64,000 nt of DNA from positions 1 to 64,000 of the forward strand of contig NZ_RCCV01000005.1 in NCBI RefSeq assembly GCF_003664255.1. Reading direction: 5' to 3'. Made by a program: the position numbers and the translations under genes. The DNA comes from Micromonospora sp. M71_S20. Lineage in GTDB: Bacteria; Actinomycetota; Actinomycetes; Mycobacteriales; Micromonosporaceae. Positions 1-64,000 of the stretch are shown in pieces. A model generated the notes under the pieces. The model had not been told where the DNA came from. It saw only the letters and a list, made by a program, of their open reading frames with translations, and did not search any database. The first letter of the stretch is position 1, and each line of letters opens with the position of its first letter.

Positions 1-1273
1 AGTCGGCGTAGCGGTAGCCGGTGGCCACCAGTCCCCGGTCGAGGGCGTCGAAGCCGGCGATGCGGACCAGGTGAAGTCGTCGCCCGGTGCCTCGCCCTCG
101 CCCTTGACGTAGTGGGTCGAGCCACTGCACGGTCAGGAAACTTCAACGCGGTCCGAGTCGGTCTTCGGACCCTCGCCGCCGTCGTGCCCTGCCGGTGAAA
201 CCAGGCCACCCGGACGGGCGTGCCGGCGGCGGCGATGCCGCGCGCGTTTGGCGTCCGCCTCGCCGAGCGGGAAGAGGGTGTCCGCCTCGCCCTGCATCCA
301 GCAGGGTCGCGCCTTGATCCGGTCGAGCACCCCGGCCGGGCTGGAGCGGCGCAGCAGGTCCACGGCGGCCTGGTCGGGCCCTACCGGTGGTGGCGATCCG
401 CAGGTACGCGGCGCAGATGTCGGCGGCGAACCGGCCGCAGGCCGGGTCGGCGGCCCCGGCGGGGGCGCGCCCCGGTCCGGTGCCCGGACCGGCGCCCGGC
501 CCCGGCTGGGCGGGGCCGGCGGAGGCGGGCGCCCCCTCGGGCTGGGCGGCGCTGGTCCCGGAGAGCCCGGCCGGCCCCGGAGCCGACGTTGCCGCCGCCG
601 CCGAAGAAGAGGCCGGCCCCAGCCGGACTTGAACACGCCCTCGGTGGGCTCCTTGCCCGTGCTCTCCGGCAGGAAGGAGCGGGACAGGTCGTTCCAGGTG
701 ATCATCGGCACGATCGCGTCGACGCGCTGGTCCTGCGCCGCGAGCAGCAGCGCCAGGCCGCCGCCGTACGAGCCGCCGACGACGCCGACCTTCGGGTCCC
801 CGGCCGCGTCGGTGCGGATCTCGGGCCGGGCGGCGAGCCAGTCCAGCAGACGTTCGGCGTCCCGGACCTCGTAGTCCGGGTGGTCCAGGTGGATCTGCCC
901 GCCGCTGCGGCCGAAGCCCCGCGCGGTCCAGGTGAGCACCGCGTAGCCGCGTCCGGCGAACTCCTCGGCGTCGGCGCGGACGGACTCCTTGGTGCCGCCG
1001 AAGCCGTGCGCCAGCAGCACCGCCGGCACCTTGTTCGCCGCCGAGGCGTCCTCCGGCAGGTAGAAGGTGGTGTCCAGGTCGACGGGCTCGTTCCCGGCCG
1101 GCCCGGAGCGGGACGTTCACGAACGCCGCCTCGGTGCGGACGGCCGGCTCCTGCGGCAGGACGGCCCAGGTCACGGCGGCGGCGAGCAGCACCACGACCA
1201 CCGTCGCGGCGACGGCGCGTCGGCGGGTGGGCAGGGCACGCCGGATCCACGCGGCCGACAACGGCGATCTCAT
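1..1273 (-). pseudogene. Frameshifted alpha/beta hydrolase (CocE/S15-like), runs off the window edge
   Basis: The N-terminus starts at ATG 1273 (MRSPLSAAW) and gives a basic stretch and one hydrophobic segment at about residues 14-32, so the product was membrane-anchored or secreted. The frame is lost near 1095-1110. The hydrolase core then continues in another frame with HGFGG and the nucleophile elbow GGSYGG (near 763-778). It is lost again in the GC-rich stretch at about 400-620. Fragments such as QGEADTLFPLGEADA (near 250-300) are visible in yet another frame. At least three or four single-base shifts are needed to restore one protein. Either the gene is dead or this edge of the assembly has indel errors; the good match of the fragments to a family makes sequencing error a real possibility. 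The exact substrate is unknown. Confidence 0.7.
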
Positions 1274-1635
1274 TCGGCACACGGTACGGCCCGGATCCTG
1301 AGCGTTGGCTGAGATCCTCCGTACGTTCGTCCGGCTGATCCGATCGGCGTCGCACCGGCGCGGTCCAGACCGTCCCACCGAGATGAATTCGGATCACGTG
1401 AATTCCGATGTTCGTCGGAAATCCTCTCCGATCCATCCTTGTCACTCTCTGCCCCGGCACGCACGGTGCCCGACGGGTGACCCAACGGCTACTTCGGGCT
1501 TCATGACGCAAAGCTGACCGTCCGGCGGCCGGAACGGCCCCCGCTGGTCGGTTAGTTTTCCGGTCCGGTGCACGGGACTTCACCGTCGACCCCCGACACC
1601 CCACCGATCCCGTGCTCCCGCCGGAGGAGACAGAC
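1274..1635. other. Intergenic stretch between divergent genes
   Basis: No ORF with plausible coding features is seen. It must hold the promoters of the broken hydrolase (leftwards) and of the conservon (rightwards). An AT-richer part with two GAATTC sites lies near 1384-1402, but no convincing -35/-10 pair was recognised. Confidence 0.5.
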
Positions 1636-2820
1636 ATGACCGTCCCCGCACCGCCGGCCCCCCGGCGGCCCACCACGGTGGGCCGCGTACTGCCGCTGCT
1701 GCTCCTCGTCGCCCTGCTCGCGCCGATGGCCCTGCTCTTCGTCCAGACCTGGCAGCTCACGGCCGATGACCGGGACCTGGCCGGGCGGGAACGGCTGGGC
1801 GTGGAGTACCTGCGCGCCCTCGCCCCGGTCACCCACGCCCTGGTCGACGCCCAGTCCGCCGCCGTCGCCGCCCGGCCCGTCACCAGCGAGGCGCTGACCC
1901 GCGCGGTCGAGGCCGCCGCCTCCGTCGACGCGCGGATCGGCGACGAGTTGCGCACCCAGGAACGCTGGGCGGGCCTGCGGGCCAGGATCGAGGCGCTGGG
2001 CGCCCGCGGCCCCGCCGACCCGGAGGCGGCCTTCACCGCGTACGGCGAGGCCACCGACCTGCTGCTGGCCCTGCACGGCAAGGTCCGGGAGACGTCCGGG
2101 CTCGTCCGCGACCCCCGACCGGACTCCTTCTTCCTCCAGCACGCGACCCGGGACCTGCCCGAGACGGTGGTGGCGACCGGACGGCTGGCCGACCTGGCCG
2201 TGCTCGCCGCCCGCCGGCCCGCCGCTGACCGGAACCGCACCGCCGTCGAGATCGCCGCCCTCCGGGTGGGCGTCCTCACCCCGGCCGGCGACCTGGTCAC
2301 CGACCTGCGGGCCGCCGTGGACAGCTCGGAGAGCGCCGACCTCGGCCCGAGCGTGCTGAACCCGCTCGACACCTACCAGCGGGCCGTCGAGGCGTTGGCG
2401 GCCCACTCCGCGCCGGCCGGTCGCGACGCCGAGACCGACCAGGCGCGGATCGCCGGCGCCCGGCACAACGCGCAGACCGCCGCCGAGCAGCTCCAGCCCG
2501 TCATCCTGGACGAACTCGACGCGCTGCTCGCCGGACGCTCCCGCGACCTGGACCGGGACCGTTGGCTGACCGTGGCGGCCGGGGTGCTGGCCGTCCTGCT
2601 GTGGGCGGCGCTGGGCGCGGTGTGGCTCGCCGCCGTCCGGCGGGCCTCCGGGCGCGCGGCACAGGCCCGGCGGGAGCGGTACGGCGCCGACGCCCCGCCG
2701 GAGGACACGCCGTGGCAGCCGGGCGCCGCCCGGGGTACGGAACCGCGTCAGCTCCAGCCCGCGGGTTCGGCCCGCGAGCCCGGGAGCGCGCAGTGGGGGA
2801 CCTTCGATGCTGCTCGCTAG
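1636..2820 (+). CDS. Two-TM receptor-like membrane protein at the head of the conservon
   Basis: The predicted protein has 394 residues. The start is ATG 1636, preceded by GGAGGAG at 1622-1628; an upstream in-frame GTG at 1612 has no ribosome site. A hydrophobic segment at about residues 15-35 and a second near residues 310-335 flank a long alpha-helical extracytoplasmic region, followed by a short basic, proline-rich tail. This topology resembles the sensor half of a membrane receptor without any catalytic domain. It overlaps the next gene (cvnA) by 14 bases, so the two are probably co-translated and may work together at the membrane. I do not recognise a named family; a nitrate/nitrite-sensing-like helical domain is possible but not shown. 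Function is inferred only from topology and position. Confidence 0.6.
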   Translation: MTVPAPPAPRRPTTVGRVLPLLLLVALLAPMALLFVQTWQLTADDRDLAGRERLGVEYLRALAPVTHALVDAQSAAVAARPVTSEALTRAVEAAASVDARIGDELRTQERWAGLRARIEALGARGPADPEAAFTAYGEATDLLLALHGKVRETSGLVRDPRPDSFFLQHATRDLPETVVATGRLADLAVLAARRPAADRNRTAVEIAALRVGVLTPAGDLVTDLRAAVDSSESADLGPSVLNPLDTYQRAVEALAAHSAPAGRDAETDQARIAGARHNAQTAAEQLQPVILDELDALLAGRSRDLDRDRWLTVAAGVLAVLLWAALGAVWLAAVRRASGRAAQARRERYGADAPPEDTPWQPGAARGTEPRQLQPAGSAREPGSAQWGTFDAAR

Positions 2821-5341
2821 GCTCCGCATCCGGGGCAAGCTCGCGCTGCTCGTGGTCATCCCGCTGCTGAGCATGGTGGCGCTGGCCGTGCCGGCGGTGC
2901 TCGACCGCGTGGCTGCCGCGCAACGGGCCGGCGAGATCGCCGACCGGGTCCGCGTCGCCAGCCGGATCGGCAGCCTCGTGCAGGACCTGCAACAGGAGCG
3001 CGTCCTCTCGGTCGGGCTGCTGCTCGGCCGGGTCACCCGCAGCGAGCTGATGCAGAAGACCGCCGGCGTGGACGATCGGGTCGCCGACCTGCGGGCCGCC
3101 CCGGCAGGCCTGCTGCCGCCGGAGGTGACCGAGGCCCTGCACGGCGTACGCGGGCTGACCGACCTGCGTGCCGCGGTGCTCGCCGGCACCGCCAGCCCGG
3201 ACCAGATCATGGCCGCGTACGGGCCGGTCAGCACGGGACTGATCGACGCGCTGCGGCTGCCGTTCGGGGTGGACACCGACACGGCGGCCGGGCGGCAGGT
3301 GCTGGCCCTGGACGGGTTGCTCCGCGTCGACGAGGCGATGGGCGCCTGCGCCACCCTCATCGTGCTCGTCAAGGCCACCGGCTCGCCCCGGGCGAGCGCC
3401 TCGTACGTCGCCTGCATGGCGGGGCTGCGGGCGGACAACCAGGGGTTCCGCAGCCTGATCACGCCGGAGCAGCTGAAGCTGGTGACGCTCAACGACGCGG
3501 CCGTGGCCGCCCGGACCAGCGCGGACTTCCTCACCAGGAGCGCGCTGGACCCGGCCGGCGCGACCAGGGACATCCCGTTGGACGCGCTCTTCCCGTCGGT
3601 CCGCTCGATGATCACCTTCGGGCAGTTCATCGAGAAGAAGCTCGTCGCCGACGTCATCGCCGAGGTGAGCGGGCAGCAACGCCGGGCGCTGACCGAGGCG
3701 TACCTGGTGGGCGGGATCGTCACCCTGATCCTCGCCCTGGTGGTGCTGCTCAGCGCGGCCGTCGCCCGGACGGTGGCCCGGCCGCTGACCCGGCTCACCC
3801 GCTCCGCCGACCGGGTGGCCCGGGTCGCCGAGGCGGAGCTGACCCGAGTCGCCGACGACGAGACCGAGGGCGCCGCGCCGGTACGCCTCGACCCCGTCGA
3901 CGTGCGCGCCCGCGACGAGATCGGCGACCTGGCCCGCGCGTTCGACCGGGTGCAGAGCACCGCCGCCCGGCTCGTGGAACGGCAGGTCGCCGGCCGGCGC
4001 AACGTGGCCCAGATGTTCGGCCACGTCGGCCGCCGTACGCAGAACCTCGTCGGCCGGCAGATCGCGCTGATCGACCGGCTGGAGCGGCAGGAGACCGACC
4101 CCGGCCGACTGGAGCACCTGTACCGGCTCGACCACATCTCCAGCCGGCTGCGCCGCAACGCCGGCAGCCTGGTGGTGCTCTCCGGCTCGGCCGGCGCCGA
4201 CCCCCACGTGGCGCCGGTGCCGCTCGGGGACGTGGTCCGGCTGGCGCTCGGCGAGATCGAGGACTACACCCGGGTCGACGTGCAGGTCCCGCCCGGCGTG
4301 TCGGTGGCGCCCGGCACCGTCGGCGACCTCGTCCTGGCGCTGGCCGAGCTGATGGAGAACGCGACGGTCTTCTCCCCGCCGCACACCCGGGTCACCGTGG
4401 GCGGTGAGCCGACCGGCTCCGGCGCCCGGCTGACCGTGGTGGACCGGGGCATCGGCATGGCCCCGGAACGGCTGTCTGAGGAGAACGCCCGACTCACCCG
4501 GCGGGAGCGGCTCGATCTCGCGCCGACCGAGGTGCTGGGGCTCTTCGTGGTGGGTCGGCTGGCCCGCCGGCACGGCTGGGAGGTGCGCCTGACGCCGACC
4601 GCCGGCGGCGGGGTGACCGCGCACCTGGACGTCCCGGAGACGTCGCTGGTGGTCCACCGCGCCGAGCGGGCCGGCGTGACCGTGGCCCGGGCCGCCGTAC
4701 CCGCCCGCGACCGGCGCCCGACCGACGCGCCGGAGGCCGCCCGGCCCCGCGCGGCGGCCGGCGCGGCCCCGGCCGGGTCCGACGCGGCGGTCGGCGCGGC
4801 CCCGGAGGCTACGCCGTCCGGGTTCGACGCGGCGCTGCTGAGCCGCGCCACCCGCAGCCTGGAGTCCGGCGCCTCCTGGGACGCGTTCAGCTCCGGTGGC
4901 GAGCCGGCCGGCGTCGAGCTGCGGGCACCGGCCGGCACCGGGCCACCCGCACCGGCCGCAGCCGCTCCTCGGGGCGTCCGGCAGCGGGTGCCCGGCGCCA
5001 GCCTGCCCCCGGCCGGGCCGCCGGCCGCCCCGCCGAAGCCCGGGCCGGTGGAGGTCACCGACGCGGACCCGGCCGCCGCCCGCGCCCTCGTCGAGGCCGT
5101 CGAGTCGGGCGTACGCCGGGCCGGAGTGGGCCGGCGTACGCCGGACGGTGCCGCACCGGCCGGGCTGACCCGGCGGGTGCCCGGGGCGAACCTGACCGCC
5201 ACGCCGGCCCGTCAGCCCGTCAGCCCACCGGAGAACCCGGACGAGGTCCGCGACCTCCTCACCGCGTTCGAGGCGGGCGTCGCCCGCGCTCTGCGTGAAG
5301 TCAGCCAAGACCGCCGCTACGAAGAGGGAACATCACGGTGA
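2807..5341 (+). CDS. cvnA: Conservon sensor histidine-kinase-like protein (CvnA), NIT/HAMP/HATPase
   Basis: The predicted protein has 844 residues. It has an N-terminal TM segment (about residues 10-30), a helical extracytoplasmic region resembling a nitrate/nitrite-sensing (NIT) domain, a second TM near 300-322, a HAMP-like linker, a coiled region with LDHISSRLRRN in the position of an H-box, and a HATPase domain with N-box ELMENA, G1 DRGIGM and a GGGV loop. The C-terminal ~200 residues are Pro/Ala-rich with repeated RRVPGA-type motifs. In Streptomyces conservons this subunit forms a membrane complex with CvnB, CvnC and the GTPase CvnD, somewhat like a eukaryotic receptor/G-protein module. 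It ends in a GTGA overlap with cvnB. Whether it autophosphorylates is not shown here. Confidence 0.9.
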   Translation: MLLARLRIRGKLALLVVIPLLSMVALAVPAVLDRVAAAQRAGEIADRVRVASRIGSLVQDLQQERVLSVGLLLGRVTRSELMQKTAGVDDRVADLRAAPAGLLPPEVTEALHGVRGLTDLRAAVLAGTASPDQIMAAYGPVSTGLIDALRLPFGVDTDTAAGRQVLALDGLLRVDEAMGACATLIVLVKATGSPRASASYVACMAGLRADNQGFRSLITPEQLKLVTLNDAAVAARTSADFLTRSALDPAGATRDIPLDALFPSVRSMITFGQFIEKKLVADVIAEVSGQQRRALTEAYLVGGIVTLILALVVLLSAAVARTVARPLTRLTRSADRVARVAEAELTRVADDETEGAAPVRLDPVDVRARDEIGDLARAFDRVQSTAARLVERQVAGRRNVAQMFGHVGRRTQNLVGRQIALIDRLERQETDPGRLEHLYRLDHISSRLRRNAGSLVVLSGSAGADPHVAPVPLGDVVRLALGEIEDYTRVDVQVPPGVSVAPGTVGDLVLALAELMENATVFSPPHTRVTVGGEPTGSGARLTVVDRGIGMAPERLSEENARLTRRERLDLAPTEVLGLFVVGRLARRHGWEVRLTPTAGGGVTAHLDVPETSLVVHRAERAGVTVARAAVPARDRRPTDAPEAARPRAAAGAAPAGSDAAVGAAPEATPSGFDAALLSRATRSLESGASWDAFSSGGEPAGVELRAPAGTGPPAPAAAAPRGVRQRVPGASLPPAGPPAAPPKPGPVEVTDADPAAARALVEAVESGVRRAGVGRRTPDGAAPAGLTRRVPGANLTATPARQPVSPPENPDEVRDLLTAFEAGVARALREVSQDRRYEEGTSR

Positions 5342-5808
5342 CCAGCCCCTTCCTGCACGACAACGTCGACCACCAGAACCCGGGCGCCGGGGACCTGAGC
5401 CCGGAGGCGCGCACCTTCAACTGGTTGCTGGACTCCTTCACCTCCAGCACGGCCGGCGTGCTGGAGGCCATCGCCGTCTCGTCGGACGGGCTGCTGATGG
5501 CCATGTCGGCGATCAAGGACCGCTCCAACGCGGAGCGGCTCGCCGCGGTGGTCTCCGGCATGACAAGCCTCGCCGGCGGCGCCGCGAGCTGGTACGCCCT
5601 CGGCGGGCTGAACCGGGTGGTCGTGGACATGGCCGAGGGCTACCTGCTGATCAGCGCGATCAGCAGCGGCTCCGTGCTCGGGGTGGTCGCCGACCGCTCG
5701 GCGAACCTCGGCACCGTCGCCTACGAGATGACGCTCTTCGCCGGGCGGGCCGGTGGCGCCCTCACGCCGAGACTGATCGCCGAACTGAAGAACGCCGCCC
5801 AGCAATGA
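5338..5808 (+). CDS. cvnB: Roadblock/LC7-domain protein (CvnB)
   Basis: The predicted protein has 156 residues. The start is GTG 5338, overlapping the cvnA stop as GTGA. The sequence has the roadblock/LC7 pattern: SSTAGVLEAIAVSSDGLLMA, a helix, then GGLNRVVVDMAEGYLLISAI and a C-terminal helix. Roadblock proteins are dimerising regulators of small GTPases. In conservons CvnB binds the membrane kinase-like subunit and influences the GTPase CvnD. Cytoplasmic, no TM segment. Its stop overlaps the next start (ATGA at 5805-5808), so the operon is tightly coupled. Confidence 0.92.
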   Translation: MTSPFLHDNVDHQNPGAGDLSPEARTFNWLLDSFTSSTAGVLEAIAVSSDGLLMAMSAIKDRSNAERLAAVVSGMTSLAGGAASWYALGGLNRVVVDMAEGYLLISAISSGSVLGVVADRSANLGTVAYEMTLFAGRAGGALTPRLIAELKNAAQQ

Positions 5809-6275
5809 CCCCCGAGGTCGCCGGCGAGGGTCCGGACCCGGAACCCACGGTCCGGATCCGGCCCTACCTGCGCGCGTCGTCCCCGCACGACGCCCGGCCC
5901 GGCCTGCCGGCCACCCCGGCCGCGCCGGCGACCGAGGACGGGCCCGCCGGCCCGCGCCCGTTCGTGCTCACCGCCGGGCGGGTGGCCGGCACCGACCCGG
6001 CGATCGGGCTGGAGACGCAGGTGACCGCCCGGCCGGCGGCCGACCGGGCGGCGCCGACCTGGCTGGCGCCCGAGTTGCAGGCGATCGTCTCGCTCTGCGA
6101 CGAGCCGATCTCGGTCGCCGAGATCTCCGCCCGTACCCGGCTGCACTTCGGCGTGACCCGGGTGCTGGTCGGCGACCTCCGCGCCGCCGGCCACCTGGAC
6201 GTGCACGAGGGCGCCGACGCCCTCGATCCCGACATCATCCTGCGAGTGATTGATGGACTCCGTGCGATCTCCTGA
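5805..6275 (+). CDS. cvnC: DUF742 protein (CvnC)
   Basis: The predicted protein has 156 residues, starting at ATG 5805 in an ATGA overlap with cvnB. The N-terminal part is Pro/Ala-rich with the DUF742-type motif VRIRPYLR. The C-terminal half contains the family's winged-helix-like block with PISVAEISARTRLHFGVTRV and VLVGDLRAAGHLDVH. DUF742 is the constant third member of actinobacterial conservons. Its molecular role is not settled; it may be an adaptor between CvnB and CvnD. The gene overlaps the start of cvnD by 23 bases. Confidence 0.92.
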   Translation: MTPEVAGEGPDPEPTVRIRPYLRASSPHDARPGLPATPAAPATEDGPAGPRPFVLTAGRVAGTDPAIGLETQVTARPAADRAAPTWLAPELQAIVSLCDEPISVAEISARTRLHFGVTRVLVGDLRAAGHLDVHEGADALDPDIILRVIDGLRAIS

Positions 6276-6990
6276 ATGGCCGGTCGCCCCGCTGGGCGGG
6301 GTCGCCGCCAACAGCGCCGCCGCCCGGTACGGCTCCCCGACGGGGCCGCAACCCGCCGCGTCCGCTCCGCCGCCGCACCGGGCGCCGGCCACCGGGGTGG
6401 CCGCCGTGCCCCGGCCGGCGCCGGCCGCCGCACCGCCGATCCCGGTCAAGATCCTCATCGCCGGCGGCTTCGGGGTCGGCAAGACCACCACGGTCGGCGC
6501 GATCTCCGAGATCGCCCCGCTGACCACCGAGGCGGAGATGACCACCGCCGGGATCGGCGTCGACGACCCGGGCGTACGCTCCGCGAAGACCACCACCACG
6601 GTGGCGATGGACTTCGGCTGCGTCACCATCGACCGCAGTCTGAAGCTGTACCTGTTCGGCACGCCGGGGCAGGCCCGGTTCGGTTTCATGTGGGACGACC
6701 TGGCCCGGGGGGCGCTCGGCGCCCTCGTCGTGGTGGACAGCGCCCGGCTGGACGACTGCTACCCGGCGATCGACTTCTTCGAGCGGGCCAGCCTGCCCTT
6801 CGTGGTCGGGGTGAACGCCTTCGACGGACGGCTGGCGCACGACCTCGACGCGATCCGGTGGGCGCTGGCCGTCGGCGACCACGTGCCCCTGGTGCAGTTC
6901 GACGCCCGGGACCGGCTCTCGGTGCGGGACGCCCTGCTGGTCGTCCTGGACCGCGCACTCGAGCGGGCCACCCGGGAGGGGAAGTCCTGA
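6253..6990 (+). CDS. cvnD: Conservon GTP-binding protein (CvnD)
   Basis: The predicted protein has 245 residues and is a Ras-like ATP/GTP-binding protein. The P-loop is GGFGVGKTT at about residues 73-81. It is followed by the switch-like region TTEAEMTTAGIGVDD, a Walker-B/switch-II LYLFGTPGQARF, and NAFD near residue 182 in the place of NKxD. The first ~60 residues are Pro/Ala-rich. The chosen start is ATG 6253, inside the end of cvnC; a TTG lies one codon before it. It is the effector GTPase of the conservon and closes the four-gene core. The nearest following gene is 45 bases away. Confidence 0.92.
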   Translation: MDSVRSPEWPVAPLGGVAANSAAARYGSPTGPQPAASAPPPHRAPATGVAAVPRPAPAAAPPIPVKILIAGGFGVGKTTTVGAISEIAPLTTEAEMTTAGIGVDDPGVRSAKTTTTVAMDFGCVTIDRSLKLYLFGTPGQARFGFMWDDLARGALGALVVVDSARLDDCYPAIDFFERASLPFVVGVNAFDGRLAHDLDAIRWALAVGDHVPLVQFDARDRLSVRDALLVVLDRALERATREGKS

Positions 6991-7035
6991 ACCGTTCCGG
7001 CGGTTCGACCCGTTTCACGAGAAGGGGTGGTCGTG

Positions 7036-7569
7036 ATGAGAGGTGGACTGGACGAGACACTGGCCCGGATGGCCCGCCGCGAGGAGGCGCTGCGGCGGCG
7101 GGCGGCCGACGCGGAGGCGGTCGCGGCGTCGGAGGCGCGGGGCGGATCCGACCCCGGGCGTGCCGACGTCCGGGGCGAGGGGCGCAACGCCGGACCCGGC
7201 TGGGCCGACGCGCGGCGGGGCGCGGAACCCCGTGACCCCGTGGTGGAGATCGCCGAGGCGGTCCGTCGGGTGGTGGCCGGCCACCCCGGCACGGCGGTCA
7301 GCATCCGGGTCGAGCACGACGGGCAGGCGTACCCGCTGCGGGTCGCCTGGACCGACGCGGGCGTGACGGTCGACGCGGAGGCCCCCGCGCCGCCGCCGGC
7401 GTGGCCGATGTCGGTCAAGACGGTGCCGGCCTGGACGCCGGCCCAGGAGGGGCTGACCCCCGACCCGGCGGCGCGGCTGGCCGAGCTGATCCGCCGCGAC
7501 CCCTCCCTGCTCAGGGATGGTGACGCTCCTCGCGGAGCACGGAACGCGCCGGGGGCGGGCAGGGCGTGA
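7036..7569 (+). CDS. Hypothetical protein behind the conservon
   Basis: About 177 residues; GAGAAGGGG at 7019-7027 suits ATG 7036 (or GTG 7033). The N-terminal third is a charged helix rich in Arg and Glu (ETLARMARREEALRRRA). The middle looks like a small beta domain with VSIRVEHDGQAYPLRVAWTD, and the C-terminus is Pro/Ala-rich. No TM segment or catalytic motif is visible and I do not recognise a family. It lies 45 bases after cvnD and 22 before the AAA ATPase, so it is probably in the same transcript. It may be an accessory of either. Confidence 0.6.
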   Translation: MRGGLDETLARMARREEALRRRAADAEAVAASEARGGSDPGRADVRGEGRNAGPGWADARRGAEPRDPVVEIAEAVRRVVAGHPGTAVSIRVEHDGQAYPLRVAWTDAGVTVDAEAPAPPPAWPMSVKTVPAWTPAQEGLTPDPAARLAELIRRDPSLLRDGDAPRGARNAPGAGRA

Positions 7570-7591
7570 CCACGGCGGCTAGGGTCGGGCG

Positions 7592-9910
7592 GTGGCGGAA
7601 CCCGACCTGACCCTGACCGCGAGCCTGCGGCCGGCGGCCCTCGACGCCCGACGGGGCGTCGTCCGGCTGCACCCGGAGGTGCTCACCGCGCTGGCGCTGC
7701 GTCCCGGCGACCCGGTGCGGCTGGCGGGCCGGCGGGTGACCGCCGGCATCGTCGCGCCGGCCGAGCCGACCGCCAGCACCGCGCTGCTCTACGCCGACGA
7801 CCTGATGCTGGGCAACCTCGGCATCCGCGACGGCGCCCAGGTGGCGGTGAGCCGCCTGCCGGTCACGCCGGCCCGGCGGGTGCTCCTCGCCGGTCCGGCG
7901 CAGATCGCCGCCGTGGTCTCGCCCGAGATGCTCCGGCTGGCCCTGCTCGGCAAGGTGGTGACGACCGGGGACGACGTGTCGCTGCTGCCGCAGGACGTGC
8001 TGCCCGACGCCTCGGTGCGCAGCCTGGTGGAGGCCGCCCGGCGCAGCCTCTCCAACAGCGTCGGGTACGCCTGGACCAGCACGCTGCTCGCCGTGGTCGC
8101 CGCCGAGCCCGACACCGGCTCGCTGGTCACCATGGACACGGTGGTGGGCTGGGAACACGGCCAGGCGACCCACGGCTCCGCCGGCACCGGGCCCGCCGGG
8201 CGGGGGCGACGCCTCGACGCGGCCGGCCCGACGGCGAACGGGACCGCCCCCGGCTGGCCGCCCGCCACGGGCGGCGGCCTGGCGGACGTACGCCCACCGA
8301 GCGCCGTGGACGCCACCGGGCGGACCGCCGGGAGCGTCGACGACGCGCCGCCCGCGGTGGACGAGCTGCCCGGGCTGCGGGCGCAGGCCGATGAGCTGAC
8401 CGAGCTGCTCGACCTCGGCTTCCACCACCGGGAGGTGCTCGGCCGGCTGGGCACGACCGTCTCGCTGGGCGTCCTGATCGCCGGGCCGGCCGGCTCCGGC
8501 AAGGCGGCGCTCGTGCGGGCCGTGGCCGCCCGGGTCGGGGCCCGGGTCAGCCCACTCTGGGCCCCCGAGGTGGCCGCGCTGACCAACCAGGCCGCCGCCG
8601 ACCGGCTGCGCGCCGCCGCCGCCGAGGCGCGCGCCGACGGCCCCGGGGTGCTGCTGGTCACCGACGTGGAGGCGCTCGCCCCGGCGGACGGGCCGGGCCC
8701 GGTGGCGACCGTGTTCCGGCAGGTGGTCGCCGAGACCGTACGGGCGGGGGCGGCGGTCGTCTGCACCACCGGCCGGCCCGAGGCCGTCGACCCCGCGCTG
8801 CGCGCGCCGGACCTGCTCTCGCTGCGGATCAGCGTGCCGCTGCCGGACGCGGCCCTGCGCCGGGAGCAGTTGACGGTGCTGACCCGGCAGGTCCCGCTCG
8901 CCGACGACGTGCGGCTCGACGAGGTCGCCGGGCGTACCCCCGGCTTCGTCGCCGCCGACCTGGCCGCGCTGCTCCGCGAGGCCGGGGTGCGCGCGGCGCT
9001 GCGGCAGAAGTCGGCCGAGACGCCGACGGTGTCGATGGCCGACTTCACCGCCGCGCTGGAGGTGGTCCGCCCGACCACCATGGCCGCCTCCACCCTGGAG
9101 CTGGCCTCGGTGACGCTGGACGACGTGGGCGACCTGACGGAGGTCAAGGAGACGCTGACCGAGTCGGTGCTCTGGCCGCTGACCTACCCGGACACCTTCG
9201 CCCGGCTCGGCGTGCAGCCGCCGCGCGGGGTGCTCCTCTACGGCCCACCCGGCTGCGGCAAGACCTACCTGGTCACGGCGCTGGCCGGCTCGGGGCGGGC
9301 GAACGTGCTCTCGGTGAAGGGCGCGGAGCTGCTGTCGAAGTGGGTCGGCGAGAGCGAGCGCGCGGTCCGCGAGCTGTTCCGCCGGGCCCGGGAGGCCGCC
9401 CCCACCCTGATCTTCCTGGACGAGGTGGACGCGCTCGCCCCGGTACGCGGCCAGGCCAGCGACGGCGGCACCACCGACCGGGTGGTGGCCGCGCTGCTGA
9501 CCGAGCTGGACGGCGTGGAGACGCTGCGCAACGTGGTGGTGGTCGGCGCGACGAACCGCCCCGACCTGGTCGACCCGGCGCTGCTGCGCCCGGGACGGCT
9601 GGAACGGCTGGTCTACGTGCCGCCGCCGGACGGGCCGGCGCGGGCGGAGATCCTGCGCGCCTCGGCGCGGAACGTGCCGCTGGCGCCCGAGGTGGACCTC
9701 GTGGAGCTGGGTGGGGAGCTGGACGGCTTCTCGGCGGCGGACTGTGCCGCGCTGGTGCGGGAGGCGGCCCTGGCCGCCATGCGGGAGTCGCTGACGGCGT
9801 CCACGGTCACGGCCGCGCACGTGGCGGCGGCCCGCGCCCGGGTCCGCCCGTCCCTGGACCCGGCCCAGGTCGCCTGGCTAGCCGCGTACGCCGAGAAGCG
9901 GGGCGGCTGA
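7592..9910 (+). CDS. Cdc48/p97-like double AAA ATPase (Cpa-like)
   Basis: The predicted protein has 772 residues. An N-terminal double-psi barrel-like domain (VRLHPEVLTALALRPGDPVR) is followed by an Ala/Gly/Pro linker and two AAA modules. D2 is canonical: Walker A GPPGCGKT (about residue 550), Walker B LIFLDEVDALAP, sensor VGATNRP and arginine finger region. D1 is degenerate: GPAGSGKA lacks the Thr/Ser after Lys, and VTDVEAL lacks the Walker-B Glu. This organisation matches the actinobacterial Cdc48-like protein Cpa, an ATPase reported to interact with the proteasome, so a role in protein unfolding is likely. It starts at GTG 7592. It converges with the gas-vesicle operon, but no functional link is shown. 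Confidence 0.85.
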   Translation: MAEPDLTLTASLRPAALDARRGVVRLHPEVLTALALRPGDPVRLAGRRVTAGIVAPAEPTASTALLYADDLMLGNLGIRDGAQVAVSRLPVTPARRVLLAGPAQIAAVVSPEMLRLALLGKVVTTGDDVSLLPQDVLPDASVRSLVEAARRSLSNSVGYAWTSTLLAVVAAEPDTGSLVTMDTVVGWEHGQATHGSAGTGPAGRGRRLDAAGPTANGTAPGWPPATGGGLADVRPPSAVDATGRTAGSVDDAPPAVDELPGLRAQADELTELLDLGFHHREVLGRLGTTVSLGVLIAGPAGSGKAALVRAVAARVGARVSPLWAPEVAALTNQAAADRLRAAAAEARADGPGVLLVTDVEALAPADGPGPVATVFRQVVAETVRAGAAVVCTTGRPEAVDPALRAPDLLSLRISVPLPDAALRREQLTVLTRQVPLADDVRLDEVAGRTPGFVAADLAALLREAGVRAALRQKSAETPTVSMADFTAALEVVRPTTMAASTLELASVTLDDVGDLTEVKETLTESVLWPLTYPDTFARLGVQPPRGVLLYGPPGCGKTYLVTALAGSGRANVLSVKGAELLSKWVGESERAVRELFRRAREAAPTLIFLDEVDALAPVRGQASDGGTTDRVVAALLTELDGVETLRNVVVVGATNRPDLVDPALLRPGRLERLVYVPPPDGPARAEILRASARNVPLAPEVDLVELGGELDGFSAADCAALVREAALAAMRESLTASTVTAAHVAAARARVRPSLDPAQVAWLAAYAEKRGG

Positions 9911-9960
9911 GCGCCGGCTCCCACGGCGCGGCCGGGAGCGAGGGTGTGCCCGCCGGGGCG

Positions 9961-9992
9961 CTGTCGGGCTGATGTCGTGGACGATTCGTCAG
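9961..9992. repeat. Copy A of a dispersed intergenic element
   Basis: This 32-base stretch lies between the AAA ATPase and gvpK (convergent) and covers the gvpK stop codon. Its first 28 bases differ at two positions from the complement of 26687-26714. The shared core is GCTGATGTCGTGGACGATTC. See the copies at 26642-26715 and 53472-53537. Confidence 0.75.
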
Positions 9993-10429
9993 TCGGTGGG
10001 CAGGAGGGGGCCGAGGGGCCCGAGGTCGAGGTTCAGGTCCTCGGGGGTGAGGCCGAAGTACTCGCGCAGCCCCGTCATCTGCTCCTCGAGGGCCATCAGC
10101 GTGGTGCCGATCCGTTCGACCTGCTCCTCGGTGAGGTCGCCGAGGTCGACCCGGCGCAGCGCCTGTCGCTCCATGAGCTGCCGCAGCAGCTCGATCACAG
10201 TGAGCACGAGGCTGGCCAGCCCCCGCTCGACGGAGTCCCGGTCGACGGCCAGCCGGCGGTCCAGCGGCGTCACCCGGGGCGGCTGCCACCGGGTGTCGCC
10301 GAGCGCGGCGGCGAGTTCGGCCGCCTCGTCCCGGCGGGGGCCACCGCCGCCCGCGCGGCCCACGCCCGCTGTCCCGGCCCCGCCGCCCGGGCCGTCCGGG
10401 CCGCCCGCGGGATCGCCGGGGGCGGTCAT
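9989..10429 (-). CDS. gvpK: Gas vesicle protein GvpK
   Basis: The predicted protein has 146 residues. After a Gly/Pro-rich leader (about 45 residues), the GvpK domain is clear: LAVDRDSVERGLASLVLTVI, ELLRQLMERQALRRVD and EEQVERIGTTLMALEEQM. GvpK is a minor assembly factor found in nearly all gas-vesicle loci. It is the last gene of the operon. Its ATG overlaps the gvpS stop as ATGA (10426-10429). The stop codon lies inside a dispersed repeat element. Confidence 0.93.
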   Translation of the reverse strand: MTAPGDPAGGPDGPGGGAGTAGVGRAGGGGPRRDEAAELAAALGDTRWQPPRVTPLDRRLAVDRDSVERGLASLVLTVIELLRQLMERQALRRVDLGDLTEEQVERIGTTLMALEEQMTGLREYFGLTPEDLNLDLGPLGPLLPTD

Positions 10430-10674
10430 GCCGGCGTTCCCGGCGGGACGTCGGCCGCAGCGGCGTCCCGCAGCTCCGGCGGGGCGAGCGCGCCGACGGA
10501 GGCGACCAGTGCCCGCAGGGAGATCCGGACCAGGTCGACGTCGGCGATGGCGATGGTGATGTCGCCGCTGATCACCACGCCGGTGGCAAGGACCCGGTCG
10601 AGCAGGTCGACCAGGGCCACCGGCCGGTAGGCCAGCGGGTCGTCGGCGCTGCTGGCCGCGAGCGACGTGGTCAC
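10426..10674 (-). CDS. gvpS: GvpA-family minor gas vesicle protein (GvpS)
   Basis: The predicted protein has 82 residues. It has the GvpA fold signature: VDLLDRVLATGVVISGDITI followed by AIADVDLVRISLRALVASV. This is one of three GvpA paralogues in the operon, and the shortest. The position between gvpL and gvpK is the one called gvpS in Streptomyces clusters. The start is GTG 10674, overlapping the gvpL stop (GTGA). Confidence 0.9.
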   Translation of the reverse strand: MTTSLAASSADDPLAYRPVALVDLLDRVLATGVVISGDITIAIADVDLVRISLRALVASVGALAPPELRDAAAADVPPGTPA

Positions 10675-11510
10675 CACGCCGGCTCCCGTACGGTGAGCGC
10701 CGGCCCGGGGGGCCGTTCCTCGGCGAAGGAGTACGGCGGCCACGGGCCGGTCAGCTCCAGCCGGATCTCCGGATGCCGCTCGGCGAGCGCGCCGACCAGT
10801 TGGCGGAATCCGGCGACCGACCCGTGCCCGACCAGGTACGCCCCGTTGAGCACCATGGCGGTGGGGGCCCCGGAGAGCCGGCGGTCCTGCGGCGGGTGGC
10901 GTCGGGCGGCCGTCGCGTGCCCGGCCAGTGCCCCGTGCACGGCGGAGGCGGCGTCGGCGGCGATCCGCTGCCCCTCCTCGCGGGCGGTGAGCTGGGCCCG
11001 GCGCCGCCGCAGGTACGCCGCCCCGGCCCCGCCCGAACCGGCGGGCTCCGCCGGACGGGGCGTCGCGCCCGGCACGACGTACCCCTTGACGCCCCACTCG
11101 TCGTGGCCCGTGAGCCGCTCCAGGACGGCGGTCAGCTCGACCCGGCGGGCGGTGAGCTGGCCCGCCACCCGGGCCTCGTCGTGGTGGACGGTGGCGAGCC
11201 GGGCGGGCACCACGGCGCCGCCGCGGGACAGGGCCGCGACCACCGCGTGGTGCGTCCGGGCCGCCCGCTCCAGCCAGGCCAGGTCCTCCAGGTTGCGGCG
11301 CAGCGCCTCCTCGCCGTACTCGGCCAGCGGCGCGGCGCTGACGACGGCGACCAGGCCCGCGGCCCGCACCGCGCGCACCGGAGCGCCGTCCATCCCGGCG
11401 GTCGTGGCGAGCAGGGCCGGGTCGACGTCCCGCGCCACGCCGTGCAGCCACACCCCGACGCCGAGGCTCGCCGGCCCGGTGGCGGGTACGAGGTCAGCGG
11501 TCGAACTCAT
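10671..11510 (-). CDS. gvpL: GvpL/GvpF-family gas vesicle protein
   Basis: The predicted protein has 279 residues. GvpF/L features seen: an N-terminal beta-rich half with GLVAVVSAAPLAEYGEEALR and LAWLERAARTHHAVVAALSR, the VVPARLATV segment, the WGVKGYV motif, and the C-terminal LELTGPWPPYSFAEE (family consensus tGPwPPYsFv). GvpF/L proteins are minor components that interact with GvpA during nucleation. It overlaps gvpJ by 17 bases upstream and gvpS by 4 downstream. A second, more diverged member (gvpF) lies earlier in the operon. Confidence 0.92.
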   Translation of the reverse strand: MSSTADLVPATGPASLGVGVWLHGVARDVDPALLATTAGMDGAPVRAVRAAGLVAVVSAAPLAEYGEEALRRNLEDLAWLERAARTHHAVVAALSRGGAVVPARLATVHHDEARVAGQLTARRVELTAVLERLTGHDEWGVKGYVVPGATPRPAEPAGSGGAGAAYLRRRRAQLTAREEGQRIAADAASAVHGALAGHATAARRHPPQDRRLSGAPTAMVLNGAYLVGHGSVAGFRQLVGALAERHPEIRLELTGPWPPYSFAEERPPGPALTVREPAW

Positions 11511-11862
11511 CCCGCTCCTCCCTGCGGGCGGCCTCCCGGGCGACCCGGGGACGGCGTTCCGCCTCCACCTGCTCCGGGTCCCGGGGGCCGGGCTCCACCG
11601 GCGGCCGCGCCCGGGAGCTGAGCCACGGGTCGTGCTCCCACCAGTCGATGCCGATCTGCCGGGCCGTGTCGACCGAGGCGATGACCAGTCGCAGCTTGAG
11701 CGTCAGCAGCTCGATGTCGAGCAGGCTGACCCGGATGTCGCCGGCGATCACGATGCCCCGGTCGAGCACGCGTTCCAGGATGTCGCCGAGATTGGCCGGC
11801 TCGTGCCCGGCGGGCAGGACCTGACCGGAGTTCTGCACCACCGGCGGCGGCTGCACGCTCAT
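11494..11862 (-). CDS. gvpJ: GvpA-family minor gas vesicle protein (GvpJ)
   Basis: The predicted protein has 122 residues. The GvpA-type core is LGDILERVLDRGIVIAGDIR followed by VSLLDIELLTLKLRLVIASV. It has an aromatic patch IDWWEHDPWL and an Arg/Glu-rich C-terminal tail. GvpJ proteins are minor shell or tip components. The stop of gvpO lies one base upstream of its ATG. The tail is longer than in a canonical GvpA (about 70-75 residues). Confidence 0.9.
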   Translation of the reverse strand: MSVQPPPVVQNSGQVLPAGHEPANLGDILERVLDRGIVIAGDIRVSLLDIELLTLKLRLVIASVDTARQIGIDWWEHDPWLSSRARPPVEPGPRDPEQVEAERRPRVAREAARREERDEFDR

Positions 11863-11863
11863 C

Positions 11864-12220
11864 TCAACCCACCTCGCCCTTCCCGCGCTGGTAGCGCCGT
11901 ACCCGCCGGTAGCCGAGCAGGCCGCCCTCCAGGTCCAGCTCCACCTCGTAGAGGCCGAGCAGGTCGGTGGAGCTGGGGATCCGCCGGTCCTCGATGACCT
12001 CCACCCCGATCAGCCAGCCGTCCCGCGACGACTTCAGCGAGGTCGTCCCCACCGGATCCCGGCCGGTCAACTCGACGATCTGCCGCATCCCCTCGCGCGC
12101 CGCCTCGACGGCCGAGATCGGTTCGAGGTACTCCTCCTCGTCGTCGTACCGGTCGTCGACGGGCTCACTCCTACGCGCCCGACCGCCGTCGCCGCGGATC
12201 AGATCCACCACCGCGCTCAC
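11864..12220 (-). CDS. gvpO: Gas vesicle protein GvpO
   Basis: The predicted protein has 118 residues. The start is GTG 12220 (VSAVVDLIRGDGG), preceded by a GGGAGG site, and it lies 50 bases inside the end of gvpG. GvpO domain features: an acidic stretch DDRYDDEEEYLEP, then AREGMRQIVELTGRDP, DGWLIGVEVIEDRRIPSSTD and LLGLYEVELDLEGGLLGYRR. GvpO is required for vesicle formation in some haloarchaea and is common in actinobacterial loci. In many Streptomyces loci gvpO is the first gene; here it sits between gvpG and gvpJ. Confidence 0.9.
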   Translation of the reverse strand: MSAVVDLIRGDGGRARRSEPVDDRYDDEEEYLEPISAVEAAREGMRQIVELTGRDPVGTTSLKSSRDGWLIGVEVIEDRRIPSSTDLLGLYEVELDLEGGLLGYRRVRRYQRGKGEVG

Positions 12221-12650
12221 CTCCCTCGCCGCCGCCGCGCGGCACCCGCCGCGCCCGTTCCGTACCGGCCTGCCGGGCCCGTTCCGTGGCGCCCTGCCGC
12301 GCCCGGCCCGTGCCGGGTTGCCGCGCCCGTTCCGTGCCGGGCTGCTGCCGGGTCCCGCCGTTCTCCCGGCGGGACCCGGGGCCGTTCCGGGCCGGGGTCC
12401 GGCCCTGGGCGGGCGCCGGCCGCCGGGCACCCCCGGTCAGCCGCTCCAGCACCTGCTGCTGCCCCCGGTCCCGTTCCGCATCGCTGATCTCGCCGGCGGC
12501 CGCCGCCGCGTCCAGCGCCTCCAGTTCCCGCCGGACGTCGACGGGGTTGTGCTGCCGCGACTCCGCCTCCCGGGCGATGACCTTCACCACCGCGGTCAGC
12601 CCCCGCATGGGCGCGTACGGCAGGGTCAGCAGCGTCCACAGGATGTCCAC
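12171..12650 (-). CDS. gvpG: Gas vesicle protein GvpG with Arg-rich repeat tail
   Basis: The predicted protein has 159 residues. The first ~75 residues are a typical GvpG: ILWTLLTLPYAPMRGLTAVV, VKVIAREAE and ELEALDAAAAAGEISDAERD. The remaining half is a low-complexity tail with repeats of RARQxGTE (8 residues, 24 bases). Only the N-terminal half is expected from the family. The tail overlaps the 5' end of gvpO in another frame. The start is GTG 12650, four bases after the gvpF stop. Confidence 0.85.
   Translation of the reverse strand: MDILWTLLTLPYAPMRGLTAVVKVIAREAESRQHNPVDVRRELEALDAAAAAGEISDAERDRGQQQVLERLTGGARRPAPAQGRTPARNGPGSRRENGGTRQQPGTERARQPGTGRARQGATERARQAGTERARRVPRGGGEGGERGGGSDPRRRRSGA
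12245..12355 (-). repeat. 24-base repeats coding RARQxGTE in gvpG
   Basis: At least four imperfect copies of a 24-base unit code for RARQPGTG, RARQGATE, RARQAGTE and RARR. They lie inside the gvpG tail. The repeat probably grew by slippage; the peptide is strongly basic. Confidence 0.7.
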
Positions 12651-12653
12651 CGG

Positions 12654-13409
12654 TCACCCCATCAACTGGTGGGCGCTGACGAAGTCGTACGGCGCGAGCG
12701 GGCCGAGCAGCCGCATCCGGATCAGCTCGCGGCGCTGCTCGGCGTACTCCTCGACCGCCGAGACGAACTCGTCCTCCCGGTCCTGGTCGACCAGGAAGGC
12801 GGCGTTCGACGCGTCCAGCTCGTTGCTCGGCGGCCGGGGCGCGCTCGCCACGACGAGCGGACCGAGGGTGTCGACCAGTTGCCGGTTCTCCGCCTCCCGG
12901 CGCAGCTCCACCGCCTGGCTGATGATCTCGCCGAGCCGGATCCGCTGCGTCCGGGTGGCCGCCTCCGGCTGCCCACGCACCTGGTCCGCCAGCTCGGCGG
13001 CGGCGGGATTGTCCGCCAGCACCGCCGCGATCAGGTTCGCCTCGTCGTAGCGCCCGTGCACCGTGTACTGGATCCGGCCCTCGAACTCGTCGAGGGCGGC
13101 GGCGAAGCGGTCGTGGTGCGCGTCCAGCAGGTCGGCGACCGCGTCGGACCCGGTGACGACCGTGCCGAAGCGCACCGGCAGCACCGGCGCCACGGCCGCC
13201 GTACCGTCCACCAGTTCCTGGTACGCGGTCAGGTCCGCCGGCCGGCCGATCGGCTCGGTCAGGCTCACCTCGCTGACCAGCGCGGCCAGGTCGCGGTGCC
13301 GGACCGCCGCCACCTCTCCGGGCGGGTCGCCGACCCCGGCGGCGTCCGGGGTCGGCTCCACGTCGGAGGGCACGATGCCGTAGATGAACATCCCGGTCTC
13401 CTCGGCCAT
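12654..13409 (-). CDS. gvpF: GvpF/GvpL-family gas vesicle protein GvpF
   Basis: The predicted protein has 251 residues. It starts MAEETGMFIYGIVPSD, the typical GvpF/L start (yvYGIv), followed by VAAVRHRDLAALVSEV, VLPVRFGTVV, and a C-terminal MRLLGPLAPYDFV, the family's 'GP.apYdF' motif. GvpF is a minor component that in haloarchaea contacts GvpA and is essential for assembly. It lies between gvpA and gvpG with gaps of 2 and 3 bases. The start could also be the ATG of MFIYG, six codons later. Confidence 0.93.
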   Translation of the reverse strand: MAEETGMFIYGIVPSDVEPTPDAAGVGDPPGEVAAVRHRDLAALVSEVSLTEPIGRPADLTAYQELVDGTAAVAPVLPVRFGTVVTGSDAVADLLDAHHDRFAAALDEFEGRIQYTVHGRYDEANLIAAVLADNPAAAELADQVRGQPEAATRTQRIRLGEIISQAVELRREAENRQLVDTLGPLVVASAPRPPSNELDASNAAFLVDQDREDEFVSAVEEYAEQRRELIRMRLLGPLAPYDFVSAHQLMG

Positions 13410-13411
13410 GT

Positions 13412-13861
13412 TCAGCGCTCCTCGTCCCGGCGCCGCCGGGGCCGGTCGCGGTCCCGGTCCCGGTCCCGGTCTCGGTCCCGGTCGTCCGAGCCCAGCTCGT
13501 CGACGGCGTCCTTGACCGCGCCGCCGATCGCGCCCACCGTCTTGCCGATCCCGGACGCCGCCTTGCCGGCGCCGACCGCCCCGGAGGCTCCCTCGACCAG
13601 GTCCGGCAGCCCCTTCTGGTTCTTCGGCGTGATGTCGAACCGGTCGACCGCCTCGGCGAAACGCAGATAGGTCTCCACGCTGGCGATGACGATCCGGGCG
13701 TTGATCTCCAGTAGCTGGATGCCGACCACGGCGACCGAGACCTGGGCGTCGATCACCACGCCCTTGTCCAGCACGGTCTCCACGACATCGGCCAGGCTGG
13801 AGCCCGCGCCGCCGCGTTCCAGGGCGCCGCCGGCCTGACCCTCACTCGTCGCGATCGTCAC
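13412..13861 (-). CDS. gvpA: Gas vesicle structural protein GvpA with long charged tail
   Basis: The predicted protein has 149 residues. It starts at GTG 13861 in a GTGA overlap with the SRPBCC gene. The GvpA core is [20 protein letters not shown] then [20 protein letters not shown], matching the amphipathic shell-forming fold. After the core come a Gly/Ala-rich helix ([20 protein letters not shown]) and a tail of seven Arg-Asp pairs followed by [10 protein letters not shown] canonical GvpA ends soon after the core, at about 70-75 residues. The extension makes it about twice as long. It is the likeliest main shell protein, although production of real vesicles is not shown by sequence. Confidence 0.9.
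13438..13494 (-). repeat. Six-base repeats coding (Arg-Asp)n in the gvpA tail
   Basis: The + strand reads repeated cggtcc/cggtct units. On the coding strand they give alternating Asp-Arg dipeptides. It is a perfect or near-perfect microsatellite, and so prone to length change. Confidence 0.8.
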
Positions 13862-15126
13862 TCCCGCTCCTCCCGTCGACGGCGGACCACGGGGCGCCGG
13901 GGCGCCTCCGGGGAACGGCGGGAACGGGGCTCCTCGCGGGGCCGGGGCTCCTCGCGGGAGCGGGGCTCCTCGCGGGGCTGCGGACGGCGGGCCCGCTCCG
14001 GGGCACGGCGGCGCGGCGGGGGCTGCTCCTCCTCCGGCTCCTCGTCCTCGTACTCGTCGTACTCGCCCTCGTCGTACTCGTCCTCGTACTCCTCGTCCTC
14101 GGCCGGGCGACGGCGCTGGGGCGGCCGGCGGCGGCCACGCTCGGCGGGCCGGCGCTCCTCGCGCGGCTCCTCCTCGGCCTCCTCCTCGGGCTCGGGCTCC
14201 CGCCGGCCGCGCGGCGCGCGCTCCTCCTGCCCCTCGCCCTCCCGCTGCTGCTGCTCGCGCTCCTCCTGGCGCTCGCGCTCCTCCTGCTCCTCGCGCAGCG
14301 CGGTCTCGTGGTCGCGGACGACCTGCGAGTCCTCGATCTCGCCGCGCCAGCCCTGCACCGATTCCGGATCGAGGACGGTCTGGGTCATCACGTGCCGGAC
14401 GAAGTGCTTCAGCTCCAGCCGGACGCGGCGGCCCTGGGCCCGCCACAGGTTGCCGGTGTGCTCGAAGAGACCCTGCGGGTGGTACTCCAGCACCACCAGG
14501 ATCCGGGTCAGGTCGGGCGACAGCTCGTGGAAGCTGACCGTGCCGTCGACGGAACCCTTCTCGCCCTTGGAGCGCCAGTGGATCAGCTTGTCCGGGATCT
14601 GCCGGACGATCGTGGACTCCCAGGTGCGATGCGACCAGAAGACCTGTGCCTTCCAGGTCAGCTTCTCGTCCGACTCGGTGTCGACGTTCTCGACCTTCTT
14701 CATGAAGCTCGGGAAGTCGCCGAACTGGGTCCACTGGTCGTACGCGACCCGGACCGGCACGCCGACCTCGATCGCCTCCACGATGTTGGTGACCTTGAGC
14801 TTCTTGCCGCCGCCCTTGCCACCCTTGCCGCCCCTGCCGAGCGCCGACATGACCTTCTCCTTACCGCCGGCCAGCCCGGCATGGACCATCGCCTTCACCG
14901 GTGAACCGCCCTCGGCGAGCTTCTGCGTGCCGGTGGCGGCGGCGATCAGGCCGGGACCGCCGCCCTGCTTCGCGTAGTCGCTCAGCCGGCCGGTCGCGCC
15001 CGTGATCCGCTCGGTCACCACCTGCATCGCGCGTTCGCCGATGGCGCTGGCCAGGTTGCGCGCCTCGCCGGCGAGTTGGCCCCGGAGCTTGTTCCCGAGG
15101 CCGCCGGGGTTCGTCGTGTCCGGCAT
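13858..15126 (-). CDS. SRPBCC-fold protein with very charged disordered tail, gas-vesicle operon
   Basis: The predicted protein has 422 residues. It starts at ATG 15126 ([16 protein letters not shown]), two bases after the previous stop. Residues ~1-95 are helical with Gly/Lys patches. Residues ~100-245 form an SRPBCC (START/polyketide-cyclase-like) domain: [42 protein letters not shown]-like and a terminal helix. Residues ~265-422 are an extreme low-complexity region: Glu/Arg/Gln blocks, an acidic run ([20 protein letters not shown]) and repeats of REEPRS. SRPBCC proteins occur in other actinobacterial gvp loci but their role is unknown. The fold often binds hydrophobic ligands. Confidence 0.8.
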
Positions 15127-15128
15127 GG

Positions 15129-15614
15129 TCACCGCCCCCGCTGCTCGTTGCCGGCGCCGCAGTCCCGCTGCCCGCCACCGGCGTCGCGGTCCTGCTGCCC
15201 GCCACCGGCGTCGCGGTCCTGCTGCCCGCCACCGGCGTCGCGGTCCTGCTGCTCGGCGTCCGTGCCCCGGTCCGGTCCGTCGCCGTCGTCGGGGGTGCCG
15301 GCCCCGCCCTTGCGGCGCAGCGCGTCGGCCGAGCCGCGCAGCTTGCCGCTGATGGCGTCGATGCCGCTGCCGGCGGCGGCGGTCGCGGCCGCCTTGGAGG
15401 CGGCGGCGAGCGGACCGCCCAGGCGGCCGACGTTGCTCAGGTGGGGGGACTTCTGAAGCAGGTTGCCGCCCGCCTTCAACAGTCCGCCGGGCTCCCGACT
15501 GGCCCGACCGGCCGCGACCGCGGCGGCCAGGGTGAGGGCGGTACGCAGCTTGCGCCGGCGGCCCAGCAGGTAGCCGAAGCCGACCGCGAGCCCGATTCGT
15601 GCTCCGCTGTTCAT
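15129..15614 (-). CDS. First gene of the gas-vesicle operon, small membrane-like hypothetical protein
   Basis: The predicted protein has 161 residues. It starts at ATG 15614 with GGAGGAG six bases upstream. It has a weak hydrophobic N-terminus (IGLAVGFGYLLGRRRKLRTA) resembling YtxH-type proteins, then an Ala-rich helix and a tail with three exact repeats QQDRDAGGG. No catalytic motif is visible. It heads the operon directly downstream of the sigma-B-like promoter, so it is probably co-expressed with the gvp genes. Function unknown. Confidence 0.65.
   Translation of the reverse strand: MNSGARIGLAVGFGYLLGRRRKLRTALTLAAAVAAGRASREPGGLLKAGGNLLQKSPHLSNVGRLGGPLAAASKAAATAAAGSGIDAISGKLRGSADALRRKGGAGTPDDGDGPDRGTDAEQQDRDAGGGQQDRDAGGGQQDRDAGGGQRDCGAGNEQRGR
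15171..15251 (-). repeat. Three perfect 27-base tandem repeats
   Basis: Three identical 27-base units (15171-15197, 15198-15224, 15225-15251) code for QQDRDAGGG. They lie inside the first gene of the operon and stay in frame. Perfect identity points to recent expansion. Confidence 0.9.
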
Positions 15615-15738
15615 CAGTTCTCCTCCGCTCCCCGGAGCGCCGGACACCTGACGGCAATGGTCGAAAGAAATGGCCGCCGGGGATCAGCACACGCCGGACC
15701 GCACATCAGGTGTCCCGTTTAATCGGACCCGACGGGCA

Positions 15739-15763
15739 GTACCCGTTGACCTATCGGCGAAAC
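15739..15763 (-). promoter_or_regulatory. Sigma-B-like promoter of the gas-vesicle operon
   Basis: On the minus strand GTTT (15763-15760), a 15-base spacer and GGGTAC (15744-15739) match the Streptomyces sigma-B-type consensus GNNT-N14-16-GGGTAY. It lies about 125 bases upstream of the first start codon (15614) in the right direction. It is a by-eye match in a GC-rich genome. Confidence 0.55.
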
Positions 15764-15888
15764 ACGCCGCCGCTTTGTCGACACCATTCACACGGATTGG
15801 AGCAGCCCGTCGGCAACCACGCAAAGCGGACAGGCAGGCAGCGCCAAGCAGGAAGAACGTCAGAAAGGAAAGAATTGGGGAATGGGCG

Positions 15889-16440
15889 TCACAGGGCCGG
15901 CAGCGTCGAATCGAGGCATATCTCGGCGTGCACCTTGCCGCCACTCTCGTGCAATTTGGCGCCGCACTTCTCCAGCACGGAAACGGCGCCATGGTTGTCG
16001 GCGGTGGTCTCCGCGACCACCAGTCGCATTCCGGCCGCTGCCGCCTCGTTCAACAGTTCACGCAGCGCGACCGCGCCGATTCCCTGACCCCGGGCGGAGC
16101 GGCCCAGCCACATCCCGGTCTCGACCGTGCCCGGCTCGTCGCGGCGGGTCATCCGGATCATGCCGACCACCTCGCCGCCGGCCAGGATCGCGTACATACA
16201 GGTGCCGGTCGGGCCGTCCAGACCCCCGAAGCTCGCCCGGTGGAACTCCCGGAACGCCTCCCGCCGGGCGCACGACCACCCCGCAGGGGCCTCCACCGGC
16301 GGCATCACGTCGCCGGGCTCCGCTTCCGCAGCCGCTACGGAGAGCAATGGTTCCAGGTTATGCTCGTCCACCGGCTCCAGCCGCACCGTTCCCGCCACGT
16401 GCCGCAGTCTGCCGGCCCCACCGGCCCAAGTCCACCCCAT
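15889..16440 (-). CDS. GNAT-family N-acetyltransferase
   Basis: About 183 residues from ATG 16440; GTG 16398 is an alternative and neither has a clear ribosome site. The GNAT fold shows: VRLEPVDEHNLEPLL (beta1/alpha1), YAILAGGEVVGMIRMT, TVETGMWLGRSARGQGIGAV (acetyl-CoA loop, R/QxxGxG/A = RGQGIG) and VVAETTADNHGAVSVLEKCG (motif B). It resembles RimJ/RimL-type enzymes that acetylate protein N-termini or small amines. The substrate cannot be read from sequence. It lies alone, with 274 bases before the gas-vesicle operon in the same direction. Confidence 0.85.
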   Translation of the reverse strand: MGWTWAGGAGRLRHVAGTVRLEPVDEHNLEPLLSVAAAEAEPGDVMPPVEAPAGWSCARREAFREFHRASFGGLDGPTGTCMYAILAGGEVVGMIRMTRRDEPGTVETGMWLGRSARGQGIGAVALRELLNEAAAAGMRLVVAETTADNHGAVSVLEKCGAKLHESGGKVHAEICLDSTLPAL

Positions 16441-16651
16441 CGGGCCCCGACTGGCGGTCCGGCGGAAGGTACCGGCCGGTCGGACCGCATCGTGTTCCGC
16501 CTCACGCTCCGCTGTCGGCCGCCGTCCGGCCAGGGTAAGGGGCGGGCGGGGGGGATGCGCGGGTCCAGCTCTTCGGTGGCCTCGACGCGGCGACTGCACG
16601 GCGAGGCCGAGCAGCCGGCCTCGCGCGGCGGACCGCCTGCCCGGAGGCCGG

Positions 16652-17488
16652 TCAGGGCTCCTCGGCGTCGAACTCGCAGAGCACCACGGAGGCGTCGTCG
16701 GCCGCCTTGTGCCGGCGCAACCGGCCCGGATGGTCACGCTCGGCGACGCGTACCCGGTCGATCAGCGCGCCCGGGCCCTCGGCGGTCGCCACGTCCAGCA
16801 GCCCCGCCCAGTCGAGGACGCCGAACTGCTCCACCAGGGCCGACGCGCCGTCGCTGAGCAGCGCGGCCCGACGTACCGCGCCCGGCCCCCGCAGCGGCAG
16901 GGTCCCGGTCACCGCGTGGAACGCCGCGTCCGGGTCGGCCGCCGCCACCCAGTAACCGTGGGTACGGTTCATCCGCGCCCGCTGCATGTCGACCGCCTGC
17001 CGGATCCGGGCGACCCGGTCGACGCCGCCGGCCGGCAGGGCCGCGACCATGGCCCGCAGCTCCGCCGTCGCGGTGTCCAGCCGGTCGTCGGAGACCACGG
17101 CGACCCGACCGCCGACGTCGAGCACCAGCGGGCTGTCGCAGAGCACCAGGTGGTCGACGTGGTCGCCGCCGTCGCGGAGCAGGCAGACCGTGCTCGACGG
17201 GGTGCCCGGATGGTCCAGGTCGCACTCGTCGCCGTGGTCGGCCCGCACCGCGAGGATCGCCGCCGCCAGGTTGCTCATCAGCGTCGCCGTCGGGCGGACC
17301 GCCTCCGCCAGCCCGAGCCGGGCCGCGAGGTGCCGGACGTACCAGGCGGTGCCGTGCACGCAGCCCGTGTCGAAGTCCTCCGGCACGCTGGCACCGTCCA
17401 GCACGCCGACCAGCGGCCCGAACCGGAAGACCAGGTCCTCGTTGACCGCCCGGCCGGGGGGCGGCGCGGACGCGGAGCGTACCCGCAT
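16652..17488 (-). CDS. PP2C-like serine/threonine phosphatase domain protein
   Basis: About 278 residues from ATG 17488 (MRVRSASAPPPGRAVNEDLV); GTG 17509 is an alternative. PP2C-type metal motifs are visible: NED near residue 17, GVLDGAS, GTPSSTVCLL, ALLSDGAS and a terminal ADDASVVLCEF. The order fits the PPM fold. In Streptomyces such phosphatases often act on stress or anti-sigma regulators. It is the last gene of the envelope/stress operon, 31 bases after the DUF3618 gene. The target is unknown. Confidence 0.75.
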   Translation of the reverse strand: MRVRSASAPPPGRAVNEDLVFRFGPLVGVLDGASVPEDFDTGCVHGTAWYVRHLAARLGLAEAVRPTATLMSNLAAAILAVRADHGDECDLDHPGTPSSTVCLLRDGGDHVDHLVLCDSPLVLDVGGRVAVVSDDRLDTATAELRAMVAALPAGGVDRVARIRQAVDMQRARMNRTHGYWVAAADPDAAFHAVTGTLPLRGPGAVRRAALLSDGASALVEQFGVLDWAGLLDVATAEGPGALIDRVRVAERDHPGRLRRHKAADDASVVLCEFDAEEP

Positions 17489-17519
17489 CGTCCGCGCCGC
17501 CCCGACCACCCGGGTCGCC

Positions 17520-18281
17520 TCAGCGGCGACGGAGGTCGTCGGCGGCCTCATGCGCCTGCCCCTGCATCTGGTGGGCGGCCGACCGGCCCTCGTCCCGGAT
17601 GGCGGACGCGCCACTGACGGCCGTGGAACCGACCGCGCGGGCCGCCTCCTGCGCCGGCTCGCGCAGGTTGTGGCCCATCCCGCGGCCCATCTCGCGGCCC
17701 ACCTCGGTGGCCTGCTCCCGCAGGTGTCCGGCCTGCGCCCGCAGCTGGTCGGAGTGCTCGCTCACCATCTCCTTGGCCTGCCCGGCCCACCGCCGTTCAG
17801 GACGGCTGGGCGGGATCAGCGACGAGATCAGCAGCCCGGTGCCGAAGGCGATCAGGCCGGCCGCGAGGGGATTGCCCCGCGCCTGCTGGCGGGACTGCTG
17901 CCCGAGCGAACGGGCCTCCTCCCGCACCGACCCGGCCACGTGCGACACCTGCTCCCGGGACTGCTCCCCGAACGATCGCGCCGAGTCGGCCATGTGCGAC
18001 ATCTGGTCCCGGGACTGCTCCCCGAGCCCGCGCGCCGAATCGGCCGCGTGCGACATCCGCTGACCCGTCGCGTGCGACATCCGCTGCGCGACGCCGTGCC
18101 CGTCCGACTGCACGCCCATCACCTTCTCCTTGGCTCGGGTCAGCGCGCCGCGGGCCTGCCCGACACGCTCACCGGCGATCCGCCGCGGATTGACCTTGTC
18201 GGCCAGCGCGTCGACGTCGCTGCTCAGTTCGTTCCGGGTGTTCTCGATCTCCCGCCGGATCCGTTCCGGATCGTTGGACAT
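17520..18281 (-). CDS. DUF3618 protein
   Basis: The predicted protein has 253 residues. The N-terminal block DPERIRREIENTRNELSSDV followed by DALADKVNPRRIAGERV is the DUF3618 signature. It then has a long amphipathic, Gln/Ser/Arg-rich stretch with repeats of the type SHxADSARxxGEQSRxQ (about residues 70-120), a hydrophobic segment NPLAAGLIAFGTGLLISSLI and more helical repeats. Probably membrane-associated, perhaps apolipoprotein- or LEA-like. The repeats are imperfect. It lies in an operon with a holin-like and another helical membrane protein. Confidence 0.82.
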   Translation of the reverse strand: MSNDPERIRREIENTRNELSSDVDALADKVNPRRIAGERVGQARGALTRAKEKVMGVQSDGHGVAQRMSHATGQRMSHAADSARGLGEQSRDQMSHMADSARSFGEQSREQVSHVAGSVREEARSLGQQSRQQARGNPLAAGLIAFGTGLLISSLIPPSRPERRWAGQAKEMVSEHSDQLRAQAGHLREQATEVGREMGRGMGHNLREPAQEAARAVGSTAVSGASAIRDEGRSAAHQMQGQAHEAADDLRRR

Positions 18282-18303
18282 GATCTACTCCCTCCCGGCT
18301 GGT

Positions 18304-18696
18304 TCACCGGCCTCGCATCGCGTCCGGTATCTCCCGCGCGGTCTGTTGCGTGCGGGGCAGCACCGAGCGGAGCTGCGCCTTCTCCTTGCGCGCCCTGGAG
18401 AGCAGGCCACCCGTGACAGCGGCCCAGATGACGGCCACGATGAGCGCCGCCCAGCCCTGGTCCATCACGTTGGACAGCCCCCACCACAGCGCGTACGACA
18501 CGAACAGCACCGTCAGGAAGCCGGCCAGCGCCGCCCCGCCGAACATGCCGCCGAGCCTGCCAACCTGACCCGCCTCCTCGCGCAGCTCCGCCTTGGCCAG
18601 GTCGACCTCCTTGCGGACCAGCGTGGAGAAGTCCCGGGTCACGTCGCCCAGCAGCTCGCCGACCGACTGCGTCCGTTCCTTCTCGGGGGCGCTCAC
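18304..18696 (-). CDS. Holin-like (phage_holin_3_6 / Hol-X type) membrane protein
   Basis: The predicted protein has 130 residues. It starts at GTG 18696 overlapping the previous stop as GTGA. An N-terminal amphipathic helix (LLGDVTRDFSTLVRKEVDLA) is followed by two TM segments: MFGGAALAGFLTVLFVSYAL and GWAALIVAVIWAAVTGGLL. This is the architecture of the actinobacterial putative holin superfamily. Here it is part of a chromosomal stress-type operon rather than a phage. It is unlikely to be a lysis protein in this context. Confidence 0.82.
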   Translation of the reverse strand: MSAPEKERTQSVGELLGDVTRDFSTLVRKEVDLAKAELREEAGQVGRLGGMFGGAALAGFLTVLFVSYALWWGLSNVMDQGWAALIVAVIWAAVTGGLLSRARKEKAQLRSVLPRTQQTAREIPDAMRGR

Positions 18697-19409
18697 GGCG
18701 CCACCCCACCCGGGATGTCCGGCCCCTGCCGACCGGGCGGCGAGGCGTTGCGCACCCGGGCCGTCCCGGTGTACGCCTCCTCCGGCAGGTACGGCGCCTC
18801 GACCGTCCGCTCGTACGGCTGCGGCGCGGCCGGCCCGGTGGGCGCGGTGCCCGGCCCGGTGGGCGCGGCGGTCGGCGGGGTCGCCGGCCGGCCGGCGCCC
18901 TGCGCCCCGTCGCCCGAGGCGGTCAGGTTCCGGGTGAGCCGCCCGACCAGCATGCCGGCCAGAGTCGCGCCGGCCAGGAAGGTGCCCGGGTGCCGGCGCG
19001 CGTACGACCGCACGTCGTCGAGCAGCGCCCCTGGTTCGCGCTCGTCGAGCCAGCCGGCCGCCTGCTGGGCGACGTCCGCCGCACGGCGGACCGCCTGGCC
19101 GGCCATCCCGGAGTCCTCGCTCCGCTCCGCCATCGAGCTGAGTTCGCGCCCGATGCCGCGCAGCCCTTCGGCGGCCCGATGCTGCTGCGCCCGGGCCTGG
19201 TCACGCAACTGCGTGCCGGCCTCGCCGGTCAGGTGGTGCGCCTGCCGCCGGGCTTCCGACGCCACGTGTCCGCCCTGTTCGGCGGCCGTGTGCGCGACGT
19301 GTCCGCCCACCTGGGCCGTCTGGTGCCCGACCCGGGACGCCTCCTGCCGGGCCTGCTGTGCGGTGCCGGTCGCACCGTCCGGTGGCCGGCTCGGGTTGAT
19401 CTGCGTCAT
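18693..19409 (-). CDS. Helical membrane protein heading the envelope/stress operon
   Basis: The predicted protein has 238 residues. It starts at ATG 19409 after GGAGGGAG. The N-terminal half is an amphipathic Gln/Ala/His/Arg-rich region of LEA-like character (ARQEASRVGHQTAQVGGHVA). A single short hydrophobic segment (GTFLAGATLAGMLVGRLTRN) follows near residue 155, and the C-terminus is Pro/Ala-rich. It resembles the N-terminal parts of the DUF3618 protein downstream. No enzyme motif is seen. It probably protects or organises the membrane under stress. Confidence 0.6.
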   Translation of the reverse strand: MTQINPSRPPDGATGTAQQARQEASRVGHQTAQVGGHVAHTAAEQGGHVASEARRQAHHLTGEAGTQLRDQARAQQHRAAEGLRGIGRELSSMAERSEDSGMAGQAVRRAADVAQQAAGWLDEREPGALLDDVRSYARRHPGTFLAGATLAGMLVGRLTRNLTASGDGAQGAGRPATPPTAAPTGPGTAPTGPAAPQPYERTVEAPYLPEEAYTGTARVRNASPPGRQGPDIPGGVAP

Positions 19410-19496
19410 CGCCCGCTCCCTCCGTCGGCCCCGGGCCGCAGGGTCACGGCCCGGAACGTGAACCGGCCGCGAGACGCGGCCCGGAACGACACCCGC

Positions 19497-19521
19497 GTAC
19501 CCGCACGGATCGCCGACATTC
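19497..19521 (-). promoter_or_regulatory. Sigma-B-like promoter of the envelope/stress operon
   Basis: On the minus strand GAAT (19521-19518), a 15-base spacer and GGGTAC (19502-19497) fit the consensus GNNT-N14-16-GGGTAY. It sits about 88 bases upstream of ATG 19409. The spacing equals that of the gas-vesicle promoter candidate. Confidence 0.5.
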
Positions 19522-19643
19522 CGTGCCGACGGCGGGGGTAGGAGCGGTGGTCCGCCCCGGGCACGGCGCCACGCCGCCGGCACCGGACCGTCGGTCGGAA
19601 CGGGGTCGGGAGGGCCGGGACCGGTCGCGGGGTGCGACAGCGG

Positions 19644-20156
19644 TCAGCGACGGCGGTTGCGGGCCCGGGAGGATCGCAGCCGGCGCAGCCGCCCCACCAG
19701 CACCGGTTCGGCGGCGAGGGCGGCCGGGTTGTCCAGCAGCGCGTTGAGCAACTGGTAGTAGCGGGTGGCCGAAAGGCCGAAGGTGTCCCGGATGGCCTGT
19801 TCCTTGGCACCGGCGTGCCGCCACCACTGCTGCTCGAAGGCGAGGATGCCGCGCTCACGCTCGGTGAGGCCGTCCTCCGGCCGGGCGTCCGCCGGGGCGG
19901 GGCGGGTGACCGGGTCCGGCAAGGCGTCGGCGCCGGCCTCGCGGGGTGCCGCCACGGCGACGTCCGGCTCCGCCGCCGAGCGGGGCTGCGGGACCGTCGG
20001 CGTTCCGGCGCCCGGGCCGGTACGCGGCTGGGGAACGACGCTGCCGCTGTCCCGCGCCTCCCCGGTGGGGTCCGCCCCGACCGTCGCGCCGGTCTCGCCG
20101 GGCCGGCCCGTCACGGGCGGCTCGGTGGCGGCCGGGGCGGCGTCGGCGGGCTGCAT
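19644..20156 (-). CDS. DUF3263 protein
   Basis: About 170 residues from ATG 20156 (after GAGGAG). The first ~95 residues are Pro/Ala/Thr-rich and probably disordered. The C-terminal ~70 residues are the DUF3263 domain: LTERERGILAFEQQWWRHAG, AKEQAIRDTFGLSATRYYQL and LLNALLDNPAALAAEP, ending in RRLRRLRSSRARNRRR. The domain resembles an HTH (sigma-like) DNA-binding unit and is conserved across actinobacteria. The role is unknown; a DNA-binding regulator is plausible. Confidence 0.85.
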   Translation of the reverse strand: MQPADAAPAATEPPVTGRPGETGATVGADPTGEARDSGSVVPQPRTGPGAGTPTVPQPRSAAEPDVAVAAPREAGADALPDPVTRPAPADARPEDGLTERERGILAFEQQWWRHAGAKEQAIRDTFGLSATRYYQLLNALLDNPAALAAEPVLVGRLRRLRSSRARNRRR

Positions 20157-20349
20157 GGCGCTCCTCGTGGGGCTGGCGGGCGGCACACCACGTCGCCGAC
20201 CGGTGGGGACACCAGCCTAACCAGGGCCGACCCGGTTCGCATCGGACGACAGTGCCGGAACGTGACCGCTCCGGTTCACGTCGTGTCCGTCCTGCGGATC
20301 CACCGGATCCGCCGGGATTGCACCGGTTCGTCCTCCCTACCGAAGGTTT

Positions 20350-20396
20350 GGGCGGTGCGACCGTGCGGCCGGGGAGAGCCGCCGGTCGCACCGCCC
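20350..20396. terminator. Hairpin downstream of the ABC permease
   Basis: Perfect 13-base arms (20350-20362 and 20384-20396) with a 21-base loop lie immediately after the permease stop (20401). There is no T-run on the minus strand, so it is a stem-only terminator candidate. Confidence 0.55.
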
Positions 20397-20400
20397 GCGG

Positions 20401-21417
20401 TCAGGAGATGTCCCGCCGGCGCATCGCCCAGAGGGCCGCGCCGAGGATCACCACGAAGCCGACCGCCATCATCACCGAGGACTGCTGCCACGTGATGTCG
20501 AGCGTGTCCGGTTTGCACTCACCGAAGTAGGTCGCCTGGCAGGCGTTCCAGTCCTCCAGCGTCACCTTCTTCTGCATCCACGCCACGGCGTAGGTGGGCA
20601 GCAGCCAGGCCTCGGCGAAGCGCACGCCGGCCATCGCCAGCAGGATGCCGAGGCCGAACTGGCCGACGACCATCAGGGCGATCACCCCGCCCAGGGCCAT
20701 CGCGGTGTGCCGCCCCAGCGAGGCGAGCGCGAAGCCGATGGTCGCGGTGACCAGGGCGAGCACCAGCCCGCGCAGCCCGGTCAGGGCGAAGGACTGCCAT
20801 GCCCCGGAGGTCATCTTCGCCGTACTGCCACGGAAGGTGGCGACCAGCCAGAAGCTGCCGAACCAGAGCGCCGTCGTGGGCACCGCCAGGGCGACCAGCC
20901 CGGTGAGCAGCGCCGCCAGCTTCGTCAGCAGTACGGTCAGCCGCTTCGGCCGCCACAGCAGCAGGTTCATCATGCCGCCGGTGTTCCACTCCGCCCCGAC
21001 GAAGGAGGCGCCGACGACGAACCCGACGAGCGCCAGGATCGCCGCGAGCGGCAGCAGCGTGTCGCCGAAGTTCTCCCGGAAGTCGAACGTGGAGGGCAGG
21101 AACCACGACGTCTCGATCGCCTCCCGGGGCGGCGGCTGGATGGTCGCGCAGTCCTCCGGGAACTGCTCGGCCCGGGCCGTTCCGGCGGCCTTCTCCTTCT
21201 CGCACTCCGCGCGGTACTGCGCGTTGTGGCGGACGTCCTGCTGCCACTGCTGTTCGGCGGCGCGCTCGGCCTTCGCCAGCGCGGCGGCGTCGATCTTCTC
21301 GTTTGTGAGGAAGACCCCGATCACCACCAACGCGAGCACCAGCAGGCCCAGCAGGCTCATCCAGCGGGTGAAGCGCCGCTTGGTGAGCCGGCGCAGCTCC
21401 GTACGGTAGAGGCTCAC
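20401..21417 (-). CDS. ABC transporter permease (ABC-2 type)
   Basis: About 338 residues. GTG 21417 overlaps the ATPase stop as GTGA; a GTG three codons upstream is also possible. It has six predicted TM segments: one after the basic N-terminus (SLLGLLVLALVVIGVFLTNE), a large extracytoplasmic loop of ~100 residues with two Cys, then TM segments LLPLAAILALVGFVVGAS, LAALLTGLVALAVPTTALWF, GLVLALVTATIGFALASLG, ALGGVIALMVVGQFGLGILL and a last TM near the end. It is an ABC-2 type permease for an unknown substrate, perhaps a lipid or peptide. Confidence 0.85.
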   Translation of the reverse strand: MSLYRTELRRLTKRRFTRWMSLLGLLVLALVVIGVFLTNEKIDAAALAKAERAAEQQWQQDVRHNAQYRAECEKEKAAGTARAEQFPEDCATIQPPPREAIETSWFLPSTFDFRENFGDTLLPLAAILALVGFVVGASFVGAEWNTGGMMNLLLWRPKRLTVLLTKLAALLTGLVALAVPTTALWFGSFWLVATFRGSTAKMTSGAWQSFALTGLRGLVLALVTATIGFALASLGRHTAMALGGVIALMVVGQFGLGILLAMAGVRFAEAWLLPTYAVAWMQKKVTLEDWNACQATYFGECKPDTLDITWQQSSVMMAVGFVVILGAALWAMRRRDIS

Positions 21418-22424
21418 GCGCCCCACCCTCCTCCGGCGGCTCCGGGCTGCCCCGCGCCACCGACCTTCGTGGACTGGTCGACCTGCCGGTGCTGGCCGGG
21501 TACCGGCGCGGTGGCGGTCAGTTCGAGGAAGACGCTCTCCAGGTCCACGGCGATCGGGGCCAGCTCGCTGACGTAAAGGCCCTGGTCGGCGAGGAGCCGG
21601 GTCACCGTGGCCGGCTTGTCGACCCCGGCGAGCATCAGATGGTCGGGCTGGCCGGTCACCCGGATCCCGGCGCGGGTCAGCGCCTCGGCGGCGATCGGCA
21701 GGTCGGTGACCGCCTCCAGCCGCACCCGGACCGCCCCGGAGGAGTGCTGGGCGAGCACCTGCTCCACCGGCCCGAAGGCCACCCGCCGGCCCAGCGAGAT
21801 GATGGTCACGGAGTCGCAGATCAGCTGGATCTCGCCGAGGATGTGGCTGGACAGCACCACGGTCATCCCCGACTCGGCGAGGCTGCGCGTCAGGGTGCGC
21901 ATCTCCCGGATGCCGCCCGGGTCGAGGCCGTTGGCCGGCTCGTCGAGGATCAGCAGCCTGGGGTTCTTCAGCAGGGCCGAGGCGACGGCGAGCCGCTGCT
22001 TCATGCCGAGCGAGTAGGTCTTGACCCGCTCGCCGGCACGGTCGCGCAGCCCGACCAGCTCCAGCACCTCGTCCACGCGCTGCTGCGGCACGTCACCCGC
22101 GCCGGCGAGCAGAGACAGGGTGTCGCGCGCGGTGAAGTGCGGGAAGAACTGCGGGCTCTCGACGATCGCGCCGACCTGACCGGCGACGGCGGGCAGCGCC
22201 GCGGGCACCTCGTGGCCGAGGACCGTCATCCGGCCGCCGTCGGGCCGGATGAGGCCGAGCAGCGTACGCAGCGTGGTGGTCTTGCCCGACCCGTTGGGGC
22301 CGAGGAAGCCGTGCACCTGCCCCTCTTCGACCCGCATGTCGAAACCGTCGAGCGCGTTGCGGGTGCCGCGCCGACGGCTCTTGTACGTCTTGCGGAGACC
22401 TTCGATCTCCAGGACAGCTGGCAA
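21414..22424 (-). CDS. ABC transporter ATP-binding protein
   Basis: The predicted protein has 336 residues. The chosen start is TTG 22424 (LPAVLEIEGLRKTY) with GGAGG six bases upstream; no better ATG/GTG fits. Walker A GPNGSGKTT, signature SLGMKQRLAVA, Walker B LLILDEPANGLDP and H-loop VVLSSHI are intact. The C-terminal ~110 residues carry the domain typical of ABC-2 type exporters (CcmA/BcrA-like). It forms a pair with the permease. The promoter region holds palindromic sites. Confidence 0.92.
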   Translation of the reverse strand: MPAVLEIEGLRKTYKSRRRGTRNALDGFDMRVEEGQVHGFLGPNGSGKTTTLRTLLGLIRPDGGRMTVLGHEVPAALPAVAGQVGAIVESPQFFPHFTARDTLSLLAGAGDVPQQRVDEVLELVGLRDRAGERVKTYSLGMKQRLAVASALLKNPRLLILDEPANGLDPGGIREMRTLTRSLAESGMTVVLSSHILGEIQLICDSVTIISLGRRVAFGPVEQVLAQHSSGAVRVRLEAVTDLPIAAEALTRAGIRVTGQPDHLMLAGVDKPATVTRLLADQGLYVSELAPIAVDLESVFLELTATAPVPGQHRQVDQSTKVGGAGQPGAAGGGWGA

Positions 22425-22462
22425 GCTGCACCTCCCCCGATGGGTGTATGACACGCGACACC

Positions 22463-22500
22463 ATACGCGGTATGCAGCGGCCCGCAATACCCGGTATGCA
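22463..22500. promoter_or_regulatory. Paired palindromic sites upstream of the ABC operon
   Basis: ATACGCGGTATGCA (22463-22476) and ATACCCGGTATGCA (22487-22500) are 24 bases apart and nearly identical. The second contains a perfect 11-base palindrome ATACCCGGTAT. They lie 39-76 bases upstream of TTG 22424. The form fits two binding sites of a dimeric repressor; which one is unknown. Confidence 0.6.
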
Positions 22501-22564
22501 TCCGACGCGCCGAAGAGGTGACCGGAACGGCTACGCCCCCCGCGCCAGCCGTCGGAAGAGGCGC

Positions 22565-22597
22565 CCCCGTCAGGAAGGCGTCCCCGTCAGGAAGGCG
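22565..22597. repeat. Two 17-base tandem units
   Basis: CCCCGTCAGGAAGGCG occurs at 22565-22580 and 22582-22597, separated by one base. The repeat lies between the DeoR gene's stop and the ABC promoter. Function unknown. Confidence 0.6.
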
Positions 22598-22611
22598 CCC
22601 CCGACTTCACC

Positions 22612-23397
22612 TCAGGCGCAGACGACCGTCACCCCGGCGGCGCGGAACGCCTCCACCACCTCCGGGTTGGCCCCGGAGTCGGTGACCAGCGTCTCCACCC
22701 GGTCCACCGGGCAGATCCGGGCGAAGGCGTGACCGCCCAACTTGGACGAGTCGGCGATGATCACGACCCGCTTGGCCCGGGCCACCATCAGGTTGTTCAT
22801 CGCCGCCTCGCCCTCGTGGTGGGCGGCGGCGCCGAGCTGCGGGTCGATCGCGTCCACGCCGAGCAGGGCGACGTCCAGGGTCACCTCGCGCAGCAGCGCC
22901 CCGCCCAGCGGGCCGACCAGCTCGAACGACTTCGGGCGCACCACGCCGCCGGCCACCACGACCTTCATCCGGGAACGGACCAGCAGCTCGTTGGCGATGT
23001 TCAGCGCGTTGGTGACCACGGTGAGCTGGGCACCCTCGGCGCTGGTGTTCAGGTCGGGCCGGACGGCGAGGGCCCGGGCGACCTCCGTGCTGGTCGTGCC
23101 GCCGTTCAGGCCCACCACGGTGCCCGGCGAGACCAGCGCCGCGGCGGCGGCGCCGATCCGCTGCTTCTCCGCCGAGTGCTTGGCGGTCTTGTAGCGCAGC
23201 GGCAGGTCGTACGAGACGCCGTTGGCGACCGCGCCGCCCCGGGTCCGGGTGATCATCTGCTGCTGGGCGAGCTGGTCGAAGTCGCGCCGGATGGTGGCCT
23301 GGGAGACGTCCAGCCGCTCGGCCGCCTCCTCGACGCTGACCCGGCCGTTGTCGGTCAGCATCTCGAGCAGGGCGTTCCATCTGGCGTACCGGTCCAC
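22612..23397 (-). CDS. DeoR/GlpR-family transcriptional regulator
   Basis: The predicted protein has 261 residues. The start chosen is GTG 23397 (VDRYARWNALLEML), with GGAGGG six bases upstream. The N-terminal winged HTH is SVEEAAERLDVSQATIRRDF. The sensor domain shows the DeoR effector motif GTVVGLNGGTTSTEVARALA and VVTNALNIANEL. DeoR regulators bind sugar phosphates. It is divergent from the SIS-ROK-NagA operon and probably represses it through sites in 23440-23545. Confidence 0.9.
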   Translation of the reverse strand: MDRYARWNALLEMLTDNGRVSVEEAAERLDVSQATIRRDFDQLAQQQMITRTRGGAVANGVSYDLPLRYKTAKHSAEKQRIGAAAAALVSPGTVVGLNGGTTSTEVARALAVRPDLNTSAEGAQLTVVTNALNIANELLVRSRMKVVVAGGVVRPKSFELVGPLGGALLREVTLDVALLGVDAIDPQLGAAAHHEGEAAMNNLMVARAKRVVIIADSSKLGGHAFARICPVDRVETLVTDSGANPEVVEAFRAAGVTVVCA

Positions 23398-23443
23398 CCG
23401 GGCCCTCCAGTTACTGCGCGGTCGGTGATTGATTGCGTGCACA

Positions 23444-23541
23444 GTAGTGCGCGAAACTACGAGGGCGCAAAACCCTGGCTTGCGCGATGCCGAGGCTGGT
23501 TGCCACGACCAGCCGCTTTCGCGCAGAATAACGCGCGAAAG
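23444..23541. promoter_or_regulatory. Operator candidates between deoR and the amino-sugar operon
   Basis: Two related inverted repeats are seen. Site 1: GTAGT (23444-23448) and ACTAC (23456-23460) around TGCGCGAA. Site 2: CTTTCGCGC (23516-23524) and GCGCGAAAG (23533-23541), perfect 9-base arms with an 8-base spacer. Both contain the word GCGCGAAA. They lie between the divergent starts 23397 and 23592, so one regulator could control both directions. Confidence 0.65.
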
Positions 23542-23591
23542 GCGGCTCTAACGAGCCGTATTGCGCACCGCTCCCCTGCGTAGGAGTTCTC

Positions 23592-24521
23592 ATGTCGTAC
23601 GTCGACGCCGAGATCGCGAGCCAGCCCGACTGCTGGCGGGAGGCGGCGCGACTCGCCGCCACCGTGACGAACCACCTCCCCCGCCCCGGGGAGCGGGTCG
23701 CCGTCGTGGGCTGCGGCACGTCGTGGTTCATGGCGATGGCGTACGCGGCCCGCCGCGAGCACCTCGGCCAGGGCGAGACCGACGCCTTCCAGGCCTCCGA
23801 GTTCCCCGCCGGCCGGCGCTACGACCGGCTCGTGGCGATCACCCGCTCCGGCACCACCACCGAGGTCACCGAGCTGATCGCCGCCCTGCGCGGGCGGGTG
23901 CCGACCACCGTCCTGGTCGGCGACCCCGACTCCCCCGCCGTCGCGCTGGCCGACGCCGCGGTCACCATGCCCTTCGCCGACGAGCGCTCGGTGGTGCAGA
24001 CCCGCTTCGCGACCACCGCCCTGGCCCTGCTCCGCGCCCACCTCGGCGACAACATCGACGCGCTCGCCGCCGACGCGGAGGTGGCTGTGCGGGCCCCGCT
24101 GCCGATCGACCCGACCCGCATCGAGCAGGCCACCTTCCTCGGGCGCGGGTGGACGGTCGGGCTGGCCCAGGAGGCCGCCCTGAAGTGCCGCGAGGCGGCC
24201 ACCTTCTGGGCCGAGGCGTACCCGGCGATGGACTACCGGCACGGGCCGATCTCGATCGCCGCGCCGGGCCGGCTGGTCTGGGCGTTCGGCGAGCTGCCCG
24301 AGGGGCTGCCGGCGGACGTGGCGGCGACGGGGGCCGCGTTCGTGCACAGCCGCACCCACGGCTGCCGCACGGTCCTGGGCAGTTGGGCCGCCGGCCGTAC
24401 GCCGGTCGACCCGATGGCCGACCTGATCCTGGCGCAGCGGTTCGCCGTCGCGCTCGCCACCAGCCGGGGCCTCGACCCCGACGCGCCCCGGCACCTGACC
24501 CGTTCCGTGGTCCTCGCGTGA
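23592..24521 (+). CDS. SIS-domain sugar isomerase/deaminase (AgaS/FrlB-like)
   Basis: The predicted protein has 309 residues. It starts at ATG 23592 after AGGAG. Two SIS domains show VAVVGCGTSWFMAMAYAA (first, about residues 36-53), the phosphosugar-binding SGTT in LVAITRSGTTTEVTELIA, and ATFLGRGWTVGLAQEAALKC (second). It resembles the isomerase half of GlmS and the AgaS family. In this operon it probably converts glucosamine- or galactosamine-6-phosphate to a ketose phosphate plus ammonia, replacing NagB. The stop overlaps the next start (GTGA). Confidence 0.87.
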   Translation: MSYVDAEIASQPDCWREAARLAATVTNHLPRPGERVAVVGCGTSWFMAMAYAARREHLGQGETDAFQASEFPAGRRYDRLVAITRSGTTTEVTELIAALRGRVPTTVLVGDPDSPAVALADAAVTMPFADERSVVQTRFATTALALLRAHLGDNIDALAADAEVAVRAPLPIDPTRIEQATFLGRGWTVGLAQEAALKCREAATFWAEAYPAMDYRHGPISIAAPGRLVWAFGELPEGLPADVAATGAAFVHSRTHGCRTVLGSWAAGRTPVDPMADLILAQRFAVALATSRGLDPDAPRHLTRSVVLA

Positions 24522-25438
24522 GCTCAGCCGACGTCGTCGTCGCGCTGGACGTCGGCGGCACCGGGATGAAGTGCGCCCTGGTCCGGGCGGACGGTGCCGT
24601 GCTGCACACCGAGCGGCACCCCACCGACGCCGGGCGCGGCCCGGACGCCGTGGTGGACACCGTCCTGGGGGTCGCCGAGGGGCTGGCCGGCAAGGCCCGC
24701 GCCGACGGGCTCGACCCGGTCGCGGTCGGCGTCGCGGTGCCCGGGGTGATCGACGAGGAGCGTGGGATCGCCGTCTGGTCGGCGAACGTGGGCTTCCGGG
24801 ACGTACCGCTGCGGGACCTCGCCCACGAGCGGCTCGGGCTGCCCACGGCGCTCGGCCACGACGTGCGCGCCGGCGGCCTGGCCGAGGCGCGGCTCGGCGC
24901 GGGCCGCGACGCCGGGCACGTCCTCTTCGTCGCGATCGGCACGGGCATCGCCGCCGCCCACGTGGTCGACGGCACGGCTGCCACCGGCGCGCACGGCGCC
25001 GCCGGCGAGATCGGCCACATCCTCGTACGCCCCGGCGGGCCGCGCTGCGGCTGCGGCCGACCCGGCTGCCTGGAGGCGGTGTCCTCCGCCGCCGCGATCG
25101 GGCGGCGCTACTCGGAGTTGGCGGGCGTTCCGGCAACCGCCGCCGAGGTCGCCGACCGGGCGGCGGCCGGCGAGCCGCTGGCGGCGGACGTCTGGCGGGA
25201 GGCCGTCGAGGCGCTCGCCGACGGTCTCGCCACCGGTCAGGCCCTCTACGACGTGGAGACCGTCGTGCTCGGCGGCGGCCTGACGCGGGCCGGCGCGCGG
25301 CTGCTCGACCCGCTCCGGGCCGCGCTGCACGAGCGGATGACGTTCCATCGGGAGCCGCGCCTGGTCGCGGCGGCCCTCGGCGACGAGGCCGGCTGCCTCG
25401 GCGCCGCCCTGCTCGCCCTCGACAGTCTGGAGAAGTGA
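24518..25438 (+). CDS. ROK-family sugar kinase (N-acetylhexosamine kinase)
   Basis: The predicted protein has 306 residues. It starts at GTG 24518 in an overlap with the SIS gene. ROK features: phosphate loop DVGGTGMKCALV, catalytic Asp in LGHDVRAGGLAEARLGAG, GTGIAAAHVVDG, and the zinc/ROK motif CGCGRPGCLEAVSS preceded by GEIGH. It probably phosphorylates N-acetylglucosamine (or N-acetylgalactosamine) at C6, feeding the NagA deacetylase encoded next. The exact sugar cannot be decided. Confidence 0.9.
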   Translation: MSSADVVVALDVGGTGMKCALVRADGAVLHTERHPTDAGRGPDAVVDTVLGVAEGLAGKARADGLDPVAVGVAVPGVIDEERGIAVWSANVGFRDVPLRDLAHERLGLPTALGHDVRAGGLAEARLGAGRDAGHVLFVAIGTGIAAAHVVDGTAATGAHGAAGEIGHILVRPGGPRCGCGRPGCLEAVSSAAAIGRRYSELAGVPATAAEVADRAAAGEPLAADVWREAVEALADGLATGQALYDVETVVLGGGLTRAGARLLDPLRAALHERMTFHREPRLVAAALGDEAGCLGAALLALDSLEK

Positions 25439-26547
25439 TGGCTCTTCGGGTGAACGGCAAGGTGGTGACCCCGACCGGCGTGATCCGGCAGGGCTGCGTG
25501 GAGGTGGACGAGGGCCGGATCCGGGCGGTGGCCGAGTACCCGTCGGTCCGCGACGGGCACTGGATCGTGCCCGGCTTCGTCGACATGCACACGCACGGCG
25601 GCGGCGGACACACCTTCACCACCGGCGACGCCGAGCAGGCCCGGCAGGCCGCCGACTTCCACCTGCGGCACGGCACGACCACCCTGCTGGCCAGCCTCGT
25701 CAGCTCGCCCTTCGTGCTCATGCGCTCGGCCACCGAGGCGTTCGCCCCGCTGGTCGCCGAGGGGGTGCTGGCCGGGATCCACTTCGAGGGGCCGTACCTC
25801 TCCTCCGCCCGCTGCGGCGCGCAGAACCCCGAGTACCTGCGCGACCCGTCCACCGACGAGCTGGCCGAGCTGATCGAGCTGGGCGGCGGGGCGGTCCGGA
25901 TGGTCACCCTCGCCCCCGAGCGGGACGGCGCGCTGGAGGCGATCAAGCTGCTCACGGCGCACCGGGTGGTCGCCGCGGTCGGCCACACCGACGCCACGTA
26001 CGACGAGACCCGCGCCGCCGTCGCGGCGGGCGCGAGCGTCGGTACCCACCTGTTCAACGGGATGCGGCCGGTGCACCACCGCGAACCCGGCCCGGTGGTG
26101 GCCCTGCTGGACGCCCCGAACGTGGTCTGCGAACTGGTCGCCGACGGCGTGCACCTGCACGACGGGATGCTGGCCTTCGCCACGTCGACGGCGGGCCCCG
26201 AGCGGGCCGCCCTGATCACCGACGCGATGGCCGCCGCCGGCATGGCCGACGGCGAGTACGACCTGGGCGGCCAGACGGTCACCGTGGCGGACGGCGTGGC
26301 CCGGCTGGCCCGCGACGGCGCGATCGCGGGCAGCACCCTGACCATGGACGCCGCGCTGCGGCACGCGGTGGGCGCCGGCATCCCGATCGCGGACGCCGTG
26401 CGGATGGCGTCCACCACGCCGGCCCGCGCGATCGGCCTCGGCGACCAGCTGGGCGCGCTCCAGGTCGGGCTCCGGGCCGACCTGGTGGTGCTCGACGACG
26501 ACCTCAACGTGGTCCGGGTGATGCGCGGCGGCTCCTGGGTGGAGTGA
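25438..26547 (+). CDS. nagA: N-acetylglucosamine-6-phosphate deacetylase
   Basis: The predicted protein has 369 residues. It starts at ATG 25438 in a TGATG overlap. Amidohydrolase motifs: VDMHTHGGGG (HxH metal site), IHFEGPYLS (metal Glu), AVGHTDATYDE, GTHLFNGMRPVHHREPG (His ligands) and LITDAMAAAG (catalytic Asp). The enzyme removes acetyl from GlcNAc-6-phosphate; the SIS protein would then act on the amine sugar phosphate. With the DeoR regulator this makes a compact amino-sugar catabolic unit. No transporter lies in the same operon; uptake may depend on the MsiK-type ATPase at 44140. Confidence 0.93.
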   Translation: MALRVNGKVVTPTGVIRQGCVEVDEGRIRAVAEYPSVRDGHWIVPGFVDMHTHGGGGHTFTTGDAEQARQAADFHLRHGTTTLLASLVSSPFVLMRSATEAFAPLVAEGVLAGIHFEGPYLSSARCGAQNPEYLRDPSTDELAELIELGGGAVRMVTLAPERDGALEAIKLLTAHRVVAAVGHTDATYDETRAAVAAGASVGTHLFNGMRPVHHREPGPVVALLDAPNVVCELVADGVHLHDGMLAFATSTAGPERAALITDAMAAAGMADGEYDLGGQTVTVADGVARLARDGAIAGSTLTMDAALRHAVGAGIPIADAVRMASTTPARAIGLGDQLGALQVGLRADLVVLDDDLNVVRVMRGGSWVE

Positions 26548-26641
26548 CGCGGGTCGGGGCGTGAGCGTCACCGGCGCCCGGGCCGTCGCCCTGAAGGGCA
26601 GCGAGGCGACAGCCCACCCGGACGGAGGGGCTCGCGTCCAC

Positions 26642-26715
26642 GCTGTCGAGCTGAATCGTCTACGACATCACACAGGGCGCACAGGCCGAATCGTCTACGA
26701 CATCAGCTCGACAGC
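26642..26715. repeat. Paired inverted copies (B) of a dispersed intergenic element
   Basis: Two direct copies of GAATCGTCTACGACATCA (26653-26670, 26688-26705) are bracketed by perfect 13-base inverted arms, GCTGTCGAGCTGA (26642-26654) and TCAGCTCGACAGC (26703-26715). It lies between the convergent nagA and the DUF4032 gene. The same core occurs at 9961-9992 and 53472-53537. A dumbbell-like RNA or a protein-binding site can form. Confidence 0.85.
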
Positions 26716-26824
26716 GGTCGCGGAATAAGTCCGCCGGAAGGACCGTCACCGCCCGTCACCACGTCGCCGCCGGATTCGGACCGGAATCAGGGTCGGGTCG
26801 CGGCGGAGTCGGAGCGGTTCGGGG

Positions 26825-28042
26825 TCAGGCGGTGGTCGGGACCTCGACGCCGAGCACCGCCTGCTCGTCGGGGCGGTGCACCAGCACGTCGGCGAGGAAC
26901 GACTGCACGGCCGGGGCCATCCCGACGTCCCGGCCGGCCCGCTCGGAGAGCAGCCACTTGTGCTCGATGATCTGCGCGAAGAGCTCCTGCGGCTCCAGCT
27001 TGCGGCGCAGGTGCGCGGGCACGGCCCGGACCACCGGTTCGAAGACCTCGGTGAGCCAGCGGTGGGCGGCCTGCTGCTCGTCGGTCAGGTAGCTCTCGGC
27101 CCGGTACGCGTCGAGGTCGTTGAGCAACCGGCGGGCCTGGTTCTCCTCGGCGTCCAGGCCGGTCAGGCGGAGCAGCCGCCGGGTGTGGTAGCCGGCGTCG
27201 ACCACCTTCGGCCGGATCAGGTACCGCCCGTTGTCGATCGTGGACATGGCCACCTCGGCGACGTCGAAGCCCAGCTCGTTGAGGCGGCGGATCCGCCCCT
27301 CGATGTCGTGCCGGGCCTCCCGCTCGATCTGCTGCTCGTAGGTGATCTCGTGCCACAGCCGCTCGTAGCGCTGCACGACCTCCTCGCAGACCACCTCCGG
27401 GTCGATCGACTCGTGCAGCAGCCCGGCGGCCTGGAGGTCGAGCGCCTCACCGAAGATGTTGACCCGGGCGATCTCCAGGTCCTCGCCGCGCTGGCCGTTG
27501 GAGAGGGAGTGGTGCAGCGCCCCGGTCTCGGCGTCCACCAGGTACGCGGCGAACGCCCCCGCGTCCCGCCGGAACAGCGTGTTCGACAGCGAGCAGTCGC
27601 CCCAGAAGAAGCCGGTCAGGTGCATCCGCACGATCAGGGCCGCCAGCGCGTCGAGCAGCCGGCCCATCGTCTCCGGGCGCAGGGTGTGCGAGAAGAGCGC
27701 CCGGTAGGGCAGCGAGAACTGCAGGTGCCGGGTGATCAGCACCGACTCGAGGGGTTCCCCGTCGTCGGTCTGCCGGTCGGCGACGATCGCCACCGCCTCG
27801 ACCGACGGGAAGTCGATCCGCTCCAGGGCGCGCAGCAGGTCGTACTCCCGCTCGGCGATCCGCTCGCGGGTCTCCTTGAACGCGTAGACGTACTCACCCA
27901 GCCGGACGAAGCGGACGATGTGCCGAGAGATGCCCTGGGGCAGCGCCACCAGGTGTTGCGCAGGCCACTCCTCCAGCGGGGTCGACCAGGGGAGGTCGAG
28001 CAGCGCCGGGTCCACGAGGGCCGAGGTGATCCGCACGGGCAC
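26825..28042 (-). CDS. DUF4032 (kinase-like) protein
   Basis: About 405 residues, starting at GTG 28042 (VPVRITSALVD) or GTG 28036. The N-terminal half has a kinase-like look: FKETRERIAEREYDLLRALE, LITRHLQFSLPYRALF, MHLTGFFWGDCSLSNTLFRR (an HxD/N loop equivalent GDCSLSN) and YLVDAETGALH (DFG-like VDAET). This matches the lipopolysaccharide-kinase/Kdo-kinase-like DUF4032 family. The C-terminal half is DUF4032 proper. The substrate is unknown. It stands alone between two convergent/divergent units. Confidence 0.82.
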   Translation of the reverse strand: MPVRITSALVDPALLDLPWSTPLEEWPAQHLVALPQGISRHIVRFVRLGEYVYAFKETRERIAEREYDLLRALERIDFPSVEAVAIVADRQTDDGEPLESVLITRHLQFSLPYRALFSHTLRPETMGRLLDALAALIVRMHLTGFFWGDCSLSNTLFRRDAGAFAAYLVDAETGALHHSLSNGQRGEDLEIARVNIFGEALDLQAAGLLHESIDPEVVCEEVVQRYERLWHEITYEQQIEREARHDIEGRIRRLNELGFDVAEVAMSTIDNGRYLIRPKVVDAGYHTRRLLRLTGLDAEENQARRLLNDLDAYRAESYLTDEQQAAHRWLTEVFEPVVRAVPAHLRRKLEPQELFAQIIEHKWLLSERAGRDVGMAPAVQSFLADVLVHRPDEQAVLGVEVPTTA

Positions 28043-28140
28043 AAGTCTGACGGGTTCCCCCCGCCGAGCGCCTCCCTTCGTGGCTCGGCACACAGCCGGC
28101 CCCGGCCCGTCCCGGTCCGGCACGGAGCGGGGCCGGTAGC

Positions 28141-28917
28141 GTGGTCGGGGTGCGGGAGACCACGGCGGTACGGGGAAAGGCGCAGCTCCGGCCGGTGCGG
28201 CCGGCCGGCTGGTGGTTCGACGCGCTGCTGCTCACCGCCCTCGTCGGATTGACCGTGGCCCTCGCCGACGAGCGGCTCTTTGGGATCGACCGCGCGGTCG
28301 CCGACTGGTCGCAGGCGCACCGGCCGACGGCCGCGCAATGGACGGCGGTGGTCCTCAACTACCTCGGTCAGGGCACCCCGTTGACGTTGATCGCCCTGGG
28401 GCTCGGGGTGCTGCTCGCGGTGCGGCTGAGATCCGTCCGCCCGGTGCTGCCGCCGGTGCTCGCCTTCGCCCTCAGCTACCTGACCATCGGCCCGCTCAAG
28501 GTGTGGACCGCCCGACCCGCGCCCAGCGCGAGCGTCAAGGAACCCTTCCTGCCCGCCGAGCAGACCCTCCCGCTGTTCCAGGACGAGCTGCCGCTGCGGT
28601 TCGCCCAGTCCTACCCCTCCGGCCACGTCGCGAACGCGATCCTCTGGTACGGCGTCATCGCGCTGCTGCTCGCCCCGCTGCTGCGCACGTACGGCCGGAC
28701 CGTGCCACCCCGGCTGGTCATCGTGGTCCGGGTGGTGCCACCGGTCGTCGTGCTCTGCACCACGACCTACCTGGGCTTTCATTGGCTTACCGACTCGGTC
28801 GCCGGGCTGCTGCTGGGGCTTCTCCTCGACCGGCTGGTGCACCGGGTGCCCTGGGACGACCTGCCGTTGCCGGGAGCGCTGCGGGACTGGAACCGTCCGT
28901 TCATCTCCGCCCCCTAG
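28141..28917 (+). CDS. PAP2-family membrane phosphatase
   Basis: The predicted protein has 258 residues; GTG 28141 (or 28150) is the start. It has about five to six TM segments. PAP2 motifs: KVWTARPAP, SYPSGHVANAI and TTYLGFHWLTDSVAG. In motif 3 the usual SR before YLGxH reads TT here, so the conserved Arg of the third motif is replaced. The His of PSGH and of YLGFH are kept. It could be an undecaprenyl-pyrophosphate or lipid phosphatase with altered activity. It is followed within 10 bases by the permease gene. Confidence 0.85.
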   Translation: MVGVRETTAVRGKAQLRPVRPAGWWFDALLLTALVGLTVALADERLFGIDRAVADWSQAHRPTAAQWTAVVLNYLGQGTPLTLIALGLGVLLAVRLRSVRPVLPPVLAFALSYLTIGPLKVWTARPAPSASVKEPFLPAEQTLPLFQDELPLRFAQSYPSGHVANAILWYGVIALLLAPLLRTYGRTVPPRLVIVVRVVPPVVVLCTTTYLGFHWLTDSVAGLLLGLLLDRLVHRVPWDDLPLPGALRDWNRPFISAP

Positions 28918-28926
28918 GGTCCCGTC

Positions 28927-30165
28927 GTGGATCGACTGGCGCGCCGGCTGGGCGTAGGGGACGCGGTGGTCATCGGCCTGGGGTCGATGCTCGGCGCGGG
29001 CGTCTTCGTGGTCTTCGCGCCCGCCGCGGCGACGGCCGGCGGGGCCGGCCTGTTGGCGGCCCTCGCGCTGGCCGGCTTCGTCGCCTTCTGCAACGCGACC
29101 AGCTCGGCCCGGCTCGCGGCCCGCTACCCGGAGTCCGGCGGCACCTACGTGTACGGGCGGGAGCGGCTCGGCCCGTTCGCCGGGTTCCTGGCCGGCTGGG
29201 GGTTCGTGGTCGGCAAGACGGCGAGCTGCGCGGCGATGGCGCTGACCGTCGGGGCGTACCTCTGGCCGGGGCAGGCCCGGCTCGTCGCCGTCGGCGCGGT
29301 GGCGGCGGTGACCGCCGTGAACCTGCGCGGCATCGGCAGGACGGCGACCGCGACGAAGGTGCTGGTCGCCGTGGTGCTGGCGGTGCTGGCCCTGGTCGCG
29401 GTGGCCGGCGCGGCCGGCGGCGACTTCTCGCTCGACCGGCTCGGCGACCTCGACGCCGGCGGGCGGGGCGTGCTCACCGCCGCCGGTCTGCTCTTCTTCG
29501 CCTTCGCCGGGTACGCCCGGATCGCCACCCTCGGCGAGGAGGTGCGCGACCCGGCGCGGACCATCCCCCGGGCGGTCCCGCTGGCCCTCGGCGTGGTGCT
29601 GGCGGTCTACCTGGTGCTCGCCGTGGTGACGGTCGGCGTGCTCGGGGCCGACCGGCTGGCCGCATCCGCCGCGCCCCTGGCCGACGTGGTGACCGCCGCC
29701 GGGCTGCCCGGCCTGGCGTGGCTGGTGCGGGCCGGGGCGACGGTGGCGGTGACCGGGGTCCTGCTCTCCCTGCTCGCCGGGGTGGGGCGCACCGCGCTGG
29801 CGATGGCCCGCCGCCGCGACCTGCCGGGGGCCCTCGCCGCCGTGCACCCGGTGCACCGGGTGCCGCACCGGGCGGAGCTGGCCGTGGCCGCCGTGGTGGT
29901 GGCGATCGTGCTGCTGGGCGACGTCCGCGACGCGATCGGCTTCTCCAGCTGCACGGTGCTGGTCTACTACGCGATCACCAACGCCGCCGCGCTGACGCTG
30001 GGCCGGGACCCGGGCCGGCGGCTGCCGGTGCGGACGCTGGCCGTGCTGGGGCTGGCCGGCTGCCTGCTGCTCGCGGTCAACCTGCCGCCGGCCAGCGTGC
30101 TCGCCGGCGCCGCCGTGCTCGCCGTCGGCGCCCTCTGGTACGCCCTGCGCCCCCACCGGGCCTGA
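28927..30165 (+). CDS. APC-family amino-acid/polyamine permease
   Basis: The predicted protein has 412 residues and about 12 TM segments. It starts at GTG 28927. The APC N-terminal signature GDAVVIGLGSMLGAGVFVVF is followed by PESGGTYVYGRERLGP and FFAFAGYARIATLGEEVRDP. The family imports amino acids with protons. It lies only 9 bases after the PAP2 gene and probably shares its transcript. The substrate is unclear; CAT-like amino-acid uptake is most likely. Confidence 0.9.
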   Translation: MDRLARRLGVGDAVVIGLGSMLGAGVFVVFAPAAATAGGAGLLAALALAGFVAFCNATSSARLAARYPESGGTYVYGRERLGPFAGFLAGWGFVVGKTASCAAMALTVGAYLWPGQARLVAVGAVAAVTAVNLRGIGRTATATKVLVAVVLAVLALVAVAGAAGGDFSLDRLGDLDAGGRGVLTAAGLLFFAFAGYARIATLGEEVRDPARTIPRAVPLALGVVLAVYLVLAVVTVGVLGADRLAASAAPLADVVTAAGLPGLAWLVRAGATVAVTGVLLSLLAGVGRTALAMARRRDLPGALAAVHPVHRVPHRAELAVAAVVVAIVLLGDVRDAIGFSSCTVLVYYAITNAAALTLGRDPGRRLPVRTLAVLGLAGCLLLAVNLPPASVLAGAAVLAVGALWYALRPHRA

Positions 30166-30204
30166 CGCCGCTTCCGGGCGCGCCGCACGGCGGACCGGGC
30201 GCCG

Positions 30205-31992
30205 TCACTCCTCCGGCTGGCGGGGTGTGGGCGCGACCGGGTCCTCCGGCGGGGGCGCGGCCTCGCGGAGCAGGGCGTTCAGGCCGGCGCGGCGGGCCAC
30301 CACCGTCAGCCGGTCGCCCGCGACAATCACCAGTCGCGCGTCGGGCGCCCAGTCGAGGCGCTGGCCGGCCCGGGCGTGCGCCAGCAGGCGTACGCTCTCG
30401 GCCCGCCCGACGGCGGCGAGCGGCCTGCCGTCCAGCGACGACCCGGCGGCGACGGAGACCTCGGTGACCAGCAACGCGTGCCGGCCGACCGGGATGGTGG
30501 CGATCACCGCGCGGTCCAGCAGCGCGGCGGCGAACGACGGCGCCGCGAGGTAGGACACGCTGCGTGAGACGCCGATGCCGAACGCCTGCTGGATGCGTTC
30601 GGCGAAGTGGCCGTCGAAGAGCCGCAGCACCACCTGGAGTTCCGGGTTGACGGCCCGGCCGATGAGCGCCGCCTGGAGGTTGGTCTCGTCGTCGGTGGAG
30701 ACCACCACCAGGGCCTGGCAGCCACCCACGGACGCCGACTGGAGGGTCTCCTCCAGCGCGGCGTCGCCCACGATCAGCGGCACGCCCAGCCGCCGGGCCA
30801 GCGCGCCACCGCGCGGCTCGGGCACCTTGTCGATCGCCACCACCTCGACGCCGAAGTCGCAGAGCTGCGCCATCACCCGGGTGCCGACGTTGCCCAGCCC
30901 GACCACCACCACGTGCCCGGAGCGCTCCGGCTGGATCCGGCCGGAGTGCAGGGCCAGCCGGGCGTTGACGATGCCGTCCACCACCACGGCGGTGATCAGC
31001 GGGATCAGCGCCAGCCCGGCCAGGTTGAGCACCACCTGCATGATCTGCTCGGCGGCCGGCTTGTCCGGATTGGGATCCTGCCCGGTCAGCGTGGTCACCA
31101 GCGTGAGGTAGAGCGAGTCCCCCCAGTCCTTCTCGTGCGCGGCGTAGCCGTTGAGCCAGCCGAGCACCCCGATCACCGCCAGCAGCACGATCACCGCCAC
31201 GCCGATCTTGCGGGTGGCGAAGCTGCGCACCGCGCGCAGCAGCACCGTCAGCGGGCGGCGACGCCGGCGGGCCCGTCTCAGCCGGCGGGCGGCCAGCTCC
31301 GTCCCGGGCGGCGTACCGGTCGCCTCGGCGATCACCAGGTCGGCCGCGGCCTCGTCGGCGGGCAGCAGCCGAACCTGCTGCGGGTCGCGGGTGTCGGCCA
31401 CCCCGCAGACCACGTCGGTCGGGCGTACGTCGTCGCGGCGGGCCACGTAGAGGGTGCGCCCGCCGTGCCGGAAGTGGGTGGGGGCGACCTCGCCGAGCGC
31501 GGCGGCCACGAAGGCGGGGGCGGCCATGGAGGCGTCGGAGAGCACCGCCGAGTCGGGGAAGATCTGCCGCACCCCGTTGGCGAGGCCGGTGTTGAACATC
31601 CGCACCACCAGGCGCAGCCCGGGCTCGACCTCCTGCGCGCACAGCGCGGCGTGCATGTTGCCGACGTCGTCCTGGTGCAGCAGGGCCAGCCCGTCGGCGC
31701 CGGCCAGCCCGGCCCGGCGGAAGGTGACCTCGTCCAGCCGGTCGGCGCGGACGACCTCGACGCCCTGGAGGTCCCGCCCGTCGGGCTCGTCCGAGCGCGG
31801 TCGCTCGGGCACGACCAGGGTGATCCGGACGCGGCCGGCCTGGAGTTCGGTGGCGAGCAGCGCCCGCACCACCCAGTAGGCGAGGGCGTCGCGACCACAG
31901 ATCACGTAGTGCGCCCGCGCGTCGCCGTTGACCCGGAGCCGCCGGCCGGCACGCCGCGCACGATCCAGCAGGGGCTCCGCCATGCGCCGCAT
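30205..31992 (-). CDS. Double-RCK (TrkA-N) protein with an internal ion-channel-like pore region
   Basis: The predicted protein has 595 residues. The first RCK-like Rossmann domain starts HYVICGRDALAYWVVRALL (GxGxxA variant CGRDAL). In the middle are two TM segments, FATRKIGVAVIVLLAVIGVL and VLNLAGLALIPLITAVVVD, around a pore-like loop YLTLVTTLTGQDP. A second, canonical RCK domain has HVVVVGLGNVGTRVMAQL and an RCK_C-like end. The pore motif is not the usual TxGYGD, so the selectivity is uncertain. It may be a CASTOR/Pollux-like or calcium-gated potassium-channel relative. Two ATGs (31992, 31983) can serve as start. Confidence 0.8.
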   Translation of the reverse strand: MRRMAEPLLDRARRAGRRLRVNGDARAHYVICGRDALAYWVVRALLATELQAGRVRITLVVPERPRSDEPDGRDLQGVEVVRADRLDEVTFRRAGLAGADGLALLHQDDVGNMHAALCAQEVEPGLRLVVRMFNTGLANGVRQIFPDSAVLSDASMAAPAFVAAALGEVAPTHFRHGGRTLYVARRDDVRPTDVVCGVADTRDPQQVRLLPADEAAADLVIAEATGTPPGTELAARRLRRARRRRRPLTVLLRAVRSFATRKIGVAVIVLLAVIGVLGWLNGYAAHEKDWGDSLYLTLVTTLTGQDPNPDKPAAEQIMQVVLNLAGLALIPLITAVVVDGIVNARLALHSGRIQPERSGHVVVVGLGNVGTRVMAQLCDFGVEVVAIDKVPEPRGGALARRLGVPLIVGDAALEETLQSASVGGCQALVVVSTDDETNLQAALIGRAVNPELQVVLRLFDGHFAERIQQAFGIGVSRSVSYLAAPSFAAALLDRAVIATIPVGRHALLVTEVSVAAGSSLDGRPLAAVGRAESVRLLAHARAGQRLDWAPDARLVIVAGDRLTVVARRAGLNALLREAAPPPEDPVAPTPRQPEE

Positions 31993-32083
31993 CGTAGTCA
32001 GCCGGTCGCGCCGCGCGCAGCCCTCTGATCATGAACGCTGGTCGCGTCGGCATGTCCCCTCCGGTGACGGGTAGTGCACCGGC

Positions 32084-32575
32084 ATGCAGACGTTCCTGCC
32101 GTACCCGGACTTCCTGGCCAGCGCCCGGACGCTGGACCAGAAGCGGCTGGGCAAGCAGCGGGTGGAGACCATCCAGGTGCTGCGCGGCCTGACCTGGCCC
32201 ACGTACGGCTGGCGCAACCACCCGGCGGTGAAGATGTGGGCCGGGTACGAGGAGGCCCTCACCCGGTACGGGCTGGACGTCTGCGCGGTCTGGTGCGAGC
32301 CCGGCCGGGCCGACACCTGCGCGACCACGATGACCACCGACCTCGCCGCCGCCTGCGGCCTGACCCGGGTGCGCACCCAGGCCGAGCTGGCCGAGGCCGG
32401 GGAGCTGCCGCCCTGGCTGGGCCGCGACGACCTGCACCTGAGCCACCGCTCGTCGCTGCTGCGCAAGGATCCCGGGCACTACGGCCCGATCTTCGGCGAC
32501 GACGTCCCGCCCGACCTGGAGTACGTCTGGCCCGCCTCGGACCGGCAGCGGCGCTGCCTGCCGCCGCCGACGTGA
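32084..32575 (+). CDS. MSMEG_6728-family protein (pyrimidine-dimer glycosylase-like)
   Basis: The predicted protein has 163 residues. The sequence MQTFLPYPDFLASARTLDQK then RLGKQRVETIQVLRGLTWPT and WRNHPAVKMWAGYEEAL is characteristic of a small conserved actinobacterial family related to pyrimidine-dimer DNA glycosylases. Family assignment is from memory of this pattern. A role in DNA repair is possible. It is divergent from the RCK protein with about 90 bases between the starts. Confidence 0.75.
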   Translation: MQTFLPYPDFLASARTLDQKRLGKQRVETIQVLRGLTWPTYGWRNHPAVKMWAGYEEALTRYGLDVCAVWCEPGRADTCATTMTTDLAAACGLTRVRTQAELAEAGELPPWLGRDDLHLSHRSSLLRKDPGHYGPIFGDDVPPDLEYVWPASDRQRRCLPPPT

Positions 32576-32665
32576 GTCGGGGCGCGTGAGCCGCCTGCGG
32601 TCGGGGAACGTTCCTCCTGGCTGGTCACCGGGCAGACTGGACACCCATCCGGCGGGAAGGTGCAC

Positions 32666-34198
32666 ATGGCGCTGTCGAAGGTGGTCGGTCGACTCATCGG
32701 CGTACGCGAGCACGAGGTGGACCCGGGCGGTGGCGGCGCCCCCCGCGTGCCGGGCCAGGCCGAGGCGGTGGTGGTCGGCGGCGGGATCGCCGGCATGTCG
32801 GCGGCGGTGGTGCTGGCGGAGCGCGGGGTGACGGTGACGGTGCTGGAGGCCGCGCCGACGCTCGGCGGCCGGCTCGGGGCCTGGCCGGAGACGCTCGCCG
32901 ACGGCACCCGGCAGATGAACGAGCACGGCTTCCACGCGTTCTTCCGGCAGTACTACAACTGGCGGTCGATCCTGCGCCGCGCCGACCCGGGCCTCGGCTT
33001 CCTCAAGCCGGTTCCGGGCTACCCGATCCTGAGCGAGCGGTGGCCCACCGAGGAGTTCGGCAGGCTGCCGCCCGCGCCGCCCGCGAACCTGCTGGCGCTG
33101 CTGCTGCGCAGCCCCAGCCTGCGCCTGGGCGACCTGCGGGGGATGGACCGGGACGCGGCGCTGCCGCTGCTCACCTACGATCCGGGGCGCACCTACGCCG
33201 AGTTCGACGACACCACCGCCGACGCGCTGCTCACCTCGCTGCGGCTGCCCGACCGGGCCCGCGCCATGCTCTTCGAGGTCTTCTCCCACTCGTTCTTCAA
33301 CCACGAGGCGGAGATGTCGGCGGCGGAGATGATCGCCCAGTTCCACTTCTACCTGCTGGGCAACCCGGAGGGGCTGGCCTTCGACTGCCCGGACGAGGAC
33401 TACGCGACGGCGATCTGGGAGCCGCTGGCCCGGCACGTTGAGAAGCACGGCGGCCGGGTGGTGACGGACGCCGCCGCCACCGCCCTGACCCGCGACGGCG
33501 CCGGCTGGCGGGTGACGACCGCCGACGGCACGTCGTACCCGGCCCGGCACGTGGTGCTCGCCGTCGACCCGCCCGCCCTCGCCGCGCTGGTCGCGGCCTC
33601 GCCCGGCCTGGCCGACCACGCGCCCCGGCTGGCGGCGCGGATGCCCGCGTTCGGCCGGCCCGGCCCGCCGTACGCGGTGGCGCGCTACTGGTGCGACGGG
33701 GACGTCTCCGCCGACCGGGCGGTGTTCAGCGGGGTGTCCCGGCAACCCACCCTGGACTCGGTGACCCTCTACCACCGGCTGGAGAACGAGTCCCGCCGCT
33801 GGGCGGAACGCACCGGCGGCTCGGTCGTGGAGCTGCACGCGTACGCCTGCGAGGCGGGTGTGCCCGCCGAGGAGCTGGCCGAACGGATGCGGGTCGAGCT
33901 GACGGTGCTCTGGCCGGAGGCGGCCCGGCTGCGGGTCCGCGAGCTGCGCGCCCGGGTGGAGGCGCAGGCGCCGGCGTTCACGCCCGGCAGCCACGCCTGG
34001 CGGCCGGGGGTACGCACCGACGCCGACGGGCTCTACCTGGCCGGCGACGGTCTGCGGACGGAGTTCCCGAGCGCGCTGATGGAGCGGTCGGCGGCGACCG
34101 GGATCATCGCGGCCAACCACGTCCTGCGGGCCGAGGGCGGCGCGGCCGAGCCCGTCCGCTCGATCCGGCCGCGGGGCCTGCTCGCCGGGCGGAGATGA
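32666..34198 (+). CDS. FAD-dependent carotenoid desaturase-like oxidoreductase (CrtU-like)
   Basis: The predicted protein has 510 residues. The start is ATG 32666, five bases after GGGAAGG; an upstream GTG at 32660 overlaps that site. FAD motifs: EAVVVGGGIAGMSAAVVLAE (GxGxxG), LGGRLGAW and a C-terminal ADGLYLAGDGLRTEFPSALM. The internal MNEHGFHAFFRQYYNWRSIL and EVFSHSFFNHEAEMSAAEM are typical of isorenieratene synthase/beta-carotene desaturase-type CrtU proteins of actinomycetes. No phytoene synthase or cyclase is near, so its substrate must come from genes elsewhere. Confidence 0.75.
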   Translation: MALSKVVGRLIGVREHEVDPGGGGAPRVPGQAEAVVVGGGIAGMSAAVVLAERGVTVTVLEAAPTLGGRLGAWPETLADGTRQMNEHGFHAFFRQYYNWRSILRRADPGLGFLKPVPGYPILSERWPTEEFGRLPPAPPANLLALLLRSPSLRLGDLRGMDRDAALPLLTYDPGRTYAEFDDTTADALLTSLRLPDRARAMLFEVFSHSFFNHEAEMSAAEMIAQFHFYLLGNPEGLAFDCPDEDYATAIWEPLARHVEKHGGRVVTDAAATALTRDGAGWRVTTADGTSYPARHVVLAVDPPALAALVAASPGLADHAPRLAARMPAFGRPGPPYAVARYWCDGDVSADRAVFSGVSRQPTLDSVTLYHRLENESRRWAERTGGSVVELHAYACEAGVPAEELAERMRVELTVLWPEAARLRVRELRARVEAQAPAFTPGSHAWRPGVRTDADGLYLAGDGLRTEFPSALMERSAATGIIAANHVLRAEGGAAEPVRSIRPRGLLAGRR

Positions 34199-34268
34199 GC
34201 AAAACGGACAAATAGGCCGCTCGGCTGGCCTAGGCTGACCGTCTGGGATGAGCCGGGAGGTCAGCGGG

Positions 34269-35456
34269 ATGTCGCCGCGTACGGACGACGACCCACTCGT
34301 CGCCGACGTGCCGCGGGACGACGCGTACCCGCTGGTCCGGGACGAGCGGGCCTGCGTCGTGACCGCCCTGCGGCTCGGCTGGTGGATGGCGGACGCCTAC
34401 CACCACGCGCGGACCGCCGAGCTGCGCGATCCCGGGGCCGACCGGCCGGCGGGCGCACCGGCGAAGCTGTCCAACCTGACCGAGATGTCGGGGCGGCGGC
34501 GGATGCACATGTACCTGGACGGCGTGGAGGTCGCGCTCACCCAGATCGCCGAGCTGACCCGGCGCGTCGGCCCCTTGCCCGCCACCGCCGACGCGCGGGG
34601 CCGGGTGGCCGACGGGTCGGCCGACGCCCTGCTGCTCGCCCTCGACGACCTGAACGTGGAGCTGCTGCGCTGGACGATGGCCACCAACCAGCGGGTGGGG
34701 CTGGCGTACCGGCTGGGGCGCTCGCTGGCCGACACCGTCCGGTACGGCGAGGCCGTGCGCAACGGCGACGCCGGGCAGGTGGCCCAGCGCTTCGGCGGGC
34801 GGCAGTTCGAGATCGGCCGTTGGCTGGGCGAGCTGGCCAGCGTGCTGCCCCCGTACTCGGCCGCGGTGGTCCGCCGCTCGCTGTCGGCGTGGGCCTCGGC
34901 GGTCACCAGGGCGGGCATGGGCGACCCGACCGAGGCGGGGCTGCCCGAGCTGGCCCGCGAGCTGCGCAACCAGGGCGAGCTGTGGCAGGGCGTGCTCACC
35001 GGCGGGCTGCACCCGAGGGACCTGCTCGACGAGGAGGACTACGCCGTCGTCGCCCGGAACCTGATCGTGCGGGACCGGAAGCTGGTGGTGCAGGCCGTCC
35101 GGGGGATCTTCTGGCCGGTGCTCGTACCGCTGCTCGCGGTGCTGTTCGCCGTGGTGGGGGTGAGCGCGCTCGCCGCCGCCGGGTCGCCGGTGACGCGGGC
35201 CGCCGTGGCCCTGCTCGGGCTGGGCGCCGGGCTGGCCGCGATCTGGCGCACCGTCTCGGGGCCGGCGCTCGCGGTCGCCGGGGAGGTCAACCGGCCGCTG
35301 CTGGAGAGCGAGCTGACCGCCCGGATGGCCGTACGCATCGACCGGCCGCTGGCCGCCGCGCGGGCCGCCGGCCGGGCCCGCCGGCAGCGCCGCCCCGACG
35401 AGCCGGGGCCTCGATCGAAATCCGTTGCCCCTCTCTCCCCCGCCGACCTACCGTGA
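34269..35456 (+). CDS. Two-TM membrane protein of unknown function
   Basis: About 395 residues. ATG 34269 (MSPRTDDDPLVADV) has GGGAGG eight bases upstream; ATG 34248 has none. The first ~285 residues are soluble and helical with no recognised motif. Two TM segments follow (GIFWPVLVPLLAVLFAVVGV and VTRAAVALLGLGAGLAAIW), then a basic tail. This could be a sensor or a scaffold facing the cytoplasm. No paralogue is seen in the window. I do not recognise the family. Confidence 0.6.
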   Translation: MSPRTDDDPLVADVPRDDAYPLVRDERACVVTALRLGWWMADAYHHARTAELRDPGADRPAGAPAKLSNLTEMSGRRRMHMYLDGVEVALTQIAELTRRVGPLPATADARGRVADGSADALLLALDDLNVELLRWTMATNQRVGLAYRLGRSLADTVRYGEAVRNGDAGQVAQRFGGRQFEIGRWLGELASVLPPYSAAVVRRSLSAWASAVTRAGMGDPTEAGLPELARELRNQGELWQGVLTGGLHPRDLLDEEDYAVVARNLIVRDRKLVVQAVRGIFWPVLVPLLAVLFAVVGVSALAAAGSPVTRAAVALLGLGAGLAAIWRTVSGPALAVAGEVNRPLLESELTARMAVRIDRPLAAARAAGRARRQRRPDEPGPRSKSVAPLSPADLP

Positions 35457-35491
35457 TCGCGCAAGGTCAACCACCGCCGCGGGAGCTGGTC

Positions 35492-35593
35492 ATGTCGATG
35501 TCGCACGTCACCTGTGTGCCGTCGTGCCTGCCCACGCCTCCGGCGAACGGCGGTCACCGCGCCGAAGACCCCGGGGGCGGCCGGCCCGACTGA
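35492..35593 (+). CDS. Small ORF (33 aa) with its own ribosome site, upstream of the HNH gene
   Basis: ATG 35492 follows GGGAG by seven bases. The product is 33 residues: MSMSHVTCVPSCLPTPPANG followed by a Gly/Arg-rich end. It ends just before a strong hairpin. It may be a leader peptide of an attenuator, or a small gene of unknown function. It has two Cys and no TM segment. Confidence 0.4.
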   Translation: MSMSHVTCVPSCLPTPPANGGHRAEDPGGGRPD

Positions 35594-35612
35594 CGCGTGC
35601 CCACACGACGTC

Positions 35613-35648
35613 GAGCCGCCCGTCCGCACCCGGACCGGGCGGCTCTTT
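35613..35648 (+). terminator. Strong hairpin between the 33-aa ORF and the HNH gene
   Basis: Arms GAGCCGCCCG (35613-35622) and CGGGCGGCTC (35636-35645) extend inward with TCCG/CGGA around a CACC loop, and are followed by TTTC. It has the shape of an intrinsic terminator, although the T-run is short. It lies 51 bases upstream of the HNH start. Confidence 0.6.
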
Positions 35649-35695
35649 CGCGCTCCGGCCCGCCCAGCTCGTCACCGCCACGAAGGGAGACACCG

Positions 35696-36139
35696 GTGGA
35701 CGCCGTCCTCGTCGTCAACGCCGACCTCGGCCCGCTGCACCGGGTCACCGTCCAGCACGCGATCCGGATGCTCTGCCGGCGGGTCGCCGAGATCCACGAG
35801 GCCGAGCCGGACCGGGTGATCGGGGTGTTCCCGGTGCCCCGGGTGGTGCGCCTGGTCCGCTACGTGGTGACCCGGTGGCGGTTCAGCGCCGGACCGGCCT
35901 GGTCCCGGGCGGGCGTGCTGCGCCGCGACGGGCGCTGCTGCGCGTACTGCGGAGGGCCGGCCGGCACCATCGACCACGTCCTGCCCCGCTCGCGCGGCGG
36001 CCGGAACACCTGGCGGAACACGACCGCCGCCTGCTACGGCTGCAACCAGCGCAAGGGCGACCGGACGCCGGCCGAGGCGGGCATGCCGCTGCGGCGCGAG
36101 CCGGCGGTGCCGAGCTGGGCGTCGCTGGCGGGGCGGTGA
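35696..36139 (+). CDS. HNH endonuclease
   Basis: About 147 residues from GTG 35696 (VDAVLVVNADLGPLHRVTVQ), with AAGGGAG seven bases upstream. The zinc/HNH core is visible: CAYCGG, then TIDHVLPRSRGGRNTWRNTT and AACYGCNQRKGD (CxxC...H...N...CxxC). HNH proteins of this size are common in actinobacteria and are not tied to a restriction system here. The role is unknown. A hairpin and a 33-codon ORF precede it. Confidence 0.9.
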   Translation: MDAVLVVNADLGPLHRVTVQHAIRMLCRRVAEIHEAEPDRVIGVFPVPRVVRLVRYVVTRWRFSAGPAWSRAGVLRRDGRCCAYCGGPAGTIDHVLPRSRGGRNTWRNTTAACYGCNQRKGDRTPAEAGMPLRREPAVPSWASLAGR

Positions 36140-36156
36140 CGGGGCGGTGACGGGCC

Positions 36157-36214
36157 GGCCGGCGGGAACGGGGGCCGCGTCGGGGGTACGCCCCCGGCGC
36201 GGCGCCCGCCGGCC
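36157..36214. terminator. Bidirectional hairpin between HNH and enoyl-CoA hydratase genes
   Basis: Arms GGCCGGCGGG (36157-36166) and CCCGCCGGCC (36205-36214) enclose nested smaller stems, including GGGGG/CCCCC. It is placed between two convergent stop codons. No T-run. Confidence 0.5.
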
Positions 36215-36220
36215 CGGCGG

Positions 36221-36988
36221 TCAGTGCCGGGCGGGCGGGGTCCAGCCGAAGCGGGCCGGGCGGCGCTCGTGGAAGGCGGCGACGCCCTCGCGGGCCTCGC
36301 CGCTGGCCCGGACCTGCCCGTGCCACCAGGCGATCCGGTCCTCGTCCGCCCGCCCGTCGACGATCTCCTTGGCGGCGGCGACGCTGAGCTGGGACCGGGC
36401 GACCACGGCGGCGGTCAGCTCGTCCACCCGGGCGGCGAGCCCGTCGCCCGGCAGCACCTCGTCGACCAGGCCCACCCGCAGCGCCCGCTCGGCGTCGACC
36501 AGCTCGGCGGTGAAGAGCAGGTGCTTGGCCGCGGCCGGGCCGACCAGCCGGGCCAGCCGGCGGGTGGTCGGCGCCGGGTACACCAGGCCCAGCCGCGCCG
36601 GCGGCACGCCGAACCGCGCGTCGGCGGCGGCGACCCGCAGGTCGCAGGCGACGGCGAGCTGACAGCCGCCGCCCACGCACGCGCCCCGGACGGCGGCGAC
36701 GGTCGGCTTGGCGAAGGCGGCGAGCCGCTCCTCGGCGGCCACCGCGATGCTGGCGTCGCCGGCGTCCAGCAGCTCGTCCAGGTCGCCCAGGTCCGCGCCG
36801 GCGCAGAAGGTGTCCCCCGCGCCGGTGAGCACCAGCGCCCGGACGGCCGGGTCGGCCTCCAGCCCGTCGAGCAGCTCCGGCAGCCGCCGCCACATCGCGG
36901 TGGTCATCGCGTTGCGCCGCGCCGGGTTCCGGATCACCACCGTCGCCACCGGCCCGGTCACCTCGACGAGGAGTTCCGCGTCCGCCAC
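36221..36988 (-). CDS. Enoyl-CoA hydratase/isomerase family protein
   Basis: About 255 residues. GTG 36988 suits an AAGGGG site eight bases upstream; GTGs at 36994 and 36997 are alternatives. Crotonase-fold motifs: ATVVIRNPARRNAMTTAMWR, GAGDTFCAGADLGDLDELLD (oxyanion loop) and GACVGGGCQLAVACDLRVAA. Residues at the hydratase Glu positions are not decisive. The reaction could be fatty-acid beta-oxidation or another CoA-ester hydration. It has no beta-oxidation neighbours. Cytoplasmic. Confidence 0.88.
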   Translation of the reverse strand: MADAELLVEVTGPVATVVIRNPARRNAMTTAMWRRLPELLDGLEADPAVRALVLTGAGDTFCAGADLGDLDELLDAGDASIAVAAEERLAAFAKPTVAAVRGACVGGGCQLAVACDLRVAAADARFGVPPARLGLVYPAPTTRRLARLVGPAAAKHLLFTAELVDAERALRVGLVDEVLPGDGLAARVDELTAAVVARSQLSVAAAKEIVDGRADEDRIAWWHGQVRASGEAREGVAAFHERRPARFGWTPPARH

Positions 36989-37113
36989 CGTCACCACCCC
37001 TTCGACGTCCCGCCCGGCCGCCGGGACCGGCGACGCGTGCGGCGACCATAACGGCGCCGGCCCGACGGCCACCCTGGCGGGGTGGTCGCCGGGCCGGCGA
37101 CGGTACGGCTAGG

Positions 37114-39507
37114 TCAGGAGACGTTGAGGGCGGTGTCGTCCACGACGAAGGACGTCTGGAGCGACGCGTCCTCGACGCCGGTGAACTTCAGGGTGACGGT
37201 CTGCCCCTTGTACGCGGCCAGCGAGAACGACTTCTGGCTGTACCCGGCGGCCTTGTTCAGGTTCGAGTACGTGGCGAGGGTCGCCAGCACCGTCCCGGAG
37301 GAGTTGAGCACCTGCACCCGCAGCGTGTCGTACGCCGTGCCGGTGGTGGTCTCCGCCGTGTCGATGTGCAGCCAGAAGCTGAAGTTGTACGACGTGCAGC
37401 CGGCCGGCAGGCTCACCGACTGGGAGAGCGTCTCGGTGCGGGTGCTCCCGTACCCGTTCATCCACGCGTTCCACGTGCCGGTGCGGGCCGGCTGCGAGGT
37501 GCCGTGCTGGCCGATCACGCCCGAGGTCTGCGCCCAGGTGGTGACCCCGGACTCGAAGCCCGCGTTGCCGAGCTTCTGACCCGGGCTGGTGCAGCCGCCG
37601 CCGGTGCCGTTCACCGTCAGCGTGTAGGTGGCGCTGCGGGTGACCGAGCCGGCGCCGTTCACGGTGACCGTGTAGGTGCCCGGCGGCGTGGCGGCCGTGG
37701 TGGCGACGGTGAGCGTCGAGGAGCCGCCCGAGGTCACCGAGGCCGGGCTGAACGAGGCGGTCGCCCCGCTCGGCAGACCGGCGGCCGACAGCGTCACGGT
37801 CTGCGCCGAGCCGCTGGTGGTGGCCGTGGACACGGTGGTGGAGACCGAGCCGCCCGGGTTCACCGCGCCGGAGGTCGGCGAGAGCGAGACCGAGAAGTCG
37901 TTGCCGGTCGAGCACGGCGCGTCGTTGCCGGCCACGTTCACCGCGGTCCAGGCCGCCTGGACGGTCCGGTACTCGGTGGAGCAGCTGCCGTACAGGTCGG
38001 TCGCGGCGCGCAGGCTGTACGCCCGGGCGGTGTTGGCCGGGTTGCTGGTGTTGACGTACGAGGTGTTGGAGGTGAAGTACGTGTCCAGCGCCCGCCACCA
38101 GATCTTCTCGGCCTTGGCGCGGCCGATGCCCGTCACCGCCGGGGCGGAGCCGCAGATCGGCGAGGTGCCGTACGGGGTGGCCCCGGTGCCCTCGGCGAGG
38201 TTGAAGAAGAAGTGGTTGGCCACGCCGGACGAGTAGTGCACGTCCTTGTTCTTCGTGGAGGTGGACCAGCAGCTGTCACCCGAGCCGTCCAGGGCCGGGT
38301 TGTACATGTAGCGCAGCGGCGTACCGTCGCCGTTGATGTTGATCTTCTCGCCGACCTGGTAGTCGCCCGGGTCGGCGGGGCTGTTGGCGTAGAACTCGAC
38401 CATGTTGCCGAAGATGTCGCTGGTGGCCTCGTTGAGGCCGCCGGACTCGCCGGAGTAGGTCAGGCCGCCGGGGACCACGTTCTCGGTGACGCCGTGGCTC
38501 ATCTCGTGGGCGGCCACGTCGATGGAGACCAGCGGCCGGGAGTTGCCGCTGCCGTCGCCGTACGTCATCCGGGAGCCGTCCCAGAAGGCGTTGACGTAGT
38601 TGTTGCCGTAGTGCACCCGGCTGGGCACGCCCCGGCCGTCGCCGAAGATGCCGTTGCGGCCGTGCACGTTCTTGAAGTAGTCGAAGGTCCTGGCGGCGCC
38701 GTAGTGCGCGTCCACTGCGGCGGACTGCCGGTTGGAGGCGGCGCCGGTGCCCCAGGTGTTGTCGGCGTCGGTGATCGTGGTGCACGTCGACGTGCCGTTG
38801 TTCATGTCGCACGTGGAGCCGTTGCCGCGCAGCGGGTCGATCATCTGGTACGTGCTGCCGGAGAGCGTGGTGTCCACGGTGACGGTCCCCGAGTAGACGC
38901 TGTTGCCCGTGCCGGCGACGGCCTCGATCTCGTCGTACGAACCGACGACCTTGCCCGTGGTGGCGTCGGTGACGACGTGGAACCGCGACGGCGTCTGCCC
39001 GTCCGGGTGCCAGCCGGTGACGACGGTCTCCCAGGCGAGCCGGCCCTTGCCGGAGCTGGCGTCGACGAAGAGCTCTGGGGTACCCACGGCGGTGAGCGTG
39101 CCGGAGAACTCGGCGCGGGCGGCCTTCTTCGCCGCTGCGGCCGGGACCTTCGCCGTGGTGGGCAGGGTCAGCGGGGCGTCCAGGCCGACCGAGGAGCCGG
39201 CGTAGCCGCCGCTCGGGGTCGTGTGGATGACGAAGTCACCGCCGTACACCCGCAGGCCCTGGTAGGTCCGGGTGTAGCGGGTGTGCGCGGCGCCGTCGGC
39301 GTCCACCTTGGTGCTGTGCACCTGGTAGGACTCGGCGCCGGTGCCCTGGACGGCGCCGGGGTTGGTGCGCAGGATGCTCGCCGCGGCGGCGGCGGGCCCG
39401 CCCGGGGCGGGGGCGGTGGGGGGTGCCGCGAGCGCCGGGGTGGCGACGACGGTCAGCAGGCCGCTGGTGAGCAGGGCCGTACCGACGGCGGCAAGGGGTC
39501 TTTTCAC
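37114..39507 (-). CDS. Secreted thermolysin-type (M4) neutral metalloprotease
   Basis: The predicted protein has 797 residues. It starts at GTG 39507 with GGAGG seven bases upstream. A Sec signal peptide (KRPLAAVGTALLTSGLLTVV, cleavage near ALAAP) precedes an FTP/PepSY-type propeptide. The M4 domain has the zinc site HEMSHG plus GGLNEATSD (third ligand Glu) and VHYSSGVANHFFF. It is followed by an Ig-like region rich in Ser/Thr and a C-terminal P-domain/MAM-like region of about 150 residues (GNAGFESGVTTWAQTSGVIG). A secreted protease with accessory C-terminal domains, as is common in Micromonospora. Confidence 0.93.
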   Translation of the reverse strand: MKRPLAAVGTALLTSGLLTVVATPALAAPPTAPAPGGPAAAAASILRTNPGAVQGTGAESYQVHSTKVDADGAAHTRYTRTYQGLRVYGGDFVIHTTPSGGYAGSSVGLDAPLTLPTTAKVPAAAAKKAARAEFSGTLTAVGTPELFVDASSGKGRLAWETVVTGWHPDGQTPSRFHVVTDATTGKVVGSYDEIEAVAGTGNSVYSGTVTVDTTLSGSTYQMIDPLRGNGSTCDMNNGTSTCTTITDADNTWGTGAASNRQSAAVDAHYGAARTFDYFKNVHGRNGIFGDGRGVPSRVHYGNNYVNAFWDGSRMTYGDGSGNSRPLVSIDVAAHEMSHGVTENVVPGGLTYSGESGGLNEATSDIFGNMVEFYANSPADPGDYQVGEKININGDGTPLRYMYNPALDGSGDSCWSTSTKNKDVHYSSGVANHFFFNLAEGTGATPYGTSPICGSAPAVTGIGRAKAEKIWWRALDTYFTSNTSYVNTSNPANTARAYSLRAATDLYGSCSTEYRTVQAAWTAVNVAGNDAPCSTGNDFSVSLSPTSGAVNPGGSVSTTVSTATTSGSAQTVTLSAAGLPSGATASFSPASVTSGGSSTLTVATTAATPPGTYTVTVNGAGSVTRSATYTLTVNGTGGGCTSPGQKLGNAGFESGVTTWAQTSGVIGQHGTSQPARTGTWNAWMNGYGSTRTETLSQSVSLPAGCTSYNFSFWLHIDTAETTTGTAYDTLRVQVLNSSGTVLATLATYSNLNKAAGYSQKSFSLAAYKGQTVTLKFTGVEDASLQTSFVVDDTALNVS

Positions 39508-39675
39508 GTGCCCTCCTGAACGGGGGTATGCGCGACAGGTATAGTCACGCATGTAGATATAACGATGTGACGACCCAAAAGAGAAGGGGTGATCGGAATT
39601 CCGCCCGGGACACTGACCGTTCGGTGGAACCGGGGCCGGCGGGAACCGCGCCGCCGCGCCGCGCGTCCGAGCGGC

Positions 39676-40182
39676 ATGAGATCAGCTTCGATGGCCGGCG
39701 TCAAGATCGCGCTGGTGGCGACCGTCCTGTCCGGCTGCGCGACGACCCAGCCGCCGCACCGGGTGCCACCGCCGAAGAGCCTCCCGGCGAGCCCGTCCGC
39801 ACCGGCCACCGCGCCGCCCGCCTCCGCACCGACGGCCGCGGCGGCACGCGTCGTGCTCACCCGGTCGGGCGGCTTCGCCGGGCGCGGCGACACCGTGACG
39901 GTGGAGCCCGACGGCCGGTGGACCGTCGTCGACCGCGCCGGATCGCGGCGTACCGGCCGGCTCCCCGGCGCGGACCTGGACCGGCTGCGCCGGCTCGTCG
40001 CCGACCCGGCCCTCGCCGCCGAGGCCGGCCGCCCGTCGACCCCCACCGCCTGCCGGGACGCCTTCAGCTACCGGCTGACCGTCGGGACGGTGGAGACCGG
40101 CTACGTGGACTGCCCGTCCGACGGTGGCCCGCCGGCGACGGCCCGCGCGGTGGTGGAACTGCTGATCACGGCCACCGGCTGA
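39676..40182 (+). CDS. Secreted lipoprotein of unknown function
   Basis: About 168 residues from ATG 39676 (or ATG 39691). The N-terminus has a short hydrophobic segment and a lipobox LSGC (about residue 21). It is followed by a Pro/Ala/Ser linker and a small beta domain with RVVLTRSGGFAGRGDTVTVE and DGRWTVVDRAGSRRTGRL. It resembles small protease-inhibitor-like lipoproteins of actinomycetes (protealysin-inhibitor-like pattern), and its divergent neighbour is an M4 protease; this link is a guess. It overlaps the phosphatase gene's 3' end by 17 bases on the other strand. Confidence 0.7.
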   Translation: MRSASMAGVKIALVATVLSGCATTQPPHRVPPPKSLPASPSAPATAPPASAPTAAAARVVLTRSGGFAGRGDTVTVEPDGRWTVVDRAGSRRTGRLPGADLDRLRRLVADPALAAEAGRPSTPTACRDAFSYRLTVGTVETGYVDCPSDGGPPATARAVVELLITATG

Positions 40183-40711
40183 GCCGGCCCTGCCGAGCGG
40201 GCGGGCTCCAGGCGATCAGGAACGTGTGCGTGACGACCAGGTCCCGCCGGTCCCCGTCCACCGGCGCGGTGGCGAAGCGCCGCACGGCCGCCGCCGTCAG
40301 CCGCGGCCCGTCGGCCCGCTCCGCCGGGGAGAATTCCGCCAGCAGCCGGGCGTACGCGGGCGGCAGGCCAGCCGGATCGGTGTCGTGCGGCAGATGGTCG
40401 CCGACCTCCTCGGCGGCGTACACCGGAATCCCGGGCAGCGACGCCGCGACCAGCTCGGCGGTCTCGGCGGCGCGCCGCAGCGGGCCGTGGTGGACGGCGT
40501 CGACGGGCACGCCGCGCAGCCGCTCGCCGAGCAGGCTCGCCTGCAGGCGGCTTCGGGCGGACAGGCCGGTCTCCGGCGGGTCGACGCCCGGCGGGGTTCC
40601 CGCCGGGCGGTCCTGCTCGCCGTGCCGGGCCAGGTAGAGCAGGCGGTCCCCACGTCGTCCCCCTCGTACGCGACCGACAGGCGTGCCAGCGGTGGCACAC
40701 CTGCCGATCAT
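40166..40711 (-). CDS. Histidine phosphatase family protein
   Basis: The predicted protein has 181 residues. The RHG motif is in RLLYLARHGEQDRPAG, close to the N-terminus. A second His is in the DLVVTHTFLIAW region near the C-terminus. These are the two catalytic His of the phosphoglycerate-mutase-like superfamily. ATG 40711 is the only near-upstream in-frame start but lies about 24 codons before the motif; the usual start is 2-5 codons before, so the N-terminus is uncertain. The substrate is unknown. Confidence 0.82.
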   Translation of the reverse strand: MIGRCATAGTPVGRVRGGRRGDRLLYLARHGEQDRPAGTPPGVDPPETGLSARSRLQASLLGERLRGVPVDAVHHGPLRRAAETAELVAASLPGIPVYAAEEVGDHLPHDTDPAGLPPAYARLLAEFSPAERADGPRLTAAAVRRFATAPVDGDRRDLVVTHTFLIAWSPPARQGRLSRWP

Positions 40712-40728
40712 GGCTCCCCGCCGCCAGG

Positions 40729-41148
40729 TCAGCCCCTGGGGAACATCTGACCGATGCGGATCTTGTTGCCGAACGGGTCGCGGATGCCGAAGTCGATCCC
40801 GTACGGGCGCTCCATCGGCTCGTCGGTGATCTCGACGCCCTTGGCGACGAGGTCCTCGTACGTCTTGTGCGCGTCGTCGGTGGTCATGAAGAGGTACCCA
40901 CCCAGCGCCCCCTTGGTGAGCAGCTCACGGACCTGCTCGGCGGTGGCCGGGTCCAGTGCCGGCGGGCCCGGCTTCTCCAGCAGGATCTCGCGCTCCGGGT
41001 CGCCGGGCAGGTTCACCGTCAGCCAGCGCATGAAGCCGAGGTCCTGGTCGGTGTTGACCTCCAGGCCGAGCTTCCCGACGTAGAAGTCGAGGGCCTCGTC
41101 CTGGTCGAGCACGTAGATCTGGGAGCGGCTGATCGCGTTCATCGTCAT
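40729..41148 (-). CDS. VOC/glyoxalase-family protein
   Basis: About 139 residues from ATG 41148 or the next ATG 41142. A typical single vicinal-oxygen-chelate module: SRSQIYVLDQDEALDFYVGK, FMRWLTVNLPGDPEREILLE and IDFGIRDPFGNKIRIGQM, where the last Glu/metal ligand position reads Arg. The role may be resistance or a small-molecule modification. It is followed 10 bases upstream by the AraC-type regulator, so the two are probably one transcription unit. Confidence 0.88.
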   Translation of the reverse strand: MTMNAISRSQIYVLDQDEALDFYVGKLGLEVNTDQDLGFMRWLTVNLPGDPEREILLEKPGPPALDPATAEQVRELLTKGALGGYLFMTTDDAHKTYEDLVAKGVEITDEPMERPYGIDFGIRDPFGNKIRIGQMFPRG

Positions 41149-41158
41149 GCCGGGAACG

Positions 41159-41605
41159 CTACGGGGCGGGCCTGACCTGCTGCTTATCCAAAACTGACCT
41201 CTGCTGTCCGAAGCTGCTGGGCCGGGTCCAGGCCTTGGTGAAGCACACCGGCACGGCGGCGGTCGGCGCCTTGCGCCGGCGGTACTCCGACGGCGGTTCC
41301 CCGACGATCTGCCGGAACGTGCGGCTGAACGTGCCCAGGCTGGAGAAGCCGACCGCGTAGCAGACGTCGGTGACGTCCCGGTCGGTGTGCAGCAGCAGGT
41401 ACATGGCCCGCTCCACCCGCCGCCGCTGGAGGTAGCGGTGCGGGGTCTCGCCGAAGGTCGCCCGGAAGGTGCGGATGAAGTGCGCCTCGGAGACGTACGC
41501 GATCCGGGCCAGGGCGGGGATGTCCAACGGCTGGTCGTACGCACGGTCCATGGCGTCCCGGGCGCGCAGCATGGCCCGGTTCGACTCCTCCGTAGCCCTG
41601 CTCAC
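41159..41605 (-). CDS. AraC-family transcriptional regulator (short)
   Basis: About 148 residues from GTG 41605 (or ATG 41617). The AraC double-HTH lies at the N-terminus: DQPLDIPALARIAYVSEAHF then IRTFRATFGETPHRYLQRRR, and the second HTH TDVCYAVGFSSLGTFSRTFR. No effector domain is present, so it is a short DNA-binding-only member. A C-terminal tail follows. The adjacent VOC gene may be its target. Confidence 0.87.
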   Translation of the reverse strand: MSRATEESNRAMLRARDAMDRAYDQPLDIPALARIAYVSEAHFIRTFRATFGETPHRYLQRRRVERAMYLLLHTDRDVTDVCYAVGFSSLGTFSRTFRQIVGEPPSEYRRRKAPTAAVPVCFTKAWTRPSSFGQQRSVLDKQQVRPAP

Positions 41606-41640
41606 GCCGCCCAGCATAGGGCGCCGCCACGCCGGGCCCG

Positions 41641-42360
41641 TCACCTCGGCGCGGTCGCCAGGATCGCGTCGAGGCCCTGGTCGAACAGCTCGTCGTCGCT
41701 CCATCGGGCATCGTCGAGATGACCGGAGGCGGTGAGGGTCGGATAGGCGGCGGGATTCGCCGTGATGTGCCGCCGGGCCTCGCCGCGCGCGTGCGGATCC
41801 GCGGTCCGCCGCCAGGTGGCCTCGGTGAGCGCGGCGCCGACGACGTAGTTGGCGAGCAGGCGGGTCGCCACCGCCAGCCGACGGCCCGAGAAGCCGCCGC
41901 GGACCAGTGCCGACTGGAGGAACTCGGTGCGCGCGAGCACGTTGGGGCCGAGCATGGGACGCCCGATCAGGCTCGCCGCCCACGGGTGCCGGAGGATGGC
42001 CGCCCGCCAGTCCCGGACCAGCGCGCGGACGTCGTCCCGCCAGTCGCCCACGTCGTGCGGGAGCCGCACCTCGCCGAAGATCTGGTCGACGGCCAGGTCG
42101 AGCACGTCGTCCTTCGTCCTCACGTGCCAGTACAGCGCGGTGGAGGTGACGTCGAGCTGCTGGGCGAGGCGACGCATCGTCAGGCCGTCCATACCGTGCC
42201 CGTCGAGCAGGGTCACCGCGGCGTCGACGATGCGTTGCCGGCTCAGCGGCGGCGTACGGCGCGGACGGGCGGACTCCGCACGGAGCCACACCGAACTGAC
42301 GGCGTCGGGCCGGCCGGCCGGCTCTTCGCGCGGCGCCCGGCCGGATCGGTTGATGGTCAC
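41641..42360 (-). CDS. TetR-family repressor
   Basis: The predicted protein has 239 residues, starting at GTG 42360. The TetR HTH is LTMRRLAQQLDVTSTALYWH (about residues 57-76), preceded by QRIVDAAVTLLDGHGMDG. The C-terminal region has the TetR_C look of tetracycline-type repressors (HPWAASLIGRPMLGPN). The start codon lies inside an inverted repeat that may be its operator. The target gene is not obvious; the divergent small gene at 42459 is possible. Confidence 0.9.
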   Translation of the reverse strand: MTINRSGRAPREEPAGRPDAVSSVWLRAESARPRRTPPLSRQRIVDAAVTLLDGHGMDGLTMRRLAQQLDVTSTALYWHVRTKDDVLDLAVDQIFGEVRLPHDVGDWRDDVRALVRDWRAAILRHPWAASLIGRPMLGPNVLARTEFLQSALVRGGFSGRRLAVATRLLANYVVGAALTEATWRRTADPHARGEARRHITANPAAYPTLTASGHLDDARWSDDELFDQGLDAILATAPR

Positions 42361-42390
42361 CCGACCACTCTAGTACGGTGATCGGGTGAC
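42356..42390. promoter_or_regulatory. Operator candidate of the TetR gene
   Basis: Arms GTCACCCGA (42356-42364) and TCGGGTGAC (42382-42390) are perfect over 9 bases and extend to 12 of 14 matches. The left arm covers the TetR start codon. Spacing between arms is 17 bases. A typical site for autorepression. Confidence 0.6.
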
Positions 42391-42458
42391 TTAACGCTGG
42401 CAAGTTGCTCGACGCGCGTTAGGTCCGTCGGCCGCCACGCCACGGAGGAGGCCCGGAC

Positions 42459-42686
42459 ATGCCCCTGATGCGGATCCATCTCGACACCGACCCGACGACC
42501 GCCCGCCGGGTCCTGGCCCTGCACCGAGCCGGCAAACACCACCACGAGTCCCGGGACGCGGCCCGGAGCGAGGTCTGGCGCCACGGCCGCACCCCGGCCG
42601 CCGAGCCGGTCTTCGTCGGCGTCACCAACGGCAAGCCCCTCCGCCTGATCTACGACGTGGAGGTCCACTTCGACACGACGCCCTGA
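42459..42686 (+). CDS. Small hypothetical protein
   Basis: The predicted protein has 75 residues. It starts at ATG 42459 after GGAGGAG. It reads MPLMRIHLDTDPTTARRVLA then a His/Arg-rich middle (LHRAGKHHHESRDAARSEVW) and a beta-like C-terminus. No named family is recognised. It is divergent from the TetR gene with the operator between them. It may be regulated by it. Confidence 0.55.
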   Translation: MPLMRIHLDTDPTTARRVLALHRAGKHHHESRDAARSEVWRHGRTPAAEPVFVGVTNGKPLRLIYDVEVHFDTTP

Positions 42687-42860
42687 CACCGGCCAGCCCG
42701 GCGGCGCACGTCCGACAGTGGGCGCCCTCGTCCAGGTCGTTGCTGTCACCTACGAGCTCTGCACGGCGGGCGAAGCGCCTGACAGTCGGCGGTGACGTGC
42801 GCCCTCTCGACGCCGGAAGGTGCGAGAATGGATGACGAACCGAGACGCAGGAGGTGAGCC

Positions 42861-43061
42861 GTGACGTCGAGCAGCGCCGAGCAGACACCCAGGTGGTCGA
42901 CCGCTGAGCACGTACCGGCTGAGGAAATGGCGCGTCGTCAGGGCATCCGGCCAATCGCCACCATTGACGACCTGGCTCGGCCACACCTGTTCGAGTCGGA
43001 CGAAGAACTGGATGACTTCCTCGCCGACCTCCACGCCTCCCGGCGAGCTGGCGCCGCGTGA
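42861..43061 (+). CDS. Antitoxin-like partner of the PIN protein (VapB-like)
   Basis: The predicted protein has 66 residues. It starts at GTG 42861. A hydrophilic, acidic C-terminal half (DDLARPHLFESDEELDDFLA) follows a polar N-terminus with HVPAEEMARRQGIRP. The stop overlaps the toxin start (GTGA at 43058-43061), the usual layout of antitoxin before toxin. No DNA-binding fold is clear. Pairing is inferred from gene order. Confidence 0.7.
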   Translation: MTSSSAEQTPRWSTAEHVPAEEMARRQGIRPIATIDDLARPHLFESDEELDDFLADLHASRRAGAA

Positions 43062-43462
43062 GCCTCGTCGTCCTGGACACCGACGTAGCGTCGACGATCC
43101 TCCGGGGGAGACTGCATGACCGCCTCCGTGCCCGTCTGGCCGGTAGGACCCTGTGCATCACCTTCGTGACGCTCGGGGAGTTGATCAAGTGGACCGCGCT
43201 GCGGAGCTGGGGACCTAGCAAGCTGGCTGATCTCGCGCAGTGGCGGTCCGAGGTCGTGCTGCTGCCCTTCGACGAGGCGGTGGCGACGACCTGGGGGCAG
43301 CTCCAGGCGCGGGCGCAGCATCGTGGGCGGCCCCGGCCGACGAATGACTCCTGGATCGCGGCATGCTGCCTCGTCGACCGGCTACCGCTGGCGACCTTCA
43401 ACGGCAAGGACTACGCCGACTTCGCCGAGTACGACGGCCTGCGCCTCTTCGACGTCTCCTAG
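43058..43462 (+). CDS. PIN-domain toxin (VapC-like)
   Basis: The predicted protein has 134 residues. Acidic active-site residues of the PIN fold are visible: LVVLDTDVASTIL (Asp), VTLGELIKWTA (Glu), NDSWIAACC (Asp) and FNGKDYADFAEY (Asp). It would be a metal-dependent ribonuclease blocked by the upstream protein. Local GC is lower than around it, consistent with a mobile module. It ends 268 bases before a tRNA gene. Confidence 0.85.
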   Translation: MSLVVLDTDVASTILRGRLHDRLRARLAGRTLCITFVTLGELIKWTALRSWGPSKLADLAQWRSEVVLLPFDEAVATTWGQLQARAQHRGRPRPTNDSWIAACCLVDRLPLATFNGKDYADFAEYDGLRLFDVS

Positions 43463-43591
43463 GTTCGGCAACCCACAGCGCGGCTGTCCGGCGTCGTGCG
43501 GCTTACCGCCCCACTTCTAGGTCTACGCCCAGGCATGGCGGTCGGCCCGGCGGTGCCGGCCGGAGGCCACCAGCCGGCCGCGCCGGCCGGC

Positions 43592-43611
43592 GCGGCCCGC
43601 TTGCGGGCCGC
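43592..43611. terminator. GC palindrome between the PIN gene and tRNA-Thr
   Basis: Arms GCGGCCCGC (43592-43600) and GCGGGCCGC (43603-43611) are perfect with a TT centre. It lies between a rightward gene and a leftward tRNA. No T-run; may be a stem-type terminator. Confidence 0.45.
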
Positions 43612-43730
43612 CATGTGTGGGGCACTCGGCAAGCTCGGCACACGGCTGTCGTGAACCCAGATGCTGTGGCGACGTCGCGGTCGACCGCCCGGTTCGCGAC
43701 AGCACCGGGCGTGACATGCCTGATGAAATT

Positions 43731-43807
43731 TGGAGCCCCCGGCCGGGATCGAACCGGCGACATCTCGCTTACAAGGCGAGTGCTCTGGCCAGCTGAGCTA
43801 CAGGGGC
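43731..43807 (-). tRNA. tRNA-Thr (anticodon TGT)
   Basis: On the minus strand the tRNA runs from 43807 to 43734, followed by an encoded CCA (43733-43731). Acceptor GCCCCTG pairs with CGGGGGC (one G-U). Anticodon stem CTCGC/GCGAG encloses CTTGTAA with anticodon TGT, reading ACA. D-loop GTAGCTCAGCTGG and T-arm GGTTCGATCCC are intact. Confidence 0.95.
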
Positions 43808-44139
43808 GTGTGGTGCCGACGTCAGCATAGCGACTGACGTCCGGATTTCCGCCTCGGCAGGCCCCCCGACCACGGGAAACGTCGCCGATCCAACGACGTC
43901 CACCGACATCGACGGTCGATTGATGTCCGCCCGTGCCCGAGTGACCGGAATGTCTATGCGGTCCGTCCCATCCCGTGCGCCCCGCCTTGGCAGGTGGCGA
44001 AAAGCCGTTTACCGTGCAGTGACACGGACGACATCTCGATCACCGAGAGGCTGCCCGTGGGCCGGCGCGTACCCGTGCCGGCCGCTCCTTCACTCGGATC
44101 GTCCGGCACGTTCCTGCCGGTGAAAGGAAGCACCCCACC
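43808..44139. other. Intergenic region between tRNA-Thr and msiK
   Basis: It holds no convincing ORF. Two palindromes are seen: GACGTCAG (43818-43825) with CTGACGTC (43834-43841), just upstream of the tRNA, and a 13-base palindrome ATCGACGGTCGAT (43908-43920). The msiK promoter must lie in the right part. CCGTG...CACGG near 44010-44025 is a weaker inverted repeat. Confidence 0.5.
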
Positions 44140-45231
<1,092 letters not shown>

Positions 45232-45243
45232 CGTACGACAAAA

Positions 45244-45277
45244 TGGGGGTGCCCGCCGATCGGCGGGCACCCCCATC
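45244..45277. terminator. Perfect 34-base palindrome terminator after msiK
   Basis: The sequence is a perfect 34-base palindrome centred on CGATCG, with arms ending in ATGGGGG / CCCCCAT. It starts 13 bases after the msiK stop. It works on both strands. Confidence 0.85.
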
Positions 45278-45305
45278 GTCTTGTCCGGCCGTGGGCCTCT
45301 GAAGA

Positions 45306-45342
45306 CGAAGGGGTGGCCCGCCGTCGGCGGACCACCCCTTCG
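45306..45342. terminator. Second hairpin, for the rlmB-cysS operon
   Basis: Arms CGAAGGGGTGG and CCACCCCTTCG with an inner CCGCCG/CGGCGG stem (one mismatch) lie just before the rlmB stop (45355). With the first palindrome it separates the convergent units. Confidence 0.8.
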
Positions 45343-45354
45343 CGTGTCTGCGGA

Positions 45355-46487
45355 TCAGCCCTCGGCGGCCCGACGGCGCGCCACCTCGGCGAGGGTGACG
45401 GCCGCCGCGACGCTGGCGTTGAGCGACTCGACGTCGGAGACCATCGGGATGCTGACCGTCAGGTCGCAGGTCTCGCCGACCAGCCGGGAGAGCCCTCGCC
45501 CCTCGGAGCCGACCACCACGACCAGCGGGCCGACGGCGGCCTCCAGGTCGTAGAGGTCGGTCTCGCCGTCGGCGTCCAGGCCCACGACCAGGAAGCCGGC
45601 GTCCTGGCAGGCCTTCAGCGACCGGGTCAGGTTGGTCACCTGGGCGACCGGCACCCGCGCCGCCGCGCCGGCGCTGGTCCGCCAGGCGGTCGCGGTGATC
45701 CCCGCCGCCCGCCGCTCCGGTACGAAGACACCCTGCGCGCCGAAGGCGGCGGCGGACCGGATCACCGCGCCGAGGTTGCGCGGGTCGGTCACCCCGTCCA
45801 GCGCCACCAGCAGCGGGGCGGCCTGCTCCAGCGCCGCTGCGACGAGGTCCTCGAAGGGCTCGTACGCGAACGCCGGCACCTGGAGCCCGATGCCCTGGTG
45901 CAGCACGCCGCCGGTCATCCGGTCCAGCTCGGCCCGGCTGACCTCCAGGATCGCGATGCCCCGGTCGGCGGCCGTCCGGACGATCTCGTTGACCCGGTCG
46001 TCGGCGTCGATGCCCTGGGCGGTGTAGAGCGCGGTCGCCGGCACCTGGGCGCGCAGCGACTCCAGCACCGGGTTGCGCCCGACCAGCAACTCCGGCGTGT
46101 CCTTCGACGGGTTGGACTTGCGGCCCGGTGCGACCCGGGGGCCGCCACGACCGGTGGGCCTGGCGCCCCGACCGCCCGTGCCGCGACCGCCGCCGGTCGG
46201 CGTGCCCCGGCCACCGCCCCTGCCCCAGGTGGTGTCCTTGCTGCCCGGCTGACCGATCTTCGGGGCGCGCCCCTCCTCGGCCGCCGCCCGGCGCTCCTTG
46301 TCCTGCTTCCATGCGGTGCGCTGGGGCAGCTTCTCGGTGCCCGAGTAGGCCTTGTGCCAGGGCCGCTCGTCGGCGGGCAGGGTCCTGCCCCGCCCGGCGA
46401 GGGCGTCCTTGTTCTTGCCACCGGAGCCCTTCGGGGCTCCCGCCTTCGGCGTCAGACGCCGGCCACGGCGCTGCGAGTTGCCGGCCA

Positions 46488-46488
<1 letters not shown>
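45355..46488 (-). CDS. rlmB: 23S rRNA guanosine 2'-O-methyltransferase (RlmB/TrmH family)
   Basis: The predicted protein has 377 residues. It starts at ATG 46488, overlapping the cysS stop (TGATG). Residues ~1-125 are a long basic low-complexity N-terminus with Gly/Arg repeats, common in actinobacterial RlmB. The SPOUT domain shows [40 protein letters not shown], the AdoMet knot loop [20 protein letters not shown] and [20 protein letters not shown]. The family methylates 23S rRNA in the peptidyl-transferase region. The exact position of the methylated base is not proved by sequence. Confidence 0.92.
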
Positions 46489-47903
<1,415 letters not shown>

Positions 47904-47966
47904 CGTACAAGGGTAGCCGTCCCACGCGTTCCGGGGTTGTCCGGAGCCGGGTCGTACGCTGCTGGC

Positions 47967-48614
47967 GTGGAGACGACGGCGCGGGGCGGGGAGACGGCGC
48001 AGACGCTGGACCGGGGGCTGCGCCTGCTGCACCTGGTCGCCGACGCGCCGGGCGGGCTGACCGTCACCGAGGCGGCGAACCGGTTGGGCGTCGGCCGGGC
48101 GGCGGTGTACCGGCTGGTCGGCGCGCTCGCCGCGCACGGCATGCTGCGCCGCGACGGCGAGGGCCGCCTGCGCCTCGGCGCCGGGGTGCTGCACCTGGCC
48201 CGGCGGGCCCAGCCGCTGCTCGCCGAGGGGGCACTGCCCGCGCTGCGCCGCCTCGCCGAGCAGGCCGGCGCGACCGCCCATCTGACGGTGGTCGAGGGCG
48301 GCGAGGGGGTCGCGCTCGCCGTGGTCGAGCCGAGCTGGACGTCGTTCCACGTCGCGTACCGGACGGGGGCACGGCACCCGCTGGAGCGCGGTGCGGCCGG
48401 GCGGGCCATCCTCGCCGGCCGGACGGGCGCCGCCGGCCCGGTGAGCACCGCCGGGGAACTCCAGTCCGGCGCGTACGGGGTGGCCGCCCCGGTGCTCGGT
48501 GTGCCGGGCCTGGAGGCGAGCGTCGGGGTGGTGGCGCTGGCCCCGCTGGACGCCGAGGTGGTCGGCGCGCAGGTCCTCGCTGCCGCCACCGCCATCGCCA
48601 CCGCCCTCTCCTGA
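47967..48614 (+). CDS. IclR-family transcriptional regulator
   Basis: The predicted protein has 215 residues, starting at GTG 47967. The N-terminal winged [23 protein letters not shown] is followed by an effector domain with [20 protein letters not shown] and [20 protein letters not shown]. It resembles typical IclR proteins but is slightly short at the C-terminus. No divergent target operon is obvious; cysS is divergent with 63 bases between the starts. The effector is unknown. Confidence 0.88.
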
Positions 48615-48807
48615 GCCACCGCGGTCCTTTCCCGAGCCGCCGCCCCGAGCGGCCGTCCTCCCCGGGTCGTCGCCCCGCAGGTCCGGGGCGGCCCCCTACC
48701 ACATCAGGTGGCCGCCGCGCCGGTTGTCCACAGTCGGCATTCCTCGGGGCGGCCCCGGTTGTCCACAGGGCTGTCGGGCGGGGCCGGACGGCGGGCACGC
48801 TGCCCAC

Positions 48808-49950
48808 ATGCCACCTCCACCGCACCGGCCCGGCGTACTGGCCTGGCAGGTCTTCCGCGGCTCAGACGCGATCCGACAGGGGCTGGTCACCGAGCACCAG
48901 CTGCGCAGCTCGGCCTGGCTGCGCCTGCGTCACGACGTCTACGCCGACGCCCGGCTGGACCGGGACCACGCCCTGGCCTGCCGGGCCGCCGCCCTGCGGC
49001 TGCCGCCCGAGGCGATCGTCGCCGGCCCCTCAGCGGCCTACCTGCACGGCGTCGAGCACGCCGCCTCCTTCGCCGACGACGTGCACGTCCTCGTCCCCAG
49101 GACGATGCGCCTCGGCCCGCAGCGGGGCCTGCGCGTGCACTCCACGGGCCCGGCCACGCCGCCGTCGTGCGCGTCCGCGCGATCCCGAGGGGCGGGCGAC
49201 GGTCCGGGCGTGCCGGGCCGGCCGCCCGCCGACCGCCGGCACATCGCGGCCTGTCCGCCCGGCGAGGACCCGGGCACGGCGGCCCGCCCGGCCGCCGAGC
49301 GCCGCAACGTCGCGGTCCGCCCGCCCGCCGGTGGTCGGAGCACGGCGGCCCGTCCGTCCACCACCGGCCGGGCCGGCGCGGTCCTTCCGTCCCCGGGCGG
49401 CCTGCTGGTGGCGGATCTGCGGACCGCCGGCGTGCCGCCTCGCACGGATCCGACCTCGGCGGCCTGGGAGACGGCGGTCTGGTTGGAACCGCTCCGTGCG
49501 GTCGGCATCGTCGACTCGCTGCTCCGGCAGGGGCTGACCAGCCGCGAGGCCCTCGTCGCCGTCGCCGACCGCAACGCCGAGCGGCCCGGCGGTCGCCGGG
49601 CGCGCTGGGTGTTCGAGTTGGCGGATCCGGGCGCCCGGTCGCCGGTCGAGTCCGAGTTGCGGGTGCGGCTGGTGCTGGCGGGGCTGCCGCGCCCCGCCGC
49701 CCGGCACCCGGTCCGGGTCGCCTCCGGGCTGGTCCTGCACGCCGACCTGGCGTGGCCGGCGTACCGCGTCGCCGTCGCCCAGGACGGGCGGCACGCCGAG
49801 GTCGGCAACGGGCACCTCGACCGGATCGCCGGACTGGTCGGTGCCGGATGGCTCGTGCTGCCCGTGACCGGCAGGCGACTACGCCAGGACTTCCCCGGTG
49901 TCCTGCGCGAGGTTCGCGCCGCGCTCGGGGCCCGGGGCTGGCGCCAGTGA
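48808..49950 (+). CDS. AbiEi-like / DUF559-type protein with a low-complexity insertion
   Basis: The predicted protein has 380 residues from ATG 48808. The N-terminal part looks like the AbiEi antitoxin winged-helix: GVLAWQVFRGSDAIRQGLVT then EHQLRSSAWLRLRHDVYADA and GPSAAYLHGVEH. A Pro/Arg/Ala-rich insert (about residues 118-205) with short imperfect repeats interrupts it. The C-terminal ~110 residues resemble a Vsr/DUF559-like endonuclease fold (VESELRVRLVLAGLPRPAAR, HADLAWPAYRVAVAQDGRHA). No AbiEii-type toxin is adjacent. Such fusions are frequent in actinobacteria and their role is unclear. Confidence 0.7.
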   Translation: MPPPPHRPGVLAWQVFRGSDAIRQGLVTEHQLRSSAWLRLRHDVYADARLDRDHALACRAAALRLPPEAIVAGPSAAYLHGVEHAASFADDVHVLVPRTMRLGPQRGLRVHSTGPATPPSCASARSRGAGDGPGVPGRPPADRRHIAACPPGEDPGTAARPAAERRNVAVRPPAGGRSTAARPSTTGRAGAVLPSPGGLLVADLRTAGVPPRTDPTSAAWETAVWLEPLRAVGIVDSLLRQGLTSREALVAVADRNAERPGGRRARWVFELADPGARSPVESELRVRLVLAGLPRPAARHPVRVASGLVLHADLAWPAYRVAVAQDGRHAEVGNGHLDRIAGLVGAGWLVLPVTGRRLRQDFPGVLREVRAALGARGWRQ

Positions 49951-50004
49951 CCGGGACGCTCCCGCCACCGTCCGGCGGATCGGCCGCCCGCCGCCGGACA
50001 TGCG

Positions 50005-50037
50005 AGGGGCCCGGCCGAACGAGTCGGCCGGGCCCCT
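50005..50037. terminator. Bidirectional hairpin between the AbiEi-like gene and the S8 protease
   Basis: Perfect 14-base arms AGGGGCCCGGCCGA (50005-50018) and TCGGCCGGGCCCCT (50024-50037) enclose a 5-base loop. It lies between convergent stops. Confidence 0.8.
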
Positions 50038-50048
50038 GCCGTCCGCCG

Positions 50049-51740
50049 TTACGGGCGGGCGTTGGGCTTGAGCGGGGTCTTCACCGCCGCGTACGCGTCG
50101 ACGATGCCGTAACCGTAGAAGCCGTTGAAGTTCAGCCCTCCGGCGCAGTAGGCGTCGAACTCGGCGTCCCGGCCCTCGTTGACGTACGACTGCAGGCGCG
50201 GCTCCGGGCAGGCGTGCTCGGCCGCCGTCCGGTAGAGGTGCTGCTCCACCAGCTTCGGCGCCATCCCGAAGCCGCCGTGACGCTCCTTCTTGCCGTGCTT
50301 GCTGACGATCAGCGCGGCGACGCCGGAGGCGTGCGGGGCCGCCATCGAGGTGCCCTGCAGGTAGGTGTAGTAGCCGCACTCACCGTTGGCCTTGCACTGC
50401 TTGAAGACCGTCTCCTCGAACCCGGCGACGATGTTGCCGTTGGCGTCGACCGAGCCCTCCTCCTGGAGCACCTTCTTCGGGTACGTCGAGAGGATCATGT
50501 TGGCGTCGGTGCGGTAGGTGTCCGTGCCGAAGCCGTCACGGAACCAGCCGCCGGGCGCCGCCACGGAGATCTGCTCGGTGCCGTAGTTCGAGAAGTCCGA
50601 CTTCTTGCCCGACGGCCCGACCGACGACACGCCGATCACGTTGGGGCCCTCGGCGGGCAGGTCCCAGCAGCTGTCGTTGTCGATCTCGCGCGGATAGGGC
50701 GCGGTGTCACCGTAGTCCGGGCTCGACACGTCGGTGCGCGGGTCGCCCAGGTCCTCGTGGTTGTTGCCCAGCGCGCCGACCAGGGTGACGCCCCGGTCGT
50801 GGGCGAAGTTCAACGCCCGCTTCATGGCCTTGATGATGGCTCGCTGCTCGGCCTGGTGCTCCGGAGAGTCGGCCGGGTTGGCGGTGCAGTTGTAGAGCCA
50901 CGGGTCGACGTAGAAGGACATGTTGACCACGTCCAGGCCGACCTTGCCGGCGTGCAGCAGGCTGTTGACCACCGGCTCCAGGAAGAAGTAGCCGGAGTCC
51001 TGGCCGCCCTTCAGCTCGACCAGGGAGATGTTCGGGGCGACGCCGGAGAGGCCGAAGCCGTTGGCGGCGGCGCCGATCGTGCCGGCCACGTGGGTGCCGT
51101 GCCCGCCGTCGTCGGTGCCGACCGGGTCGAGGCAGCTCGCCACCTCGCACGGGCCGTCGACGTCCACCATGTCGGGGGCGAAGTTGCGGGACAGCGCCCA
51201 GTTGAAGTTCGGCGCGATGTCGGGGTTGCTGGCGTCGACGCCGGTGTCCAGCACGCCGACGGTGACCCGGCGGTCGCCCGGCTCGACCTTGCGCGCCTGG
51301 TCCGCCCGGATCATCTCCAGGCCCCAGAGCTTCTCGTCCAGCGGGTCCATCTTCTTGCCGCGCTTGGCGCCCGCGCCCTTGGCCGCGGCGGCGGCCAGAA
51401 GGTGCTCCTGCTCGACCCGGTCCAGCTTGGGCTTGCGGCCGATCGCCTTCTGCTCGCTGGCGCCGATCAGCGCGGTCGCGGCGGTGGCCTTGGCCGCGAA
51501 GTCCGCCCGGTCGCTGGTCACCCGGAACATGCCGACGTCGTCGGAGCGGGAGACCACCGTGCCGCCGGCCGACCGGATGGCGGCGATCGCGGCGTCCGCC
51601 GAGACGCCGTCCTCGGCGACGACGGTGAAGGTACGGGCACTGCTCGGCTCGGCACTGGCCGGCACGCTCATGCCTGTCACCGCAAGTGCCAGTGCGGTCG
51701 CGGACGCGACAGCACCGGCGGTGAAGCGCTTGCTCACCAC
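50049..51740 (-). CDS. Secreted subtilisin-like (S8) serine protease
   Basis: The predicted protein has 563 residues. It starts at GTG 51740 after GAGAGGA. Signal peptide with cleavage after ASA (about residue 30). A propeptide of ~120 residues is followed by the S8 domain with the triad: VGVLDTGVDASNPDI (Asp), DGGHGTHVAGTIGAA (His) and LQGTSMAAPHASGVAALI (Ser). The oxyanion Asn is in GALGNNHED. It lacks a large C-terminal domain; an extracellular protease. Confidence 0.94.
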   Translation of the reverse strand: MVSKRFTAGAVASATALALAVTGMSVPASAEPSSARTFTVVAEDGVSADAAIAAIRSAGGTVVSRSDDVGMFRVTSDRADFAAKATAATALIGASEQKAIGRKPKLDRVEQEHLLAAAAAKGAGAKRGKKMDPLDEKLWGLEMIRADQARKVEPGDRRVTVGVLDTGVDASNPDIAPNFNWALSRNFAPDMVDVDGPCEVASCLDPVGTDDGGHGTHVAGTIGAAANGFGLSGVAPNISLVELKGGQDSGYFFLEPVVNSLLHAGKVGLDVVNMSFYVDPWLYNCTANPADSPEHQAEQRAIIKAMKRALNFAHDRGVTLVGALGNNHEDLGDPRTDVSSPDYGDTAPYPREIDNDSCWDLPAEGPNVIGVSSVGPSGKKSDFSNYGTEQISVAAPGGWFRDGFGTDTYRTDANMILSTYPKKVLQEEGSVDANGNIVAGFEETVFKQCKANGECGYYTYLQGTSMAAPHASGVAALIVSKHGKKERHGGFGMAPKLVEQHLYRTAAEHACPEPRLQSYVNEGRDAEFDAYCAGGLNFNGFYGYGIVDAYAAVKTPLKPNARP

Positions 51741-51872
51741 ATCGGATCCTCTCGTTGAGGGACGTGGCAGCCATCAGACATCACCGGTGCGCATTCCGCC
51801 AGGGCAGCGTCGGCTATGGCGGGAATCTCGTTTTCATCCGCAGTGCGGGCGGCAGCCGGACCGTCCAGGTCG

Positions 51873-52838
51873 TCACGGCAGGGCGGGCTCGGTGGCGCGT
51901 GGCTCCGGGCGGTCCCCGGCACGGGGAGCGCGCAGCTCGTCGACGCGTACCAGCGCGACGCCGGCGACGATCAGGGCGCCGCCGAGCAACTGCACCACGG
52001 CGGGCAGTTCGCCCAGCACCAGCCAGGCGATCAGCACGGCGAACATCACCTCGGTCAGCCCGACGAACGACGACAGCCGGGCGCCGAGGATCCGGGTGCC
52101 GGCGATCCCGGCGAGGTACGCGACGACGGCGGCGACCAGCGACAGGCCGACCACCGGCACCAGCCAGCTGGTGCGCTGCCCGGCGAAGGTGACCTCGTCG
52201 AGGGACACGCGCAGCGGCAGCGCGCCGACCGCACCGAGCAGCAGCAGGACGGCGGCCCCGACGGCCATGCCGCCGCTGGCCATGGCCACCGAGGGCAGCT
52301 CCTCGTCGACCCGTCCCGCGAGCACGAAGTAGCCGGCGAGGCCGACCGCCGCCCCGAGCCCCCAGAGCACGCCCACCGGGTCGAGGCGGCCGGCGCCGGT
52401 CAGGTCCAGGACGAAGAACAGGCCGGCGAGGGCCGCCACCGAGCCGGCGACGGTCAGCCGGCGGGGACGCTGCCCGTGGACCAGCCACATCCAGCCCACC
52501 ACCAGGACGATGCCGAGGTACTCCAGCAGCAGCGCGACGCCGACCGGCAGGTAACGGACCGCGTTGAAGAAGCAGACCTGGGCCGTGGCGACCCCGAGCA
52601 GCCCGAACACGCCGATCGCGGCGAGGTTGCGGCGCAGCACGCCCCACCTGCCGCGCAGGGACAGCACGGCCGGGACCGCCACGACCAGCGCGGCGACGCC
52701 GACGCGGGCGACCACGGCCGCTTCGGCCGACCAGCCGGCGTCGATGAGCGACCGGGCGAACGTGCCGGACGTGGCGAAGGTGACGGCGGAGAGCAGGGCG
52801 AGGCCGAGACCGAGCCCGGCGGCGGGTGGTTGACGCAT
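51873..52838 (-). CDS. EamA/RhaT-type drug/metabolite exporter
   Basis: The predicted protein has 321 residues with ten TM segments in two EamA repeats (LGLGLALLSAVTFATSGTFA and LWGLGAAVGLAGYFVLAGRV). Start ATG 52838. Many members export amino acids or drugs. It is divergent from the CGNR regulator at 52914, which probably controls it. The exported substrate is unknown. A short C-terminal basic tail follows the last TM. Confidence 0.9.
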   Translation of the reverse strand: MRQPPAAGLGLGLALLSAVTFATSGTFARSLIDAGWSAEAAVVARVGVAALVVAVPAVLSLRGRWGVLRRNLAAIGVFGLLGVATAQVCFFNAVRYLPVGVALLLEYLGIVLVVGWMWLVHGQRPRRLTVAGSVAALAGLFFVLDLTGAGRLDPVGVLWGLGAAVGLAGYFVLAGRVDEELPSVAMASGGMAVGAAVLLLLGAVGALPLRVSLDEVTFAGQRTSWLVPVVGLSLVAAVVAYLAGIAGTRILGARLSSFVGLTEVMFAVLIAWLVLGELPAVVQLLGGALIVAGVALVRVDELRAPRAGDRPEPRATEPALP

Positions 52839-52913
52839 CGATCCACTCCCACTGTCATGAGTAAACTGCCACTATGCTCGTGACGCTATGCGGCCACCCC
52901 GACAGGAGTCAAG

Positions 52914-53459
52914 TTGCTCTTCACCCATGACACGGAATGCTCCCTGACTGCCATGGCCGCGCTGGTCAACACCGACGGCCGCGCCGGTGAGGGCCTGCCC
53001 GATGTCGCCGCCCTGGACGCGTTCTTCGTCGCCCACACCTACAGCGGGCGGCACGAGCACACGGAGGGCGAACTGCGGGCGGTACGCGACCTGCGACCCC
53101 GGCTGCGCCGCGTCTGGTACGCCGACACCGAGGGGATCGTCGGCATCGTCAACGGGCTGCTGCGCGAGAACGCCGCGCTGCCGCAGCTCATCACGCACGA
53201 CGACGAGCCGTACCACATCCACGCCGTGCCTCGCGACGCGCCGCTGGCGACCAGGATGGCCGTCGAGGCGGCGATGGCGCTGGCGGATCTCGTACGCACC
53301 GGGGAGCTGCGCCGGCTGCGGATCTGCGACCACCCGGACTGCGAGAACGTGCTCGTCGACCTGTCGAAGAACCGCTCCCGCCGGTTCTGCGACGCGGGCT
53401 GCGGCAACCGTGCCGCCGTCACCGCCTACCGCGCCCGCAAGGCCGCCGACGGGCGCTGA
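52914..53459 (+). CDS. CGNR zinc-finger regulator (ABATE domain)
   Basis: The predicted protein has 181 residues. The start is TTG 52914 with AGGAG upstream. The N-terminal ABATE-type domain (TAMAALVNTDGRAG) precedes the zinc finger CDHPDCENVLVDLSKNRSRR then FCDAGCGNRAAVTAYRARK. CGNR proteins are stress or sugar-responsive regulators of adjacent exporters; here the EamA gene. The intergenic 75 bases should contain the operator, with the words CACTGTCATGAG and GCCACTATGCTC. It is placed as a divergent pair. Confidence 0.87.
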   Translation: MLFTHDTECSLTAMAALVNTDGRAGEGLPDVAALDAFFVAHTYSGRHEHTEGELRAVRDLRPRLRRVWYADTEGIVGIVNGLLRENAALPQLITHDDEPYHIHAVPRDAPLATRMAVEAAMALADLVRTGELRRLRICDHPDCENVLVDLSKNRSRRFCDAGCGNRAAVTAYRARKAADGR

Positions 53460-53471
53460 ACCGAAGGTGGG

Positions 53472-53537
53472 GAATCGTCAGCGACACGGCCCGGGACCGG
53501 CTGCCCCGGCCTTTGGAGCTGATGTCGCAGACGATTC
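53472..53537. repeat. Paired inverted copies (C) of the dispersed intergenic element
   Basis: GAATCGTCAGCGACA (53472-53486) and TGTCGCAGACGATTC (53523-53537) form 15-base arms with one mismatch around a 36-base loop. The right arm is within GCTGATGTCGCAGACGATTC, one base from the core at 26688-26707. It lies between the convergent CGNR and fumC genes. Confidence 0.8.
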
Positions 53538-53686
53538 AGCTTCCACAGGCTCGCGGCAGCATGGTCCGCCGGGCATCAAGGTGGCCGCCCGCTCGCCTCG
53601 ACCAGGCCCGCCGGCATCGCCTCCCGGAACGCCGCCGACGTGCCGAGCCCCACCGGGCCGGACCAGCCGGCGGCACCGGCGCGGGG

Positions 53687-55087
53687 TCAGGGGTGGGTCA
53701 TCCGGAGCAGGTCGAGCGCCTCGTCGAGCTGGGTCTCGGTCAGCTTGCCCGAGTCGACGTGCCCCCGGGAGACGACCACCTCGCGGATCGAGACCTGCTT
53801 GGCCAGCGCCTCCTTGGCGATCGAGGCGGCCTCGTCGTACCCCAGGTAGCGGTTGAGCGGGGTGACGATCGACGGCGAGCCCTCGGCGTACGCCAGGCAG
53901 ACCTCGGCGTCCGCGACCAGGCCGACCACCAGGCGGTCGGCGAAGAGCCGGCTCGACGCGGCGAGCAGGCGGACCGACTCCAGCAGGTTGCGGCCCATCA
54001 CGGGGAGCATGACGTTCAGCTCGAAGTCGCCCTGTGAACCGGCGAACCCGACGGCGGCGTCGTTGCCGATGACCTGGGCGCACACCTGCCGCACCGCCTC
54101 GGCGACCACCGGGTTCACCTTGCCCGGCATGATCGACGAGCCGGGCTGGAGGTCGGGGATGCGCAGCTCGCGCAGGCCGGCGCGGGGGCCCGAACCCATC
54201 CAGCGGATGTCGTTGGCGATCTTGTAGAGACCGACGGCGACCGTACGCAGCTGCCCGGAGGTCTCCACCAGCGCGTCCCGGGCGCCCTGCGCCTCGAAGT
54301 GGTTGCGCGCCTCGGTCAGCGGCAGTCCGGTCGAGCCACGCAGCTTCTCGATGACCTTCGCGGCGAAGCCGAGCGGGGTGTTGATGCCGGTGCCCACCGC
54401 CGTGCCGCCCAGCGGCAGCTCGGCCAGCCGGGGCAGCGCCCCCTCCAGCCGCTCGATGCCGTAGCGGACCTGGGCGGCGTACCCGCCGAACTCCTGCCCG
54501 AGGGTCACCGGGGTGGCGTCCATCAGGTGGGTACGCCCGGCCTTCACCACGGTCTCGAACTCCGCCGCCTTGCCCTCCAGCGCCTCCGCCAGGTGGGCCA
54601 GCGCGGGCAACAGGTCCCGCGCGACCGCCTCGGTGGCCGCCAGGTGAATCGAGGACGGGAAGACGTCGTTGCTGGACTGCGACGCGTTCACGTCGTCGTT
54701 CGGGTGCACGTCCCGGCCCAGTTCCCGGCTCGCCAGCGTCGCGATCACCTCGTTGGTGTTCATGTTCGACGACGTGCCGGAACCGGTCTGGAACACGTCG
54801 ATCGGGAACTGGTCGTCGTAGCCGCCGTCGGCCACGTGCGCGGCGGCGGCGGCGATCGCCGCGGCCACGTTCGCGTCGATCACGCCCAGCTCGCCGTTGA
54901 CCTCGGCCGCCGCCCCCTTGATCTGGGCCAGCGCCCGGATCTGAGCCGGCTCGATGCCCCGGCCGGAGATCGGGAAGTTCTGCACCGCGCGCTGGGTCTG
55001 CGCGCGCCACAGCGCCTCGGCGGGCACCTCCACCTCGCCCATCGAGTCGCGTTCGATCCGGTAGCCCGTCGCCTCTGGAGTCGTCAC
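53687..55087 (-). CDS. fumC: Class II fumarate hydratase
   Basis: About 466 residues from GTG 55087; ATG 55096 is an alternative. Fumarase signature [17 protein letters not shown] is intact, as are [37 protein letters not shown] and [20 protein letters not shown]. It is the oxygen-stable class II enzyme, catalysing fumarate to malate. A class I fumarase lies 2.2 kb downstream. The 227 bases before the stop hold the repeat element and a short stretch that would read VGLGTSAAFREAMPAGLVEA on the minus strand; not assigned. Confidence 0.95.
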
Positions 55088-55381
55088 GCGTACCATCCTG
55101 CCGCGCCGCGCGCCGACGTGCAGATGATCGCGGCGAGCCGGGTCGGCGCCGACGGTCACGGCGCCCCGGACGAAAGCCGACAGCGTTCCGAGAGCGGATC
55201 GACAGTCCTCACGCCGACACTCGTCACCGGGTCGCCGCCGCCGGCGACCGAACGGGGGCGGTGCGCCCGCCGGCTCCTCAGGGCGGGCGCACCGACGTCA
55301 CTCGAAAAGCCGAGCGCCTCCCGCGTGTCACGTATCTAGGATCGTGGAACTACCCGCACTCCCATCGGAGGATCTTCCACC
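55088..55381. other. Promoter region between fumC and the secreted protein
   Basis: About 294 bases with no ORF. A possible -10 TAGGAT lies at 55335-55340, but no good -35 is visible. GGAGGA at 55366-55371 is the ribosome site of the next gene. Confidence 0.4.
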
Positions 55382-57223
55382 TTGCACGGACAACGGGGTT
55401 CCACCGGCCTGCCCGTCACACGCCGCCGGCGCGTTCCGCGCCGGCTTCTGGCCACCGGCCTCACCGCCCTGCTCACCGCCACCACGGCCCTGGCCGTAAC
55501 CGCCACGCCGGCATCCGCCGGGGTGAGCCAATTCATCCTTCCGACCAGCGGCAGTTGGACCGACGCCCGTCAGCCGTCGACCGCTTCTGCGGAGATCGAC
55601 GGCACCGTGCCGGTCGGCACCTGGACGTCCGGCGACGACAAACACACCTCGCGGGCCTACTTCACCTACGACCTCTCTCCGTTCCAGGGCAAGCGCATCA
55701 TTCGTGCCCTCGGTGTCACCGAGGAGACGGCGGTCAACGAATGCTCGAAGCCACGCGAGATCGAGCTGTGGCGGACCGACGTACCGACCACCGCATTGAC
55801 CTGGGAAACGTCACCCACGGTTCGCGAGAAGATCGCTGACATCGCGCCGACCGCTCCCTGTCAGGGGCAGCTGGAAGTGCTGCTCACCGAGGCGGTACGG
55901 CAGGCGGTCGAGGCCGGGCAGACCTCGATCACCTTCATGGCACGGATCGCCGGAGACCACGAGGACAAGCTGCCCTACGGCCGATGGATCAGGGAACTCG
56001 GCATCTCCATCGACGCGAACACGCCGCCGGACGTACCGACCAACCTGGAAGTCAACGGGCTCCCCTGCGCCGACGAGCTGCACATCGGGACGGCCACGCC
56101 GTACCTCGCGGCGAGGGTCACCGACGCGGACGCGGCACCGTCGAACGCCGAACCGGTGACCGCCACCTTCGCCTGGTGGCCGGTGACCGACCCGACCATG
56201 CGGACCGAGCAGACGTCCCCGGCCAAGGCCGCCGGGTCGCCTTTCTCGTACAGCGTTGCGGCCGGCCAGATGGTCAACGGGACGTACGCCTTCGCCGTCC
56301 GGGCCACCGACAGGGCAGGCGACACCTCCGCCTGGTCGGCGGAGTGCCGGTTCGCGGTCGACACCACCAGCCCCGCCCAGCCGACGGTCAGTTCGACGGA
56401 CTACCCGGCCGACGACGGCTGGTACGGCGGTCCCGGCATCCCGGGCCAGTTCACCTTCTCCGCCGGCGGCGACACCGACACGGTGCGATTCCGCTACAGC
56501 CTGTCCGGGGGGCCGGCGACCGACGTGGCGGCCGACGTCCCGGGCGGCTCGGCGACCGTCACCCTCACCCCCGACCGGGACGGGCCGAGGACGCTCACCG
56601 TCGAGGCGGTGGACCTCGCGGGCAACCGCTCCACGCCCACGAGCTACGTGTTCCGGGTGCGCACCACCAGCCCGACGATCACCGACGCCAACCCGACGGC
56701 CGGGTACGGCCAGCCGCGCAACCTGACGTTCGCGCCGCGGATGGAAGGCGTCGTCGAGTACACGTACCGGCTCGACGACGGGCCGGAGCAGACCGCGCCG
56801 GCGACCGCCGACGGCACGGCCACCGTCACCATCACGCCGACGAAGCCGGGCTACAACACCGTGTACGTCCGCAGCCGCACCGCCGGTGACCTGCCGTCCG
56901 GCGAGGGCAGCTACCGGTTCCACCTGGCGACCAAGCCCACGGTCAGCTCCGTCGAGTACCCGATCAACAAGTTCCAGGGTGCGGTCGCCGGCACGCCGGG
57001 GACGTTCGTCCTCCAGGCCGGCATGCCCGGGGTGACGGAGTTCGTCTACTCCTTCGACGGCCGTCCGGCGCAGACGGTCGCGGCGGGCGCAGACGGGTCG
57101 ACGTCGGTGGGGTACACCCCGACGACCGCCGGGATCCACCGGGTCACCGTCCACACGCGGACCGGCGACGGCACCGTGTCGGAGACCTTCAGCGGCACCT
57201 TCTACGCCAGCCGGGCCAGCTGA
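55382..57223 (+). CDS. Secreted multi-domain protein, DNRLRE-like plus Ig-like repeats
   Basis: The predicted protein has 613 residues. TTG 55382 follows GGAGGA by ten bases. A twin-basic N-terminus (TRRRRVPRRLLATG) and a hydrophobic stretch ending in ASA form a signal peptide; a Tat signal is possible. After it comes a beta-sandwich module resembling DNRLRE/carbohydrate-binding domains (SAYFTYDLSPFQGKRI-like). Three or four Ig/FN3-like repeats follow (VDTTSPAQPTVSSTDYPADD, TTSPTITDANPTAGYG, TKPTVSSVEYPINKFQ). No catalytic motif is visible. A surface-binding or adhesion protein is most likely. Confidence 0.65.
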   Translation: MHGQRGSTGLPVTRRRRVPRRLLATGLTALLTATTALAVTATPASAGVSQFILPTSGSWTDARQPSTASAEIDGTVPVGTWTSGDDKHTSRAYFTYDLSPFQGKRIIRALGVTEETAVNECSKPREIELWRTDVPTTALTWETSPTVREKIADIAPTAPCQGQLEVLLTEAVRQAVEAGQTSITFMARIAGDHEDKLPYGRWIRELGISIDANTPPDVPTNLEVNGLPCADELHIGTATPYLAARVTDADAAPSNAEPVTATFAWWPVTDPTMRTEQTSPAKAAGSPFSYSVAAGQMVNGTYAFAVRATDRAGDTSAWSAECRFAVDTTSPAQPTVSSTDYPADDGWYGGPGIPGQFTFSAGGDTDTVRFRYSLSGGPATDVAADVPGGSATVTLTPDRDGPRTLTVEAVDLAGNRSTPTSYVFRVRTTSPTITDANPTAGYGQPRNLTFAPRMEGVVEYTYRLDDGPEQTAPATADGTATVTITPTKPGYNTVYVRSRTAGDLPSGEGSYRFHLATKPTVSSVEYPINKFQGAVAGTPGTFVLQAGMPGVTEFVYSFDGRPAQTVAAGADGSTSVGYTPTTAGIHRVTVHTRTGDGTVSETFSGTFYASRAS

Positions 57224-57239
57224 CGTAGGGCAACGACGA

Positions 57240-57268
57240 GGGGCGCCGGGCTTGCTGCCCGGCGCCCC
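57240..57268. terminator. Bidirectional hairpin between the secreted protein and fumA
   Basis: Arms GGGGCGCCGGGC (57240-57251) and GCCCGGCGCCCC (57257-57268) are perfect with a 5-base loop. Followed by TTCG. Confidence 0.8.
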
Positions 57269-57284
57269 TTCGCGTACGCGTGGA

Positions 57285-58952
<1,668 letters not shown>

Positions 58953-59019
58953 GAGCGGAAAGCCTAGGGCAGAAGAGTCGATCAGTCGCACCCGCCGGGT
59001 GGGTCCTGGGACGACGCTC

Positions 59020-60450
59020 TCACCCGGGGCAGAGCTCCCGCTTCGGGCCGCAGCTGTCCTCCGGCCCGGGGACGCCCGCCGTGCCGCCGGGGCCGGGTAC
59101 GCCGCCGTCGCGCGGCGGGGCCGGGGCGCCCGGCACCCCGCCGAAGCGGACGTAGCCGATCTCCCGCCCCTCGCCGATGACCATGCCCCTCGGGCCGACG
59201 GCGAGGGCGTTCGCGGAGGTGCGCAGGCTCGCCAGTTCCCGCCCGGTACGCGGGTCCAGCGCCACCAGCCGGGACGGCTTCTCGTCGGCGATCACGGCCG
59301 CGTACGGGGTGAGCGCCGCACCGGCCTTCGCCCCGGTCGGACGGGTCCACCGGACGCGCCCGGCGCCCAGCTCCCGGCCGACCACCGCGCGCTTGTCGGC
59401 CGACCGGACCAGGGCGTACCGGTCGTCGACCGCGAGCAGCTTCTCCCCGGCGGAGGTGACCAGCAGCAGCCGCCCGTCGTAGCCGTCGAGGACCGCCTCG
59501 CGGGCGTCCGGGGCCACCCCGATCAGCACGTTGCGCGCGCCGTGCGGGTCCTCCCGCTGCACGCAGCCGGCGTTGTCGGCGGTCCGCAGGTTGATCCCGG
59601 CCCGCCGCCACGTCTCCTGGCCGGTCGCCGGGTCGCGGCCGGAGATGGCGAAGTAGCAGGTGCCGTCCTGGGAGCGGGCGGTGATCCGCAGCAGCCGGCC
59701 ACCGACCACCGACAGCCGCTCGTCGCGGCCGGGCTCGACGTCCTGGAGCACCCGCCCGGTGGCGGTGTCGAGGACGTGCACCCGGCCGTCGATGGGGAAG
59801 CCGAGCAGCGGCGGCACGGGTTCCGGGCCGGCCACCTCGTCGTCGATCCGGACGGCGTCCAGCCGGCGGGTGTCGAGCAGCCCCGGGTTGTCGCCGAGCA
59901 GACCGCTGCGCACGCCGGGCACGAAGGCCGTCCAGAGCGGGGCGGTGCCGCGCGCGTCCCAGGCGCTCACCGTGCAGTCGGTGGCCTCGACGCAGCGGGC
60001 GTCGAGCAGCATGTTGCGGTACGTCCAGACGGCCACCGCGTCGCCGTTGCGCCGCCGCGTGGCGCCGGTCGTCGGATCCAGCACCTCGTACCCCTTGACC
60101 AGCAGCTTGCCCACGACGACGACGGGGTCCCGGTCGCCGCCGGCCACCGCGGCCCAGTCGGCCTTGCGCTCCCACAGCTGGGCGCCGGTGGCCAGGCTGC
60201 GCGCCTCCACGCGGGTGCGCTGCTCGACCACCACGGTGTCGCCGGCGATGGTCACGCTGCGCGGGGTGCCGCCGACGCGCTGCTGCCAGACCACGTCCGG
60301 CTCGGAGATCGGCTCGCTGCGGTCGACCCACTCCCACACCCCGGGGAACGGGTTCCACACTCCGGTGGCGGCGAGCGCGACGACCACGACGAGCGCGAGC
60401 AGCAGCCCGCCACGCCACCCCCCGAGGCCGCCCGCCTTCGCCACACGCAC
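59020..60450 (-). CDS. Membrane-anchored PQQ-like beta-propeller protein
   Basis: The predicted protein has 476 residues from GTG 60450 (or GTG 60444). An N-terminal TM segment ([19 protein letters not shown]) anchors an extracytoplasmic beta-propeller with PQQ-like blades: [40 protein letters not shown] and [20 protein letters not shown]. No PQQ-binding residues are obvious. The C-terminus is Gly/Pro-rich with two Cys. It could be a scaffold like BamB. It follows the class I fumarase gene in the same direction. Confidence 0.75.
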
Positions 60451-60549
60451 ACGGTAGCGACGACCGCAGCGCCGCCGCTCTCCCGCGCCGCCGTGTCGCC
60501 GCCCTTTCTCGCGTGCCCGTGGGCGTACGGGAGGGCCTCCGCCCGCTGC

Positions 60550-62393
<1,844 letters not shown>

Positions 62394-62404
62394 CACTGAC
62401 GAGC

Positions 62405-63151
62405 GTGACGCAGCCTCCGACGTACCCGACGCCGCCGGCCGGTGGGCCCCCGCCCGCCGCCGGCGGCTTCGCGCCGCCCGCCGGTCCCGCCAACCAGGGG
62501 TACGCGGTGCCGCCGCAGCACGCCCCGCCCGGTCAGGTCCCGCCCCCGGGCTGGGCGCCGCCGCCCCCGGGCTGGACGCCGCCGCCCCCGGGCTGGGCCG
62601 GGCCGCCCCGCCCGGCCCCGGCGCTCGGACCGGGCGGCCGACCGCTCGCCAGCTTCGGCGACCGGCTGCTCGCCGCGCTGATCGACGGCGCGCTGAGCAC
62701 GGCGGTGGCGATGGTCCTCTTCCTGCCGCCGTTCCTGATCCTGTTCTGGAACATGATGGACGGCCTGACCCGGACCAACCCGGACGGCACCCTCGCCGAT
62801 CCCGACCCCGCGTCGTTCCTGACCGACTTCATGCTGCCGATCCTGCTGCTCGAACTGGGCCTGCTGGTGGTCATGCTCGGGCTCTACTGGCTCTACCACG
62901 TGGAGTACATGAAGCGCACCGGGCAGACGTACGGCAAGCGGGTGATGAAGCTGCGGGTCGTGCCCCTCGACCCGGCCGCCACGCTGGACCGGCGGATGGC
63001 CGGCAGGCGGTACGCCGTGCAGTACGTCGCCGCCATGTTCCTGCCCGGCCTCAGCTACCTCGACGGGCTCTGGCAGTTGTGGGACAAGCCCTGGCAGCAG
63101 TGCCTCCACGACAAGTTCGCCGGCACCGTCGTCGTTAAGGTGTCTGCGTGA
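62405..63151 (+). CDS. RDD-family membrane protein with Pro-rich N-terminus
   Basis: About 248 residues from GTG 62405. The first ~80 residues are a Pro/Gly/Ala region with repeats of PPPGWx. The RDD domain follows: PLASFGDRLLAALIDGALST, two or three TM segments and TYGKRVMKLRVVPLDPAATL, with the RDD signature arginine and aspartates. The RDD family is of unknown function; some members are Na+/H+ antiporters. It lies 11 bases after hppD, but a functional link is unlikely. Confidence 0.85.
   Translation: MTQPPTYPTPPAGGPPPAAGGFAPPAGPANQGYAVPPQHAPPGQVPPPGWAPPPPGWTPPPPGWAGPPRPAPALGPGGRPLASFGDRLLAALIDGALSTAVAMVLFLPPFLILFWNMMDGLTRTNPDGTLADPDPASFLTDFMLPILLLELGLLVVMLGLYWLYHVEYMKRTGQTYGKRVMKLRVVPLDPAATLDRRMAGRRYAVQYVAAMFLPGLSYLDGLWQLWDKPWQQCLHDKFAGTVVVKVSA
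62545..62612 (+). repeat. 24-base repeats coding PPPGW in the RDD gene
   Basis: Three copies of a 24-base unit with the words cccccgggctgg code PPPGWAPP, PPGWTPPP and PPGWAGPP. It is a simple low-complexity expansion. Confidence 0.65.
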
Positions 63152-63167
63152 GCGAGCGCAGCGAGGC
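63147..63167. repeat. Short actinobacterial intergenic repeat word
   Basis: The words GAGCGAGCGCAGCGAGG occur just after the stop at 63151 and next to the following start. This motif is seen many times near start codons in Micromonosporaceae genomes (from memory). A single copy is in this window. Confidence 0.5.
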
Positions 63168-63173
63168 CAGGCC

Positions 63174-64000
63174 ATGAGCGTCGGACCGGGGTGGTACGTC
63201 GACCCGGCCGATCCGGAGACCCGACGCTACTGGGACGGCGAGGGCTGGATCGGCGCGCCGATCCCCGTCGACGCCACCCCGCCCGAGGGGCCGCCGCCGG
63301 CCGAGCCGCCACCCGCGCCCGCCCCGGCGTCGCCCGCGGCGCCGGTCCCCGCGCCGGGCGCCCCCGCGGGCGGGCCGCCCCTGCCGGGGCAGCCGCAGCC
63401 GGGCCAGCCCTACCCCTGGCAGCCGCCGCAGGGGCACGGCCAACCGCAGGGCCCGCCGCCCGGTGGCGCTCCGCCGCCCGGCTGGCCACCCGGCGGCTGG
63501 CCCGGACGACCGCCGGAGCCGCGCCCGCACGGGCTCCCGCTGGCCGGGTTCGGCGCCCGGCTGGTCGCCCGGCTGATCGACTTCACGATCGTCTTCGCGC
63601 TGAACGCCGTGGTGAACGGCTGGTTCGTCTGGCGGCTGGTCGAGGAGGTCACGCCGTACTGGCGGGAGGTGTTCCGGCGGGCGATGGCGGGCGACAGCTC
63701 CACCGACAACCTGCCGCAGCCCAGCGAGCAGGCCGGCGGCCTCCAGGTCGTCATCCTGCTGATCGCCACCGCGCTCTGGCTCGCGTACGAGGTGCCGACG
63801 ACGGCCTCGGGCGGGCAGACGTTCGGCAAGCGGCTGGTGGGCGTCAAGGTGGTGCCGATGAGCGCGAACGAGCCGCTCGGCTTCGGCCGGGCGCTGCGCC
63901 GGTGGAACACCCTCGGCCTGCCCACCCTGCTCTGGTACTGCTGCGGCCTCGGCCTGCTGCTCCAGCTCGTCGACGCGCTCTCCCCGCTCTTCGACCACCC
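63174..64000 (+). CDS. DUF2510 plus RDD membrane protein, truncated by the window end
   Basis: The reading frame starts at ATG 63174 and is still open at 64000 (275 codons). Residues ~1-30 carry a DUF2510-type unit (GPGWYVDPADPETRRYWDGE). A Pro/Gln/Gly-rich stretch follows (residues ~33-115), then an RDD domain: LAGFGARLVARLIDFTIVFA, TFGKRLVGVKVVPMSANE and two further TM segments. It is a paralogue of the gene just upstream and probably in the same operon. The end is missing. Confidence 0.85.
   Translation, partial: MSVGPGWYVDPADPETRRYWDGEGWIGAPIPVDATPPEGPPPAEPPPAPAPASPAAPVPAPGAPAGGPPLPGQPQPGQPYPWQPPQGHGQPQGPPPGGAPPPGWPPGGWPGRPPEPRPHGLPLAGFGARLVARLIDFTIVFALNAVVNGWFVWRLVEEVTPYWREVFRRAMAGDSSTDNLPQPSEQAGGLQVVILLIATALWLAYEVPTTASGGQTFGKRLVGVKVVPMSANEPLGFGRALRRWNTLGLPTLLWYCCGLGLLLQLVDALSPLFDH

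What the first reader, a model, noticed from the sequence alone, without database searches (positions are those of the whole stretch)
26642..26715. Dispersed inverted-repeat element in a convergent gene junction
The 18-base word GAATCGTCTACGACATCA occurs twice here in direct orientation, bracketed by perfect 13-base inverted arms. Its complement recurs, with few changes, at 9961-9992 and in 53472-53537. All three sites lie between convergent genes, where no shared coding function explains conservation. Two of the three carry paired inverted copies able to form a long stem. This points to a genome-wide repeat family acting as bidirectional terminator, RNA stabiliser, REP-like element or binding site of a chromosome-organising protein.
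Basis: seen in the sequence. Interest (0 to 1): 0.7.

Follow-up and report, generated by a model that had tools for sequence, protein, structure and literature searches.

The report
Genus-specific paired palindromic intergenic repeats
The repeat is real and belongs to a family of paired, mirror-image DNA ends scattered between genes of Micromonospora bacteria, whose exact sequence differs between lineages, in several cases at the same place in the genome; what maintains it and what it does are not known.

Summary
The 17-bp core occurs 4 times in the window (0.04 expected) and 24 times with up to 2 mismatches in the genome. The site at 26641-26716 is a 14-bp inverted arm pair around two directly repeated cores and an 18-bp spacer. 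In fetched Micromonospora loci I counted 197 distinct elements: 137 pairs, 19 single-core palindromes, 41 halves; none wholly inside a called gene. They favour convergent junctions (30 of 74 sites; background 45 of 257) but are not confined to them. A 298-genome sample of the order gave matches in the own genus only. Arms tend to follow a genome-wide dialect; one genome has a distinct dialect: 43 copies, 17 of 17 pairs fully inverted, 16 of 26 elements convergent. Rfam has no match to an element; the own genome lacks the Y1 transposase of REP elements. Best reading: REP/BIME-like paired DNA repeats kept alike by an unidentified trans-acting factor. The terminator reading is possible but less supported: cores ignore transcription direction and spacers reach 952 bp. 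New variant of a known kind.

The parts
26641..26654 (+). left inverted arm CGCTGTCGAGCTGA of the main element
   Evidence: perfect 14-bp complement of 26703-26716
26653..26669 (-). core copy 1, GATGTCGTAGACGATTC read on the minus strand
   Evidence: exact match
26670..26687 (.). 18-bp spacer between the two cores
26688..26704 (-). core copy 2, same orientation as copy 1
   Evidence: exact match
26703..26716 (+). right inverted arm TCAGCTCGACAGCG
   Evidence: the whole 26641-26716 folds as RNA at -37.8 kcal/mol, z -6.3
25450..26547 (+). left neighbour, amidohydrolase (Pfam Amidohydro_1; called nagA-like here, a name recalled and not tested)
26825..28042 (-). right neighbour, convergent, protein with DUF4032 and Kdo-kinase-like domains
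9961..9987 (+). half element: left arm CTGTCGGGCT plus core with 1 mismatch, no right arm seen
53511..53548 (+). single-core palindrome CTTTGGAGCT-core-AGCTtCCACAG
53472..53488 (-). degenerate core copy, 4 mismatches

Best explanation
It is a member of a Micromonospora-specific family of REP/BIME-like paired DNA repeats. Each full element has two ends of about 27 bp (a 10-bp arm plus a 17-bp quasi-palindromic core), arms inverted, around a spacer of 5 to 952 bp; a 37-bp form has one core. Shown: intergenic placement, excess between convergent genes, sites shared between species, and arm types that tend to follow the genome ('dialect'). Inferred: a trans-acting protein that recognises the ends as DNA (recombinase/transposase-like or bridging, not identified) spread the ends and keeps each genome's copies alike, so that shared sites are re-written, re-selected or filled again in the current dialect. 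Also inferred: elements persist mainly where they do least harm or some good, between convergent genes, as BIMEs do.
For: Family and specificity: 24 copies with up to 2 mismatches; 36 of 61 genomes of the genus sample; in 298 genomes of the order 22 match, all of the own genus, though only 10 others were of the same family; 18 to 48 cores per genome in six genomes against 0 to 1 for the pattern read backwards. Placement: 0 of 197 elements wholly inside a called gene, while 87% of 462.5 kb sampled is coding. Convergent excess: 30 of 74 site clusters and 16 of 26 G050 elements against 45 of 257 background gaps, chi-square p 9e-7 and 3e-8. Dialect: arm triplets are identical in 616 of 1159 same-genome, different-site comparisons but in 29 of 143 same-site comparisons between genomes of different dominant type; G050 has its own dialect, 43 copies there and 0 in G000. 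Not transcript-stranded: core direction agrees with tandem genes at 15 site clusters and opposes at 18. Arms of one class-1 element match each other no better than arms drawn from the same genome (261 against a mean of 259.1; 1612 of 5000 shuffles reach it).
Against: No cognate enzyme found. No precise empty site or target duplication recovered: the near-empty G002 junction also lacks flanking bases, and the hutF insert cannot be delimited (by eye). Over all same-site comparisons arm identity (176 of 363) is about as high as within genomes (616 of 1159); the 29 of 143 is partly circular, because a genome's dominant type was taken from the same arms. Element by element, core direction leans with the genes (43 with, 29 against). 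In G050 the arms of one element do match above chance (357 of 20000 shuffles), as pairing or unit-wise copying would give. Bases outside the arms are complementary slightly above chance (10, 6 and 0 of 2000 shuffles; 155 to 194 of 2000 within genomes; 1 to 5 of 5000 in the smaller set). A near-identical element at two non-orthologous loci of G239 shares flanks too. Direct cores in 112 of 137 pairs are not what ordinary terminal inverted repeats show.
Confidence: 0.45

Rival explanations
1. Bidirectional transcription terminator or RNA 3'-end stem: each strand folds into a long hairpin that ends or protects both convergent transcripts.
For: Strong convergent excess. The main element folds far better than shuffles with RNA and DNA parameters (z -6.3 and -7.5). 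Arms stay self-complementary through large changes of sequence between lineages at one junction (by eye). Two single-core forms are predicted at -21.3 and -28.0 kcal/mol.
Against: Spacers run up to 952 bp, poor for intrinsic termination (general knowledge). Ordinary short-loop hairpins (stem 9 or more) are about as frequent at element-bearing convergent junctions, outside the element (10 of 31), as at others (27 of 92), so elements do not seem to replace them; lengths were not matched. One shared site lies between two tandem genes, 12 nt before a start codon. Divergent sites exist (11 of 74).
Confidence: 0.25
2. Binding site of a chromosome-organising or topology protein (gyrase-, IHF- or HU-type) at places where convergent transcription piles up supercoils.
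For: Sites are spread along the chromosome with an origin-side excess: 86 of 121 sites of six genomes in the origin half. The core is conserved in either orientation. BIMEs bind gyrase and IHF according to PMC2817692 (passages read).
Against: The spacing between the two ends varies from 5 to 952 bp. Only 9 to 30 sites per genome in the six genomes counted. The origin excess may merely follow conserved genes; in three of six genomes it is not significant alone. No factor known.
Confidence: 0.2
3. Plain MITE: remnants of a classical DDE insertion sequence with 27-bp terminal inverted repeats.
For: Fully inverted ends in 17 of 17 pairs of G050. Patchy presence at shared sites: 7 of 30 loci at hutF and 19 of 30 at the nagA/DUF4032 junction, the latter including 2 with other palindromes.
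Against: Called genes lie inside only 7 of 197 elements: six DoxX-like and one repetitive frame (DoxX by recall). Direct cores in 112 of 137 pairs. No target duplication seen. At shared sites the ends often carry the genome's own dialect, which dead copies should not.
Confidence: 0.1

Closest known systems
REP sequences and BIMEs (e.g. of E. coli, Pseudomonas, Stenotrophomonas)
   Same: Short imperfect palindromes in inverted pairs around variable DNA, intergenic, biased to gene 3' ends (bias of REPs recalled), tens of copies.
   Different: No GTAG/GTGG-type foot at the base of the palindrome as in the REP table of PMC2817692 (GTAG here lies inside the core). No Y1 transposase in the own genome. 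Lineage dialects at shared sites. Two core classes with one arm.
Correia / NEMIS elements of Neisseria (MITE)
   Same: Inverted ends of similar length around variable DNA, no transposase of their own, near genes; at hutF one end abuts a start region.
   Different: The spacer is not conserved; most pairs have cores in direct orientation; preference is convergent rather than upstream; no target duplication seen. (Correia features: passages of PMC10969869, and recall.)
DNA uptake sequence dialects of Neisseriaceae
   Same: Lineage-specific versions of one short repeat, set by a trans-acting receptor.
   Different: Dozens rather than thousands of copies (the latter recalled); 27-bp ends with a spacer; no link to competence tested. 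(PMC3630211 and PMC3868556: only the start of the abstract in the listing.)
Short-loop terminator-like hairpins of this genome
   Same: Palindromes in convergent junctions.
   Different: In 25 of 45 convergent gaps the best perfect inverted repeat has arms of 11 to 19 bp; apart from this element their loops are 0 to 26 nt. The elements have a conserved sequence and mostly longer, variable spacers.

Membership tests
REP/BIME | short imperfect palindromes, intergenic, many copies, in inverted pairs | tested here: met
   197 elements, 137 pairs, 0 wholly inside called genes
REP/BIME | associated Y1 (RAYT/IS200-type) transposase in the same genome | tested here: not met
   PF01797 has 0 matches in G000 and matches in 10 of 31 genomes
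REP/BIME | conserved GTAG/GTGG-type foot at the 5' base of the palindrome | tested here: not met
   by eye: arms begin CT and cores GATG; REP table seen as a passage
MITE | terminal inverted repeats without a transposase gene | tested here: met
   arms complementary; no called transposase inside 197 elements. Full inversion of arm plus core only in 25 of 137 class-1 pairs and in 17 of 17 G050 pairs
MITE | target site duplication at precise empty sites | tested here: inconclusive
   hutF and nagA/DUF4032 junctions too diverged to delimit
MITE | autonomous parent element with the same ends | tested here: inconclusive
   none among fetched loci; no search for a parent over whole genomes was run
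intrinsic bidirectional terminator | located at gene 3' ends | tested here: met
   30 convergent, 33 tandem, 11 divergent of 74 sites
intrinsic bidirectional terminator | stable hairpin with a short loop | tested here: inconclusive
   true for the two single-core forms folded; most pairs have spacers of tens to hundreds of bases
intrinsic bidirectional terminator | transcripts end there | not testable with these tools
   no RNA 3'-end data
known structured RNA (Rfam 15) | match to a family model | tested here: not met
   20 of the loci held, 67180 bases, E up to 1: one hit, a SAM riboswitch elsewhere in L062; none on an element
DNA uptake sequence | recognised by a competence receptor | not tested
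   no call was made

The most novel reading that the evidence does not exclude
A genus-wide system in which an unknown, lineage-variable factor recognises paired 27-bp DNA ends and drives concerted change of dozens of dispersed intergenic sites, so that the same junction carries a different dialect, or even a different core class, in different lineages, without any REP-type transposase.
Probability: 0.3. Interest if true: 0.75.

Novelty: new variant of a known kind. Interest (0 to 1): 0.5.

Why it matters
Repeated palindromes between convergent genes are widespread, but how they are kept up is poorly understood. This family offers many shared sites with different dialects within one genus, so a co-evolving factor could be sought by comparing genomes, and the terminator, topology and mobile-element readings can be separated at the same junctions.

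Tried and rejected
REP/RAYT membership: rejected for this genome, Y1_Tnp absent. Known RNA family: no match in 20 loci. Phage origin: the exact core+arm pattern has 0 hits in viral contigs. Stem maintained locus by locus: the global arm test looked strong (382 of 468 against a mean of 301), but shuffling within genomes removed it (261 against 259.1); it returned in G050 (68 of 85 against 57.7, 357 of 20000 shuffles). Transcript-strand-specific RNA motif: not supported by site clusters (15 with, 18 against gene direction), though single elements lean with the genes (43 and 29). Integrated circular cassette between direct cores: considered and dropped, since spacers go down to 5 bp. Mobile doxX cassette: the doxX-like gene lies between ends at what looks like one site, so it is not shown to move. 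Shared function of neighbours: 30 proteins beside 15 own-genome elements show mixed metabolic and regulatory families and no transposase family; 3 of the 30 matched nothing; neighbours of the other own-genome elements were not scanned. Conservation of ends over flanks between orthologues (means: ends 87.0%, 40-bp outer flanks 68.8%, spacer 36.1%, flanking genes 89.5%; 227 of 236 pairs, 9 dropped for flanks above 97%) is inflated because the elements were found by their ends: random element pairs already score 81.5% and unrelated flanks 62.8%. Literature: searches listed no paper on such repeats in Micromonospora; only openly licensed papers are held, and I read passages of two papers. One search was badly chosen (its pattern ran into the spacer) and says nothing.

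Limits of the counts: the 197 come from loci mostly found by core and arm, so they are not a random sample; some overlap within one array (four nested pairs in L134, two in L294); the 92 site clusters are not all independent, since one search shows several pairs of clusters sharing a neighbouring gene. Genome labels were assigned by me from call tables and contig lengths. Gene calls are from my own caller.

Full report
What is in the window. The core GATGTCGTAGACGATTC occurs four times with up to 3 mismatches; shuffles give 0.04. At 26641-26716 two cores in the same orientation, 18 bp apart, are bracketed by 14-bp inverted arms. At 9961-9987 there is one arm plus core; at 53511-53548 a single-core palindrome. 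All three sites lie between convergent genes by my own gene caller. The main site separates an amidohydrolase gene, called nagA-like here from memory, from a DUF4032 gene.

Genome. The 17-mer occurs 24 times with up to 2 mismatches; with up to 3 it occurs 60 times, against 8 for the pattern read backwards. One of the 24 (L015) shows no arm. I placed 18 own-genome elements or halves: 8 convergent, 7 tandem, 3 divergent, against 45, 145 and 67 of 257 gaps of at least 40 nt in 462.5 kb of this genome (convergent binomial p 0.007). A second class shares the arm but has another core (CTGTCGAGCTG followed by CCCC). Of ten such loci placed, nine have both neighbours called: 3 convergent and 6 tandem.

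Genus. With core plus arm and up to 3 mismatches, 36 of 61 genomes of the genus sample match, own genome included, and the reversed control is 0 in all 61. In 298 genomes of the order, 22 match, all of the own genus; only 10 others of the same family were in the sample. No viral contig matches the exact pattern.

Anatomy. From the loci fetched by then I collected 197 distinct class-1 elements: 137 pairs, 19 single-core palindromes, 41 halves; some overlap within arrays. Spacers run from 5 to 952 bp. Cores are direct in 112 pairs and inverted in 25. None lies wholly inside a called gene; of the 177 with a neighbour on both sides, 70 are convergent, 84 tandem and 23 divergent. The main element folds as one long rod (RNA -37.8 kcal/mol, z -6.3; DNA z -7.5). 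Several long spacers hold simple tandem repeats (seen).

Sites. Flank comparison groups the 197 into 92 clusters; for the 74 with context: 30 convergent, 33 tandem, 11 divergent, chi-square p 9e-7 against background. The clusters are not all independent. In tandem clusters the core runs with the genes at 15 and against them at 18; counted by element it is 43 and 29. Ordinary short hairpins are about as common beside elements (10 of 31) as in other convergent junctions (27 of 92); the control junctions are shorter.

Two loci chosen by protein, not by repeat. The DUF4032 gene was found in 61 of 61 genomes and 30 loci were returned. Reading the junction by eye, 19 of 30 are long (150 bp or more) and 11 short (under 100). 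Of the 19 long ones, 17 carry class-1, class-2 or G050-type ends and 2 (L125, L131) carry other palindromes; I saw none of these ends in the 11 short ones. The second locus is an amidohydrolase gene that I call hutF from memory (Pfam Amidohydro_1): 61 of 61 genomes, 30 loci returned. There 23 of 30 have no gap between the genes and 7 have an insert with at least one recognised end. The right arm ends 12 nt before the start codon in all 7, including two class-2 elements (L159, L178), and in 6 of 7 further loci compared, one of which (L009) is the same locus as L175; L073 gives 21 through a local duplication. So at one point in the genome arm type and core class differ between species while the position is fixed; whether by change in place or by refilling is not decided.

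Dialects. Arms counted are GTC-type in 15 of 24 in G000 and TTG-type in 17 of 22 in G239. Identical type: 616 of 1159 same-genome, different-site comparisons; 176 of 363 same-site, different-genome; 29 of 143 when the genomes' dominant types differ, a test that is partly circular. Shuffling right arms within genomes reproduces the observed complementarity (261 against 259.1), so in class 1 the match between arms is explained by the genome, not the locus. G050 has its own version, CTACGAGTTTGATGACGTNNATGAATC. Its last 21 bases, searched with up to 3 mismatches, have 43 copies in G050, 11 in G022, 1 each in G046, G008, G043 and G239, and 0 in five others, G000 included. Its 26 elements are 16 convergent, 7 tandem and 3 divergent; all 17 pairs are fully inverted, and 9 are halves. 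There the two arms of one element do match above chance (357 of 20000). Its nagA/DUF4032 junction is the same site as the window's.

Chromosome. A dnaA domain was located in eight genomes; I used the six with complete lists of positions. 86 of 121 sites lie in the origin half (quartiles 40, 46, 21, 14; KS p 2e-6; single genomes p 0.0005 to 0.34; the length of G022 was taken as the rounded 7.0 Mb). Sites are partly shared between genomes, and conserved genes may explain this.

Interpretation. Shown: family, anatomy, restriction to the genus in the samples searched, intergenic placement, convergent excess, dialects, absence of a Y1 transposase in this genome and of an Rfam match. Inferred: a trans-acting factor that recognises the ends as DNA. 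Against it: no factor was found, no clean insertion was found, and there are weak signs of stem selection. The terminator and topology readings stay open.

Noticed in passing
L052/L062, L061, L101, L102, L287, L311: In several genomes two element ends, 681 to 952 bp apart, flank a small DoxX-like membrane protein gene (name by recall, no family search). L064 keeps the ends and only what looks like the gene's terminator (by eye).
   Followed up: partly
L062:4076-4211: SAM riboswitch (RF00162, 72.1 bits) near the doxX site of G029.
   Followed up: no
L007, roughly 40 to 115 bp left of the core at 1501: A different inverted repeat, CGTCGATCATGCAGTTGTGGTG and its complement, beside a class-1 half element (by eye): another palindrome family.
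   Followed up: no
L131: At the same nagA/DUF4032 junction G051 carries a palindrome with arms CTTTGCTCTGCA, relation to this family unclear.
   Followed up: no
L152, L153, L171: At hutF these genomes (G046, G050, G051) have overlapping genes with a junction that looks like a deletion scar of the occupied form rather than the usual empty form (by eye).
   Followed up: partly
window 9989-10363: The gene right of the 9961 half element encodes gas vesicle protein K; an AAA ATPase lies to the left, suggesting a gas vesicle cluster.
   Followed up: no
G014 (L181, L191, L193-L198): 8 matches to the IS200-type Y1 transposase in one draft genome, several at contig ends.
   Followed up: no
L112 and L118 (G239): Two loci of one genome share a nearly identical element plus flanks over about 240 bp (80%), a possible recent copy whose unit exceeds the arms.
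   Followed up: partly
L089 (G000) and L294: A class-2 element of the own genome and a class-1 element of another genome lie between matching neighbour proteins, so one site can hold either class.
   Followed up: no
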